Shown piece after piece: positions 1 to 38,673 of a stretch of 38,673 nucleotides of DNA. This DNA is from a virus. A model generated the notes under the pieces. That model worked only from the letters and a program-made list of their open reading frames with translations. It was not told where the DNA came from and ran no database searches. The first letter of the stretch is position 1. Every line of letters begins with the position of its first letter. The DNA lies in the IMG/VR virus record IMGVR_UViG_3300033182_001307, positions 1 to 38,673 of that record; one strand, written 5' to 3'. The position numbers were made by a program, and so were the translations under genes.

Positions 1-140
1 CCAGTGATGATTGACGATCCAGCAGGCCCCTGCGCCCCCAACAGCGAAACATAGGCAGTAAGCCGATCTTCGCTGACAGTTACAGTATTTTTCAGCTCTG
101 TAACTTCTACATCAATCTTGGAGCCGAGCACCTCGCTCAT
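1..140 (-). CDS. Tail fibre-like protein, N-terminal part (cut by window start)
   Basis: This is an open frame that starts with ATG at 140 and runs off the left edge, so only 46 residues are visible. The visible part begins MSEVLGSKID, continues with a short amphipathic, probably coiled-coil stretch (about residues 8-35), and ends with GAQGPAGSS, which looks like the start of a collagen-like Gly-x-y region. That layout is common in trimeric phage fibres and adhesins. The start overlaps the stop of the upstream gene as ATGA (137-140), so the two are probably co-translated. It is the last visible gene of the minus-strand tail operon, after the baseplate genes, which is where receptor-binding fibres usually sit. 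The fibre role is inferred from position and the Gly-Pro-rich turn; nothing catalytic is seen. Confidence 0.55.
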   Translation of the reverse strand, partial: MSEVLGSKIDVEVTELKNTVTVSEDRLTAYVSLLGAQGPAGSSIIT

Positions 141-484
141 CGGGTGACCTCATAATCGAGGCGCACAGCGCCTTTCAGAAGCCTGTTCACAGCCCCAGAG
201 TTATTGACGATCTCCAAGTCGTACACGCCGTCATACTGGAGAAGAGTCGTGTCGTCAGCGTCAATTGTGAGGGTGATGGTGCCGTTCGTGCCGCCGAGCG
301 CAATACGGCCATTCTCGGTGGTGAGTTCAATCATGACGTCGGTAGCGTCTACCTCTGATCGGATCTGCATGCGAGCAGTGTGATTTGTGAAGTCGTACAG
401 GGATCCGTCAGGGTTTTTAACCACGATGGAACGGGAAAACGTCGCACCCTGATCTAAGTTGATGTTATAGATCCCTGCGATCAC
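137..484 (-). CDS. Phage baseplate/tail accessory protein (BppU N-terminal-like)
   Basis: The 115-residue protein starts at a GTG with a GGAAGG ribosome site about 8 bases upstream. It is a compact all-beta protein: it opens INLDQGATF, has a central T-A-R-M-Q-I-R strand, a later GTITLTIDADDTT segment, and ends GAVRLDYEVTR. This pattern recurs in many phage tail modules and resembles the N-terminal domain of baseplate upper proteins, which dock receptor-binding proteins onto the baseplate. It lies between the holin-like gene and the fibre gene, downstream of an intrinsic terminator and possibly behind its own promoter. A structural role as a fibre adaptor is inferred; the family assignment is from memory. 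Confidence 0.55.
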   Translation of the reverse strand: MIAGIYNINLDQGATFSRSIVVKNPDGSLYDFTNHTARMQIRSEVDATDVMIELTTENGRIALGGTNGTITLTIDADDTTLLQYDGVYDLEIVNNSGAVNRLLKGAVRLDYEVTR

Positions 485-515
485 GACATTGCCTTCCGAA
501 CAGCGCTGCTACTAG

Positions 516-542
516 ATTTTAGCCTGTTTCCGTGTGTTTCAC
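516..542 (-). promoter_or_regulatory. Candidate promoter for the fibre genes
   Basis: On the minus strand a TAAAAT -10-like hexamer (516-521) lies just after the terminator at 549-592 and before the GTG start at 484. The best -35 match is GTGAAA at 537-542 with a 15-base spacer, which is short. The -35 area also holds a small palindrome (CCGTG and CACGG arms, 530-544). The same TAAAAT hexamer occurs in the two better promoters at 16478 and 21139. Weak call. Confidence 0.25.
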
Positions 543-548
543 GGGTAC

Positions 549-592
549 AAAAAGCGTGAGCGAGGCGGCCCTAACGGCCGCCTCGCTCACGC
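549..592 (-). terminator. Strong intrinsic terminator
   Basis: A perfect 17-base inverted repeat (arms 554-570 and 576-592, loop CTAAC on the plus strand) is followed, in minus-strand reading, by a run of five U (549-553). It sits 20 bases after the stop of the holin-like gene and separates the baseplate operon from the fibre genes. The stem is GC-rich and has no mismatch. Confidence 0.9.
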
Positions 593-611
593 CTTGTCGG
601 GAGGTTGTTGT

Positions 612-815
612 TCAGTCGTCCTTTTTCTTGCTGTCAAAGAACGAAGCGATCGCGGGATCACCGATCTTCGACGAGGCGACGGCCAGAACCGCACCAACGA
701 GTGGCAGCAGCAGGGCGATGAGCTCCGGGTCCATGTCCCACTTCGCGGCGAAGTAGACAAAAAGGCCCATGACGCCGCCCTTGGCGCCCTGATCAAGAGT
801 CTGAGTCTTGCTCAT
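612..815 (-). CDS. Small membrane protein, possible holin
   Basis: The 67-residue protein has a hydrophobic stretch at about residues 15-24 and a clear transmembrane helix at about 31-50 (ALLLPLVGAVLAVA). It ends in a charged tail, DSKKKDD. Size, topology and the basic C-terminus fit small phage holins, which permeabilise the host membrane for lysis. No lysin gene is visible next to it, so the holin label rests only on protein type and late-operon position. The start has a GGAG site in TGGAGAATAAG, and the upstream gene's stop lies within that spacer. A perfect terminator follows the gene. It could instead be a membrane anchor for an unknown process. Confidence 0.45.
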   Translation of the reverse strand: MSKTQTLDQGAKGGVMGLFVYFAAKWDMDPELIALLLPLVGAVLAVASSKIGDPAIASFFDSKKKDD

Positions 816-817
816 TC

Positions 818-1042
818 TTATTCTCCATCATGCTCGGCGTATCCCTGATTTAGGATAACTTCACTAGCACAGTTTAGCATTCCGGTAGCTAGCCACGCAG
901 TCATTTGGTCGCTAGTAGATACATGAAGGTCTTTAGTATCGGCGCTAACGCTTTCGGCGATAATAATATAATTTGTAATCATTCGGTCAGGGAATGATTC
1001 TTTCATCAAGGCTTCGAGGTCGATTTCGTTCTCCTCACCCAT
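818..1042 (-). CDS. Small hypothetical protein in the tail operon
   Basis: I chose the ATG at 1042 because an AAGGAG site lies 6 bases before it; the longer reading from 1075 overlaps the preceding gene and adds 11 residues with no ribosome site. The 74-residue product has an acidic start (MGEENEIDLEAL), a central beta-like TNYIIIAESV strand and a mid-protein HVSTSDQMTAWLATGML segment. I recognise a loose similarity to short phage proteins that contain a 'D-M-T-x-W' motif, but no function is known to me. It follows the tail protein I gene directly and precedes the holin-like gene, so it may be a late accessory protein. There is no signal peptide or transmembrane segment. Confidence 0.6.
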   Translation of the reverse strand: MGEENEIDLEALMKESFPDRMITNYIIIAESVSADTKDLHVSTSDQMTAWLATGMLNCASEVILNQGYAEHDGE

Positions 1043-1052
1043 GATGTTCTCC

Positions 1053-2495
1053 TTACAGTGAGGCGACGCATTCATGCGTTAAAATATGTCCCGCAGGCCT
1101 GACATTTTCCAACACGCCGGTAATCAGATCTGAGCTTTCACCCGTAATACCATCGAGTGTTTCAGAAGTCAACGTATTGATTGTGATATAAAAAGGCGTC
1201 GTTGTGTCAATCGTGTACGATTTGGTGTCCGTCAGCACCAGCTCGAGCGTTTCCCGAATCGACGTCAAAGTGCCAGCCTTTCTTGAGTAGTTGGCGTTTT
1301 TGATCTGCCACCTCCAAAAATCTTCAACCGTCGTTGAGATCAAGTCATATCGCTCAATCTCTTCCCACGAGTTGTCGACCTCGTCAACTGTTCCAGTCGC
1401 CTCGGCTCCTGCCGCTGTCGTGGAGGAATCCTGATAGGCGAATTCGTTGGCCGGCTCATCGACAGACGTAATTTCGAACTGACCGTCGTAAGAAGTTGTA
1501 CCACCAATATCGACCGTCGCCCCAACAACAACCCACGATTCGAGCGACGACACAACTACCGTGACCTCCCCAGAGCCATCGTTGCTGATCGAAGAAATAG
1601 ACATCTGAGCTGGCGTGTCAGTATCGATTTCCGTCATCCAGTTTTGCCACGAAGTGGGGAAGTTCGCCCACGGAGTCGTGGACGGGCTGTCACCCAGCAA
1701 GAGGTTCCCTGTTAACGAACCAAGCCACGGAAGATATTTTTCATCCGCAATCGTCGGGTCGACAAGGCCACTTAGCGAATTACTGTCGTTCGGATTGGCG
1801 CCGGTTTCGTTGTCGCGAAAGAAAAAGTGTTTGTACTGTTCAATGGCGATAGAACCCCACCCTGTTCCAATATCGATCAGCCGAATAAGCGGATAGACAG
1901 GGTACGTCTGCTCTCTGTCTTTCGTGACCATTACGCGCGGCAAATAAGCAACAACCTCGCGAAGCATGGTGTTTCTGCGAAATCCATACTCGCCGTAAAT
2001 AGTTGGCCGGTACAACATAATTTCGTACTGCTCGTGATCGGCGATTGTGATCGTGGGCTTGACGAGGTACGGCTCAGTTGATGATGCGAGGTAGAGCGGA
2101 TCGTTTCGCAGGATGTTCCACCGATCCGCAGCGGCTGAAACGACCCGCTCTTTAGAAAGAGGAAGCGCGCCCCTGAAGCGCTCCAACTTCATGGTCACTT
2201 GGAGATCTTTCGTCGACTTCACTTGGGTCATAAACGTCATGTAGTCGGTGATGTCTGCGATTTCGGTTTGTGTCGAGTCACACGTCAGCACTACTGGGTC
2301 GCCGTTAGTCGGAGTGATGCCCATGACCACGTACGACGTGTTCTCGTCAGGCGACATGTTGAAGATCGCGGTAATAGCCGCGTTCCCCGACGTTACCGTC
2401 CACGTTCCCAGCGTTGCGTCTGTAAGTCGATCAACACCGAGCAGACGGTTGGCGACTGCTTCTGGCGCGAGCTCGAAGTTGGTCAAGTGGGCCAT
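1053..2495 (-). CDS. Baseplate tail protein I (P2 gpI-like)
   Basis: The 480-residue protein is the wedge component that usually links baseplate protein J to the tail fibres. The family signature is YLPWLGSLTG (residues 254-263), followed at 375-420 by a helical stretch, including DFWRWQIKNAN and the KAGTLTSIRETLE motif (equivalent to the usual kGT..a...l), and near the C-terminus PAGHIL. The family is normally about 200 residues, so this is a long version. An N-terminal beta-rich region (about 20-190) precedes the core, and a small beta domain (about 297-373) splits it. The ATG follows the stop of the J gene with no gap, and no clear ribosome site is present, so translation is probably coupled. 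Gene order W-J-I is the standard myovirus order, which supports the call. Confidence 0.85.
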   Translation of the reverse strand: MAHLTNFELAPEAVANRLLGVDRLTDATLGTWTVTSGNAAITAIFNMSPDENTSYVVMGITPTNGDPVVLTCDSTQTEIADITDYMTFMTQVKSTKDLQVTMKLERFRGALPLSKERVVSAAADRWNILRNDPLYLASSTEPYLVKPTITIADHEQYEIMLYRPTIYGEYGFRRNTMLREVVAYLPRVMVTKDREQTYPVYPLIRLIDIGTGWGSIAIEQYKHFFFRDNETGANPNDSNSLSGLVDPTIADEKYLPWLGSLTGNLLLGDSPSTTPWANFPTSWQNWMTEIDTDTPAQMSISSISNDGSGEVTVVVSSLESWVVVGATVDIGGTTSYDGQFEITSVDEPANEFAYQDSSTTAAGAEATGTVDEVDNSWEEIERYDLISTTVEDFWRWQIKNANYSRKAGTLTSIRETLELVLTDTKSYTIDTTTPFYITINTLTSETLDGITGESSDLITGVLENVRPAGHILTHECVASL

Positions 2496-3956
2496 TTAGA
2501 CGACACCCACAGTCACATTGGTCACGTTGGGCAGTGTCCCTCGGAAAAGAATGTCGACGTCCCCTGTTGACAAGTCAATATTGGCGAGTGGTTCTGGTGA
2601 TCCGAGCGTGAAACTTATGGAATCGACGTAATCGACTCCCGGAACCGCATCAACGATCGAGATCACATTATTGACACGAATCCTTGTAGACCAATCCCAA
2701 TTTCCTCTAGAGATATAGTCAGTTACGGCGGCCTCGACGTTATCTCTAACTGTCAGTTCGTTGTAGCCGTCGAGAAGCGCAAAATCAATTGTCGCCTCGA
2801 GGTCCAGTTGGAGCGCGTCGATTAGGGTGAAGTCCAAGCCCGCGACTACCCGACTCTCAATTGCTGAGGTGATCGCCGTTTTCACGGAGTCGCTAACTGG
2901 ATCGCCGTTCGAGTCGGCTACGACAGTGGTCACATATCCCGCTGTTGGCGAGGAGCCATAAAGCGACAATCCGCCACTTGTGTCAAAACGTTCCAAATTT
3001 TTCAGGAACTCAACGGTGTAGCTTTCAGTGAGGGTTTCGCCCGTCGATGCGCCTACAGTGTTGCTGGCGTAAACTGTGGTGGAGTTAAGGCTTGTTATTT
3101 CGTAAACCTCATTAAATTTTGTGTCGCTAGCTCCAACGATTCGGAAATATTCACCGGCGATCGGTGTCGGGTAGAGGCCTGTCGGGTCGATCGAGAGTGA
3201 TGCGCCCAGCGAGCCACTGCTTTCGAAAATTTGGACACCGTCGACTTGCAGCGTGTGCGTCTGGTCGAGAGTTGTGCATCGGCGAACGTCGGTGTAGACA
3301 GACAAAATATAGTTAGTGATCTGGGCTTTTGTAGCCAAGCTTTCAGAGAGACTCGCAATATATGTTGCTCCACGTGCAAAATACTCTTCGTCTGATTCGG
3401 ATGCTGCGCCTTGTGTCAGAGTCCCAGAAAAAGCAACTGAAAAAATTCTATTCGACGACGTGAGGAGAAGCATTGTGTCGCCATCATCGATCACGGGCCG
3501 AACCCCGGTGCTTGCGGCAGATACCGGCACAGCAGCCGACGTAGTGCTACCCGCCGCAACAACCACCTGTTCGTCGGTCACGAACACGTGCTGCGTTGTA
3601 ACACCGTCAACAGTTTCGACGTACGCGACACGTGTTCCAGCGGGGATGGTGGCGCCGTTGCTGTCGACAATAGTGAAAATTGCGGATCCACTGGCAAATG
3701 ACGACTGGGCTCGGGTGAATCCGAGAAGGTTCAAAACACCTTCCATCAGTCCGTTGGGCAGTCGGTTGATGGCGCCGGTCATGAGGCCAGCGATGTAGGA
3801 CATTGCCTGCAAGACGGCGTCCTCGACAGTTCCTTCGCGAGGTGAGAAATCGGGTAGCGCGGTTTGGGCGTAGGAGACTGCGTTGTCGTAAATTTGTGAT
3901 GGTTGAACGTCGTTGATGGTCAGGTCGACGTATTCGCGAAAATCTGGCGATGCCAT
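2496..3956 (-). CDS. Baseplate J-like protein (P2 gpJ / T4 gp6 type)
   Basis: The 486-residue protein is the core baseplate wedge protein that joins the hub to the outer baseplate. The N-terminal region has the family pattern DFSPREGTVEDAVLQAMSY (36-54), then the J domain with GSAIFTIVDSNGATIPAGTRV (90-110) and SDEEYFARG (188-196). The C-terminal half contains the usual VTTVVADSNGDP segment and the paired alpha/beta domains (VKTAITSAIESR, 358-369). A beta-rich insert is present at about 228-320. An AGGAG site lies 6 bases before the ATG. The gene follows the gp25/W homologue and abuts the tail protein I gene. Confidence 0.93.
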   Translation of the reverse strand: MASPDFREYVDLTINDVQPSQIYDNAVSYAQTALPDFSPREGTVEDAVLQAMSYIAGLMTGAINRLPNGLMEGVLNLLGFTRAQSSFASGSAIFTIVDSNGATIPAGTRVAYVETVDGVTTQHVFVTDEQVVVAAGSTTSAAVPVSAASTGVRPVIDDGDTMLLLTSSNRIFSVAFSGTLTQGAASESDEEYFARGATYIASLSESLATKAQITNYILSVYTDVRRCTTLDQTHTLQVDGVQIFESSGSLGASLSIDPTGLYPTPIAGEYFRIVGASDTKFNEVYEITSLNSTTVYASNTVGASTGETLTESYTVEFLKNLERFDTSGGLSLYGSSPTAGYVTTVVADSNGDPVSDSVKTAITSAIESRVVAGLDFTLIDALQLDLEATIDFALLDGYNELTVRDNVEAAVTDYISRGNWDWSTRIRVNNVISIVDAVPGVDYVDSISFTLGSPEPLANIDLSTGDVDILFRGTLPNVTNVTVGVV

Positions 3957-3958
3957 GA

Positions 3959-4258
3959 TTAGCTCCTGATGTCGAATGCGACGTCAATGGCACTTCTGCC
4001 TTCTGGCGTGTCGCTGATTTGAACGTCTACGAGGCGGACTTCCGGGATGAATGCTGCCGCCGTAAACATCAGTTTTCTTTTGGCGTTTTCGTTGAATACC
4101 GGGTCGTGTGCCCCAAAGTTGGGGGAGATCGGTAGTTCGCCGGGCAAAATTTGTGCTGCGAGTGCGAGAAGCTGGGCGTACTGGTCGCTGGATCCGTCTG
4201 CGTGCTTGCGGAGACCACGTTCAGCAGTAAATTTGATGGGGAACGCGATTGTGTCCAT
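3959..4258 (-). CDS. Baseplate wedge protein W (T4 gp25-like)
   Basis: The 99-residue protein matches the GPW/gp25 family in size and layout: it opens with IAFPIKFTAERGL, has a central LLALAAQILPGELPISPNFG (the family hallmark R-P-x-x-G-layout is replaced by GELPISPNFG), and ends with beta strands PEVRLVDVQI and AIDVAFDIRS. It initiates sheath assembly on the baseplate and connects wedge to sheath. Despite the old 'lysozyme' label, the family is structural. It is separated by 40 bases from the spike gene and immediately precedes J. The ribosome site is weak (GAGAAGATGG is the best candidate); a three-codon ATG GCA AAA TAG micro-ORF lies just before the start. Confidence 0.88.
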   Translation of the reverse strand: MDTIAFPIKFTAERGLRKHADGSSDQYAQLLALAAQILPGELPISPNFGAHDPVFNENAKRKLMFTAAAFIPEVRLVDVQISDTPEGRSAIDVAFDIRS

Positions 4259-4298
4259 TGTACTATTTTGCCATCTTCTCGAACGTTTCAGGGCTACG

Positions 4299-5387
4299 TC
4301 AGTGGGCCTTAATCTGGAACTTTACTGCTAGATGTTTACCGCGGATATCGAAAGCGTCACCGGCGTCAGTTACTCCCGACCCCGTATATCCCGTAGTTCC
4401 ATTAAAGTTAGAGACACTACCACTGATGGAGATTGACGGGTCGGCGCTGCCAGAGGTGTAGTTGCCGATGTTCCACGATCCGGAGTGCCCAAATTGTGCA
4501 TGCCTTACAGCCATTCCCGCCGAACCCGTTGGCGCGTGATATGTCTGGTAGGAACCAAGCCGCTCGACAAGATCACTGTGACTGTTGATCGAGACCCCCA
4601 CGGTGCCCGGGTTTACGATGTGCGCGTGGCTGCTCTGATTCGCTGAAAAGTTGTCGCTGTGACCGTGATTCATCGAGTGACTGTGATCCGGTAGTTCTGA
4701 CGTCGACAAACTTTTTGTGCGTGACCCGGCGTTGGCTCCAAGCGTGGTATTTCCGTCACCAGAGAGCATTGCGTCAGTCATGTCTGGGAGAACCAGCGAG
4801 CTACCAGATTTCCATGAGGCGGGGGCCACTGACCACAACGACGGATACAACGTTGACGCAGAACTAACCGTGCTGCCATCGAGGAGCAGCCAGCCGGTGT
4901 CGGCGGTCGAACTTATTGTTGCCATAATTGTTCCTGCTGGAACAAGCATGTTTTGAACAGCCGAAGCGAGATCTGCAACGGTGATGGTGCCGTCTTCGAT
5001 CGCTGCTGACGTAACTGCGTCGTCCGCAAGTTTGTCTGCGGTGACCGCGTCGTCTGCAAGTTTTGCGGTGGTGATAGCTAGGTCGGCGATTCCGTCGGTT
5101 CCGGCCGGCCCTTCGGCTTGCAGTTCGATGAGTTCTGGGGCGAAAATGACGCATTCGTCGAGCGAGTTGTTGAGAAATCCGCAGATGACTCGCTGCCCGA
5201 CGGCTGGTACGGCACCACCGGTGTAGCCGCCAACAAGGCACGGTCCGAAACTGAACCCGGCGGACACATACGGAATTTTGACGTACACCTCGTCGCCATC
5301 GATCTTGATGATTTCGCCTGCGTATACGCCGTTTTGCGGTAGCGGCTGTGACGCTGTTTTTGTTGGTGAGGTGAATCCGGTTGGCAT
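4299..5387 (-). CDS. Chimeric baseplate spike (OB fold) plus tail collar fibre
   Basis: The 362-residue protein combines two modules. Residues about 15-95 (YAGEIIKIDGDEVYVKIPY and AVGQRVICGFLN) look like the OB domain at the start of gpV/gp5-type spike proteins. Residues about 105-145 are fibre-like repeats of the type K-L-A-D-D-A-V-T. Residues about 148-210 match the phage tail collar domain (PAGTIMATISS, then GWLLLDG, then SSLVLPDMTDAML). The rest contains ELPDHSHSMNHGHS and a Gly/Ser-rich end, as in short tail fibres. The start overlaps the stop of the hub gene as TAATG. Position between hub and W is that of the spike. It may plug the hub and also make receptor contact; both are inference from domain content. 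Confidence 0.8.
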   Translation of the reverse strand: MPTGFTSPTKTASQPLPQNGVYAGEIIKIDGDEVYVKIPYVSAGFSFGPCLVGGYTGGAVPAVGQRVICGFLNNSLDECVIFAPELIELQAEGPAGTDGIADLAITTAKLADDAVTADKLADDAVTSAAIEDGTITVADLASAVQNMLVPAGTIMATISSTADTGWLLLDGSTVSSASTLYPSLWSVAPASWKSGSSLVLPDMTDAMLSGDGNTTLGANAGSRTKSLSTSELPDHSHSMNHGHSDNFSANQSSHAHIVNPGTVGVSINSHSDLVERLGSYQTYHAPTGSAGMAVRHAQFGHSGSWNIGNYTSGSADPSISISGSVSNFNGTTGYTGSGVTDAGDAFDIRGKHLAVKFQIKAH

Positions 5388-6988
5388 TATGGGGCTCCGG
5401 GCAGACTGCGGAGAATTTCGTCGAGGCCTTCGATGGTTGGCCGATACACGATGTATGGCCTGACGTCTTCCAGAACTTGGTAAGAGACGCTTGTCGCGCC
5501 GTACAAGTTTCGGAACTGGGTCATTGCTTCTTCTTGTGCGCTACGAGTCGTTTGGCGGTACACACGCATTGAGTCTACTTTAGCGCCATTGAAAACTGCT
5601 GTGAAGACAGAGTCGAATCCTGTGTCTGGAAGACCTAAACGACCCGACAGATATTCATATATTTTGTCAAAGATAAGTTTTTGTCTGGCGGAGCCGATGA
5701 ACTGTGCTCCACCGGCACCCACACCTGCTTCAAGCTGTTCTGTTGTCAGTCCGTCCAGTCTCGCGTAGAGGCTTGCTTTTACGTGGACTAACGCCAGATA
5801 CATGACGCTGAGGCGGCCATACTTTTGGGCGAGCGTTTCCATGATCCGGTCTTTTTCAGGACGCGTGGCCGCATTGTAGGTTTGTCGAGCGTAGTCAACG
5901 CAGATACCAAGGGCGTACTCTACAGCTCGATCGAAAGCTCCTGCCTTGTAAATAAGTTCATGCAAATTGAAATTTTTTGTGTCTTTTCCAATGTTTCTTC
6001 GAATGAACGTTGACAATCGGTCGACAATGGATGCGGGAAGAGCAGAAATCTGCCCTGATGGGGTGCTGCCTCCCCCTCCCCCGGCACCTTGACGTGGTTC
6101 ATACGGCACTGGGGTGCGAAAACCAATCCGCACCGGATCGGGAGATCCTTCCTCCCATTCCACGTCAGTAATCAGGTAGTAATCCTCAAAATCAGGAATC
6201 CCATATAGGTAGATGGTCATTCCGGGACGAAGCTCGACGCCGTTTGTGCGCTCAATCATGCACGACCCTTCGGCCTGCATGGGGTCGTCGTCTGATTTTC
6301 TTACTGATGGCATGTCGAGCACCACCCATCGTTGTGATGAGCCGGGGAAAATGCTGTCCGAGTTGGATGGCCATCCGATTGGCACAAAGGTGCGCCCTTC
6401 GTACTGATAGGTTGGGTCGCCCCATTTGCCGAGCAAGTATTCTTGGGACGTAAAAAACAATGTGTTGTCGGTCTCGAAAATTACGAATTGCTGGTCAGCT
6501 GCGGCGCGACGAAGCACATCCCAAACTGATTCGTCGTTTTTGGCGTTTGATGCCTTCACGATTGTTTGTCGCTCTGGTGTTTCTTCGCCGAAGAAGTTCA
6601 TTCCGTATCGTTCTGCCACCTGCGCGGCGAACGCGGTTCCAGAAATCTTGGTGTAAGCTTCCGGTTCCTTGTCACGCTTCATTAACTGTATGTTTTTATT
6701 TCGACACGACAATTTTACGGATGGGTCGAAGCCCATCCCCTGTGAAATTTCTTGTGCCGCAATCTCAAATGAGCGACCTCGGAAAAAAACGTCTCGGCGA
6801 ATCTGCCAACTGTTCGCCTCGGCATAACGAAATCCCGGATCAGTAACTTCCATCTGAACCTCGGACGCGCCGTCCATTGTGAGCGACACCGCACATTTGG
6901 TGACCAGTTCAGCGATTTTTTGCTGGTTCGCCGGATTCGTTCCAGATATCTTTAGCAGATTGCTCGTGATGACATCAAAGTTTGCCAT
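5387..6988 (-). CDS. Baseplate hub protein (gpD / T4 gp27-like) with C-terminal extension
   Basis: The 533-residue protein has an N-terminal part (1 to about 297) with hub features: an early 'VTKCAVSLTMDGASEVQMEVTD' style strand pair, KISGTAFAAQVAERYGMNF (about 112-130), a central WDVLRRAAADQQFVIFETDNTLFF, and GVELRPGMTIYLYG followed by YYLITDVEWEEGSPDPVRIGF. This is the layout of P2 gpD and XkdQ-type hubs, which form the torus that receives the spike and joins it to the tail tube. A Gly-rich linker (about 298-312, GAGGGGGSTPSG) leads to a 220-residue mostly helical C-terminal region that I do not recognise. It lies between the tube-associated gene and the spike gene, as expected. Confidence 0.82.
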   Translation of the reverse strand: MANFDVITSNLLKISGTNPANQQKIAELVTKCAVSLTMDGASEVQMEVTDPGFRYAEANSWQIRRDVFFRGRSFEIAAQEISQGMGFDPSVKLSCRNKNIQLMKRDKEPEAYTKISGTAFAAQVAERYGMNFFGEETPERQTIVKASNAKNDESVWDVLRRAAADQQFVIFETDNTLFFTSQEYLLGKWGDPTYQYEGRTFVPIGWPSNSDSIFPGSSQRWVVLDMPSVRKSDDDPMQAEGSCMIERTNGVELRPGMTIYLYGIPDFEDYYLITDVEWEEGSPDPVRIGFRTPVPYEPRQGAGGGGGSTPSGQISALPASIVDRLSTFIRRNIGKDTKNFNLHELIYKAGAFDRAVEYALGICVDYARQTYNAATRPEKDRIMETLAQKYGRLSVMYLALVHVKASLYARLDGLTTEQLEAGVGAGGAQFIGSARQKLIFDKIYEYLSGRLGLPDTGFDSVFTAVFNGAKVDSMRVYRQTTRSAQEEAMTQFRNLYGATSVSYQVLEDVRPYIVYRPTIEGLDEILRSLPGAP

Positions 6989-6994
6989 TGTCGA

Positions 6995-7720
6995 TCAGAT
7001 TTCTGACGCGTCTAAATTCACCCACGGAATTCGATCTCCGCCCCCGATAGCGATGTCCGTAAAGTCAATCCAGTCTTCTGCCTCTTCATCCTCATTTTCT
7101 GGATTGCGGAACGGGGCGATCTCGGTGTACTGGATTGGCTCAAGCTGCACAATTTCGAGCAGAGGATTTACGTTTTCGATTAACGACATTGTCACTTGAG
7201 CCTGCGCAATCCGCTGGCCAGCGTTGCGACGAATCGAATCAAACTGCAAGTCCATCACAGTCCAAAACGCTAGCTCGCCACCTGAATACGAACCCGGCGC
7301 ACCCAAAAACCCGTCCGTGTTAGTAAACACGAGAGGTCTCGTCGAACCAGCGATCTCCTGCAAGACCTCAAGCGAATCTTCTACGTCGATAAACATGCCG
7401 TCATTCGGAACCGCAACAATAAACGAAATGGTGACACGCTTCGCACGCGGTTTGGAAAACAGCACCAACGGTTTGCGACCGGGCCGATCAATCGACACCA
7501 TTTCCGGGGCCATTTCCGAGTACGACACACGCTCAGGCGGGAACGGAAACTGAAACACCAAAACTGGATCGCTCTGCCTAATCTGCACTGCTTCCATCTG
7601 GGTGTAATCGGTTCCGGCCGTGGTCGTCGAAGAAGAACGAGAGCTGGTCGCACCAACAGAACGCCGCCACTGCAGCGGGCCGATACGAATTTTGCGGAGA
7701 GATGAAATACGGTCGGCCAC
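6995..7720 (-). CDS. Tail tube/baseplate adaptor protein (CIS tube-like)
   Basis: The 241-residue protein starts with GTG at 7720, with AAAGG upstream, two bases after the tape measure stop. Residues about 50-110 contain VLVFQFPFPPERVSYSE and later KRVTISFIVAVPNDG, which resembles the FQFNPexxxx pattern of contractile-injection-system tube and XkdP-type proteins. The C-terminal region has LQFDSIRRNAGQRIAQAQVTMSLIE followed by an acidic tail. No LysM domain is visible. Proteins in this slot, between tape measure and hub, usually form the tube-baseplate junction. The assignment is from motif and position. Confidence 0.65.
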   Translation of the reverse strand: MADRISSLRKIRIGPLQWRRSVGATSSRSSSTTTAGTDYTQMEAVQIRQSDPVLVFQFPFPPERVSYSEMAPEMVSIDRPGRKPLVLFSKPRAKRVTISFIVAVPNDGMFIDVEDSLEVLQEIAGSTRPLVFTNTDGFLGAPGSYSGGELAFWTVMDLQFDSIRRNAGQRIAQAQVTMSLIENVNPLLEIVQLEPIQYTEIAPFRNPENEDEEAEDWIDFTDIAIGGGDRIPWVNLDASEI

Positions 7721-7722
7721 GA

Positions 7723-10700
7723 TCAGTACCTTTCCCGCTCGTTCCTCTGAATGTTCCGAATCCGATCCACAACACGGTTGGCGAGAGCCGTTTCATCCAT
7801 GCCCTCAGACGCATACACGTTGACCGTAATCGTGTCCTGACTTACCGACGGGCCGCCACCAGCCATCGCCCCTGCGGGCATCATGCGCGGCACCGCAGTG
7901 TCACCAATTGGCCCGCTTCCGGGAACCACATGAAGATGACGATTTCCGCCAGCACCGTGGAAGGCCGCGTAACCGCCGGAACCGTTGACCATTGCGGCAT
8001 ACAAACCGAGGTTGTCTCCGACAAGGTCGTAGGCGCGTCCTGCCGCATGATCAGACATGCCGGATCCGAGACCGAAGCTACGAAGAGACGACGTCAGGGT
8101 GCGGTTGCCGGAAATCATTCGGTCGATGGCGCGATGTCGCGACATGGTGTCGACGAGGTTGCGTCGCGGTGTGAACGTGTCGTTTGTGTAGGCGTTCGCA
8201 TAAATGTCGCTAGTGTCAGGAACAAAATTTGGATTGTAGGCGTTGGAAGAATCAGTAAAATCGATTGGTGTGCGCGGACTGTTATTGCCGCGGGTCGTGG
8301 TGGAAGCTGGCGTGCCACCTACAGCCTCGATCAACTTGTTGATGTTTTCGTTAAAAGTGTTCATAGCCGCCAGCAACGGCTGCTGCGGCGACCCCAGCCC
8401 TTCAAGGATGCCGGCTTTTGTGCCTTCGGTTGCTGCTGCGGCAAGAGCCTGACGGGTTCGTTCAGCCTCCGACAACGAAACAGCAACTTGTGTCCCAGTC
8501 ATCGCCTCGAACTGTGCGCCCAAGAAATTACTTAAAGCATTTTCGTAATCTTCTGTTGATTGCGGCCTAAACCTGCCCATCCCGGTGTCAGAGAAAGCAG
8601 TCTCTCCACGCTGATACGCCTGAGCCAACTCCAAGAACCCGGCATCATCCATCCCCATCAGAGCAGCTTGCGCCTGCGACATGTTCATCGACATGCCGTA
8701 GCCGGCAAGTTCCGAAATCATGTTTTGGGCAACAATGTCAACGAGCCCACCCTTAGCTGAAGCCATGTACTGATCGAAAATGAACTGGCCTTCAGGGGAG
8801 AAGAATTGACCTTGCAGGCCGTACAGAACACCGCCCGGCGTCGTGAACTGCCTGCCCGGAGCTCCAGCGGTGCCGAGGTTTTCCAACACCGACTGATATG
8901 CGAGCAGGGGGTCGCCACCAGACAAAAGAAGCGCCTGCTCGGCTGCGGTCCTCAAAAGGTTGGCGACGTCGGCAGCTCCGGCTCCTTCCGACGACTCCGC
9001 CATTTCGCGGAACGCGCGAGCCGCCTCGTTAATGACGGCCGGCGATTCGACCATCTTGAGTGCCGTGTCGATCTCGCTGATCGCTTCAGCCATCATCCTG
9101 TTAAACGTTTTGTTGAAATCTTCGCCGAATCGCATTACCGCAATACCGGTTTCGTGAAGAATTGTTTGGAGGTCCTTCACGTTTCCGGTGAGATCGAGTT
9201 CAAGCGACTGGGCGAGGCTAATAACTTCGTCTTGCGTCATACCGGCGATTTCGCCGAGGTCGTTGACGTGGGCCGTGATGACGTCCAAATGTGCTTGCGC
9301 TTTTTCGAGGCGTCGTTCGGCAGCCTCCATCGCGCCTTCCTTAATGAGGTCCGTAAACGCAGAGTTGTTCGCGAACTCATCAAGGTTTTTACTGAAGTCG
9401 TGGAGAGCTTGACGGGCTTGGTTGATGCCGCCGGCACGCAGCATGTCTTCGACGCCCGAGGCATAGTTTTCGGTGAACTGTCTGCCTGCGTCCCGCGCTT
9501 CGTTTTGCGCTTTCTTGGAGTTGATAATTCCAGAAGCGATGCCAAAAATTATGCCGACCAGCGCGCCGATGCCTGCGCCGATAAGAGTTCCGGCTCCCGG
9601 GAAAAAACTGCCAATCATCGCACCTGTGGCAGCGCCAGTAGCAGCGCCACCCCAATAGCCAGTTCCAATGCCGGCCCATGTCGAACCCCGCATGCCTAAG
9701 AATTTTTGGTTGGAAAGACCCTTGTTGCGCACCGCCATATTTACAAAGTCGTTTGTGAGCGAGGTTCCACCGGCCGCCGTGGCGAGCGCCAGACTAGCCA
9801 TCACGGTTGGCCTCGCCAGCGTCCTCCGGATTCCGGCCGTTTTACCTTTCGCGATAGCTTTGCCCGCTTTCCCGCCGCCAGCCGTCTTTCCGGCTTGATA
9901 GCCAGCAAAGTGTGATCCACTCAACAGCAATGCAGGCAAAAATCCCGCAACAGATGCGTCTCGAGCTGCGCTAGCAAAAGCGCTTCCTACGCTGTCGTAC
10001 GATTGGCCCGGACCGATCATGCTGTTAAACAACTGGTAGGCGCCGATTGTCAGGGCAGTGGCTGCCAGCCCGGCACCTCCAACGTTTCGGTACACGCCCC
10101 TCGCTCCACGGCCGACACCCTTGAGCATTCTGCCGGATCTTCCCCCACCCGGCGTGCCCTTCAAGTAGTTGAAGCCAGCACCCATACCGAGCATCCCCAT
10201 GAGAGGGAACACGCCGCCAATCGCCCCAAACCCTGAACCAAACGCAGACAACCCGCCAAGAATTTTGCCGAGCAAACCCAAAATGTACGAGAGAACGCCA
10301 GCGAGAGAAAGGAAGGCGTTTACGAGCATCATGATCGCCGGGGATGCTTCGAGGAACCCCATTCGGACGTCTTGGAAAATTCTTAGAACGTTGTAGAAGG
10401 CGTCGCCAAGCTGACGGCCGAAGTTGACGAATTTTTCTTCGTTGGCTACAACCCACTCTGCAAGATCGGTGAAGTTGTCTCGGAAGCCGCGGCCAATTCC
10501 TCCGAGGACTTCTCCAAGGAATTTGTTCATGACTCGGGAGGCTTCTGAGAAACGTCGAAGACCTAGGCGGAATTTTTCCAGCGTGCTGGAGAACCAGCCG
10601 GTCATTCGTCGCCACCCACTGACGAAGTTGTCGATGAACTGGTCGGTCATCGGCAAATATTTTTCGAACAGCACTACGATGAACTCTGAAAGTTTTTCTG

Positions 10701-11889
10701 CTGCGGAAACGATGCCGTCAATAAAGTTTCCTGTACCGAACTGATACAGGGAAGAACTGATTTCGAGCAGTGTTCGTCGGAAGATCACGGTCAGACGTTC
10801 GAACAGTTCTTGGGCGGGCCTCATGAACGACATGCCGAAATCGGCGGTCACTGTTTGGAACTCGGTGACGAAGGTCTTCAGCTGACCCATCAACGTGCCG
10901 CGCACATTTTGTGCAGTGCCAGAAACTCCAGCTGCTTTGGCGAGATCGCCACTGGCGAACATGGCCAGCAGTTCCTCGTTGGTTTTCGCGCCGGCCTTGA
11001 AGACTTCCTTATACGCCTTTTCGAACTCTGGCCCAATGTCCTTGGCAGCAGCTAGTACCTGCTCGCCACGATTATTTTTCCCGCTTTGCAACAGGGTCAC
11101 CAAGTTGGCGGTAGCGGCAAGTCCTTTCTCCATGTCGCCCGACATGACTGCGAAGTCTGCGAGGCCGCTGACGGACTTGGCGGTCTGTCCGGTGACGGCC
11201 GCGTTCCGCGATGCTGATGCGAATGCTCCGCTCAAAGCTTGAATTCCGAAAACAGCAAGATTGGCGTCGGTCTGCACCATTCGCAGCGCCCGGCTTGACG
11301 CTGCGAAGTTGCCTCCGTAACTTCCGGAGGCCTGCGCGGCTTGGAACTGTCTTTGGGCAGCCGTGAACAGCGCGATCGCGGCCGTGATTCCGGCCGCGGC
11401 GTTCGCGGTGACGACGGCCAAAGCCTTGAAGGTCGAGTTCCACGCTTTGGCAAGTGCTGAGCCGGTGGCAAGTAGTGCGTTGACGGATGACAGTGCCAGC
11501 ACCAGACCGAGGGTTTCGAGTGCCGCAATTTTCATCACCATGACGAAGGTGCGCCTCATGAATCGGCTATAGCGACGTCCTGTGCGAAATCCCTTATTCA
11601 GCGTCTTGTCGAGCTTTTTCCCTGCGTCGTCAACGTCTTTTTGAGACTTTTTGAATTTGCTAAATGTTTCAGTGAGCCGAGAAAAACTTCTTTGCGCTTT
11701 TCTGGCCTTCTCGTTGACTCTGTTAGCAAATCTGTCAAATTTTTCAAAACGGTCATTGACGGCGTCCATCCGGTCGCCCATGGCTTGCGCCTGAGCAGCA
11801 AGAGCAGCCAGCCTTCGCTGAGTTTTAGATATGCCTGACGTGTCAGCGTCAGTATCGATATTAATATTGACGCGTTCGTTGTCAGCCAT
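7723..11889 (-). CDS. Tape measure protein with C-terminal M15-like peptidase domain
   Basis: This 1388-residue protein sets tail length and probably passes into the host envelope. Residues 1-110 are coiled coil. Hydrophobic segments lie at about 115-195, 516-570 and 750-790, the last Gly/Ala-rich (AATGAMIGSFFPGAGTLIGAG). Near the C-terminus, SDHAAGRAYDL (about 1277-1287) and HLHV (about 1317) form the S-x-H-x-x-G-x-A-x-D and H-x-H signature of D-Ala-D-Ala-type (M15) and related zinc peptidases. That suggests local cell-wall cutting during DNA entry. At the often used 0.15 nm per residue, the tail would be roughly 200 nm; this is only a rule-of-thumb estimate. A GGAG site precedes the ATG. 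It follows the tail chaperone gene, as expected. Confidence 0.93.
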   Translation of the reverse strand: MADNERVNINIDTDADTSGISKTQRRLAALAAQAQAMGDRMDAVNDRFEKFDRFANRVNEKARKAQRSFSRLTETFSKFKKSQKDVDDAGKKLDKTLNKGFRTGRRYSRFMRRTFVMVMKIAALETLGLVLALSSVNALLATGSALAKAWNSTFKALAVVTANAAAGITAAIALFTAAQRQFQAAQASGSYGGNFAASSRALRMVQTDANLAVFGIQALSGAFASASRNAAVTGQTAKSVSGLADFAVMSGDMEKGLAATANLVTLLQSGKNNRGEQVLAAAKDIGPEFEKAYKEVFKAGAKTNEELLAMFASGDLAKAAGVSGTAQNVRGTLMGQLKTFVTEFQTVTADFGMSFMRPAQELFERLTVIFRRTLLEISSSLYQFGTGNFIDGIVSAAEKLSEFIVVLFEKYLPMTDQFIDNFVSGWRRMTGWFSSTLEKFRLGLRRFSEASRVMNKFLGEVLGGIGRGFRDNFTDLAEWVVANEEKFVNFGRQLGDAFYNVLRIFQDVRMGFLEASPAIMMLVNAFLSLAGVLSYILGLLGKILGGLSAFGSGFGAIGGVFPLMGMLGMGAGFNYLKGTPGGGRSGRMLKGVGRGARGVYRNVGGAGLAATALTIGAYQLFNSMIGPGQSYDSVGSAFASAARDASVAGFLPALLLSGSHFAGYQAGKTAGGGKAGKAIAKGKTAGIRRTLARPTVMASLALATAAGGTSLTNDFVNMAVRNKGLSNQKFLGMRGSTWAGIGTGYWGGAATGAATGAMIGSFFPGAGTLIGAGIGALVGIIFGIASGIINSKKAQNEARDAGRQFTENYASGVEDMLRAGGINQARQALHDFSKNLDEFANNSAFTDLIKEGAMEAAERRLEKAQAHLDVITAHVNDLGEIAGMTQDEVISLAQSLELDLTGNVKDLQTILHETGIAVMRFGEDFNKTFNRMMAEAISEIDTALKMVESPAVINEAARAFREMAESSEGAGAADVANLLRTAAEQALLLSGGDPLLAYQSVLENLGTAGAPGRQFTTPGGVLYGLQGQFFSPEGQFIFDQYMASAKGGLVDIVAQNMISELAGYGMSMNMSQAQAALMGMDDAGFLELAQAYQRGETAFSDTGMGRFRPQSTEDYENALSNFLGAQFEAMTGTQVAVSLSEAERTRQALAAAATEGTKAGILEGLGSPQQPLLAAMNTFNENINKLIEAVGGTPASTTTRGNNSPRTPIDFTDSSNAYNPNFVPDTSDIYANAYTNDTFTPRRNLVDTMSRHRAIDRMISGNRTLTSSLRSFGLGSGMSDHAAGRAYDLVGDNLGLYAAMVNGSGGYAAFHGAGGNRHLHVVPGSGPIGDTAVPRMMPAGAMAGGGPSVSQDTITVNVYASEGMDETALANRVVDRIRNIQRNERERY

Positions 11890-11919
11890 GTGGGGGCTCC
11901 GAAGGAAATGCGAGGTGAT

Positions 11920-12635
11920 TTACGCGCGATTTTGCTCCGCTTCGCGCTTTTGATCCTCGCGATCTTTCTCTATAACTTTAGCACAGGCGAGCAATATGAT
12001 CCATTCATCATCGCTGCAATCCATAAGCGCTAAAGGATTGGTACCCCACAATTCGCCTAAACGAGCCGCGGTTTTAATCCGCGGATCCTGAGGTAACTCG
12101 TCTAGGACTTCTACGTAGGGTCCACGACATCAATCGTGTCCCCGTACCCGGCAGCATCAAGGATCGCCAACGCAGCCGACTCCACATGCGGATCGAGGCC
12201 GAAGAACGCCTGAACACACTCAGGGACAGGCCGGGTCGTCTCCGTCATGCGCAAAATCTCATCAGAGCCGAAGGTGAAAGGGACACCATCCTCGTCGCAA
12301 GCCTGCTCGCCATTCACGAAAATGCCGATAGTGGTTTGACCGACCACCGAGCACGCAAACTTAGTGGCGTCCATCCCGTTTTTAGTGTCCTCACCAGCCT
12401 GTTTGCGCCACGCCCTCATCTGATGCTGGGTAATGTTTGGGGACACCTGAATTGAGATACCCGGACGCTCGGGAACCTCAATGTAGACCGGCGGACGCTG
12501 CACTTTCTTGGACAGCGACTCGCGGAGCTGATCCAAAATCGAAGGGGGCGCATCCTTCGTAGCCTTCACCCTAGGCGTTGACGCTTTAGGCTCCGGCTCA
12601 GTGGAGGTGGTGTCTTCAAAAAGTTCATCGCTCAT
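11920..12635 (-). CDS. Tail assembly chaperone, long form made by -1 frameshift
   Basis: After codon 173 of the short chaperone frame, a -1 shift near 12117-12123 enters an open frame that ends with TAA at 11920-11922. It adds 65 residues (YVEVLDELPQ, then DPRIKTAARL, LGELWGTNPL, then DDEWIILLACAKVIEKDRED and a charged end). This matches the gpG-gpGT arrangement of many long-tailed phages, where the frameshifted form recruits the tube protein to the tape measure. The extension has no convincing start of its own and lies exactly between the short frame and the tape measure gene. The -1 frame has a TGA just upstream (in ATT GAT), so the shift must occur in the last six codons before the zero-frame stop at 12111. 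Confidence 0.75.
12111..12635 (-). CDS. Tail assembly chaperone, short form (gpG-like)
   Basis: The 174-residue protein begins with a low-complexity acidic/Thr-Pro start, then a basic helix (ILDQLRESLSKKV, about 33-45), an ISIQVSPNITQHQMRAWRKQAG segment (about 60-81), and ends GYGDTIDVVDPT. Position between tube and tape measure genes, size, and the -1 open frame that follows identify it as the gpG-type chaperone, which coats the tape measure during assembly. The segment QHQMRAWRKQA resembles the corresponding 'm..w' helices in other chaperones. The ribosome site is weak (AGGG, 10 bases upstream). It is preceded by an intrinsic terminator, so expression is probably lower than that of sheath and tube. 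Confidence 0.75.
   Translation of the reverse strand: MSDELFEDTTSTEPEPKASTPRVKATKDAPPSILDQLRESLSKKVQRPPVYIEVPERPGISIQVSPNITQHQMRAWRKQAGEDTKNGMDATKFACSVVGQTTIGIFVNGEQACDEDGVPFTFGSDEILRMTETTRPVPECVQAFFGLDPHVESAALAILDAAGYGDTIDVVDPT
12117..12123 (-). other. Inferred -1 frameshift site
   Basis: The minus-strand heptamer G GAC CCT lies two codons before the zero-frame TAG at 12111-12113. A -1 shift would re-pair CCT as CCC, giving GGA CCC TAC. It is not a classical X-XXY-YYZ site: only the proline codon re-pairs well. It is chosen because the -1 frame is closed by a TGA six codons upstream, leaving a very short window for the shift. Confidence 0.5.
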
Positions 12636-12655
12636 GGCGAGAACCCTAACACAGT

Positions 12656-12684
12656 AAAAGGAGTGCCAGCGGCACTCCCCTTAC
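12656..12684 (-). terminator. Intrinsic terminator between tube and chaperone genes
   Basis: On the minus strand, GGAGTGCC and GGCACTCC arms pair over a GCT loop (12660-12678), followed by four U (12656-12659). The stem can be extended through G-U pairs with outer AGTAA and TTACT arms. It lies 22 bases after the tube stop at 12707. It probably lowers read-through from the highly expressed sheath and tube genes into the chaperone and tape measure. Confidence 0.85.
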
Positions 12685-12706
12685 TGAAAGTTAGCGGGTT
12701 TTTGAA

Positions 12707-13159
12707 TCAGGCGACAGTCTGAACGCTGAACGTGAGAGCGTAAGTCGCCGGGGCACCAGACGCAGCGTCACCCTCAGGCTCAGTCAGACCGACGAGGAGG
12801 CACATCGGGTACTTCCGGGTGCCCTGCGGGTTCTTGATGTCACAGTTGAACTCCTCGATCGTGATGTCGTAGTAGGCGCGACCCACCAGCTGCCGGGCAG
12901 CCTTCAGGAAATCGCCGTCAACATCCTTGTCGTAGTGACGGGTGATCGTGATGTCACCAATCTCAGCGGGAGCGCACAGCACCTCAGGGAACAGCTTGCC
13001 ACCGATGTAGATCTTCTCGACCGAAGCCGTGATTTCACCACCGGAAACCTGAGCGAAGTACTGGAAGTTGCCGTCGTTGCCCACCGCAGGCGGGGTCTCA
13101 ACGTTACCCGTCGATGACGGGTTGATGGAAGCAACGATCTGCCTCTGTGCAAGTTTCAT
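12707..13159 (-). CDS. Tail tube protein
   Basis: The 150-residue protein has the size and all-beta layout of myovirus tail tube proteins. It contains FQYFAQVSGGEITASVEKIYIGGKLFPEVLCAP (about 33-64), a 'ITITRHYDKDVDGDFLKAARQLVG' segment typical of tube subunits, and the end ATYALTFSVQTVA. It forms the inner tube of the contractile tail, polymerised on the baseplate within the sheath. A GAGGGAGC ribosome site precedes the ATG. The gene lies 12 bases after the sheath stop and ends at a terminator, so sheath and tube appear to form one highly expressed unit. Confidence 0.88.
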   Translation of the reverse strand: MKLAQRQIVASINPSSTGNVETPPAVGNDGNFQYFAQVSGGEITASVEKIYIGGKLFPEVLCAPAEIGDITITRHYDKDVDGDFLKAARQLVGRAYYDITIEEFNCDIKNPQGTRKYPMCLLVGLTEPEGDAASGAPATYALTFSVQTVA

Positions 13160-13171
13160 TTTTTAGCTCCC

Positions 13172-14632
13172 TCAGACTACCGATGCGGTGAGGTTGGACT
13201 TGGTGACATCGACCTGAATCTGGTCGCTCGTCGAGGAAACCCGGATCCCGACCTTCGCCTTCACCAAACCGCCAGCCAGCTGGCTCAGCGGGTTGATGGC
13301 GTCGTTGACCTGAACCGAGTATCCATAGTCGATGCGTCGACCGGTCGCGTCGAACGCCTCGTAGAGACCGCCCGCAATGCGGATGGGCTCAAGCATGTTG
13401 ACCAGACGGGCCTCGACCTTGGAGAAGAGCGAGGAACGCCCGTCGATCGGCGAGAAGATGAGGTCCTCCAGCACCGTCTTCGCACGGTCAACCACGTAGT
13501 TGAGCATTTCGCGCGAAGTCGTGAACCGGAAGTTGTCCTCATCGGACGACAAGGTGCGGGCGCCGTAGACGCGGATCCTGCCTCCGATAACTCGGAGAGC
13601 GTTGACCTTGTTGTCGTCGAGGTCGTCGCCGGTCTCCGCGTTAATCGCGGTGTACAGGCTGGTAATGAACTTCGATTCCGAGATCGAACCGGCGTAAGCG
13701 GACCACGATCCGACAGTGTTGTGGGCAACGGCTCGCTTAGCGGCGACGTATCCCTCGGGGGACATGCTGAGCGTGGTGCCCGACTCGTTGACCATCTTGA
13801 CCCACGGGTAGAACATGGCGCCGTATTCCGCGTTGTCCGCCGACGTAACAGCCGACGCTGAGGCCTTGATCTCGGTGGTGGTGTCATCCTCGAGGCCGGC
13901 CAGAAGCGCGAACCTGTTGGTGGATGAAGCGTGCTCGATTAGGGATTCGTGAATCGGGCCCATATCAGAGAAGCTGCCGTCGTTCGGAATCGCAACGGCT
14001 CCGGGTCCCAGATCGTCGGTGAAGTTGGTCCGGAGAGCACCGGTGTAGTCACCGTCAGTGATGTTGCCCTCATCGGCGTCACCAGCTGAAAAAGCTGAAC
14101 TGGCGAACGTGGCGAGGGTGTCAGCGCCAGCCACAGCGGTGGCGTAGTTCGCAGCAACGCTCGAAGCGTTGATCTTCTGGACGGCGGCTGCAACGGTGGC
14201 CACTTCTCCGGTCGAGTAGACCAGAGCGTCGCTCAGGTAGAAGCGGACGTTGTATCCGGCTCCGAGGGTAACGACCTCAGCCTTAAGGTTGGACGACCAC
14301 GATCCTTGACCGACAGCGGTAAGGGTCATTGCGGTTCCAGCGGTTCCGCCAGTGACATCCAGCGAACCGAAGGTTGCGCTCGGGCCGACAACGCGCGAAA
14401 CGTAAACCTGCGCGCCACCTTCCTCAAAGTAAGTCTGGACCTGCTGGTGGACCGCTCCGCTGGCGATGTAATCGCCATAGATGGTCTCGTAGTCGGCAAG
14501 GCTGCCGACCAGCTTGGCCTCGCCCTCAGGTCCACGTTCCGTGCGGCCAACCAAGAAGAAGGTGGCCGTCGGATTCTGGTTGACGGCAGACGGTCCTGAA
14601 CGAACCGAGGTGTTTACGACGATACCGGGCAT
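13172..14632 (-). CDS. Tail sheath protein
   Basis: The 486-residue protein opens MPGIVVNTSVRSGPSA and continues with FFLVGRTERGPEGEA (about 26-40), the usual N-terminal handshake region of contractile sheaths. A beta-sandwich middle part follows, and the C-terminal domain carries the conserved pattern NALRVIGGRIRVYGARTLSSD (about 343-363), FRFTTSREMLNYV (about 367-379) and a final region with AGGLVKAKVGIRVS. This is the standard myovirus sheath that contracts to drive the tube through the envelope. A GGAGGA ribosome site precedes ATG 14632. The immediate upstream region has a -10-like TATACT and a small hairpin. Confidence 0.95.
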   Translation of the reverse strand: MPGIVVNTSVRSGPSAVNQNPTATFFLVGRTERGPEGEAKLVGSLADYETIYGDYIASGAVHQQVQTYFEEGGAQVYVSRVVGPSATFGSLDVTGGTAGTAMTLTAVGQGSWSSNLKAEVVTLGAGYNVRFYLSDALVYSTGEVATVAAAVQKINASSVAANYATAVAGADTLATFASSAFSAGDADEGNITDGDYTGALRTNFTDDLGPGAVAIPNDGSFSDMGPIHESLIEHASSTNRFALLAGLEDDTTTEIKASASAVTSADNAEYGAMFYPWVKMVNESGTTLSMSPEGYVAAKRAVAHNTVGSWSAYAGSISESKFITSLYTAINAETGDDLDDNKVNALRVIGGRIRVYGARTLSSDEDNFRFTTSREMLNYVVDRAKTVLEDLIFSPIDGRSSLFSKVEARLVNMLEPIRIAGGLYEAFDATGRRIDYGYSVQVNDAINPLSQLAGGLVKAKVGIRVSSTSDQIQVDVTKSNLTASVV

Positions 14633-14676
14633 TTGGATTCCTCCGCGCTCTTGCGAGAGTTCTCGTGTGACTGATA

Positions 14677-14682
14677 CGAGTA
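14677..14682 (-). promoter_or_regulatory. Candidate -10 element for sheath and tube genes
   Basis: The minus strand carries TATACT 45 bases before the sheath start. No good -35 is seen at 16-18 bases. The same hexamer occurs twice in the divergent region at 27.6-27.7 kb. It may be a host-sigma promoter with poor -35, or part of a phage late promoter. Confidence 0.35.
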
Positions 14683-14685
14683 TAC

Positions 14686-14704
14686 CTAAAAAGAGTCGCG
14701 CTCT
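14686..14704 (-). terminator. Weak terminator-like hairpin upstream of sheath
   Basis: AAAGAG and CTCTTT arms flank a CGCGA loop and continue into two further U on the minus strand. It lies after the tail-completion gene (stop at 14770) and directly before the TATACT element. The stem is short and AU-rich, so termination would be partial at best. Confidence 0.3.
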
Positions 14705-14769
14705 TTGGAACTAGGTCGTCTCGCGTGATCAATTCTGTCTTACGAGCTACGCGTTGCGGCGGAACAAAA

Positions 14770-15390
14770 TCACAAATCTTTTAGAAGAGGCTCCAGCGGG
14801 TTAACTTCAGTAGAAATTGCGTCTGCTGAATCGGCAATATTTGTCTTCGTAATCACTTCGTTTACTCGAAGATTGTAGGAAAGGTAAGCGCCAGCCATCA
14901 TCCGCTCGCCCTTCAGCAACGTTAGGTCGGAATACTCTTCGCGCAAATTGGATTCGTCAATATAAACTTCAAGGTTGTTGGCCGCTGCGTGGATATTTAA
15001 GCATGGGTCGTCAAGGATCGATGACCTGAGCACTGTGGTCAGACGATCACGCTTCGCGGTGGCTTGTTCGGAGTCGTCATCTTTCACCCAAATATAAGTG
15101 CGCATCGAATATTCGACGAAGTATTGAGGGTCCATCGACGACGTCAAATTTTGACGGACAAGACCATTCATCGAGATAGCCACTGTGATGACTGTGGGCC
15201 ACCTGTCAATCGCAACAGGCTCGTACACCAAATACCGCTGCGGATCCGGAAGATTTTCATCGTCCAAATTCCACACGTTTCGATACCCGAGCAGGCGAGA
15301 CGGCATATCCTGCTCCAAGTAGTCGTTTACGAAATATTTTGCGTTGTACGCACCCTGCATTGTCATCAGAATCGGCCGTTCACGATCCAT
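14770..15390 (-). CDS. Tail completion / tail terminator-like protein
   Basis: The 206-residue protein lies between the gpS/gp10-like gene and the sheath gene, the slot of the tail terminator or tail completion protein that caps the tube and sheath. Visible features are AYNAKYFVNDYLEQD near the start, ITVAISMNGLVRQNL in the middle, and MAGAYLSYNLRVNEVI near the end. Two starts are possible: ATG 15390, which overlaps the upstream gene by 25 bases, or ATG 15366, which forms a TGATG overlap with the upstream stop, a junction also seen at 15812 and 25742. The second start would give 198 residues. Function is inferred from order only. Confidence 0.6.
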   Translation of the reverse strand: MDRERPILMTMQGAYNAKYFVNDYLEQDMPSRLLGYRNVWNLDDENLPDPQRYLVYEPVAIDRWPTVITVAISMNGLVRQNLTSSMDPQYFVEYSMRTYIWVKDDDSEQATAKRDRLTTVLRSSILDDPCLNIHAAANNLEVYIDESNLREEYSDLTLLKGERMMAGAYLSYNLRVNEVITKTNIADSADAISTEVNPLEPLLKDL

Positions 15391-15812
15391 TTACCGGCGT
15401 CTCTGGCAACCTCTTCTCCGAAAGTTCTTGGATTGAAAAGGATTGTTCTTTTCGCCATGTGTTCCGTTCCGTACTGGTGGAACTTGGCATACTCAACGTC
15501 TGTACCAAAATTCGCAAATGTCGGTCCGACGACGCTTCCCGGCCCGCGCATGTTGGCGAGGCTGTTGAAAAGCTTTCCGGTTTTGCGCAAAATTGGCCAC
15601 TGGTACCGCTCGTCTTTTTCCCTCGGCTTCCAGCCTCCGACCGGCAAACCGCCAGTTGTAAAATTTTTCACGTTGGCTTGTTCGAGGGTTCGGCGTGCCT
15701 TCAGGAAAACAGGCTGCATCGCTTTTGAGCGCACGATCATGGCCGACAAGTTGGCCTGAGTGTCCGTAAAGCCTGAGGTGTCTACGTCAATTCTCAAAGA
15801 TCCGCGCGCCAT
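15366..15812 (-). CDS. Neck/virion morphogenesis protein (gpS or HK97 gp10-like)
   Basis: The 148-residue protein starts at ATG 15812, which overlaps the upstream stop as TGATG; a GTG directly before it is less likely. It has a helical N-terminal half (TQANLSAMIVRSKAMQPVFLKARRTLEQA), then the family-like segment W-K-P-R-E-K-D followed by ILRKTGKLFNSLANM (about 75-89) and VEYAKFHQYGTEHMAKRTILF (about 107-127). The H-Q-Y-G-T followed by a P-R-x-x-F-type ending is typical of phage virion morphogenesis proteins, which act at the head-tail neck. It is flanked by a connector gene and a tail completion gene. Confidence 0.75.
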   Translation of the reverse strand: MARGSLRIDVDTSGFTDTQANLSAMIVRSKAMQPVFLKARRTLEQANVKNFTTGGLPVGGWKPREKDERYQWPILRKTGKLFNSLANMRGPGSVVGPTFANFGTDVEYAKFHQYGTEHMAKRTILFNPRTFGEEVARDAGKWIVNGRF

Positions 15813-16441
15813 CACGAGACCCTAACGCGACGATATTTCCTCAGTGACTGAATTTCTTCCGGAGTAAAACCCGTTGTTGCCGGGCCCACGTTTCGTGTCT
15901 CCAGATCTTTAATGCCCACAACGTCATCGTGCATGTTTTGCATTTCGCGCGATGCGGCGCGAAGGATCAGGAGTTTGAAATAGGGAATCGATGTCCCGTC
16001 AAGACCTGCTGTGTAAGTGATATTCAGCGTGTCGTTGGCAAATGTTCTGTAGACGTCGACCCCGTACTTCTGCACGATGAAATCAGTTCCCTCCTGCAAC
16101 GTTTTAGCGTCAGCTCCGGGTTCGGGGCCTGTCGCAGTAAGGGTGGTCACAGATGCCACTGGAGACTGGGATAGGTAGACGGTGTACGGAGGCTGAAGCC
16201 AGCTGATCACATTTCCGGTCGTGTCCAACGAGTAGTCGTAGAAAAACGACGAGTTCGGTACGCCGACGTTCAGGTAGTCGACTTTATGAACTTCGCTGAA
16301 TGTGGCGACCTCAATGGGTCGTCGAACGATTGCTTCAATTTCTCCCTGAAGCCCTTCAAGGACATAGCCGGCAGCGTGGGATTGCCGATTTGAGAACTTG
16401 ATGTCCATGTAACGCTCGAGCTCGGTTTGCGTTACCAGCAT
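15812..16441 (-). CDS. Head-tail connector protein (gp6/gp15-like)
   Basis: The 209-residue protein starts with an N-terminal helix pair (TQTELERYMDIKFSNRQ, then AAGYVLEGLQGEIEAIVRRPIE, about 25-46). This is the pattern of neck adaptor proteins that bind the portal. The middle is beta-rich (TVYLSQSPVASVTTL; EGTDFIVQKYGVDVYR), then ITYTAGLDG and LKLLILRAASREMQN, again typical of gp6-like connectors. A GAGGT ribosome site precedes ATG 16441 and a reasonable promoter lies upstream (16478-16506). It begins the minus-strand neck and tail run, while the portal itself is on the plus strand 11 kb away. Confidence 0.75.
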   Translation of the reverse strand: MLVTQTELERYMDIKFSNRQSHAAGYVLEGLQGEIEAIVRRPIEVATFSEVHKVDYLNVGVPNSSFFYDYSLDTTGNVISWLQPPYTVYLSQSPVASVTTLTATGPEPGADAKTLQEGTDFIVQKYGVDVYRTFANDTLNITYTAGLDGTSIPYFKLLILRAASREMQNMHDDVVGIKDLETRNVGPATTGFTPEEIQSLRKYRRVRVS

Positions 16442-16477
16442 GGTGGACCTCGCAGGGTTTAGACGTACCTGCTTCCA

Positions 16478-16506
16478 ATTTTAGTTTATTTGGTCGTCGG
16501 TGGCAG
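16478..16506 (-). promoter_or_regulatory. Sigma70-like promoter for the neck/tail operon
   Basis: On the minus strand, CTGCCA (16501-16506, four of six matches to TTGACA) and TAAAAT (16478-16483) are separated by exactly 17 bases. It lies in the gap between the glycosyltransferase stop and the connector start. The -10 hexamer is identical to that of the promoter at 21139. Confidence 0.55.
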
Positions 16507-16510
16507 TCAC

Positions 16511-17581
16511 CTATGAGAAATCTGCGATTACTTCATCCCAGCGTTTAGCCATCACTCTGACATCAAGGTGTTCTTTCACCACCTCACGTTGCCGTTTTGC
16601 TTCCACGGCTCGCACGTTGCTGTCCAATAGATCAGTCAGGTGATTGGTCCATTCCTCTGGGGTGGTCGCCAGACGACCGATGTTGTACGTATCGAACAGC
16701 CGTCTGTATTCCCCAAGGTCTGATGCCACAAACGGCACATTCGCTGCTGCATATTCGATCGCCTTGATCCACGACTTCGCGTGGTTAAACGGAATATCGT
16801 TCAGTGGCGCGATACCAATGTCGAATTGGAACGACAGTTGCGAGTAAAGCGACGGGGGATGCATCGGAGTTTTCGTTACTTTTTGACGGTCGACACCAAC
16901 TTTGTCCGCAAACCATGTGGCCACATCAAGGTGTCCAGAATGATGAAGCCTCCATTTGTTGTTGTTGATGAATGGGGCTACAAGCTCTAGATCTCCAGAA
17001 CGGTGGCTTGTTGATCCAACCCATCCGACAATAGTTTTTTTCGGACGAGGGTGTCTCTTGCGGAACGAATCAACATCGACACCGTTTTCGACCCTGTACA
17101 CCTTGTCGATACCGAAATCATCCAGCATTCGTGCTTCAAGAAATGGCGTTGACACGGTGACCGCGTCAGACATTTGAATAATTCTTTTATAGTTATCAAT
17201 GTTCTCCTCGTCGTTGTGGTCAGGGTGGGTGAGCTTGTAAGCGTGATTGTCCTCGTGGAGTCCCCAGTACCAGTCATCAATGTCGTTAATCAGGGGAGGT
17301 CCGCCACTCCTAGTAGCAACTTTCTCGACAAGGTCGCGGAACATCAGTCGCTGCATGATGATGACGTCGCAGTCGTAATGGACCCGGTCATGCCAGTCCA
17401 TTACACCAAAGCCCCTCTGCGGGTGATGCAAAAGCAGGCCAGTCACAGACGCATGAGATAAATGACGTCGAACTTGCTGCAGGCGAACGTGGTTTGCTCC
17501 ACCCGGTACAGGTCCGTCAGGACCAGCCAATGAGCGTGACCAATCAGTGCTCGCTATGCCAATTTTAAGCTTTCGCGGCAT
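16511..17581 (-). CDS. Glycosyltransferase, GT-B fold (GT4-like)
   Basis: The 356-residue protein looks like a retaining GT4-type enzyme that moves a sugar from a nucleotide-sugar donor to an unknown acceptor. N-terminal features are a Rossmann strand KIGIASTDW and a GGANHVRLQQ loop (about 27-37). A central segment has VSTPFLEARML and YRVENGVDVDSFRKR (about 165-180), the usual hinge 'NGvD...f'. The C-terminal half has IVGWVGSTSHRSGDLELV and, near residue 275, KAIEYAAANVPFVASDLGEYR, the conserved donor-binding motif. GGAG lies 7 bases before the ATG but inside an inverted repeat. The acceptor could be phage DNA, virion protein or host wall glycan; position between the accessory operon and the neck genes does not decide. 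Confidence 0.85.
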   Translation of the reverse strand: MPRKLKIGIASTDWSRSLAGPDGPVPGGANHVRLQQVRRHLSHASVTGLLLHHPQRGFGVMDWHDRVHYDCDVIIMQRLMFRDLVEKVATRSGGPPLINDIDDWYWGLHEDNHAYKLTHPDHNDEENIDNYKRIIQMSDAVTVSTPFLEARMLDDFGIDKVYRVENGVDVDSFRKRHPRPKKTIVGWVGSTSHRSGDLELVAPFINNNKWRLHHSGHLDVATWFADKVGVDRQKVTKTPMHPPSLYSQLSFQFDIGIAPLNDIPFNHAKSWIKAIEYAAANVPFVASDLGEYRRLFDTYNIGRLATTPEEWTNHLTDLLDSNVRAVEAKRQREVVKEHLDVRVMAKRWDEVIADFS

Positions 17582-17583
17582 TT

Positions 17584-17607
17584 AGTTCTCCAGTGTCTCG
17601 GAGAACT
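17584..17607 (-). promoter_or_regulatory. Hairpin that can mask the glycosyltransferase ribosome site
   Basis: Perfect 8-base arms AGTTCTCC and GGAGAACT flank an 8-base loop. The 3' arm in the minus-strand RNA contains the GGAG that serves the ATG at 17581. When folded, the ribosome site would be paired. This could couple glycosyltransferase translation to upstream translation or to a ligand. The pairing is seen directly; the regulatory role is inferred. Confidence 0.5.
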
Positions 17608-17619
17608 TTATCAGGTCGT

Positions 17620-17886
17620 CTAGCCGTCAATGTCGGGAGCGGCTGGTCGCCGAGCTACCGGAATTCTGCCTCGAGGAAATCTCGCTGGAATAGGATCTCC
17701 GCCTCGCCCGCCACCCCCAAGAGCTCGAGGAAGAAGGTCGCGGACAGCACCTCGTGGGTTGGCTTCGGCGCCCACGGTGCGGCTTCCGGCGCCACGCAAA
17801 AATGTGGCGACAGCGCGACGCCACCATGCGGGTCGGGCCACGGTCTCTTCGCGTGGAGAGTCAGGGGGGAAAGTTGGACTTGGCAT
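17620..17886 (-). CDS. Doubtful 88-residue Arg/Pro-rich ORF
   Basis: This 342-base gap (17582-17923) has no certain gene. The best candidate is an 88-codon frame with a CCCGGAGACACC leader placing GGAG 6 bases before the ATG. The product is basic and rich in Gly, Arg and Pro (for example RALGGGGRGGDPIPARF), with no recognisable domain, and would be disordered. It sits 37 bases after the ParB-like stop and 38 bases before the glycosyltransferase start, so its spacing fits the operon. Overlapping open frames on both strands (high GC) make chance likely. The sequence looks more GC-rich than its neighbours. Confidence 0.35.
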   Translation of the reverse strand: MPSPTFPPDSPREETVARPAWWRRAVATFLRGAGSRTVGAEANPRGAVRDLLPRALGGGGRGGDPIPARFPRGRIPVARRPAAPDIDG

Positions 17887-17923
17887 GGTGTCTCCGGGAG
17901 CACACCAATAATACCACCACGTT

Positions 17924-18478
17924 TTAGCGGTCTGCGTTCGGTGGTCTTTCTATTGCGGGTCCTACATTTTCTGCCGACTCTGCCTCGACTGGAACCCATG
18001 CTCGAGAATATTTGTGGTCAGCAATATTTCTATGCTTGAGCAGTGTTCCGTCGAGCATAACGGCCAGCTCTTCCTCGGTCATTGCTAGTTTTTTTCGAAG
18101 ATTCCATTCGTCGTATCGCCGCGACAACGCTACGTTTTGTACGATCCGTGACACCTGCTTCGGTAAGCTGACACCCTTGGATCGGTTCATCCTGACGTGC
18201 ATGAAAGCAGCGTCGAGATCTGAACACTCGTGATATATCACTGGAATTTGTTTGCCCAGTGTTTTCTGCGCCTTTTTGGAGGCCCCAGCAATCTCCCACC
18301 TAATGTTGCCGTCAATAATCCGGTTCGTGCCTTCTTGCACAAGAATCGGTTGCAGCCATCCGTAGTCGGTTAGCGATCGGGCCAGCACCTCCAGATCAGG
18401 CTTCAGCAGGTAGGACGTGCGCCACGGGCCGGGCGTCAAATCGGTGGCATTCACCATGACAATCTGCTTCATCGTCAT
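17924..18478 (-). CDS. ParB-like nuclease-domain protein (IbrB-like)
   Basis: I take ATG 18478, because it overlaps the stop of the PP-loop gene as ATGA; the longer reading from 18625 runs inside that gene. The 184-residue product has a ParB/Srx-type N-terminal domain: YLLKPDLEVLARSLTDYGWLQPILVQ (about 22-47), IIDGNIRWEIA (about 54-64, the family's GNxR-type loop), and FMHVRMNRSKG (about 90-100). A helical part follows, with a short MTEEELAVMLDG segment. Such domains can act as nucleases, kinases or CTPases; no ParA partner is present. Pairing with an upstream PAPS-reductase-like gene matches the IbrA-IbrB arrangement known from enterobacteria. Activity is unknown. Confidence 0.8.
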   Translation of the reverse strand: MTMKQIVMVNATDLTPGPWRTSYLLKPDLEVLARSLTDYGWLQPILVQEGTNRIIDGNIRWEIAGASKKAQKTLGKQIPVIYHECSDLDAAFMHVRMNRSKGVSLPKQVSRIVQNVALSRRYDEWNLRKKLAMTEEELAVMLDGTLLKHRNIADHKYSRAWVPVEAESAENVGPAIERPPNADR

Positions 18479-19638
18479 CTCGTATCGTCGATACTGTCGT
18501 AGGCATCCAAGTTCGCCAACTCGGCCTCTTCTTTTTGCGCGATCGTGTACGCCCGAGTTTTTGGGCCCATCGGGTTTACCGCCATGATGTTGAACTCCTT
18601 CAACAGGATGTTCCTGATCAGCCAATGTATCGGGTAGGAGGCAGGATCCTTCGCCTGCTTCTTACGGAACTCTGCCGCGAACGACATGGCCCGCCTGTGC
18701 AGCCCGGGTGTCAGTACGTTTTCGTCGATGCAGAGCTTCACGCCACGCCAGCCCATCTTGGCGTACAAATCAATTTCTTTCTCGATGTCGAAGTACGCCC
18801 AAAGGCGACGCTGAGCATCAATTTGCGGAAAGCATTCAAAAAGCCGATCGTAAAAATCTGGCTCTGTCTGCACCACATCACCAATGCGCCTAATGGCTAC
18901 ACAGTGAAGCGGGATGCCGACCCGCGTATTGGATCCGGTGAGCGCAGCAAGGTCGTAGTACTCGCAGTATTTTGCTCCGTGTTCTTCGCTAACAAATTTC
19001 AACACATCGTCAGTAGTCCAGTCGTAGATCACTTTAGCGAAGCGTAAAGGAATCGACTTTTTCATCCTATAGGGGACGTTGATGTAGTTCTCGTGAAGCT
19101 TCTGAACACACGACCGGTATCTGATCATCGACTCGTTGGCGCGAATGCCCGTCAGGAACGCAACACGACCAGCCTTGCCCTGCATCGTGTAATAGTCGAT
19201 CGATTCAGGAATCGCCTGCTCTGGATCTAGGCCAAAATGTTCTGCTCTGATAGCCCATTCGGGGATGGGTCTAAATAAGCGTCCAACACGTTCGCGGCGC
19301 GGGTCCCAAAGTTGGATGTATTCACGTTGACCCAGTACCCACACTTCCTGACCTTGGGGTAGGCAGTACCACTCCATATCGACCCAGTCGTAGTTTCGCA
19401 CCTCGTTGAGGTATCGCTCGACCGCTGGGGAAAGCATTTCCTCATCGCGGAAAATAACTTTCACTGGTCCCAGTCCACGTTCCTCGTGTATCTCTTTCGC
19501 GAGATGCAGAACGGCGGTCGAATCTTTTCCACCAGAGAACTGGACGCACACCGTGTCAAACGTGTCATAGACGTGGCGCACCCGCTCGCGGGCAGCGTCC
19601 ACACACGAGATGTCGAGGAACATTCGTTGGCGTGTCAT
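18475..19638 (-). CDS. PAPS reductase-like PP-loop protein (IbrA-like)
   Basis: The 387-residue protein has the PP-loop ATP-binding motif SGGKDS (35-40), then a strand with VKVIFRDEEML, and LTGIRANESMIRYRSC (about 164-179), the G-x-R-x-x-E-S-x-x-R motif of the PAPS reductase/DndC group. It also has VIYDWTTDDVLKF (about 206-218) and a C-terminal region with GWRGVKLCIDENVL and a Trp-Leu-Ile-Arg-Asn helix, consistent with the extra domain of IbrA-type proteins. These enzymes adenylylate a substrate, often in sulfur transfer. It overlaps the HTH gene and the ParB-like gene by ATGA junctions. Whether it reduces PAPS, thiolates a nucleic acid or does something else cannot be read from sequence. Confidence 0.87.
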   Translation of the reverse strand: MTRQRMFLDISCVDAARERVRHVYDTFDTVCVQFSGGKDSTAVLHLAKEIHEERGLGPVKVIFRDEEMLSPAVERYLNEVRNYDWVDMEWYCLPQGQEVWVLGQREYIQLWDPRRERVGRLFRPIPEWAIRAEHFGLDPEQAIPESIDYYTMQGKAGRVAFLTGIRANESMIRYRSCVQKLHENYINVPYRMKKSIPLRFAKVIYDWTTDDVLKFVSEEHGAKYCEYYDLAALTGSNTRVGIPLHCVAIRRIGDVVQTEPDFYDRLFECFPQIDAQRRLWAYFDIEKEIDLYAKMGWRGVKLCIDENVLTPGLHRRAMSFAAEFRKKQAKDPASYPIHWLIRNILLKEFNIMAVNPMGPKTRAYTIAQKEEAELANLDAYDSIDDTR

Positions 19639-20210
19639 TTGGGCATCTGTCCGCTTCGCGTCGGGAACGGCCTCAACTTTTTCGGCATGTGTCGAAGCAG
19701 TTTGAAGTGTAGTTCCTCAAGCTTCTTCTGATTTTCGTACCTGATGTGTTTACCAAGAATCAATTTTTGATGCTGGCTTTTCTTGCCAAGCATCCGGTTG
19801 AGGTCGGTCAGCGTGTAGCCAGCCTCCATCATTTCTTCAACTAGGTGTCGGGAAAAAGTTGAGTCAACAAAATGCTTCGGTCCAAGATCATAATCCGTTA
19901 CAGATAGAATTATTGTTTCTGTCCTTGGCGTGACAAAGTTCTTTTTTCCACCCCTGATTTTCTGAATGTTGCGGTAGTCGATGCCGGTGACGTTCGCCAC
20001 GTGTGTCGCCCCAATGCCGCACGACTTCAAATGAAGAAGATGCTCGCGCGCCTTATCGGCTGGCACATATCTGGGTTCTTCGACCTCGAGGCCGGCTTCT
20101 ATTTTTCGCCGCACCCGTGCGCGCTCCCGGGAATACTCCCGGTGCGCGACGGTACACGGCTCACATCGGCAACCCTTCGAGTAGGTCGAATGCTTGCCGT
20201 GCGTTTTCAC
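19635..20210 (-). CDS. DNA-binding HTH protein with Cys leader
   Basis: The 191-residue protein starts at a GTG overlapping the deacetylase stop (GTGA). Residues 5-20 hold HGKHSTYSKGCRCEPC with C14, C16 and C19, followed by an Arg-rich helix. This 'HG...GCRCxxC' leader is frequent in actinobacteriophage proteins, as far as I remember, and may bind zinc. Residues about 50-85 look like a helix-turn-helix (HLLHLKSCGIGATHVANVTGI, then RNIQKIRGG), and a second HTH-like stretch (GYTLTDLNRMLGKK) lies near 130-145. The C-terminus is basic. It could regulate this operon; the target is unknown. Confidence 0.7.
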   Translation of the reverse strand: MKTHGKHSTYSKGCRCEPCTVAHREYSRERARVRRKIEAGLEVEEPRYVPADKAREHLLHLKSCGIGATHVANVTGIDYRNIQKIRGGKKNFVTPRTETIILSVTDYDLGPKHFVDSTFSRHLVEEMMEAGYTLTDLNRMLGKKSQHQKLILGKHIRYENQKKLEELHFKLLRHMPKKLRPFPTRSGQMPK

Positions 20211-21100
20211 GACACCGCAGATGCGGTAAGAGCAGGCGCAGTCTCGATGGTCGACATTTGCGTCAACGTGTCGATGTGAAGATCACGGATGTCGTCCATC
20301 GTGTTGGAATCCCACGTGTAGCCACCAGCCATCGTGACGATGACAGGCTTGCCCTGACGTTGGAAGAACTGCGCCATGAGGCGCTCGCGCGCGGCCAACT
20401 GGTTGGCCGTCACACCGCAGTTGATCGGATCAACGCCAGCGTTGTAGATGAAGACGTCGACATTCATCTCATCAAACTCGGCAAGATTGAGCGTGTCGAT
20501 GACGTTCTCGACGTAGTACTCGGGAGAACTCATCTTCTGGATGTCGTATCCATCGACGGGGACATACCGGTCGAATGCCGACACTGAGACGTCGATCTGG
20601 TAGGTCGTGTCGTGGTTGATCATCGAGTAGGTGCCGCCACCACAGTGAGCGTCAAGGTCGACAACGCAGGTTGTCAGTCCCTGAAGTTGGAGCCAGTGCG
20701 CGGCGAGTGCGATGCCGTTGAAGGTGCAGTACCCTGCGCCCTCGCCCCATCTGGCGTGATGCAGGCCCGACGAAAGCGTCGCGACAGCGCCGCCTCGGAG
20801 CGCCGCGGTTTTTGCGGCAGCGAGGCATCCCGCGTTGTGCGCGAGTGCCATGTCGAAGATGCTGGGGTCCCACTTGAGCCCGTTAGAACGGGCGAGATGC
20901 GGGTGGAAATTGTCCTTGACGGCGTAGACGTAGTCTTCGTCGTGAAGAACAACCAGTATGTCCTCGGTCTCCTCGTAGAAGTTCTCGGGTGACTGGATGT
21001 CGAAGCTGTCAGGAAGCCCTGACGCAATCGCTTGTGACTTGCGGTTGGTGTCGAAATCGTCGGCACCTTTGACATAGTCGTCGTTGTAAAACACAATCAT
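20207..21100 (-). CDS. Histone-deacetylase-like zinc amidohydrolase
   Basis: The 297-residue protein belongs to the arginase/deacetylase superfamily (bacterial acetylpolyamine amidohydrolase, acetoin utilisation AcuC and HDAC relatives). All key motifs are visible: tandem histidines in GLHHARWG (H114, H115), GYCTFNGIALAA (123-134), VVDLDAHCGGGT (D148, D150, H152), NAGVDP (D224) and MAGGY (Y261). D150, H152 and D224 would bind zinc, and H114/H115 and Y261 would complete catalysis. One change from the common form is HC in place of HH after the Asp-x-His. I chose ATG 21100 because an AAGGAGG site lies 5 bases upstream. It leads a four-gene overlapped operon. Possible substrates are acetylated polyamines, lysines or N-acyl sugars. 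Confidence 0.9.
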   Translation of the reverse strand: MIVFYNDDYVKGADDFDTNRKSQAIASGLPDSFDIQSPENFYEETEDILVVLHDEDYVYAVKDNFHPHLARSNGLKWDPSIFDMALAHNAGCLAAAKTAALRGGAVATLSSGLHHARWGEGAGYCTFNGIALAAHWLQLQGLTTCVVDLDAHCGGGTYSMINHDTTYQIDVSVSAFDRYVPVDGYDIQKMSSPEYYVENVIDTLNLAEFDEMNVDVFIYNAGVDPINCGVTANQLAARERLMAQFFQRQGKPVIVTMAGGYTWDSNTMDDIRDLHIDTLTQMSTIETAPALTASAVS

Positions 21101-21138
21101 ATTTACCTCCTTGGGGTAGTAGTTAGTTGTGCGATTAC

Positions 21139-21167
21139 ATTTTACCGGCAAAATTGCGGTTTGACAA
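21139..21167 (-). promoter_or_regulatory. Strong sigma70-like promoter of the deacetylase operon
   Basis: Minus strand TTGTCA (21162-21167) and TAAAAT (21139-21144) are separated by 17 bases. Each hexamer differs from consensus at one position. It lies in the only gap between the ParB-like gene and the deacetylase gene, about 40 bases before the ATG, followed by AAGGAGG. It is the best promoter in the window. Confidence 0.75.
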
Positions 21168-21169
21168 CC

Positions 21170-21943
21170 TCAGAAATCGGCGTGGGATTCGACGAAATCC
21201 ATCAGGCGCTCGGCCGTAGTGTTGCCGTCATGGCCCGGATCCGACCGGAGCCAACGAATGAAATCATACCAGCGTTTCTGCTGATCCGCACTGTCAAAAA
21301 CCAGCGTGTACTGGACGACAGCCTGTTTTGAGCCGGACTGCCCGATACTCGTGCTGCCTGTCGCGGCAACGCTCTTGGAGTCGACCTCACCGGTAGGAAC
21401 GATCCGTTCACCCTCTGGTGTGACCTCCCGCGTGATGGGCGGTTGCCCCCGTTCGTCAATCGGGATGATTACGGGCGGGATGTAGCCCAGTGGGTCGTCC
21501 GCAAGATCGTTGAGACGGTCGGCCTGCTCCCCGAGCGCGGCGAGTTCAAATTCGTCCCAGCCGAGACCTTCAAGAAGCTCAACATATTCGGCCGAGATGT
21601 GCTCGATGATCGCGTCAAGCGCCTCAGGTTCTGAATGGCCAAGCTCAGACGTTCTGTTATCCGCGAGCGCGAACGCGACAGCCTGTTGCTCGTCAACTTC
21701 GTACTGGACGGCGGCGATCTTGTCCCATCCCAAACGCTTCGCTGCCTCCAACTGGTGGTTGCCCGCGATGACTGTTGACGTACCATCGCCGTTCGGGCGC
21801 ACCACAATCGGGCGCACCTGCCCGAACTCTCGGTACGATGCCATAATTGCGTCGACATTCCCTTTACGTGGGTTGCCGTCTAGCGGCACCAGCGAGTCGA
21901 TGTCGACCGCAAGGGGCTCGAGTGTTGGATCGATACGGTTCAT
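21170..21943 (-). CDS. ParB/Srx-like nuclease-domain protein
   Basis: The 257-residue protein has a clear ParB N-terminal domain: VDIDSLVPLDGNPRKG (13-28), a helix with FGQVRPIVVRPNG, VIAGNHQLEAAKRLGW (about 58-73) and VAFALADNRTSELG (about 88-101). The rest contains an acidic helical region and DPLGYIPPVIIPIDERG. The C-terminal quarter (about 210-250, YTLVFDSADQQKRWYDFIRWLR) is a separate small domain. There is no ParA, so plasmid-style partition is unlikely. Phage ParB-like proteins of this type sit next to recombination genes and may cut or modify DNA. The start overlaps the upstream stop as ATGA. It is the second ParB-like protein within 4 kb. Confidence 0.85.
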   Translation of the reverse strand: MNRIDPTLEPLAVDIDSLVPLDGNPRKGNVDAIMASYREFGQVRPIVVRPNGDGTSTVIAGNHQLEAAKRLGWDKIAAVQYEVDEQQAVAFALADNRTSELGHSEPEALDAIIEHISAEYVELLEGLGWDEFELAALGEQADRLNDLADDPLGYIPPVIIPIDERGQPPITREVTPEGERIVPTGEVDSKSVAATGSTSIGQSGSKQAVVQYTLVFDSADQQKRWYDFIRWLRSDPGHDGNTTAERLMDFVESHADF

Positions 21944-22278
21944 GTTTGTGCCCTCACGTTTGCTGCGAGTGTTCGCAGGGCGTCGATGGAGGTTCGCAAC
22001 GAGGACAGCCTTTCTCGTTTTGACTTCACCAACGCCTCTGCGATCTTGTGGTTGTGGATCTGAATTTCCAGTTTGTAGTCAGCCCACGCTTCCCGTTCCC
22101 GGATAGAGCCCTTCGCGGAGAGATATTCCTTTGCCCACGACGCCTTGTAGTCGGCTTCTTTTTCTGCTGCGTCTACAGCGAGCGACTCAAACGTTTCTGT
22201 CTCATCTTCCAGCATCGAGGTGAGTCTGATGATCTCTTGTTCGATCTCAACCTGCGAGATCGGACGGGTTCTAGCCAC
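21940..22278 (-). CDS. Small coiled-coil protein of unknown function
   Basis: I take the GTG at 22278, because GGAGGA lies 6 bases upstream; the longer open frame from 22530 overlaps RuvC in another frame and is not expected to be used. The 112-residue product (MARTRPISQVEIEQEI start) is almost entirely helical with a charged heptad pattern (about 10-105) and no cysteines. Similar short helical proteins occur among early genes of actinobacteriophages, as I remember them; no function is assigned. It overlaps RuvC by 8 bases and the ParB-like gene by ATGA. Confidence 0.7.
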   Translation of the reverse strand: MARTRPISQVEIEQEIIRLTSMLEDETETFESLAVDAAEKEADYKASWAKEYLSAKGSIREREAWADYKLEIQIHNHKIAEALVKSKRERLSSLRTSIDALRTLAANVRAQT

Positions 22279-22795
22279 AGTATTCCTCCAGTTCTGACCA
22301 GTCGATCTTTTCGAGTGCGGCGAGGTTCGCGGCGGGCCAGTCGTGTCTCGCCCTGCCGAGGACGGCACGCCCCATTTCCTCAAGGATGTAGGCGTCGCAC
22401 CGGTCGTCTCCTCCGGCTCCGTCCCAAACAATCCCTGTTCTTGCCGATACCGCTGAAACAACCTCGTTTTTTCCTGCATTTCCTTTTCCTGTAGCAAATT
22501 TTGCGCGCACCGTCGGAGGCACCTCAACATAAGGGATGCCGAGATCGTGGAGGAGAAGTCTTATAACCCCGCCAAGTTCGCCGATGCTGTGCGCCTGACT
22601 GTTGCGGCTCGCGAACGAGTAGCCCTCGATCACGACTCCGGGCATATGGTTCGCTGCGACGTCAACTCGGAGTCTGGCACGGATGTCGTACAGCCGCTGA
22701 GCGCCCTTCGACTTCGCGGCGATCGTCCACGTTTTCTTGTCACAAGAGACACCGGTCGACGTAAGAGACAGGTCGAGCCCCATGACAGATCTCAT
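22271..22795 (-). CDS. RuvC-like Holliday junction resolvase
   Basis: The 174-residue protein has the RuvC RNase H-like fold and all four acidic residues: D8 in MGLDLSLTSTG, E57 in VVIEGYS, and D131/D134 in DDRCDAYILEEMG with the family's three-residue spacing. The segment SIGELGGVIRLLL is also typical, and VPPTVRAKFATGKGNAGKNE is the conserved middle loop with lysines. It would resolve branched recombination intermediates before packaging. Either ATG 22795 or ATG 22783 could be the start; no strong ribosome site decides. It is part of a run with Rad52-like, HNH and nuclease genes. Confidence 0.92.
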   Translation of the reverse strand: MRSVMGLDLSLTSTGVSCDKKTWTIAAKSKGAQRLYDIRARLRVDVAANHMPGVVIEGYSFASRNSQAHSIGELGGVIRLLLHDLGIPYVEVPPTVRAKFATGKGNAGKNEVVSAVSARTGIVWDGAGGDDRCDAYILEEMGRAVLGRARHDWPAANLAALEKIDWSELEEYCG

Positions 22796-22797
22796 TT

Positions 22798-23043
22798 TCA
22801 GCGGATCTCTCGTTTGCCGAGTTCCGTTGTCACGATCGTCCGCGGTAATCTGTCGCGCATGGTGATCCAGCCGCGATCTGCGAGTGTTTTTACAATGGCC
22901 ATCGCTGAGGACGGTGACGAAAGTCCGACGCTTTTTCCAATTTCTCTAACCGTAGGGGGATACCCGTTTTTAATGTAACTCGTCTCAATAAATTCGAGCG
23001 CCTTTAGTGCTGTTTTTTCGTTCTTCACGATGCTTTTATTCAT
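22798..23043 (-). CDS. LexA-type DNA-binding domain protein, no peptidase
   Basis: The 81-residue protein matches the LexA N-terminal winged helix: ALEFIETSYIKNGYPPTVREIGKSVGLSSPSSAMAIVKTLADRGWI (about 15-60). The C-terminal autoprotease domain is absent, so it would not respond to RecA by self-cleavage. It may act as a repressor of phage early genes or bind host SOS boxes. It overlaps the HNH gene by 8 bases (AATGAATAA) and precedes RuvC. The match is specific, but a general MarR-like wHTH is not excluded. Confidence 0.75.
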   Translation of the reverse strand: MNKSIVKNEKTALKALEFIETSYIKNGYPPTVREIGKSVGLSSPSSAMAIVKTLADRGWITMRDRLPRTIVTTELGKREIR

Positions 23044-23425
23044 TGCTCTTTTCTTTTTCCCATCCGTGTTTTGCTAAACCTAACGAGAAAGCCAGCGCAG
23101 GATAATCGCCGATACGACGATGGCAGCTACGGCACACAGCGAGAAGATTACTCTCATCAAGAATCGACCCGCCCTGACTTCGCCTGACGACCTCATGGAT
23201 GTCAACGCTAGCACGGCGGACGTAAGTGATCTGTCCGTCGTGTTCTGCGAAAACTGGGCACGCCTCACAATGCGGCCTTTCCCTGAGCAGTCGCTCCACC
23301 AAGGGTCGACGCTCCTCATACTTCTTGGATGTTTTAGCTGACCGATAATTTTGCTTACCTCCTCGTTTTAATGGCGTCTTCTGCTGAAGACCCTTTTTCG
23401 CTTTCAGAGGTTTCTTTCGCTTCAC
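23036..23425 (-). CDS. HNH endonuclease
   Basis: The 129-residue protein starts with GTG overlapping the upstream stop (GTGA). It has a very basic N-terminus (Lys-rich, about 1-40), a zinc-binding pair C53/C56 and C98/C101, and the HNH core H77, N93 and H102 within VDIHEVVRRSQGG and SNLLAVCRSCHRRIG. It cuts DNA nonspecifically or at sites; phage HNH enzymes next to terminase often assist packaging. It sits in the recombination cluster and could also be a homing-type or nicking enzyme. Confidence 0.88.
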   Translation of the reverse strand: MKRKKPLKAKKGLQQKTPLKRGGKQNYRSAKTSKKYEERRPLVERLLRERPHCEACPVFAEHDGQITYVRRASVDIHEVVRRSQGGSILDESNLLAVCRSCHRRIGDYPALAFSLGLAKHGWEKEKSNE

Positions 23426-23937
23426 TGCGGAAGGTCTACCAGATCTTCTTCCTTAATCGAGTCAAACGTCCAGTCGCCGTCCAACGCATCCCACAAAGCG
23501 CGGTCAATCGGAGTCGCCTCGATCGTGTACTCGTGGAGCAGGTCTCTGTGCTTCTTGATCGCGTTGGTCAGCAGGACCATCTTCCCCATGATTTCGTCCT
23601 CGATGGGAGTTCCGGTGGCAATCATTTTGCTGACGTCGGTCAGCTTGTTTTCCACGTGGAACCGGAAGCGCTCAATCTTCTTTTTGCGTGACTCGTATGC
23701 GGCCATTGCTTCGTTTAGCAAAATGTGTCCGTCTTCTATTCTGGAGTAACGCTCTCGGTCGGCTTCGGCGTCAGAGTCGATGTCTTCTAACTGGTTGTTT
23801 AGGTTTTCTACGAGCGCTATAAGCGCGCGCTCCCACCTATCCCAGTTTTCTTGTCGCATTAGTAGTTTCCGATTTGACGGCGTAACCTTGTTCTTTACGT
23901 CTTCAGCCACAAGTTTCGCAAACGTATCGTCGTTCAT
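23422..23937 (-). CDS. Hypothetical helical protein in the recombination cluster
   Basis: I take ATG 23937 because GAGGAA lies just before it and the upstream gene stops at 23945; the longer frame from 24078 lies inside that gene. The 171-residue product is strongly helical and highly charged (for example DNNQLEDIDSD-like and EADRERYSRIEDGH segments) with Arg/Lys-rich pieces such as YESRKKKIERF. It ends with an acidic DSIKEEDLVDLP tail. No domain is recognised. It overlaps the HNH gene and follows the Cas4-like nuclease gene, so it may be part of DNA processing. Confidence 0.7.
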   Translation of the reverse strand: MNDDTFAKLVAEDVKNKVTPSNRKLLMRQENWDRWERALIALVENLNNQLEDIDSDAEADRERYSRIEDGHILLNEAMAAYESRKKKIERFRFHVENKLTDVSKMIATGTPIEDEIMGKMVLLTNAIKKHRDLLHEYTIEATPIDRALWDALDGDWTFDSIKEEDLVDLPQ

Positions 23938-23944
23938 TTTTCCT

Positions 23945-24706
23945 CTATCTCCATGCTGGGCAATTGGGTTTGAAGTAACACCAGTTGCACAGCGGGCCTG
24001 TTTTTGTTTCAAAATTTCCTGTTTCGCAGCGCGCATCAATTTCTGACTTGACGCTAACCACGGTCTCCCGAACAGCATCCAATGATGATCGTGTTACTTC
24101 ACGCTTCAGCATCTTCGGCCCCTTCAGGTAGATCAACTGCACTTCGGAAACGTTTCCGATTCCGAGATCCTCGAGCAGCGCCGCGTAAATAAAAAGCTGG
24201 GTGAATTTGTCGTCCTCCCACTTTGGCGACGGCACCTTGCCGGTCTTGTAATCCCCGACGACGATCTTATTGTTCTCGTCCCAATAGAAGCGGTCGATAA
24301 ATCCCTTCATGTTGACGCCAGCCAACGGTCCATTGAGTTCGAACTCGATCTCGTCGACTGTCGTTGTCGTTGGGTCTTCGATTGCCCAAAGATTTTCGAC
24401 ACAGAACCACGACTTCCAGCGGAACGCGTTGTGATCGCGCTGGTGGATTATTTCTGAGGCTAACTCTTCGTATTTGTCGTTCCACAAAACACGAGCCGCT
24501 TCTTTTGCGGCCCCTACAGTTCTGCTCTTTGGCGGCATCGCGTAGAGCGCCTCGAAAATTTCGTGGACGAAGTTACCCATGAGCGTCGCCTCGGTAGCGG
24601 GCTCTTGGATTCCATCAATCTTCGAGTATTTGAATTTGAGGGGGCAGGTTTGGAACGTGCCGATCGAAGATGGTGACAGGTGGGGCGGTGGCGTGTAGGC
24701 GCTCAC
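23945..24706 (-). CDS. Cas4/RecB-like PD-(D/E)XK nuclease
   Basis: The 253-residue protein starts with GTG 24706 overlapping the upstream stop as GTGA. It has H48, D138 in MKGFIDRF and D152-Y-K154 in VGDYKTGK, which form the PD-(D/E)XK active site. Cysteines C21, C240, C243 and C249 have the spacing of the iron-sulfur cluster of Cas4 and AddB-type nucleases. Such enzymes resect or trim DNA ends, and in phages they work with a single-strand annealing protein. A Rad52-like gene lies upstream. There is no CRISPR array or other cas gene, so a role in phage recombination is most likely. Confidence 0.88.
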   Translation of the reverse strand: MSAYTPPPHLSPSSIGTFQTCPLKFKYSKIDGIQEPATEATLMGNFVHEIFEALYAMPPKSRTVGAAKEAARVLWNDKYEELASEIIHQRDHNAFRWKSWFCVENLWAIEDPTTTTVDEIEFELNGPLAGVNMKGFIDRFYWDENNKIVVGDYKTGKVPSPKWEDDKFTQLFIYAALLEDLGIGNVSEVQLIYLKGPKMLKREVTRSSLDAVRETVVSVKSEIDARCETGNFETKTGPLCNWCYFKPNCPAWR

Positions 24707-25074
24707 TGGTCCCCGTGCGCTGAGGTGTCCCAGAGCACCGAGTAAAGACCATGTTCCGGACACGCATAAAGGAACTCCGTCATGCGGGCGCCCTGCCTCT
24801 TCAAGGCCGCGAACGGAAAACGCATTTCACGTGCCCGCGACGAAAAGTCATCGGAGCAACCCTCGCACGTCGCGTCACCAAACCTCGAACTCCACAGCGA
24901 CGACGTCATGATGCTGTCCCACTCGGAGTCAGTCAAATCAACCTCGTGTTCCTCGGCGACATGAAGCAGGTCGTCGAGCGCCTTGCGAGCGTTGTTGTAT
25001 GCGTTAGTTAGTTGATCGTTGACGATCAACTTGGAGTGATCCATAACGATGTCTGTGTGCTCGGAGCCTTTCAC
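24703..25074 (-). CDS. Hypothetical protein between annealing protein and nuclease
   Basis: The 123-residue protein starts at a GTG that overlaps the Rad52-like stop (GTGA), with AAGGAGG just upstream. It has a helical N-terminal half (AYNNARKALDDLLHVAEE, about 25-42) and a C-terminal half with a possible small zinc site: C70 and C73 in TCEGCSDD and C105 in YACPEHG. No family is recognised. Tight coupling to the annealing protein and the Cas4-like gene suggests a role in DNA recombination. Confidence 0.7.
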   Translation of the reverse strand: MKGSEHTDIVMDHSKLIVNDQLTNAYNNARKALDDLLHVAEEHEVDLTDSEWDSIMTSSLWSSRFGDATCEGCSDDFSSRAREMRFPFAALKRQGARMTEFLYACPEHGLYSVLWDTSAHGDQ

Positions 25075-25742
25075 TTCTCCTCCTTTGCCACGACGGTTCC
25101 GCCCATACGGATCGCGACAGCCTGAGTGGTCATCGCCATCAGAACCTCCATGGTCATCTCGCTTTTCTTCGGCACCGGCTTACCTTCGCCGTACTCGGCC
25201 CACCATGCGCGGAGTTCCTCGACCTGTTCGTCGGTCATCTCCTCACGGATCGACTTGAAGCGCTCGTACTGCTCGTCGAGTTCGGACAGCGGTTCCGGTT
25301 CGGCGTACTCGGCCATCTCCATCTCAATCGCGTCGATGTCGCGAGCGAGGTAGAGGCCGATGCCGAAGTGCTGTGCTGCCTTCTTCAAGGCGTCGGACAC
25401 GGCGCCCTTCATCTCGTCGCCGAGATCGACGATGTCGCCGTTCTTGGTGCGCTTGATCTTTTGACCGCCGATGCCGTCGTGACCGACCCAGCCGCCGCTC
25501 GTCTTATCGTCTCCGGCGATTCGTGCGCTGAGCGTCACCGCGGCCACGATGTAGTCGGGGTCAAGTTCGTCACGTTTGCAATATACGATCGTAGATGACC
25601 AGCCATCGACACCGAATACGCGGTTGAGGCGATTGATCACCTCGGAAACCGGGATGTAGGTGAGGCGGGTGCCACCCTTGTTGAGGGTGCGCTCCATCTC
25701 AGGGGGGAACGGCTCAGAGAGCCTGTTGTACATGTCTGACAT
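25071..25742 (-). CDS. Rad52-family single-strand annealing protein
   Basis: The 223-residue protein matches the Rad52/Sak family of phage recombinases: TYIPVSEVINRLNRVFGVDGWSS (about 28-50), a basic KTSGGWVGHDG segment with IKRTKNG, and DEMKGAVSDALKKAAQHFGIGLYLARD (about 108-134), the family hallmark. The C-terminal third is acidic with a WWAEYGEGKP piece. It would anneal single strands exposed by the nuclease at 23945 in homologous recombination. It overlaps the upstream gene as TGATG and the downstream gene as GTGA. Confidence 0.88.
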   Translation of the reverse strand: MSDMYNRLSEPFPPEMERTLNKGGTRLTYIPVSEVINRLNRVFGVDGWSSTIVYCKRDELDPDYIVAAVTLSARIAGDDKTSGGWVGHDGIGGQKIKRTKNGDIVDLGDEMKGAVSDALKKAAQHFGIGLYLARDIDAIEMEMAEYAEPEPLSELDEQYERFKSIREEMTDEQVEELRAWWAEYGEGKPVPKKSEMTMEVLMAMTTQAVAIRMGGTVVAKEEK

Positions 25743-26251
25743 CAGTTACCTGCTTTCGGTTTTCTCAGTACGATGCTTTCTTTGGTTTCGCCGGACTCGC
25801 AGTATTCGTCTGCGCTGATTCCGATCTGATCGAGCGCGCCCACCCGCCAGTAGGACGGTTGGACGTACTCCAACATTTTTTCGGCGACTTCTTTCGATGA
25901 GAGTAGGCGCTCGCCGGTGTTCATGTCAATCGACATCATGTCGATCCGCTCGGCGACAGCAGATGCGAGATCTTTGTGCTGCCAGCCTTTCCGGTCCTTC
26001 GAGAATTTCTTTTCGATCGTCGCTCCACTTTGAAGCACAACCATGTCGGCGTCTCCCATGCGCTGGCCTATGACGGCCAGCATCTCGTTGTAGAGAATGC
26101 CGGTGCTCGTCTTGAACTCGTTGAAGGCCGCCACCACCTCTCCGATCTCTTCCAATGTGAGATCGCTGCCGCGAACGGCGGTGATGAGGTCGGAGAGCTT
26201 CATGAGGGCCTGCCGGTGTTCGGCGAGCCATTGCTCGTATTCAGTATTCAT
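25742..26251 (-). CDS. Hypothetical recombination-operon protein
   Basis: The 169-residue protein has an AAGGAG ribosome site four bases before ATG 26251. It is mainly helical (LITAVRGSDLTLEEIGEVVAAFNEFK, about 21-46), with a mid-protein GATIEKKFSKDRKGWQHKDLASAVAERI (about 76-103) and a C-terminal piece resembling an exonuclease- or recombinase-associated fold. Genes of this type precede annealing proteins in actinobacteriophages, as far as I remember, but no function is assigned. It starts the early minus-strand run after the terminase gene. Confidence 0.7.
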   Translation of the reverse strand: MNTEYEQWLAEHRQALMKLSDLITAVRGSDLTLEEIGEVVAAFNEFKTSTGILYNEMLAVIGQRMGDADMVVLQSGATIEKKFSKDRKGWQHKDLASAVAERIDMMSIDMNTGERLLSSKEVAEKMLEYVQPSYWRVGALDQIGISADEYCESGETKESIVLRKPKAGN

Positions 26252-26277
26252 TTTGCTCCTTAGTTAGGTTGTAGTAC

Positions 26278-27582
26278 CTAGAGGATGATAGCGGCCCGTT
26301 TCCGTTGTGGCAACCCGAGCCCGGTGAGGTGCGTGAAAGCACCGACGGCAGAGTCTACTTGGTCGTCGTGGTTCGCGGCTTCTGGAAAAGAAGAAAATTC
26401 GTCAAGCCACTCGGTGAGCCATGTTCCGCGAACAGTCCTCACGTTTCCGTTGGCGACCGCGGCGGCAAAGGGTCGCGCCCGCGTGATCTTATCGCCAGTG
26501 GCTCGGATGCCAGCAAAATCGTAGCCGGGGAGGACATACCGGGCGTATTGGTCAATAAGAGCTTTGCCCGACGAGCCGGGCTCTTGCTCCATCCGGATCG
26601 CCACGTGGTGTCCGTCTTCGTATGCGGTTTGAGCGATCAGATGTTCGACCTGCTCACCTCGCACACGCGCTTTTTTTACATCTAATATGTATGCGATTCC
26701 CTGATCGAAGAGCATCAGTGTGCCGACCGTCCAGTCTGGATCAGGATTCGATGCGGAGGGCTCGGTGGCGGCACAGTCCCAAAAACGAACGGCCCGAGCC
26801 ATATTGGTGACTTCCGGGATTTCGTGCTGGTCGAGCAGCACAAATGATTCGCGTTCGAACATGGTGCCGAGCGTTGTGGACCACCAGTCACCTTCTTCTA
26901 GCCGTCGCCGTTCGATGGGGTCAAGGGCTTGGAGCGACTGTCGATAGGACGCCGCGTCGATTCCGGGGTTGTCGGTAAGTTTTGAGGGGACAAAGATGCG
27001 GCCAGATTCTCGTCCTTCTACGATGAATCTTTGACGCACCCAGTTTGGCGCTGGGTTCGACGCTGCTCGCATCCGGAGAGGCACTTTCGCGAGTGGACCT
27101 GACGCCGGGCGGCGCAGACGGGAGAACAGATACCGGTAATCCGACTCGCGGATTTCGGTTACCTCGTCCATGCCGATGAATTGGAATTCCGCGCCCTTGT
27201 AGCGCAGGTAGTCCTGAGCGTTGTTGAGGTATCCGAATGAGATTCGTGCCCCTGATGGGAACATTGCGGTGTAGTTGTTGGAGTTCCAGCGAATATCGTC
27301 GTAGGAGCCCATCCACGAAACGAAACGGTCCATGATGGCGCCGGGGAGGGCGAGGTCGGCGTAGGTGCGACGGAAAAGAATGGCGCTGTAGTTCGGGATG
27401 TCGATGTATTGGAGAGCGGCCATCAGGAGCGCTGAGCTTTTCCCGCCTCCCGCTGCGCCTCCGAAAAGAGCCTCGAGCGCGTTTGTTCGGAGAAAAACTT
27501 TCTGCGTGACAGATGGCTCTTCAGGGCAAAATTGCGGTTCCTTGGGCTCTAGGTATTCAAGAACTTTTTGCCAGTCGGCCAT
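26278..27582 (-). CDS. terL: Terminase large subunit
   Basis: The 434-residue protein has the packaging ATPase and nuclease domains. GGAAGGGKS (41-49) is Walker A, FQFIGMDE (133-140) Walker B, and AASNP (173-177) the coupling motif. The nuclease has D269 in RFWDCAATE, E332 in RMEQEPGS and D406/D407 in HDDQVDSAVGAF. It pumps DNA into the procapsid through the portal and cuts it. I take ATG 27582 because GGAG lies 8 bases before it; the frame from 27654 adds 24 residues without a ribosome site. No terminase small subunit is recognised next to it, and it is oriented opposite to the portal gene. Confidence 0.95.
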   Translation of the reverse strand: MADWQKVLEYLEPKEPQFCPEEPSVTQKVFLRTNALEALFGGAAGGGKSSALLMAALQYIDIPNYSAILFRRTYADLALPGAIMDRFVSWMGSYDDIRWNSNNYTAMFPSGARISFGYLNNAQDYLRYKGAEFQFIGMDEVTEIRESDYRYLFSRLRRPASGPLAKVPLRMRAASNPAPNWVRQRFIVEGRESGRIFVPSKLTDNPGIDAASYRQSLQALDPIERRRLEEGDWWSTTLGTMFERESFVLLDQHEIPEVTNMARAVRFWDCAATEPSASNPDPDWTVGTLMLFDQGIAYILDVKKARVRGEQVEHLIAQTAYEDGHHVAIRMEQEPGSSGKALIDQYARYVLPGYDFAGIRATGDKITRARPFAAAVANGNVRTVRGTWLTEWLDEFSSFPEAANHDDQVDSAVGAFTHLTGLGLPQRKRAAIIL

Positions 27583-27662
27583 CGTCGCTCTCCGTCTGCT
27601 CTTACGTAGGTTAGTATAAGAATGAAACGACTCGGCAGAGGTTCTCATCGCCAAGGAGAAAA
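27583..27662. promoter_or_regulatory. Divergent regulatory gap between terL and head genes
   Basis: This 80-base gap separates the minus-strand terminase from the plus-strand head operon. On the minus strand it holds TATACT (27613-27618) preceded by TTTCATTC; on the plus strand a nearby AAGGAG (27653-27658) serves the small membrane gene. A very similar TTTTCATT-TATACT lies on the plus strand at 27702-27715, inside the small gene. No good -35 is seen for either, so they may be phage-specific promoter elements. Confidence 0.4.
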
Positions 27663-27815
27663 ATGCGGGATTGGCGCAGCATAGCCGCTAACACACTGAT
27701 GTTTTCATTTATACTATTTACGTCTGTGGGTGCAGCGATGTTTGAGCCTGCGGCGGGGTTTATCACCGCAGGTGTTACCTGCGGCGTCTTCGGCTACCTT
27801 TTGGGATCTGAATAA
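27663..27815 (+). CDS. Small membrane protein upstream of portal
   Basis: A 50-codon gene, too short for most ORF callers, has AAGGAG four bases before ATG 27663. The product starts MRDWRSIAANTLMFSFILF, then SVGAAMFEPAAGFITAG, and ends CGVFGYLLGSE. It has two hydrophobic stretches (about 10-26 and 29-47). It stops 2 bases before the portal ATG, so the genes are probably co-translated. Small membrane proteins at this place occur in several actinobacteriophages, as I remember; the role could be in holin-like membrane function or procapsid anchoring. The signal is strong because SD, hydrophobic pattern and spacing agree. Confidence 0.7.
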   Translation: MRDWRSIAANTLMFSFILFTSVGAAMFEPAAGFITAGVTCGVFGYLLGSE

Positions 27816-27817
27816 AA

Positions 27818-30070
27818 ATGGCATGGAACTCTAGGGACAGCAAAGATGCCCGAGCCTCTGAATCAAAAGCGGCGCGCATCGGGCCGGGCTCCCCTGTTGC
27901 TTTAAGTCCGACTCTTGCTGGCCGCGCCTACCGTGATGCATGGGATATTGAGCGCGCATACCGCGAGGGCATGCAGCGTGTTGTTTGGGTGAATCGCTGT
28001 ATCGACGCTATTGCCGGCAATCAAGCCCGCTTGCCTGTGATTCTGCGAAAAGATAATAGCCCTAATGGCGAAATTGTAGAGCGCAAACATCCCCTACTGG
28101 ATATTTTGAATTCAAAAAGCAACGAGGGCGAGAATTCTTTCATTTTCCGATACCGACTGTCGAGTCAGCTACTTATGTCGACTCGTGGCGCGTTCATCGA
28201 AAAGGTTTATGGTCGAGACGGGCGGATAATCGCCCTCAACCTGCTACCCCCGCAGCACACATCGCCGATCCCAGACCCGAGAAAGTTTGTCGCCGGATTC
28301 CAAGTTGACATGCCGTTTGGCGAAAAAGTAATTCTTCCACCAGACAGAGTTCTGTGGCTTCGACGCCCGCACCCCCTCGATCCATACCTGTCGTTGACTC
28401 CGATGGAATCAGCAGGTATCGCTATTGAAATCGAAAACTTGGCGCGCGCCTACAACCGCAACTTCTTGCTAAATGATGGTCGGCCCGGCGGCCTTCTCGT
28501 AATCCGAGGGGAAATTGACGAGGAGGACAAGGACGAATTGCGCAGCAGGTTCCGGGGGAACCTGAACAGGGCTGGGTCTGTCGGTGTCATTTCTTCGGAT
28601 GACGGCGCTGACTTTGTGGACACGGCTTCAAATCCACGTGATGCCGCATACGTGCAGATGCGTCAGCTCACAAAAGAAGAAATTTTGGCTGCTTTCGGAG
28701 TGCCCGAGTCGATCATCGGCAACGCTTCGGGCCGAACATTCTCGAACGCGTCCGAGGAAGCGCGGGTGTTCTGGTTTGAAACGATGTTGCCGCATCTCGA
28801 GCCGCTCGCTCGCGGTTTGGACGAGCTAGACGAGAAATTGTACGTCGATTTTGATACCACCTCGGTACCAATTCTTATTATCGCCAAGCAGGAGCGTCAG
28901 CGCTACCGGATGGAAGAGTTCCAGCAAGGTTTGATCAGCGCGAACGAGTACCGCGATTCGACAGGCCGCAAAAAGGTCGAGTCGGAAATTGCCGATCAGA
29001 TGCTTGCGAACCCGAACCTCGTACCTATTGCGAATACGGAGAAGCCTTTCGCTATCGAGGATCAGGCTCCTGTCGCAGAGGCGGGTGGAGCTGTTCCGCT
29101 TCCGGGCGAGCCGGGTGCCGCTCCGGGTGGCGCTCCGGGTGGCGAACTGCCGGGCGAGGCCGGGCCGCTTCCGGGCGCGCCAGAAGGCGGGCCTGCTCTG
29201 GCCGCGGGCGCTCCCGCCCCCGTTGACGCTGACGCAGCGCCTGCTGTCGCCATCGAGCCTCTCCCCGAAGGGCAGTTGTCAGGTCAGCCTGTCGACATCG
29301 AGACCAAGTCTGGCAAAGTTATTGACGACTGGGAAGAGAAGGCGGATCGCCTGTCTGACCGGTGGGCCAATATCGTGGAGCGCTCCTTGGAGCGTTATTT
29401 CGAGCGCCAGCAGCGGGTGATTATTGAAAAATCGTTGGGCGCCAAGTCAAGGAAGGCTCTTTCCTCTGGCAAATTCGACCCCGAGTTCATCTTCGATTCC
29501 GAGGCGTGGAATCGTCAACTTGAGGACGACCTAAGGCCGCTGTTCGCTGCGATGGCGGCTGAAGCTGCCGATGAGGTGGCTGTGAAATCCGGGATGGATG
29601 CGACTCCGGACGAGGACCAGTTGAACGAGTATCTCGACGCACAGATTCAACGTGCCCAAAAAGTTAACGAGACGACAAAGGAAGAAATTGTTGCTGCGTT
29701 GACCGTTGCTGCCTCCATGCAGGAGGAAGAGGAAGACCGTTCTAGTCTGCTTCGGGCCGCATTGGTTGCCGTGTTTGCGAACCTTCTTGGGGCTCGGCGT
29801 AGGCGGATGGCTGAGCACGAGTCGCAGTCGGCGCTGAATGCCGGCACATATTTCGGCAGTATGGCGGTGGGGGCTCCAACAAAGACGTGGAAGACGCGTA
29901 AGGACACGAAGGTCCGGGCTGCCCACAAGTCTTTGGAGGGCAGGACTGTTAATATTGATGAGGGCTTCATGGGTGACGAGCAGGTTTTGCGGTTCCCCGG
30001 CGATCCTTTGGCGCCTCCGTCTCTGACGATGAATTGTCGTTGCCGCCTAAAGTTTGACGATTTTCTGTAA
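27818..30070 (+). CDS. Portal protein fused to MuF-like minor head domain
   Basis: The 750-residue protein combines two normally separate head proteins. Residues about 30-400 match HK97-type portals: WVNRCIDAIAGNQARLPV (57-74), LLPPQHTSPIPD (142-153), LDPYLSLTPMESAGIAIE (187-204) and AAFGVPESIIGNASGRTFSNASEEA (291-315). A Pro/Gly/Ala-rich linker (about 423-480) follows. The C-terminal part (500-750) is helical and ends with WKTRKDTKVRAAHKSLEG (about 688-705) and MNCRCRLKFDDF, the MuF/gp7 minor capsid signature. The portal ring is the DNA channel, and the MuF part usually is an ejected or inner-head protein. The start is 2 bases after the small membrane gene. Confidence 0.93.
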   Translation: MAWNSRDSKDARASESKAARIGPGSPVALSPTLAGRAYRDAWDIERAYREGMQRVVWVNRCIDAIAGNQARLPVILRKDNSPNGEIVERKHPLLDILNSKSNEGENSFIFRYRLSSQLLMSTRGAFIEKVYGRDGRIIALNLLPPQHTSPIPDPRKFVAGFQVDMPFGEKVILPPDRVLWLRRPHPLDPYLSLTPMESAGIAIEIENLARAYNRNFLLNDGRPGGLLVIRGEIDEEDKDELRSRFRGNLNRAGSVGVISSDDGADFVDTASNPRDAAYVQMRQLTKEEILAAFGVPESIIGNASGRTFSNASEEARVFWFETMLPHLEPLARGLDELDEKLYVDFDTTSVPILIIAKQERQRYRMEEFQQGLISANEYRDSTGRKKVESEIADQMLANPNLVPIANTEKPFAIEDQAPVAEAGGAVPLPGEPGAAPGGAPGGELPGEAGPLPGAPEGGPALAAGAPAPVDADAAPAVAIEPLPEGQLSGQPVDIETKSGKVIDDWEEKADRLSDRWANIVERSLERYFERQQRVIIEKSLGAKSRKALSSGKFDPEFIFDSEAWNRQLEDDLRPLFAAMAAEAADEVAVKSGMDATPDEDQLNEYLDAQIQRAQKVNETTKEEIVAALTVAASMQEEEEDRSSLLRAALVAVFANLLGARRRRMAEHESQSALNAGTYFGSMAVGAPTKTWKTRKDTKVRAAHKSLEGRTVNIDEGFMGDEQVLRFPGDPLAPPSLTMNCRCRLKFDDFL

Positions 30071-30153
30071 ATTCTCTTTTTACTGAAAATAACCTCCCCT
30101 GCTGTTGGATGATTGCGAGTATTATCTATTTGAGCGATCTCGTGAGGTGAGTC

Positions 30154-31845
30154 ATGCCAAATGCGTTGGAGCACGCAACTGAATTCAAAGCGATTACCGG
30201 CCAGATCAATGTTGATGAGGCTGAAGGGATCGTGGAGTGTTTCGTTTCTGGCGTCGGAAACAAAGACAGCGTAGGCGACATCGTCCTTCCCGGCGCTTTT
30301 AGTGAAAGTCTGAAGCGTCGCAAGCCGCGCGTCGTTTGGGGTCACGACTGGAACCACCCGATCGGCAAGGTGCTCGAGATTTATGAGGTCGGTTCCGAGG
30401 ATCGTCGCCTGCCCGCGAAGATGAAATCTGCCGGCATTGGCGGCTTGTTCGCCAAGGTGCAGTTCAACCTCAAGTCGGAGAAGGGCCGCGAGGCGTTCGC
30501 CAATGTGTCGTTCTACGGCGAAGAGCAGGAGTGGTCGATCGGCTACAAAACGCTCGATGCGATCTATGACAATCAGCGTCAGGCCAATTTGTTGCGAGAA
30601 GTTGAACTTTACGAAGTTTCTCCAGTTCTGCACGGCGCCAACCAACTGACTGGTACCATTTCTATTAAGTCGGAAGATAAAGACGACGAAGTTACATCTT
30701 TCGGTAAAAGCAAATGGAAGATATTTGATCAGTCATTCGCAGCACGAATCAAAGAGGACTATCCAGAGATTTGGGCCAAAGGCGGCAACATCAAGGGCAA
30801 CGCCCAGTACAGCATCCTCACCAAAATCGCCGAAGGGGATGGCACGGCGACCACGCAGGATCAGATCAACGCCCTCGAATTGCGCGAGGCGTGGGTGGCC
30901 CGCCACGCGGGAGACTTTCGCCTCCCCGGCGTAATCGCCCAGATCAAATGGCTGGCCGTCGGGAGTCGTGGCGAGGACTACATGAAGAATGTGGTTCGGG
31001 AAGCCATGAAGAAGGTCGACGAGAAGAAGAAGGGCAAGTCGGCTGAGATTGACGAAGCCCTTGAGGAGGTCGATCAGGAAATTGTCGAAAACATCGACGA
31101 GAAGGGCGACTGGTCACCACAGTTCGGCTACATGCCGCCGATCATGCGCCGCCTGTCCGATGAACTAGCCAAACGCTTTGGCGGTCCGGCCAAGATCCGC
31201 GAGATCCGTGGTGGCCGTGTCGTGTTCGATCATATGCACGACGGCAAGCCGATGACCATGCGTGTCTCATTCCGCTATGCCGACAATGAGTTCATGTTTG
31301 GCGAGCCTGAGGAAGTCCAAGTCCGCACCTTTTATACGGTCGTTGAGGACGGCGACGAAGAGGGCGGCTACGGCGGGGACGCTGAGCGCGACGACGACTA
31401 CAAGAAACCCGAACAGGAAAAAGATTGCGGTTGTGGCTGTGGAGGAAAAGGTGGATGCGGCTCAAACCCAATGAGCGTTTTGGAGCGCCTTCGCGAGCTG
31501 ATGAAATCTGCCGTCAGTGACGATATTCAAGAAAAGGTGGGACGTGTTATTTCTGCCAGCAATCTTGAGAAGCTTCAAAGAGCAATGGAAATCCTCCAAG
31601 AGGTGATTGCTGCTGGTGGGCGCGCCGAGATCGAAATAAAGAAGAAAGGTCTCGAAATTCAGGCTCCTGTTGTCGACTTGTTCGAGCTCAAAAATCACAT
31701 CGATCCCGTGCTGGAGTTCTACGGTGCGAGCACCTTAATCAGCGAGCGTGGAATTGAAGTAAAGTCGGTTTCCGGTGACTCGGAAATGTTCGTCAATGCC
31801 CTGCGCAACGCAGTGTCTACCTTTGATGGATATTCGGCAAAGTGA
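30154..31845 (+). CDS. Prohead protease with long multi-domain C-terminus
   Basis: The 563-residue protein starts with a U35/HK97-type maturation protease (about 1-190). Visible are GNKDSVGDIVLPGAF (35-49), VVWGHDWNHPIGKV with H64 as likely catalytic His, EEQEWSIGY with S128 as likely nucleophile, and EVELYEVSPVLHGAN (149-163). Residues about 190-290 are another domain with YPEIWAKGGNIKGNAQYSIL and REAWVARHAGDFRLPGVIAQ. Then comes an acidic/basic helical part, a CGCGCGGKGGCG cluster (about 427-438) and a C-terminal helical region with KVGRVISASNLEKLQRAMEIL, like scaffold tails. A GAGGTGA site precedes the ATG. It cuts procapsid proteins during maturation; the extra parts may be scaffold. Confidence 0.85.
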   Translation: MPNALEHATEFKAITGQINVDEAEGIVECFVSGVGNKDSVGDIVLPGAFSESLKRRKPRVVWGHDWNHPIGKVLEIYEVGSEDRRLPAKMKSAGIGGLFAKVQFNLKSEKGREAFANVSFYGEEQEWSIGYKTLDAIYDNQRQANLLREVELYEVSPVLHGANQLTGTISIKSEDKDDEVTSFGKSKWKIFDQSFAARIKEDYPEIWAKGGNIKGNAQYSILTKIAEGDGTATTQDQINALELREAWVARHAGDFRLPGVIAQIKWLAVGSRGEDYMKNVVREAMKKVDEKKKGKSAEIDEALEEVDQEIVENIDEKGDWSPQFGYMPPIMRRLSDELAKRFGGPAKIREIRGGRVVFDHMHDGKPMTMRVSFRYADNEFMFGEPEEVQVRTFYTVVEDGDEEGGYGGDAERDDDYKKPEQEKDCGCGCGGKGGCGSNPMSVLERLRELMKSAVSDDIQEKVGRVISASNLEKLQRAMEILQEVIAAGGRAEIEIKKKGLEIQAPVVDLFELKNHIDPVLEFYGASTLISERGIEVKSVSGDSEMFVNALRNAVSTFDGYSAK

Positions 31846-31898
31846 GATACGTTCGTTACACCGCAAGGTCGACGACTTAGATAAACTGGATAAACCGA

Positions 31899-33611
31899 AT
31901 GAGCAATGAAAAAGCTTTAGAGAAAATCGGCAATAAGTACCTCTGCATGGTTTCCGGACAGAAACGGATGGAACCGTGTGACGGGTGCTCCAATCCCAAG
32001 GGCTGCTTGTCACGAGCCATGCAGTACAAGGAGACGGAAGAGATGGATCAGCAGGAAGAAAAGGCAATCCTGAAGGTAAGCGCTGACGGTGATGTCGTCT
32101 CCTGCGCCAAAGACGTGGAAGCCAAAGAGTGTGGCTACAAGGCCGGAAAGGTCTGTGGCGCTTGCGGCGCCATGGCTGTTCAGTCCAAGGATTCCGAAGA
32201 TGTCGAAAGCGATGTCGATGAGTCCGAAATCGACAAGAAGGCGATGCCGATGGCTGTCGGCGCCGACATGCCTGAAGACGAAGACGATGAAGACGATGAA
32301 GACGAGGACGAAGAGGACGACGAAGAGTCCGACGAGATGGCTATGAAGAAGAAGGCCATGGCTGGTGCTTCCGGCGAAGTCGTCGAGATGGAGGAAGAGG
32401 ACGACGACGAGGACGAAGAGGACGACGAAGAGTCCGACGAAGAGTCCGACGAGATGGCTATGAAGAAGAAGGCCATGAAGCCCGAGATGTCCGACGATGA
32501 CGAGGACATGGAGGACGAAGAGGAAGAGGAAGAGGAAGAGGAAGAGGAAGAGGACGCTGAGCCTTCAGGCGGGATGGCTATGAAGCCGACCATCGAAGGC
32601 CGCAACCGCGCCATCAAGCGTGTCGCCGGCAAGAAGTCGGTCGAGATGGACCTCGACGATTCCTACATCTGCCAGTTCGAGCGCAAGGCCTACCCGAATA
32701 GCCGCGAAGTTTGCGCGAACTGTCCGGGCGGCTGCGTCGCGGAGCAGGGCATGCCGGGAATCGCCGATGTTGAAGGCATGGCGCTCGACATGTTCGGCGG
32801 CAAGGTTCTCGCCTCCGGTTACACCGGCACCGAGGAAGACGACTTCGGCAACTTGTTCGTCGTTGACATCATGTCCAAGGACGGCCACGCGATCGAAATC
32901 ATCGCTGATGGCGACACCGGCGAGCTGCTCAACTTCCACCGACTCAACACTGAGAGCCTCGACGTCGAGCTTTCTCAGAAGTCACTCGAAGGTGGCGCCG
33001 AACTGCAGCCCAAGTACGTCAGCGTCAAAGTTGCCGAGGAAATTGCTCTCAGCGTTGTTGAGAACGAGATCGACACAAAGGGTCTTGTCGTTCAGGCTGA
33101 CTCCGACATTTTCGAGGGCTTTGACTCTTGGGTGTTCGAAATCGACGCGGTCAACGGCAAGTCGTACGACGTGTACGTCGCTTTGGACGGCCACGTCCTC
33201 GGCTACGACGAATACGACCAGTCCGAGGCCGAGGACATTGAGGCTGAGGCTGCCGAGCTTGCCTTGAAGCGCGCCTACTCGGATGAGCAGCGCGATGAGA
33301 TGGCGAAAGGCGGTATGGCTCTCCCTGATGGCTCCTACCCGATCAAGGACGAGACTGACCTCCGCAACGCCATTCAGGCATACGGCCGAGCAAAGGACAA
33401 AGAGGCAGCGAAGCGTCACATCATGAAGCGCGCCATGGATCTCGGCAAAGAAGAACTCATTCCGATGAACTGGGTTCCGAAGAAGGATCAGGACACCGCG
33501 AAGCGTGAAGAGGCGGCTGAGAAAGCCGACAATGAGCAGGCACGCTTACTCAAAGACCTTCTCGAGTTTGAGATGCTGACTGCCGAAGAGGATCTCGACA
33601 AGTTCCTCTGA
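31899..33611 (+). CDS. Cys-cluster, acidic, PepSY-like head-region protein
   Basis: The 570-residue protein has an unusual build. Three Cys clusters occur: C16-C27-C30-C36, C69-C78-C86-C89 and C258-C272-C275-C279. Each has a CxxC core and would fit metal binding. Residues about 98-223 are an extreme Asp/Glu tract interrupted by MAMKKKAM segments. Two PepSY-like units follow (about 290-350 and 370-440, for example FVVDIMSKDGHAIEIIADGDTGELL and FEIDAVNGKSYDVYVALDG). The end (MALPDGSYPIKDETDLRNAIQAYG, about 473-496) resembles a small domain in other phage head proteins. There is no good ribosome site at ATG 31899; an internal ATG at 32043 has AAGGAG but would lose the first Cys cluster. It sits where scaffold or capsid genes are expected. 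The function is unknown. Confidence 0.6.
   Translation: MSNEKALEKIGNKYLCMVSGQKRMEPCDGCSNPKGCLSRAMQYKETEEMDQQEEKAILKVSADGDVVSCAKDVEAKECGYKAGKVCGACGAMAVQSKDSEDVESDVDESEIDKKAMPMAVGADMPEDEDDEDDEDEDEEDDEESDEMAMKKKAMAGASGEVVEMEEEDDDEDEEDDEESDEESDEMAMKKKAMKPEMSDDDEDMEDEEEEEEEEEEEEDAEPSGGMAMKPTIEGRNRAIKRVAGKKSVEMDLDDSYICQFERKAYPNSREVCANCPGGCVAEQGMPGIADVEGMALDMFGGKVLASGYTGTEEDDFGNLFVVDIMSKDGHAIEIIADGDTGELLNFHRLNTESLDVELSQKSLEGGAELQPKYVSVKVAEEIALSVVENEIDTKGLVVQADSDIFEGFDSWVFEIDAVNGKSYDVYVALDGHVLGYDEYDQSEAEDIEAEAAELALKRAYSDEQRDEMAKGGMALPDGSYPIKDETDLRNAIQAYGRAKDKEAAKRHIMKRAMDLGKEELIPMNWVPKKDQDTAKREEAAEKADNEQARLLKDLLEFEMLTAEEDLDKFL
32301..32477 (+). repeat. Direct repeats encoding acidic tract plus MAMKKKAM
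   Basis: A 60-base unit (32301-32360) recurs at 32406-32477 with an extra 12-base internal duplication (the coding repeat of E-E-S-D). Both units end in the same bases for MAMKKKAM. Further GAG/GAA triplet repeats lie at 32516-32553. The repeats stay in frame and vary the acid tract's length. Confidence 0.8.
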
Positions 33612-33658
33612 TGCGAACCCCACATTTTGTGGGGGTAACAGAAAGATTGTCGCAGTGA
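33611..33658 (+). other. Possible 15-codon coupling ORF with hairpin
   Basis: A short frame (MRTPHFVGVTERLSQ) starts in a TGATG overlap with the preceding stop and ends in a GTGA overlap with the following gene start. A perfect 7-base stem with a 3-base loop (CCCCACA and TGTGGGG, 33618-33634) lies within it and has no U tract, so it is not a normal terminator. The arrangement could carry ribosomes across the gap. Chance is not excluded. Confidence 0.25.
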
Positions 33659-33948
33659 AAAGAGTAGAAGCGGCTGCCCGCGTTGCTAGCAGGTTGAACT
33701 GGAACGCTGGTGTTCGCTCCGCTCCGAGCCGCAATCGGCCACTGCGGGAACACAGTTATGCGAAATCACGGCAGCAGCTTGGGCACATCGGATACGAAAA
33801 CCGTCCGCAGGAGCTGGTGAAGAGTGTTCGCTTTAATACGTACGACGACACTGAAATCGGCAAGCTTCGCAAAAAGTTTGCCGATTCTCGGACTCGTTTG
33901 TATCAACGTTTGAGCGCGACGCCAGAGAACAATTGCGGATGCGGGTGA
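33655..33948 (+). CDS. Small basic protein ending in Cys-Gly repeat
   Basis: The 97-residue product starts with GTG 33655 in a GTGA overlap with the 15-codon frame. It is rich in Arg/Asn/Ser and ends N-N-C-G-C-G. The middle holds HSYAKSRQQLGHIGYENRPQ and IGKLRKKFADSRTRLYQRL. No domain is known to me. There is no clear ribosome site, which supports coupling. It lies between the Cys-cluster protein and a 204-residue protein that also ends with Cys-Gly repeats. Confidence 0.6.
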   Translation: MKRVEAAARVASRLNWNAGVRSAPSRNRPLREHSYAKSRQQLGHIGYENRPQELVKSVRFNTYDDTEIGKLRKKFADSRTRLYQRLSATPENNCGCG

Positions 33949-33952
33949 GGAC

Positions 33953-34567
33953 ATGATGGACGAAAACATCGAAGAAAAAGCCAAGATGCCTCCGCAGCTG
34001 GAATCGGTTCTTGACCTTCCGCAAGAGCGCATCACCGGTGACCTTCTTCGTGGTTATGGTCCGCGTCGCGGCAACCTAGAGCGCCTTCTTCGCTATTGGC
34101 GTCCGATCATGCGGAAGCCGGGCGGGTTCCGCAGGTGCCGTCTGATCCTTGCCGATCATCCCGAGCTGTACCCGTTGGAGCGGCTGTGCGCGTGGCTACA
34201 CCACGAGACCACGGGGTTGTGGCCGAACGAGGGCTGCCACCATCCGGGCATGAAGAACTGCCGCGGAAAGATTCGTAAAGGCACTCGCGGTTCTCTTTGG
34301 ACTGACAAAGAGTGGGAGCGTCGTTTAGCTCGACGTTTCCGTCGCGGCAAGAAGGATGCCGATGCGGGTGTGCCGGATTTTGTTGTCACCGAGGCTGATT
34401 GGGATCATGCCAACAAGGTGATGGCTGATTTTGTTGCTCTGGAACCGGGCTTCATGAAGTATCTGCGTGACGACGATATGTGGGTGCATGAAGGTCAGGA
34501 CGAGAGTGGCAATTGGGTGGAGCACGGTCGCATGAAGGGCGACGGTGACTGCGGCTGCGGTTGTTGA
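33953..34567 (+). CDS. Hypothetical head-region protein ending in CGCGC
   Basis: The 204-residue protein could start at ATG 33953 or the following ATG at 33956, which has better spacing to the GAGG sequence. It is basic and rich in Arg, Trp and His (GYGPRRGNLERLLRYWRPIMRKPGGFRRCR, about 34-63). It has HHETTGLWPNEGCHHPGMKNCRG (about 82-104) and ends DCGCGC. The His/Cys density suggests metal or nucleic-acid binding. Its end overlaps closely the next gene (TGAGATG). No family is recognised; it may be a head or ejected protein. Confidence 0.6.
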   Translation: MMDENIEEKAKMPPQLESVLDLPQERITGDLLRGYGPRRGNLERLLRYWRPIMRKPGGFRRCRLILADHPELYPLERLCAWLHHETTGLWPNEGCHHPGMKNCRGKIRKGTRGSLWTDKEWERRLARRFRRGKKDADAGVPDFVVTEADWDHANKVMADFVALEPGFMKYLRDDDMWVHEGQDESGNWVEHGRMKGDGDCGCGC

Positions 34568-34568
34568 G

Positions 34569-36611
34569 ATGACTCGTCCGATTCGCACGTCGTTTGTCCG
34601 GCATCGTCTTGATGTTGTTGGGCCTCGTCCTGCCGATCTTTTTTATGCTCCATTGGACGGTTCTGACGAGTTGCTCAGATACAAAGGCATGTTGTATCGC
34701 AGCGGTGTGCTGAAGAACAGTCGAGAAAAGGTTGTTGGTTCGATCGGTTCAAGTAGTCGTGCCGGTCAGGCTGCTCAGGCTGTCGGCTCCACGATTCTTC
34801 CCGGCAACATCAGTCCTATTCGCAGCCCTATTCGTTCTGGGATTGCTCGTGCGTTGACGCCGGGTGGTGGTTCTGGCCGTGGCCGCGTGTCGGGGAAACC
34901 TGAACGTGGCTATCGGTGCCCTGAGGGTTTCCAGTTTGGTGGTCGTTTCACGGACGCGAATTTTTCTACGTGTGGTAAGCAGCTGTTTGATATTCCTTCG
35001 TTTCGTGAAACTTTGGCTCAAGCTCTTTTTAGAACACGTGCTTTTCGTTCTCCGTCGGTTGATCTTGGTGACGGTGGTGGATCTCAGGTTTTGTCTGCTG
35101 CTGCTGACGAGCAGCAGGTTCAGTTGATGACTCGACGGTCTGCGAATGTTCCTCAGGTTGGCGCGTCTGATGCGAAGGCTCGGTCGGCTTCGATCGACAA
35201 GGCTGTTTCGGCAGCCGCTAACCAAGATGCCGCTTCTGCCGTGTTGGTTCGTCGCGATGGCTATGTGATGGTGCCGGTGGTGTCCGCCGAGGAATTGCGT
35301 GGTGTGCCGGATAACCGAAACATGGAGGAGGCTGCGTGGGTGCAGTCTGTTCGTGAGGCTGATGCTATTGGCCGGGATGAGCTGGGCTTTTTAAGTAACA
35401 CTGGCGTCACCACTTTGGTTTATGTGGCCCCAAATGGTGTAAAATTGAGTTTAGATCGCAAGCGTGATCTTTCGACAGGTGAACGCCGCCAGCTGGGTAA
35501 GGACGTAAATACTGCGGCGGATTTGGACGTTGACGCGGATCCGGCTGCGCGTCTCAAATTCCTAGCCGAAGAGTCCGGCGGCGCCCTTGAATTCTCGCAG
35601 GATTTCGGCGACGTCAAAAACCCTGAAAAGGTTGAGACTTCTGGCGATGGTGAGGGGAAACCGAGGTGGGTGGTCGATGCTTTCATCAATCCTCCAGACG
35701 AGCGAACCGAGAGCGCTGCAGAACTTGACGAGGACGAGATTGCCGGCGAAGAGCCTGATGCTGACGCTGGTGTTGCTCCTACTTCTCTTGAACGAATTAC
35801 GTCGGTCAAAGAAGGCGTGGAACACTTGCGGAAGGGTGGCCTTTTGGCGGATCTCTCTCCGGCGATTGTTATTGAGGCTTTGAGGCGTGCCGACAACTAT
35901 GAGGAACGGGAGCTTCGGGAGAATCTGACCATGTTTGAGTCAGAGGATGGGCGTCGTGTCATCCTGAAGGAAAACGGTCCCGATTTTGAGCATATGAGTG
36001 CTCACTTCACGTCTGAGTTGTTGCGCGAGTTTGGCGTGCAGGCGCCTGCCGTAAAATTTGCCGGCGAAGGTGATGATAAGCCGTTTGTGTATCGATCGCC
36101 GGATCAGGTGATTGAAGATGCGGAAGTTAACCGTGATCTTGGTCCTGATGATTTGCCGGGAGAAATCATTCTTGGAACTCAGATGGCTGACTGGCTGTCT
36201 GATACTCGCGATCGAAGCTCGGCGTCAATTCTTGGTGTCGAGTCGCAGGGCAACGTTGACGGTGTTGTGACGATTGGGCCGCAGGCGACTGGTATCGGGC
36301 TTAACGAGAATGAGTTGACTCGCCGCAGAAATATCGGGCCAGAGGATTTCTTCGAAGATACAACGGAGGCTTACGGGCGCGATTTTTCTCAGGAAGAGGA
36401 TCGTGAGTTGATGCTGCAAGTTGTGGATGCTTTGCTGGCTCGGGCACGAGACTTTGACTTTGCTCTTTACCGCGAGAAACTTTCTATTGACGGTAGACTT
36501 AGTGATGGCGAAGAACAACACCTAGCTATTATTGAGCAAATTTTTGAGACGCGTCTTGATTTGCTGGAAGATCAGCGCGACGCAATTCTGCGGATTCTCG
36601 GGTTGTCATGA
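34569..36611 (+). CDS. Large head-region protein with RCPxG-GGR-CG motif and kinase-like region
   Basis: I take ATG 34569, one base after the upstream stop (TGA-G-ATG); a GTG at 34545 overlaps the upstream gene. The 680-residue product has a Gly/Ser/Arg-rich N-terminus, then RCPEGFQFGGRFTD with C117 and C135 (C-x17-C). A middle region with disordered acid stretches follows. Residues about 425-620 look like a degenerate kinase-like or HipA-like fold: VILKE (K near 466), SELLREFGVQAPAVKFAG, FVYRSPDQ, and DTRDRSSASILG (about 545-556) in the place of a catalytic loop. The usual Asn and metal-binding Asp are not clear, so catalysis is doubtful. It overlaps the next gene by ATGA. Confidence 0.5.
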   Translation: MTRPIRTSFVRHRLDVVGPRPADLFYAPLDGSDELLRYKGMLYRSGVLKNSREKVVGSIGSSSRAGQAAQAVGSTILPGNISPIRSPIRSGIARALTPGGGSGRGRVSGKPERGYRCPEGFQFGGRFTDANFSTCGKQLFDIPSFRETLAQALFRTRAFRSPSVDLGDGGGSQVLSAAADEQQVQLMTRRSANVPQVGASDAKARSASIDKAVSAAANQDAASAVLVRRDGYVMVPVVSAEELRGVPDNRNMEEAAWVQSVREADAIGRDELGFLSNTGVTTLVYVAPNGVKLSLDRKRDLSTGERRQLGKDVNTAADLDVDADPAARLKFLAEESGGALEFSQDFGDVKNPEKVETSGDGEGKPRWVVDAFINPPDERTESAAELDEDEIAGEEPDADAGVAPTSLERITSVKEGVEHLRKGGLLADLSPAIVIEALRRADNYEERELRENLTMFESEDGRRVILKENGPDFEHMSAHFTSELLREFGVQAPAVKFAGEGDDKPFVYRSPDQVIEDAEVNRDLGPDDLPGEIILGTQMADWLSDTRDRSSASILGVESQGNVDGVVTIGPQATGIGLNENELTRRRNIGPEDFFEDTTEAYGRDFSQEEDRELMLQVVDALLARARDFDFALYREKLSIDGRLSDGEEQHLAIIEQIFETRLDLLEDQRDAILRILGLS

Positions 36612-38673
36612 GCAAACAAATCACACTCGTTCAAGATGTAATTTCCAAGTACACGCATAGTGTTCTTGTTCACGACGAGAAATCTGTTGCCGCTTTCGGC
36701 GCGACAAAGGGCGCTCAGCGGTGGGCTGGCTGGGCCGACAACAATGTAAAAACGTTAGACGAAGCTGTCAGCAGCCTCGCCGCAAACTTCGCACCCACTC
36801 CTGTGGGTTTGATTAACGCAAAAACCGTTCTGGAAATCAAGCAGGTTCTAGACGCGTCCACATTCGACGACTTCCTGCTTACAATCGACGAAGAAGTTCT
36901 CCGGCCGGATGACATCGAAGGGAAAAGCGCCGACAGCCATCTGATCTCCGGCCGCGTGTCTGGCCGTCGAGGCACGGCAACTCGCTCTGTATTGAATCAG
37001 CCTTTACACACGTTTTCGCCGGATCAGCGGCAAGCAGTTGTTGCTTTCAAAGCGAACCGGTATTGGACAGAGCAAAAGCAAACTGCTCTCGCCGTTGAGG
37101 TCAAGCGTGTTCGTGCCGTGTTCGACAGGAACATCGGGCCGGGTGGCGGATGGCGTTGCCCTGACGGCACCATGTACGGCGGTCGAATCACTGACCGATT
37201 TGGTCGTGGGTGTGGAGGCAGTCTCACTCGACGCATCGGCCGAGCAATCATGCGGGCAGGCAATCAGGCCGTACAGACCGCTACACCGGAACCGACTCGA
37301 CGTTTGCAGCGAGCCGCGCGTCGAGGTGCCCGTCAGGCTATGCGCCTTCGCAATCGGGATGCCCGTCGCGCCCGTCGTGATAAGCGCAACAGGAGAGAAC
37401 GCGAATTCGCACGCGACACGATCAACGAGCTTGTTGAAGATCTTGTCGGTGACTATTTGCCTGCGGACGGTGAGCGCGAGGCAAGCGGCGGTCTTCGCCG
37501 TCCGCGAGACATTGTTGACGCAGTAGCCAAGAAGCGTCGCGCGGAACGGGATGCGGAGAAAGCTCGCGAAAATCAAGAAGCTGCACGGCGGAGAACTCGG
37601 GGACGTCCCCGTCCCGAAACTGAGTCGGAAGAAGATTTTGAGGCGCGACGCCAGCGACGCCGAGAGGTCGAGCAAGAAATTCGTGAAGTTGAACGCCAAA
37701 TAGAAGAAAACAGTCGAAGTTACGAAGAGAATCCGCGAATTGACGGAAACCTCCGCAGACAAGAGCTGCAGAGGCGACTTGACGAACTTCTTTTGGAGCG
37801 CGCGCAGCTTAGCCGACCGCGGCAGAGACGAGACCGAGACGGAGACCGAGGACCGTCTTCTCGTCAAACCCCAAGTCAGGGTGGACGGTCACGTCGCCGC
37901 GGCGCGGAACCTCGTCCTGTTCAACGAGAAAACCGTGCCGGTCGACGCCGTGAAGTTATGGACGGCGACACGGACACGATGCGCAACATCGGTGACCGCA
38001 CGCTGCTCAACGAAATCGAATCTCACGAACGGATTCTGGACAACCCAGACTCTGTTGATGCCGACGAGTTGGCCCGCACCGAAGAGCGTTACCCGAACCT
38101 TCTACGTGAAGCCGTCAACCGCGAGCTGGTAAACCCAGACACCGGTGAAGTAACTGACAAGGGTCGTAAAGCGAAGGACCGTCCACGACGTGCCCGAGTT
38201 GGCGACACACCCGAACAGCAGCCCGGAATGCGTGAGCGTGCTCGCCGCGCCATCCGCCAAACCGTCGAACGACTGATCGGTGACTACATTCCTGCTGCAG
38301 ACGGCGAACCTGCCCGTGGGGGGCGCCGGCAAGTCGGTCGTGATCGTCAGGATGTTGTTGACGAAATTGTGGACCGCGTGTCTGACACCGCAGAGGAAAT
38401 GCTGCGTGATTCGACTGGGCGGGCACGCGAGGGGCGCCGCGAAGATAACCGCAGGCAGCGGCGCAACGAGCCGCGTTCGGAAACTGTTCAGGAACTAGCA
38501 GAACGGGTCGAGCGTCAGATCCGTGAATCGCTTGGCCTGCCGGAGAAAGATCCTGATGCCGCGCCGGGCGACGCGAACGAAGATCGTGACATTGTGGAAG
38601 CAGCACAAACTATCGCTCGTGACATCGATGGCCCGGACGCCACTCCTGCAGATGGCCCGGACGCCACTCCTGC
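36608..38673 (+). CDS. Long Arg-rich coiled-coil protein (cut by window end)
   Basis: An open frame starts at ATG 36608 (ATGA overlap with the upstream stop) and runs off the right edge; 688 complete codons are visible. Residues about 182-207 hold WRCPDGTMYGGRITD with C184 and C202, the same C-x17-C motif as the upstream protein. The rest is Arg-rich with long helices (for example RNRDARRARRDKRNRREREF and EVEQEIREVERQIEE). Two copies of an internal unit occur: near 268-305 (LVGDYLPADGE) and near 545-580 (LIGDYIPAADGE). The end has a DGPDATPA repeat. No family is recognised. The charge suggests nucleic-acid binding inside the capsid. Confidence 0.6.
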   Translation, partial: MSKQITLVQDVISKYTHSVLVHDEKSVAAFGATKGAQRWAGWADNNVKTLDEAVSSLAANFAPTPVGLINAKTVLEIKQVLDASTFDDFLLTIDEEVLRPDDIEGKSADSHLISGRVSGRRGTATRSVLNQPLHTFSPDQRQAVVAFKANRYWTEQKQTALAVEVKRVRAVFDRNIGPGGGWRCPDGTMYGGRITDRFGRGCGGSLTRRIGRAIMRAGNQAVQTATPEPTRRLQRAARRGARQAMRLRNRDARRARRDKRNRREREFARDTINELVEDLVGDYLPADGEREASGGLRRPRDIVDAVAKKRRAERDAEKARENQEAARRRTRGRPRPETESEEDFEARRQRRREVEQEIREVERQIEENSRSYEENPRIDGNLRRQELQRRLDELLLERAQLSRPRQRRDRDGDRGPSSRQTPSQGGRSRRRGAEPRPVQRENRAGRRREVMDGDTDTMRNIGDRTLLNEIESHERILDNPDSVDADELARTEERYPNLLREAVNRELVNPDTGEVTDKGRKAKDRPRRARVGDTPEQQPGMRERARRAIRQTVERLIGDYIPAADGEPARGGRRQVGRDRQDVVDEIVDRVSDTAEEMLRDSTGRAREGRREDNRRQRRNEPRSETVQELAERVERQIRESLGLPEKDPDAAPGDANEDRDIVEAAQTIARDIDGPDATPADGPDATP
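38627..38673 (+). repeat. 24-base tandem repeat at the window end
   Basis: The 24-base unit coding for DGPDATPA occurs at 38627-38650 and again, 23 of 24 bases, at 38651-38673. It keeps the reading frame of the gene at 36608. The window stops within the second copy, so the number of copies is unknown. Confidence 0.85.

Follow-up and report, generated by a model that had tools for sequence, protein, structure and literature searches.

At this phage locus a gene for an HDAC-like enzyme is chained to an IbrA/IbrB-like pair, and we ask whether it takes part in one process with that pair or has been added to it. All features of the locus lie on the minus strand of the 38,673-nt record IMGVR_UViG_3300033182_001307, referred to here as the window; the host of the phage is probably an actinobacterium. 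The original prediction described genes for deacetylase-like, HTH, PAPS-reductase-like, and ParB-like proteins chained by 4-base overlaps, and the coordinates bear this out. A predicted HDAC-fold Zn deacylase of HDAC11/cluster-5-like type (20207-21100; Hist_deacetyl E=7e-20), a putative HTH/DNA-binding protein (19635-20210), the PP-loop protein IbrA (18475-19638), and IbrB, its ParB/Srx-fold partner (17924-18478), are encoded in succession, each gene overlapping the next by 4 bases. The deacetylase-like assignment agrees with the Hist_deacetyl match, and the ParB-like one with the matches of IbrB to ParB_N (9.6e-5) and phrog_2159 (6.3e-24). The HTH gene is present as described, but its identity is doubtful, with the best match being phrog_1590, a family of unknown function; this putative DNA-binding protein has a GCRCxxC motif conserved at the N-terminus.

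The predicted gene set was incomplete in that it overlooked an upstream ParB-like gene and a small conserved ORF. The former (21170..21943; phrog_723 4.1e-40) begins a conserved ParB-IbrA-IbrB cassette and lies 69 nt upstream of the HDAC gene. The latter (17620-17886; MP.P..PD...RPAWWRRA...LRG), for which no match was found among cultured phages, lies between ibrB and the glycosyltransferase gene (16511..17581; phrog_7162 3.7e-36). This glycosyltransferase, a lineage neighbor, does follow the operon as described, but it starts 342 nt past ibrB with the small ORF in between.

The ParB-IbrA-IbrB cassette has already been annotated in mycobacteriophage Phlyer, Arthrobacter phage Salgado, and others, and the view that no described phage system contains this gene set holds only for the addition of HDAC. 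The cassettes of Phlyer, Salgado, Bacillus phage 031MP004, and prophi79-1 share families and gene order with the window (phrog_2302 and phrog_2159 were tested on Phlyer and Salgado, and phrog_723 on Salgado, gp5) but, unlike the window, contain no HDAC. Those of Phlyer, Salgado, and prophi79-1 adjoin the terminase, and those of Salgado, 031MP004, and prophi79-1 contain a methyltransferase. IbrA cassettes of distant phages often include a GNAT or methyltransferase gene and are often found beside the terminase, and the presence of these transferases suggests nucleic-acid modification. Pfam supports the identity of the GNAT, while a profile comparison with Mu Mom detected no similarity, and this GNAT (phrog_1249) was found in none of 22 lineage and HDAC-phage records, including that of the window. 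On these grounds a Mom-like GNAT was rejected, and with it a Mom homolog in the cassette.

Among relatives, whose records are often fragments, the order ParB-(HDAC)-(HTH)-IbrA-IbrB-glycosyltransferase is kept, with HDAC and HTH optional and gained or lost independently of each other. Where an IbrB-bearing relative has enough sequence to show it, the phrog_723 ParB gene nearly always lies upstream of ibrA. The local neighborhood is thus conserved in close relatives as expected, but the overlaps mostly are not. The spacing between HTH and ibrA is -4 in every intact pair; the spacing between HDAC and the next gene is -4, -4, -1, -1, and +11, and that between ibrA and ibrB ranges from -14 to +38. 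Since these spacings vary among relatives, we reject the proposal that the overlaps imply a fixed stoichiometry.

A sigma70-type promoter, TTGTCA-17-TAAAAT (21139..21167), precedes the HDAC gene, followed by a Shine-Dalgarno sequence AAGGAGGT (21112-21105) ahead of the ATG at 21100. The promoter matches 10 of 12 consensus positions, in agreement with its description as near-consensus; the region contains 5 matches of this kind against 3.9 expected, which is no enrichment. Its position and 17-nt spacer are kept in all 5 HDAC-bearing relatives, with the spacer conserved in length and not in sequence, and one of these relatives (L004) has a perfect TTGACA-17-TATAAT at the same place. The promoter therefore accompanies HDAC in 6/6 loci, counting the window, and was seen in none of the 7 relatives without HDAC that were examined, in which the corresponding gap measures about 0-12 nt. 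The gene layout supports the proposed co-transcription of the operon from this single promoter.

A functional link between HDAC and IbrA was tested through their co-occurrence. In relatives matched by terminase (terL), IbrA was found in 27 of 34 and HDAC in 4 of 34, without association (Fisher p=1) and with IbrA equally frequent whether or not HDAC was present. Relatives matched by RNR gave the same result (IbrA in 13 of 18, HDAC in 4 of 18; p=1). HDAC is unlinked to IbrA in other phages; ten phages with the HDAC clade have IbrA elsewhere in the genome, in lineages where IbrA is common anyway. A functional link inferred from co-occurrence was rejected, as neither of the two independent marker genes revealed an association above the lineage baseline. 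Given this lack of association, together with the separate coming and going of HDAC and HTH and the unlinked HDAC of other phages, the single joint process proposed for the operon is not supported.

The HDAC itself has intact catalytic residues. The zinc ligands D150, H152, and D224 (Asp-His-Asp), the His-His dyad H114/H115, and the catalytic tyrosine Y261 are invariant. An AlphaFold model (pLDDT 95) is nearest in structure to Leptospira HDAC11 with dodecenoic acid (9gz5; Z 34.2, rmsd 2.1, 273 aligned), then to Vibrio HdaH with decanoic acid (Z 33.9), and next to 5zmp (Z 30.6) and APAH (Z 30.4). HdaH is also the nearest by sequence, with HDAC11-type enzymes ranking at 1.7e-19 and APAH at 1.7e-5. 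Vibrio cholerae HdaH (9gkv/9gky) and Leptospira HDAC11 share the fold, catalytic residues, and xxGxHH motif of the window enzyme, which is 19-23% identical to them and differs in its leucine gatekeeper, its DAHCGGGT motif, and its location in a phage. The motif in the window is SSGLHH, of the GGGxHH type that replaces RPPxHH, and the change from RPPxHH to xxGxHH has been associated with enzymes whose foot pockets are open and which remove long acyl chains (PMC11532494). The gatekeeper differs from the Phe of HDAC11 clade B and the Thr of clade A, whose enzymes were inactive on the peptides tested (PMC13325672), and only FD is kept of the HPFD loop; this places the enzyme near, yet outside, both described clades. 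We predict an HDAC11-like enzyme that removes acyl groups from some amine, probably with medium or long chains, though this preference is uncertain because the leucine gatekeeper fits neither clade.

At the search sensitivity applied, the phage HDAC11-like family to which this enzyme belongs numbers at least 184 viral contigs. Rhodococcus phage E3 gp202 is an HDAC 38-40% identical to that of the window with shared motifs, although the E3 genome, in contrast to the window, is without IbrA. Literature searches on phage histone deacetylase found no phage HDAC study, and the word "phage" occurs in neither of the published surveys of classical deacylases examined; the family appears to be undescribed in the literature searched. 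HDAC is also found in bacterial chromosomes, where its neighbors include a vWA-like gene in three actinobacteria and offer no functional clue.

IbrA and IbrB belong to the same PHROG families (phrog_2302, 1.2e-71 for IbrA, and phrog_2159) as YbdN and YbdM of Escherichia coli, as expected of an IbrA/IbrB-like pair. The YbdN/YbdM genes also overlap, but they are chromosomal, sit in another context, and encode proteins 26-31% identical to those of the window over the aligned parts. DUF3440, the C-terminal domain named for YbdN, had no match in the window IbrA at E<=0.05 although the protein aligns with almost the entire phrog_2302 family profile, and we therefore place this IbrA with the phage branch and not with YbdN itself. 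The PAPS-reductase-like label was right as to fold and PP-loop: PF01507 is supported by profile (PAPS_reduct 1e-10) and structure, with an SGGKDS ATP-binding loop. It does not extend to function as a true PAPS reductase (CysH), which is ruled out by the SGGKDS loop and the lack of a conserved C-terminal catalytic cysteine; no cysteine is conserved across the window, Salgado, Phlyer, and YbdN proteins. The nearest fold is the PAPS domain of FAD synthase, an adenylyltransferase (Z 16.8), followed by FMN adenylyltransferase and APS reductase (about 14.8), consistent with an ATP-pyrophosphatase/adenylyltransferase-like protein. Literature searches on IbrA function found no IbrA biochemistry. IbrB was present in 27/27 large records with IbrA and missing from the one without it, and the two co-occur even when unlinked (G044, G050, G057). 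The pair occurs in phages from several bacterial phyla, in some lineages almost universally.

Several explanations of the locus can be weighed against these observations. For IbrAB, a role as transcription co-activators of phage or host genes, without DNA modification, is the more serious alternative, though we consider it unlikely. E. coli IbrAB is reported to act in this way on prophage eib genes, according to the title of Sandt et al. 2002 (cited in PMC10434257), Streptococcus phage CHPC1062 carries the annotation "co-activator of prophage gene expression", and IbrA's partner is ParB-like; however, strict conservation of the PP-loop and further active-site residues implies enzymatic chemistry, and the cassette partners are transferases and terminase rather than regulators. 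DndC/SspD-like phosphorothioation or another sulfur-based DNA modification is suggested by weak IbrA matches to DndC and BrxP and is very improbable. The DndC score of 20.6 bits is far below the cut-off of 290.4, no cysteine is conserved that could form the DndC pair, and no Dnd protein was found among scanned neighbors, which led us to reject the Dnd-type reaction; DndC/SspD structures were not among the IbrA fold matches listed, which excludes nothing.

For HDAC, release of polyamines for genome packaging by an acetylpolyamine amidohydrolase would fit the fold, the APAH structures aligning at Z of about 30, and the viral APAHs proven in Imitervirales (PMC9992855). Bacterial polyamine deacetylases form cluster 4, with RPP tied to deacetylase activity (PMC11532494), yet RPPxHH is missing from the window protein and every phage relative with a readable motif. 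With APAH also ranking below HDAC11-type enzymes by sequence and structure, this explanation was rejected as the most likely one and seems to us quite doubtful. HDAC could instead be a tailoring enzyme of an IbrAB DNA or nucleotide modification, trimming an N-acyl group in the slot held by GNAT or methyltransferase in related cassettes. Its place directly 5' of HTH-ibrA, with coupled reading frames, would suit this, as would the ten phages holding both genes apart, a pattern expected if the two were loosely linked; a shared role could likewise be behind the co-transcription and the 4-base overlap between HTH and ibrA. Against it stand the lineage baseline, the missing phrog_1249 GNAT, and the HDAC of IbrA-less phages such as E3 and of bacterial chromosomes, and we judge it improbable. 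Its specific form, deacylation of an N-acylated nucleobase or nucleotide made by an IbrAB core with interchangeable acyl-, methyl-, and deacyl- enzymes, HDAC having replaced the acyltransferase, is a slender possibility.

We think it rather probable that this is a mosaic accessory operon, with a promoter-HDAC cassette inserted into a ParB-IbrA-IbrB core on which HDAC does not depend. The core would be a phage module. Its IbrA would employ the PP-loop for activating adenylate from ATP or transferring it, in partnership with the ParB-fold IbrB; the target of the pair is most likely DNA or machinery bound to DNA, and genes for exchangeable tailoring enzymes would lie next to it. A moron-like cassette would have entered the gap between ParB and IbrA, bringing an HDAC11-type zinc deacylase that would hydrolyze the N-acyl bond, probably medium or long chain, of some substrate. 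Because HDAC was inserted upstream with its own promoter, the four genes would share one transcript but probably not one pathway.

The ParB-IbrA-IbrB module is already known, and the upstream HDAC is the new part. For IbrA/IbrB, a widespread gene pair, the "PAPS reductase" label gives way to the prediction of an ATP-using adenylyltransferase-like IbrA that requires its ParB-fold partner and whose cassette, beside the terminase, also encodes transferases that can replace one another. For the phage HDAC11-like family, the motif speaks against the polyamine role that would otherwise be assumed.

On the minus strand of the window, genes for an HDAC-like deacetylase (20207-21100), a putative HTH protein (19635-20210), a PP-loop protein, IbrA (18475-19638), and its ParB-like partner IbrB (17924-18478) overlap by 4 bases at each junction, bearing out the four-gene chain originally noted. 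The HDAC-like, PP-loop, and ParB-like families are clear, but the HTH assignment is not, its best match being phrog_1590, of unknown function. Two further genes had been overlooked: an upstream ParB (phrog_723, 21170-21943), which belongs to the conserved cassette, and a small ORF with an RPAWWRRA motif (17620-17886, minus strand) between ibrB and the glycosyltransferase gene, which is kept in most relatives examined and had no match among cultured phages. The 38.7-kb IMG/VR virus contig belongs to a contractile-tail phage, with tail tube (12707-13159), tail sheath (13172-14632), Erf-like annealing protein (25071-25742), terminase (26278-27654), and portal (27818-30070). Its host is likely actinobacterial, since relatives carry WhiB-like genes (named by eye) and the closest cultured matches are phages of Rhodococcus, Arthrobacter, and Mycobacterium. 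A stand-alone LexA-type DNA-binding domain (22798-23043, minus strand, E=1.6e-13) lies near a RuvC-like gene (22271-22795).

Among the best 80 of at least 598 IbrA-bearing IMG/VR relatives (best 80 loci retained per scan, most records being fragments), the window's lineage maintains the order ParB-(HDAC)-(HTH)-IbrA-IbrB-(small ORF)-glycosyltransferase. HDAC occurs without HTH (L003, L004), HTH without HDAC (L005, L012, L013, L015, L068), and some loci have neither (L010, L014, L019-L021). In an IbrA tree, the loci with HDAC form three groups within an unresolved region, and HTH reappears at separate places. The HTH/ibrA overlap is 4 bases in every intact case, but the other junctions vary, and the overlaps are for the most part not conserved. 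Translational coupling through such overlaps is commonplace and gives no firm indication of stoichiometry, and the fixed stoichiometry read from them is not sustained.

Relatives were also sampled by two marker genes picked without regard to either family. With terminase, IbrA was found in 27/34 and HDAC in 4/34, three of these four also having IbrA and the fourth record ending within HDAC; with ribonucleotide reductase, IbrA was found in 13/18 and HDAC in 4/18, three again with IbrA. IbrA is near-core in these relatives and HDAC a rare extra. Neither set showed an HDAC-IbrA association (Fisher p=1 in both, a rough value as pair counts share ancestry), which argues against the joint process originally proposed; we likewise consider it improbable that HDAC acts by trimming N-acylated products made by an IbrA/IbrB pathway. 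HDAC relatives are widespread: at its sensitivity, the pattern scan found at least 184 viral contigs with them, and in most of these no IbrA adjoins. In ten phages with a clade-A HDAC, IbrA lies at another place in the genome, a pattern accounted for by the high frequency of IbrA, and Rhodococcus phage E3 has HDAC and no IbrA. Chromosomal homologues occur in Rhodococcus, Tomitella, Mycobacterium, and others; in L330, L332, and L354 (Mycobacterium, Tomitella, Rhodococcus) a vWA-like gene ('FLLDRSGSM') directly precedes HDAC, possibly forming a bacterial operon. A second phage HDAC clade (DGDGHHGDGT, QAGADA; L147, L149, L151, L156, L162) occurs in phages with adenylosuccinate-synthetase-like and PolA-like genes (named by eye), possibly 2-aminoadenine phages. 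A ThyX-like gene (named by eye) lies just upstream of HDAC in L104, L105, and L107, and an RNR-like gene about 3 kb away in L098, L100, and L103.

The predicted promoter upstream of HDAC was supported by comparison. TTGNNN-17-TANNAT lies directly past the ParB stop codon at the same site in 5/5 HDAC-bearing relatives examined (a perfect consensus match in L004), with mean pairwise identities of 0.64 at -35, 0.80 at -10, and 0.38 in the spacer. No such element was seen in any of the seven HDAC-less relatives examined, where the gap measures about 0-12 nt. The promoter therefore travels with HDAC, and the comparison supports an insertion of both.

Foldseek and sequence comparison concur on the nearest relatives of HDAC. 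Its model (pLDDT 95) best matches Leptospira HDAC11 with dodecenoic acid (9gz5; Z 34.2, rmsd 2.1, 273 aligned), followed by Vibrio HdaH (9gkv/9gky, Z 34.1/33.9, decanoic acid in 9gky), with lysine deacylase 5zmp (Z 30.6) and APAH (Z 30.4) lower. RPPxHH has been linked to robust lysine/polyamine deacetylases and GGGxHH to removers of longer acyl chains (Graf et al. 2024, PMC11532494); the window protein has SSGLHH and AGGY, and wherever this motif was readable in the phage relatives, RPP was absent. Its gatekeeper is Leu (Met in some relatives), in contrast to Phe or Thr in the two described HDAC11 clades (PMC13325672), which places it on a branch related to both yet separate, and its substrate may be other than a peptide.

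IbrA and IbrB belong to the same families as E. coli YbdN/YbdM, and same-family cassettes in phages Phlyer and CHPC1062 are already annotated IbrA/IbrB; a literature search found no biochemistry of the phage proteins. The IbrA motifs SGGKDS, D-E-E, G-I/V-R-A-x-E-S, and D-W are invariant or almost so, and no cysteine is shared as far as Salgado, Phlyer, and YbdN. The fold predicted for IbrA (pLDDT 85) most resembles the PAPS domain of human FAD synthase (Z 16.8, rmsd 3.7, 183 aligned), with FMN adenylyltransferase and APS reductase next (Z about 14.8), and the C-terminal part (about 270-387) is predicted helical. IbrB, which keeps IIDGxxR, NRxxG, and YSxAW, is present in 27/27 large records with IbrA and absent from the single one without; in three records it lies tens of kilobases away. 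In the record of L321 (G097:C1:22927-25023), IbrA matches in two pieces (model 1-99, 92-376) within a single 701-codon open frame, which suggests an intein or large insertion.

Distant phages carry ParB(s)-IbrA-[GNAT or SAM methyltransferase]-[HNH-like]-IbrB-terminase or minor variations on this order, and Hendrix has glycosyltransferase-methyltransferase-acetyltransferase-adenylyltransferase. A GNAT gene lies near ibrA and ibrB, close to terminase, in L170, L173, L174, L203, and L207, most of which also have an HNH-like gene. In the favoured mechanism, IbrA would use ATP to activate a substrate that IbrB would place on DNA or an NTP, with accessory enzymes probably differing from lineage to lineage. 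HDAC is an inserted promoter-plus-gene unit supplying a deacylase, and its promoter would drive the genes behind it through read-through. Swappable group-transfer enzymes beside packaging genes would be expected of a pathway for nucleic-acid modification.
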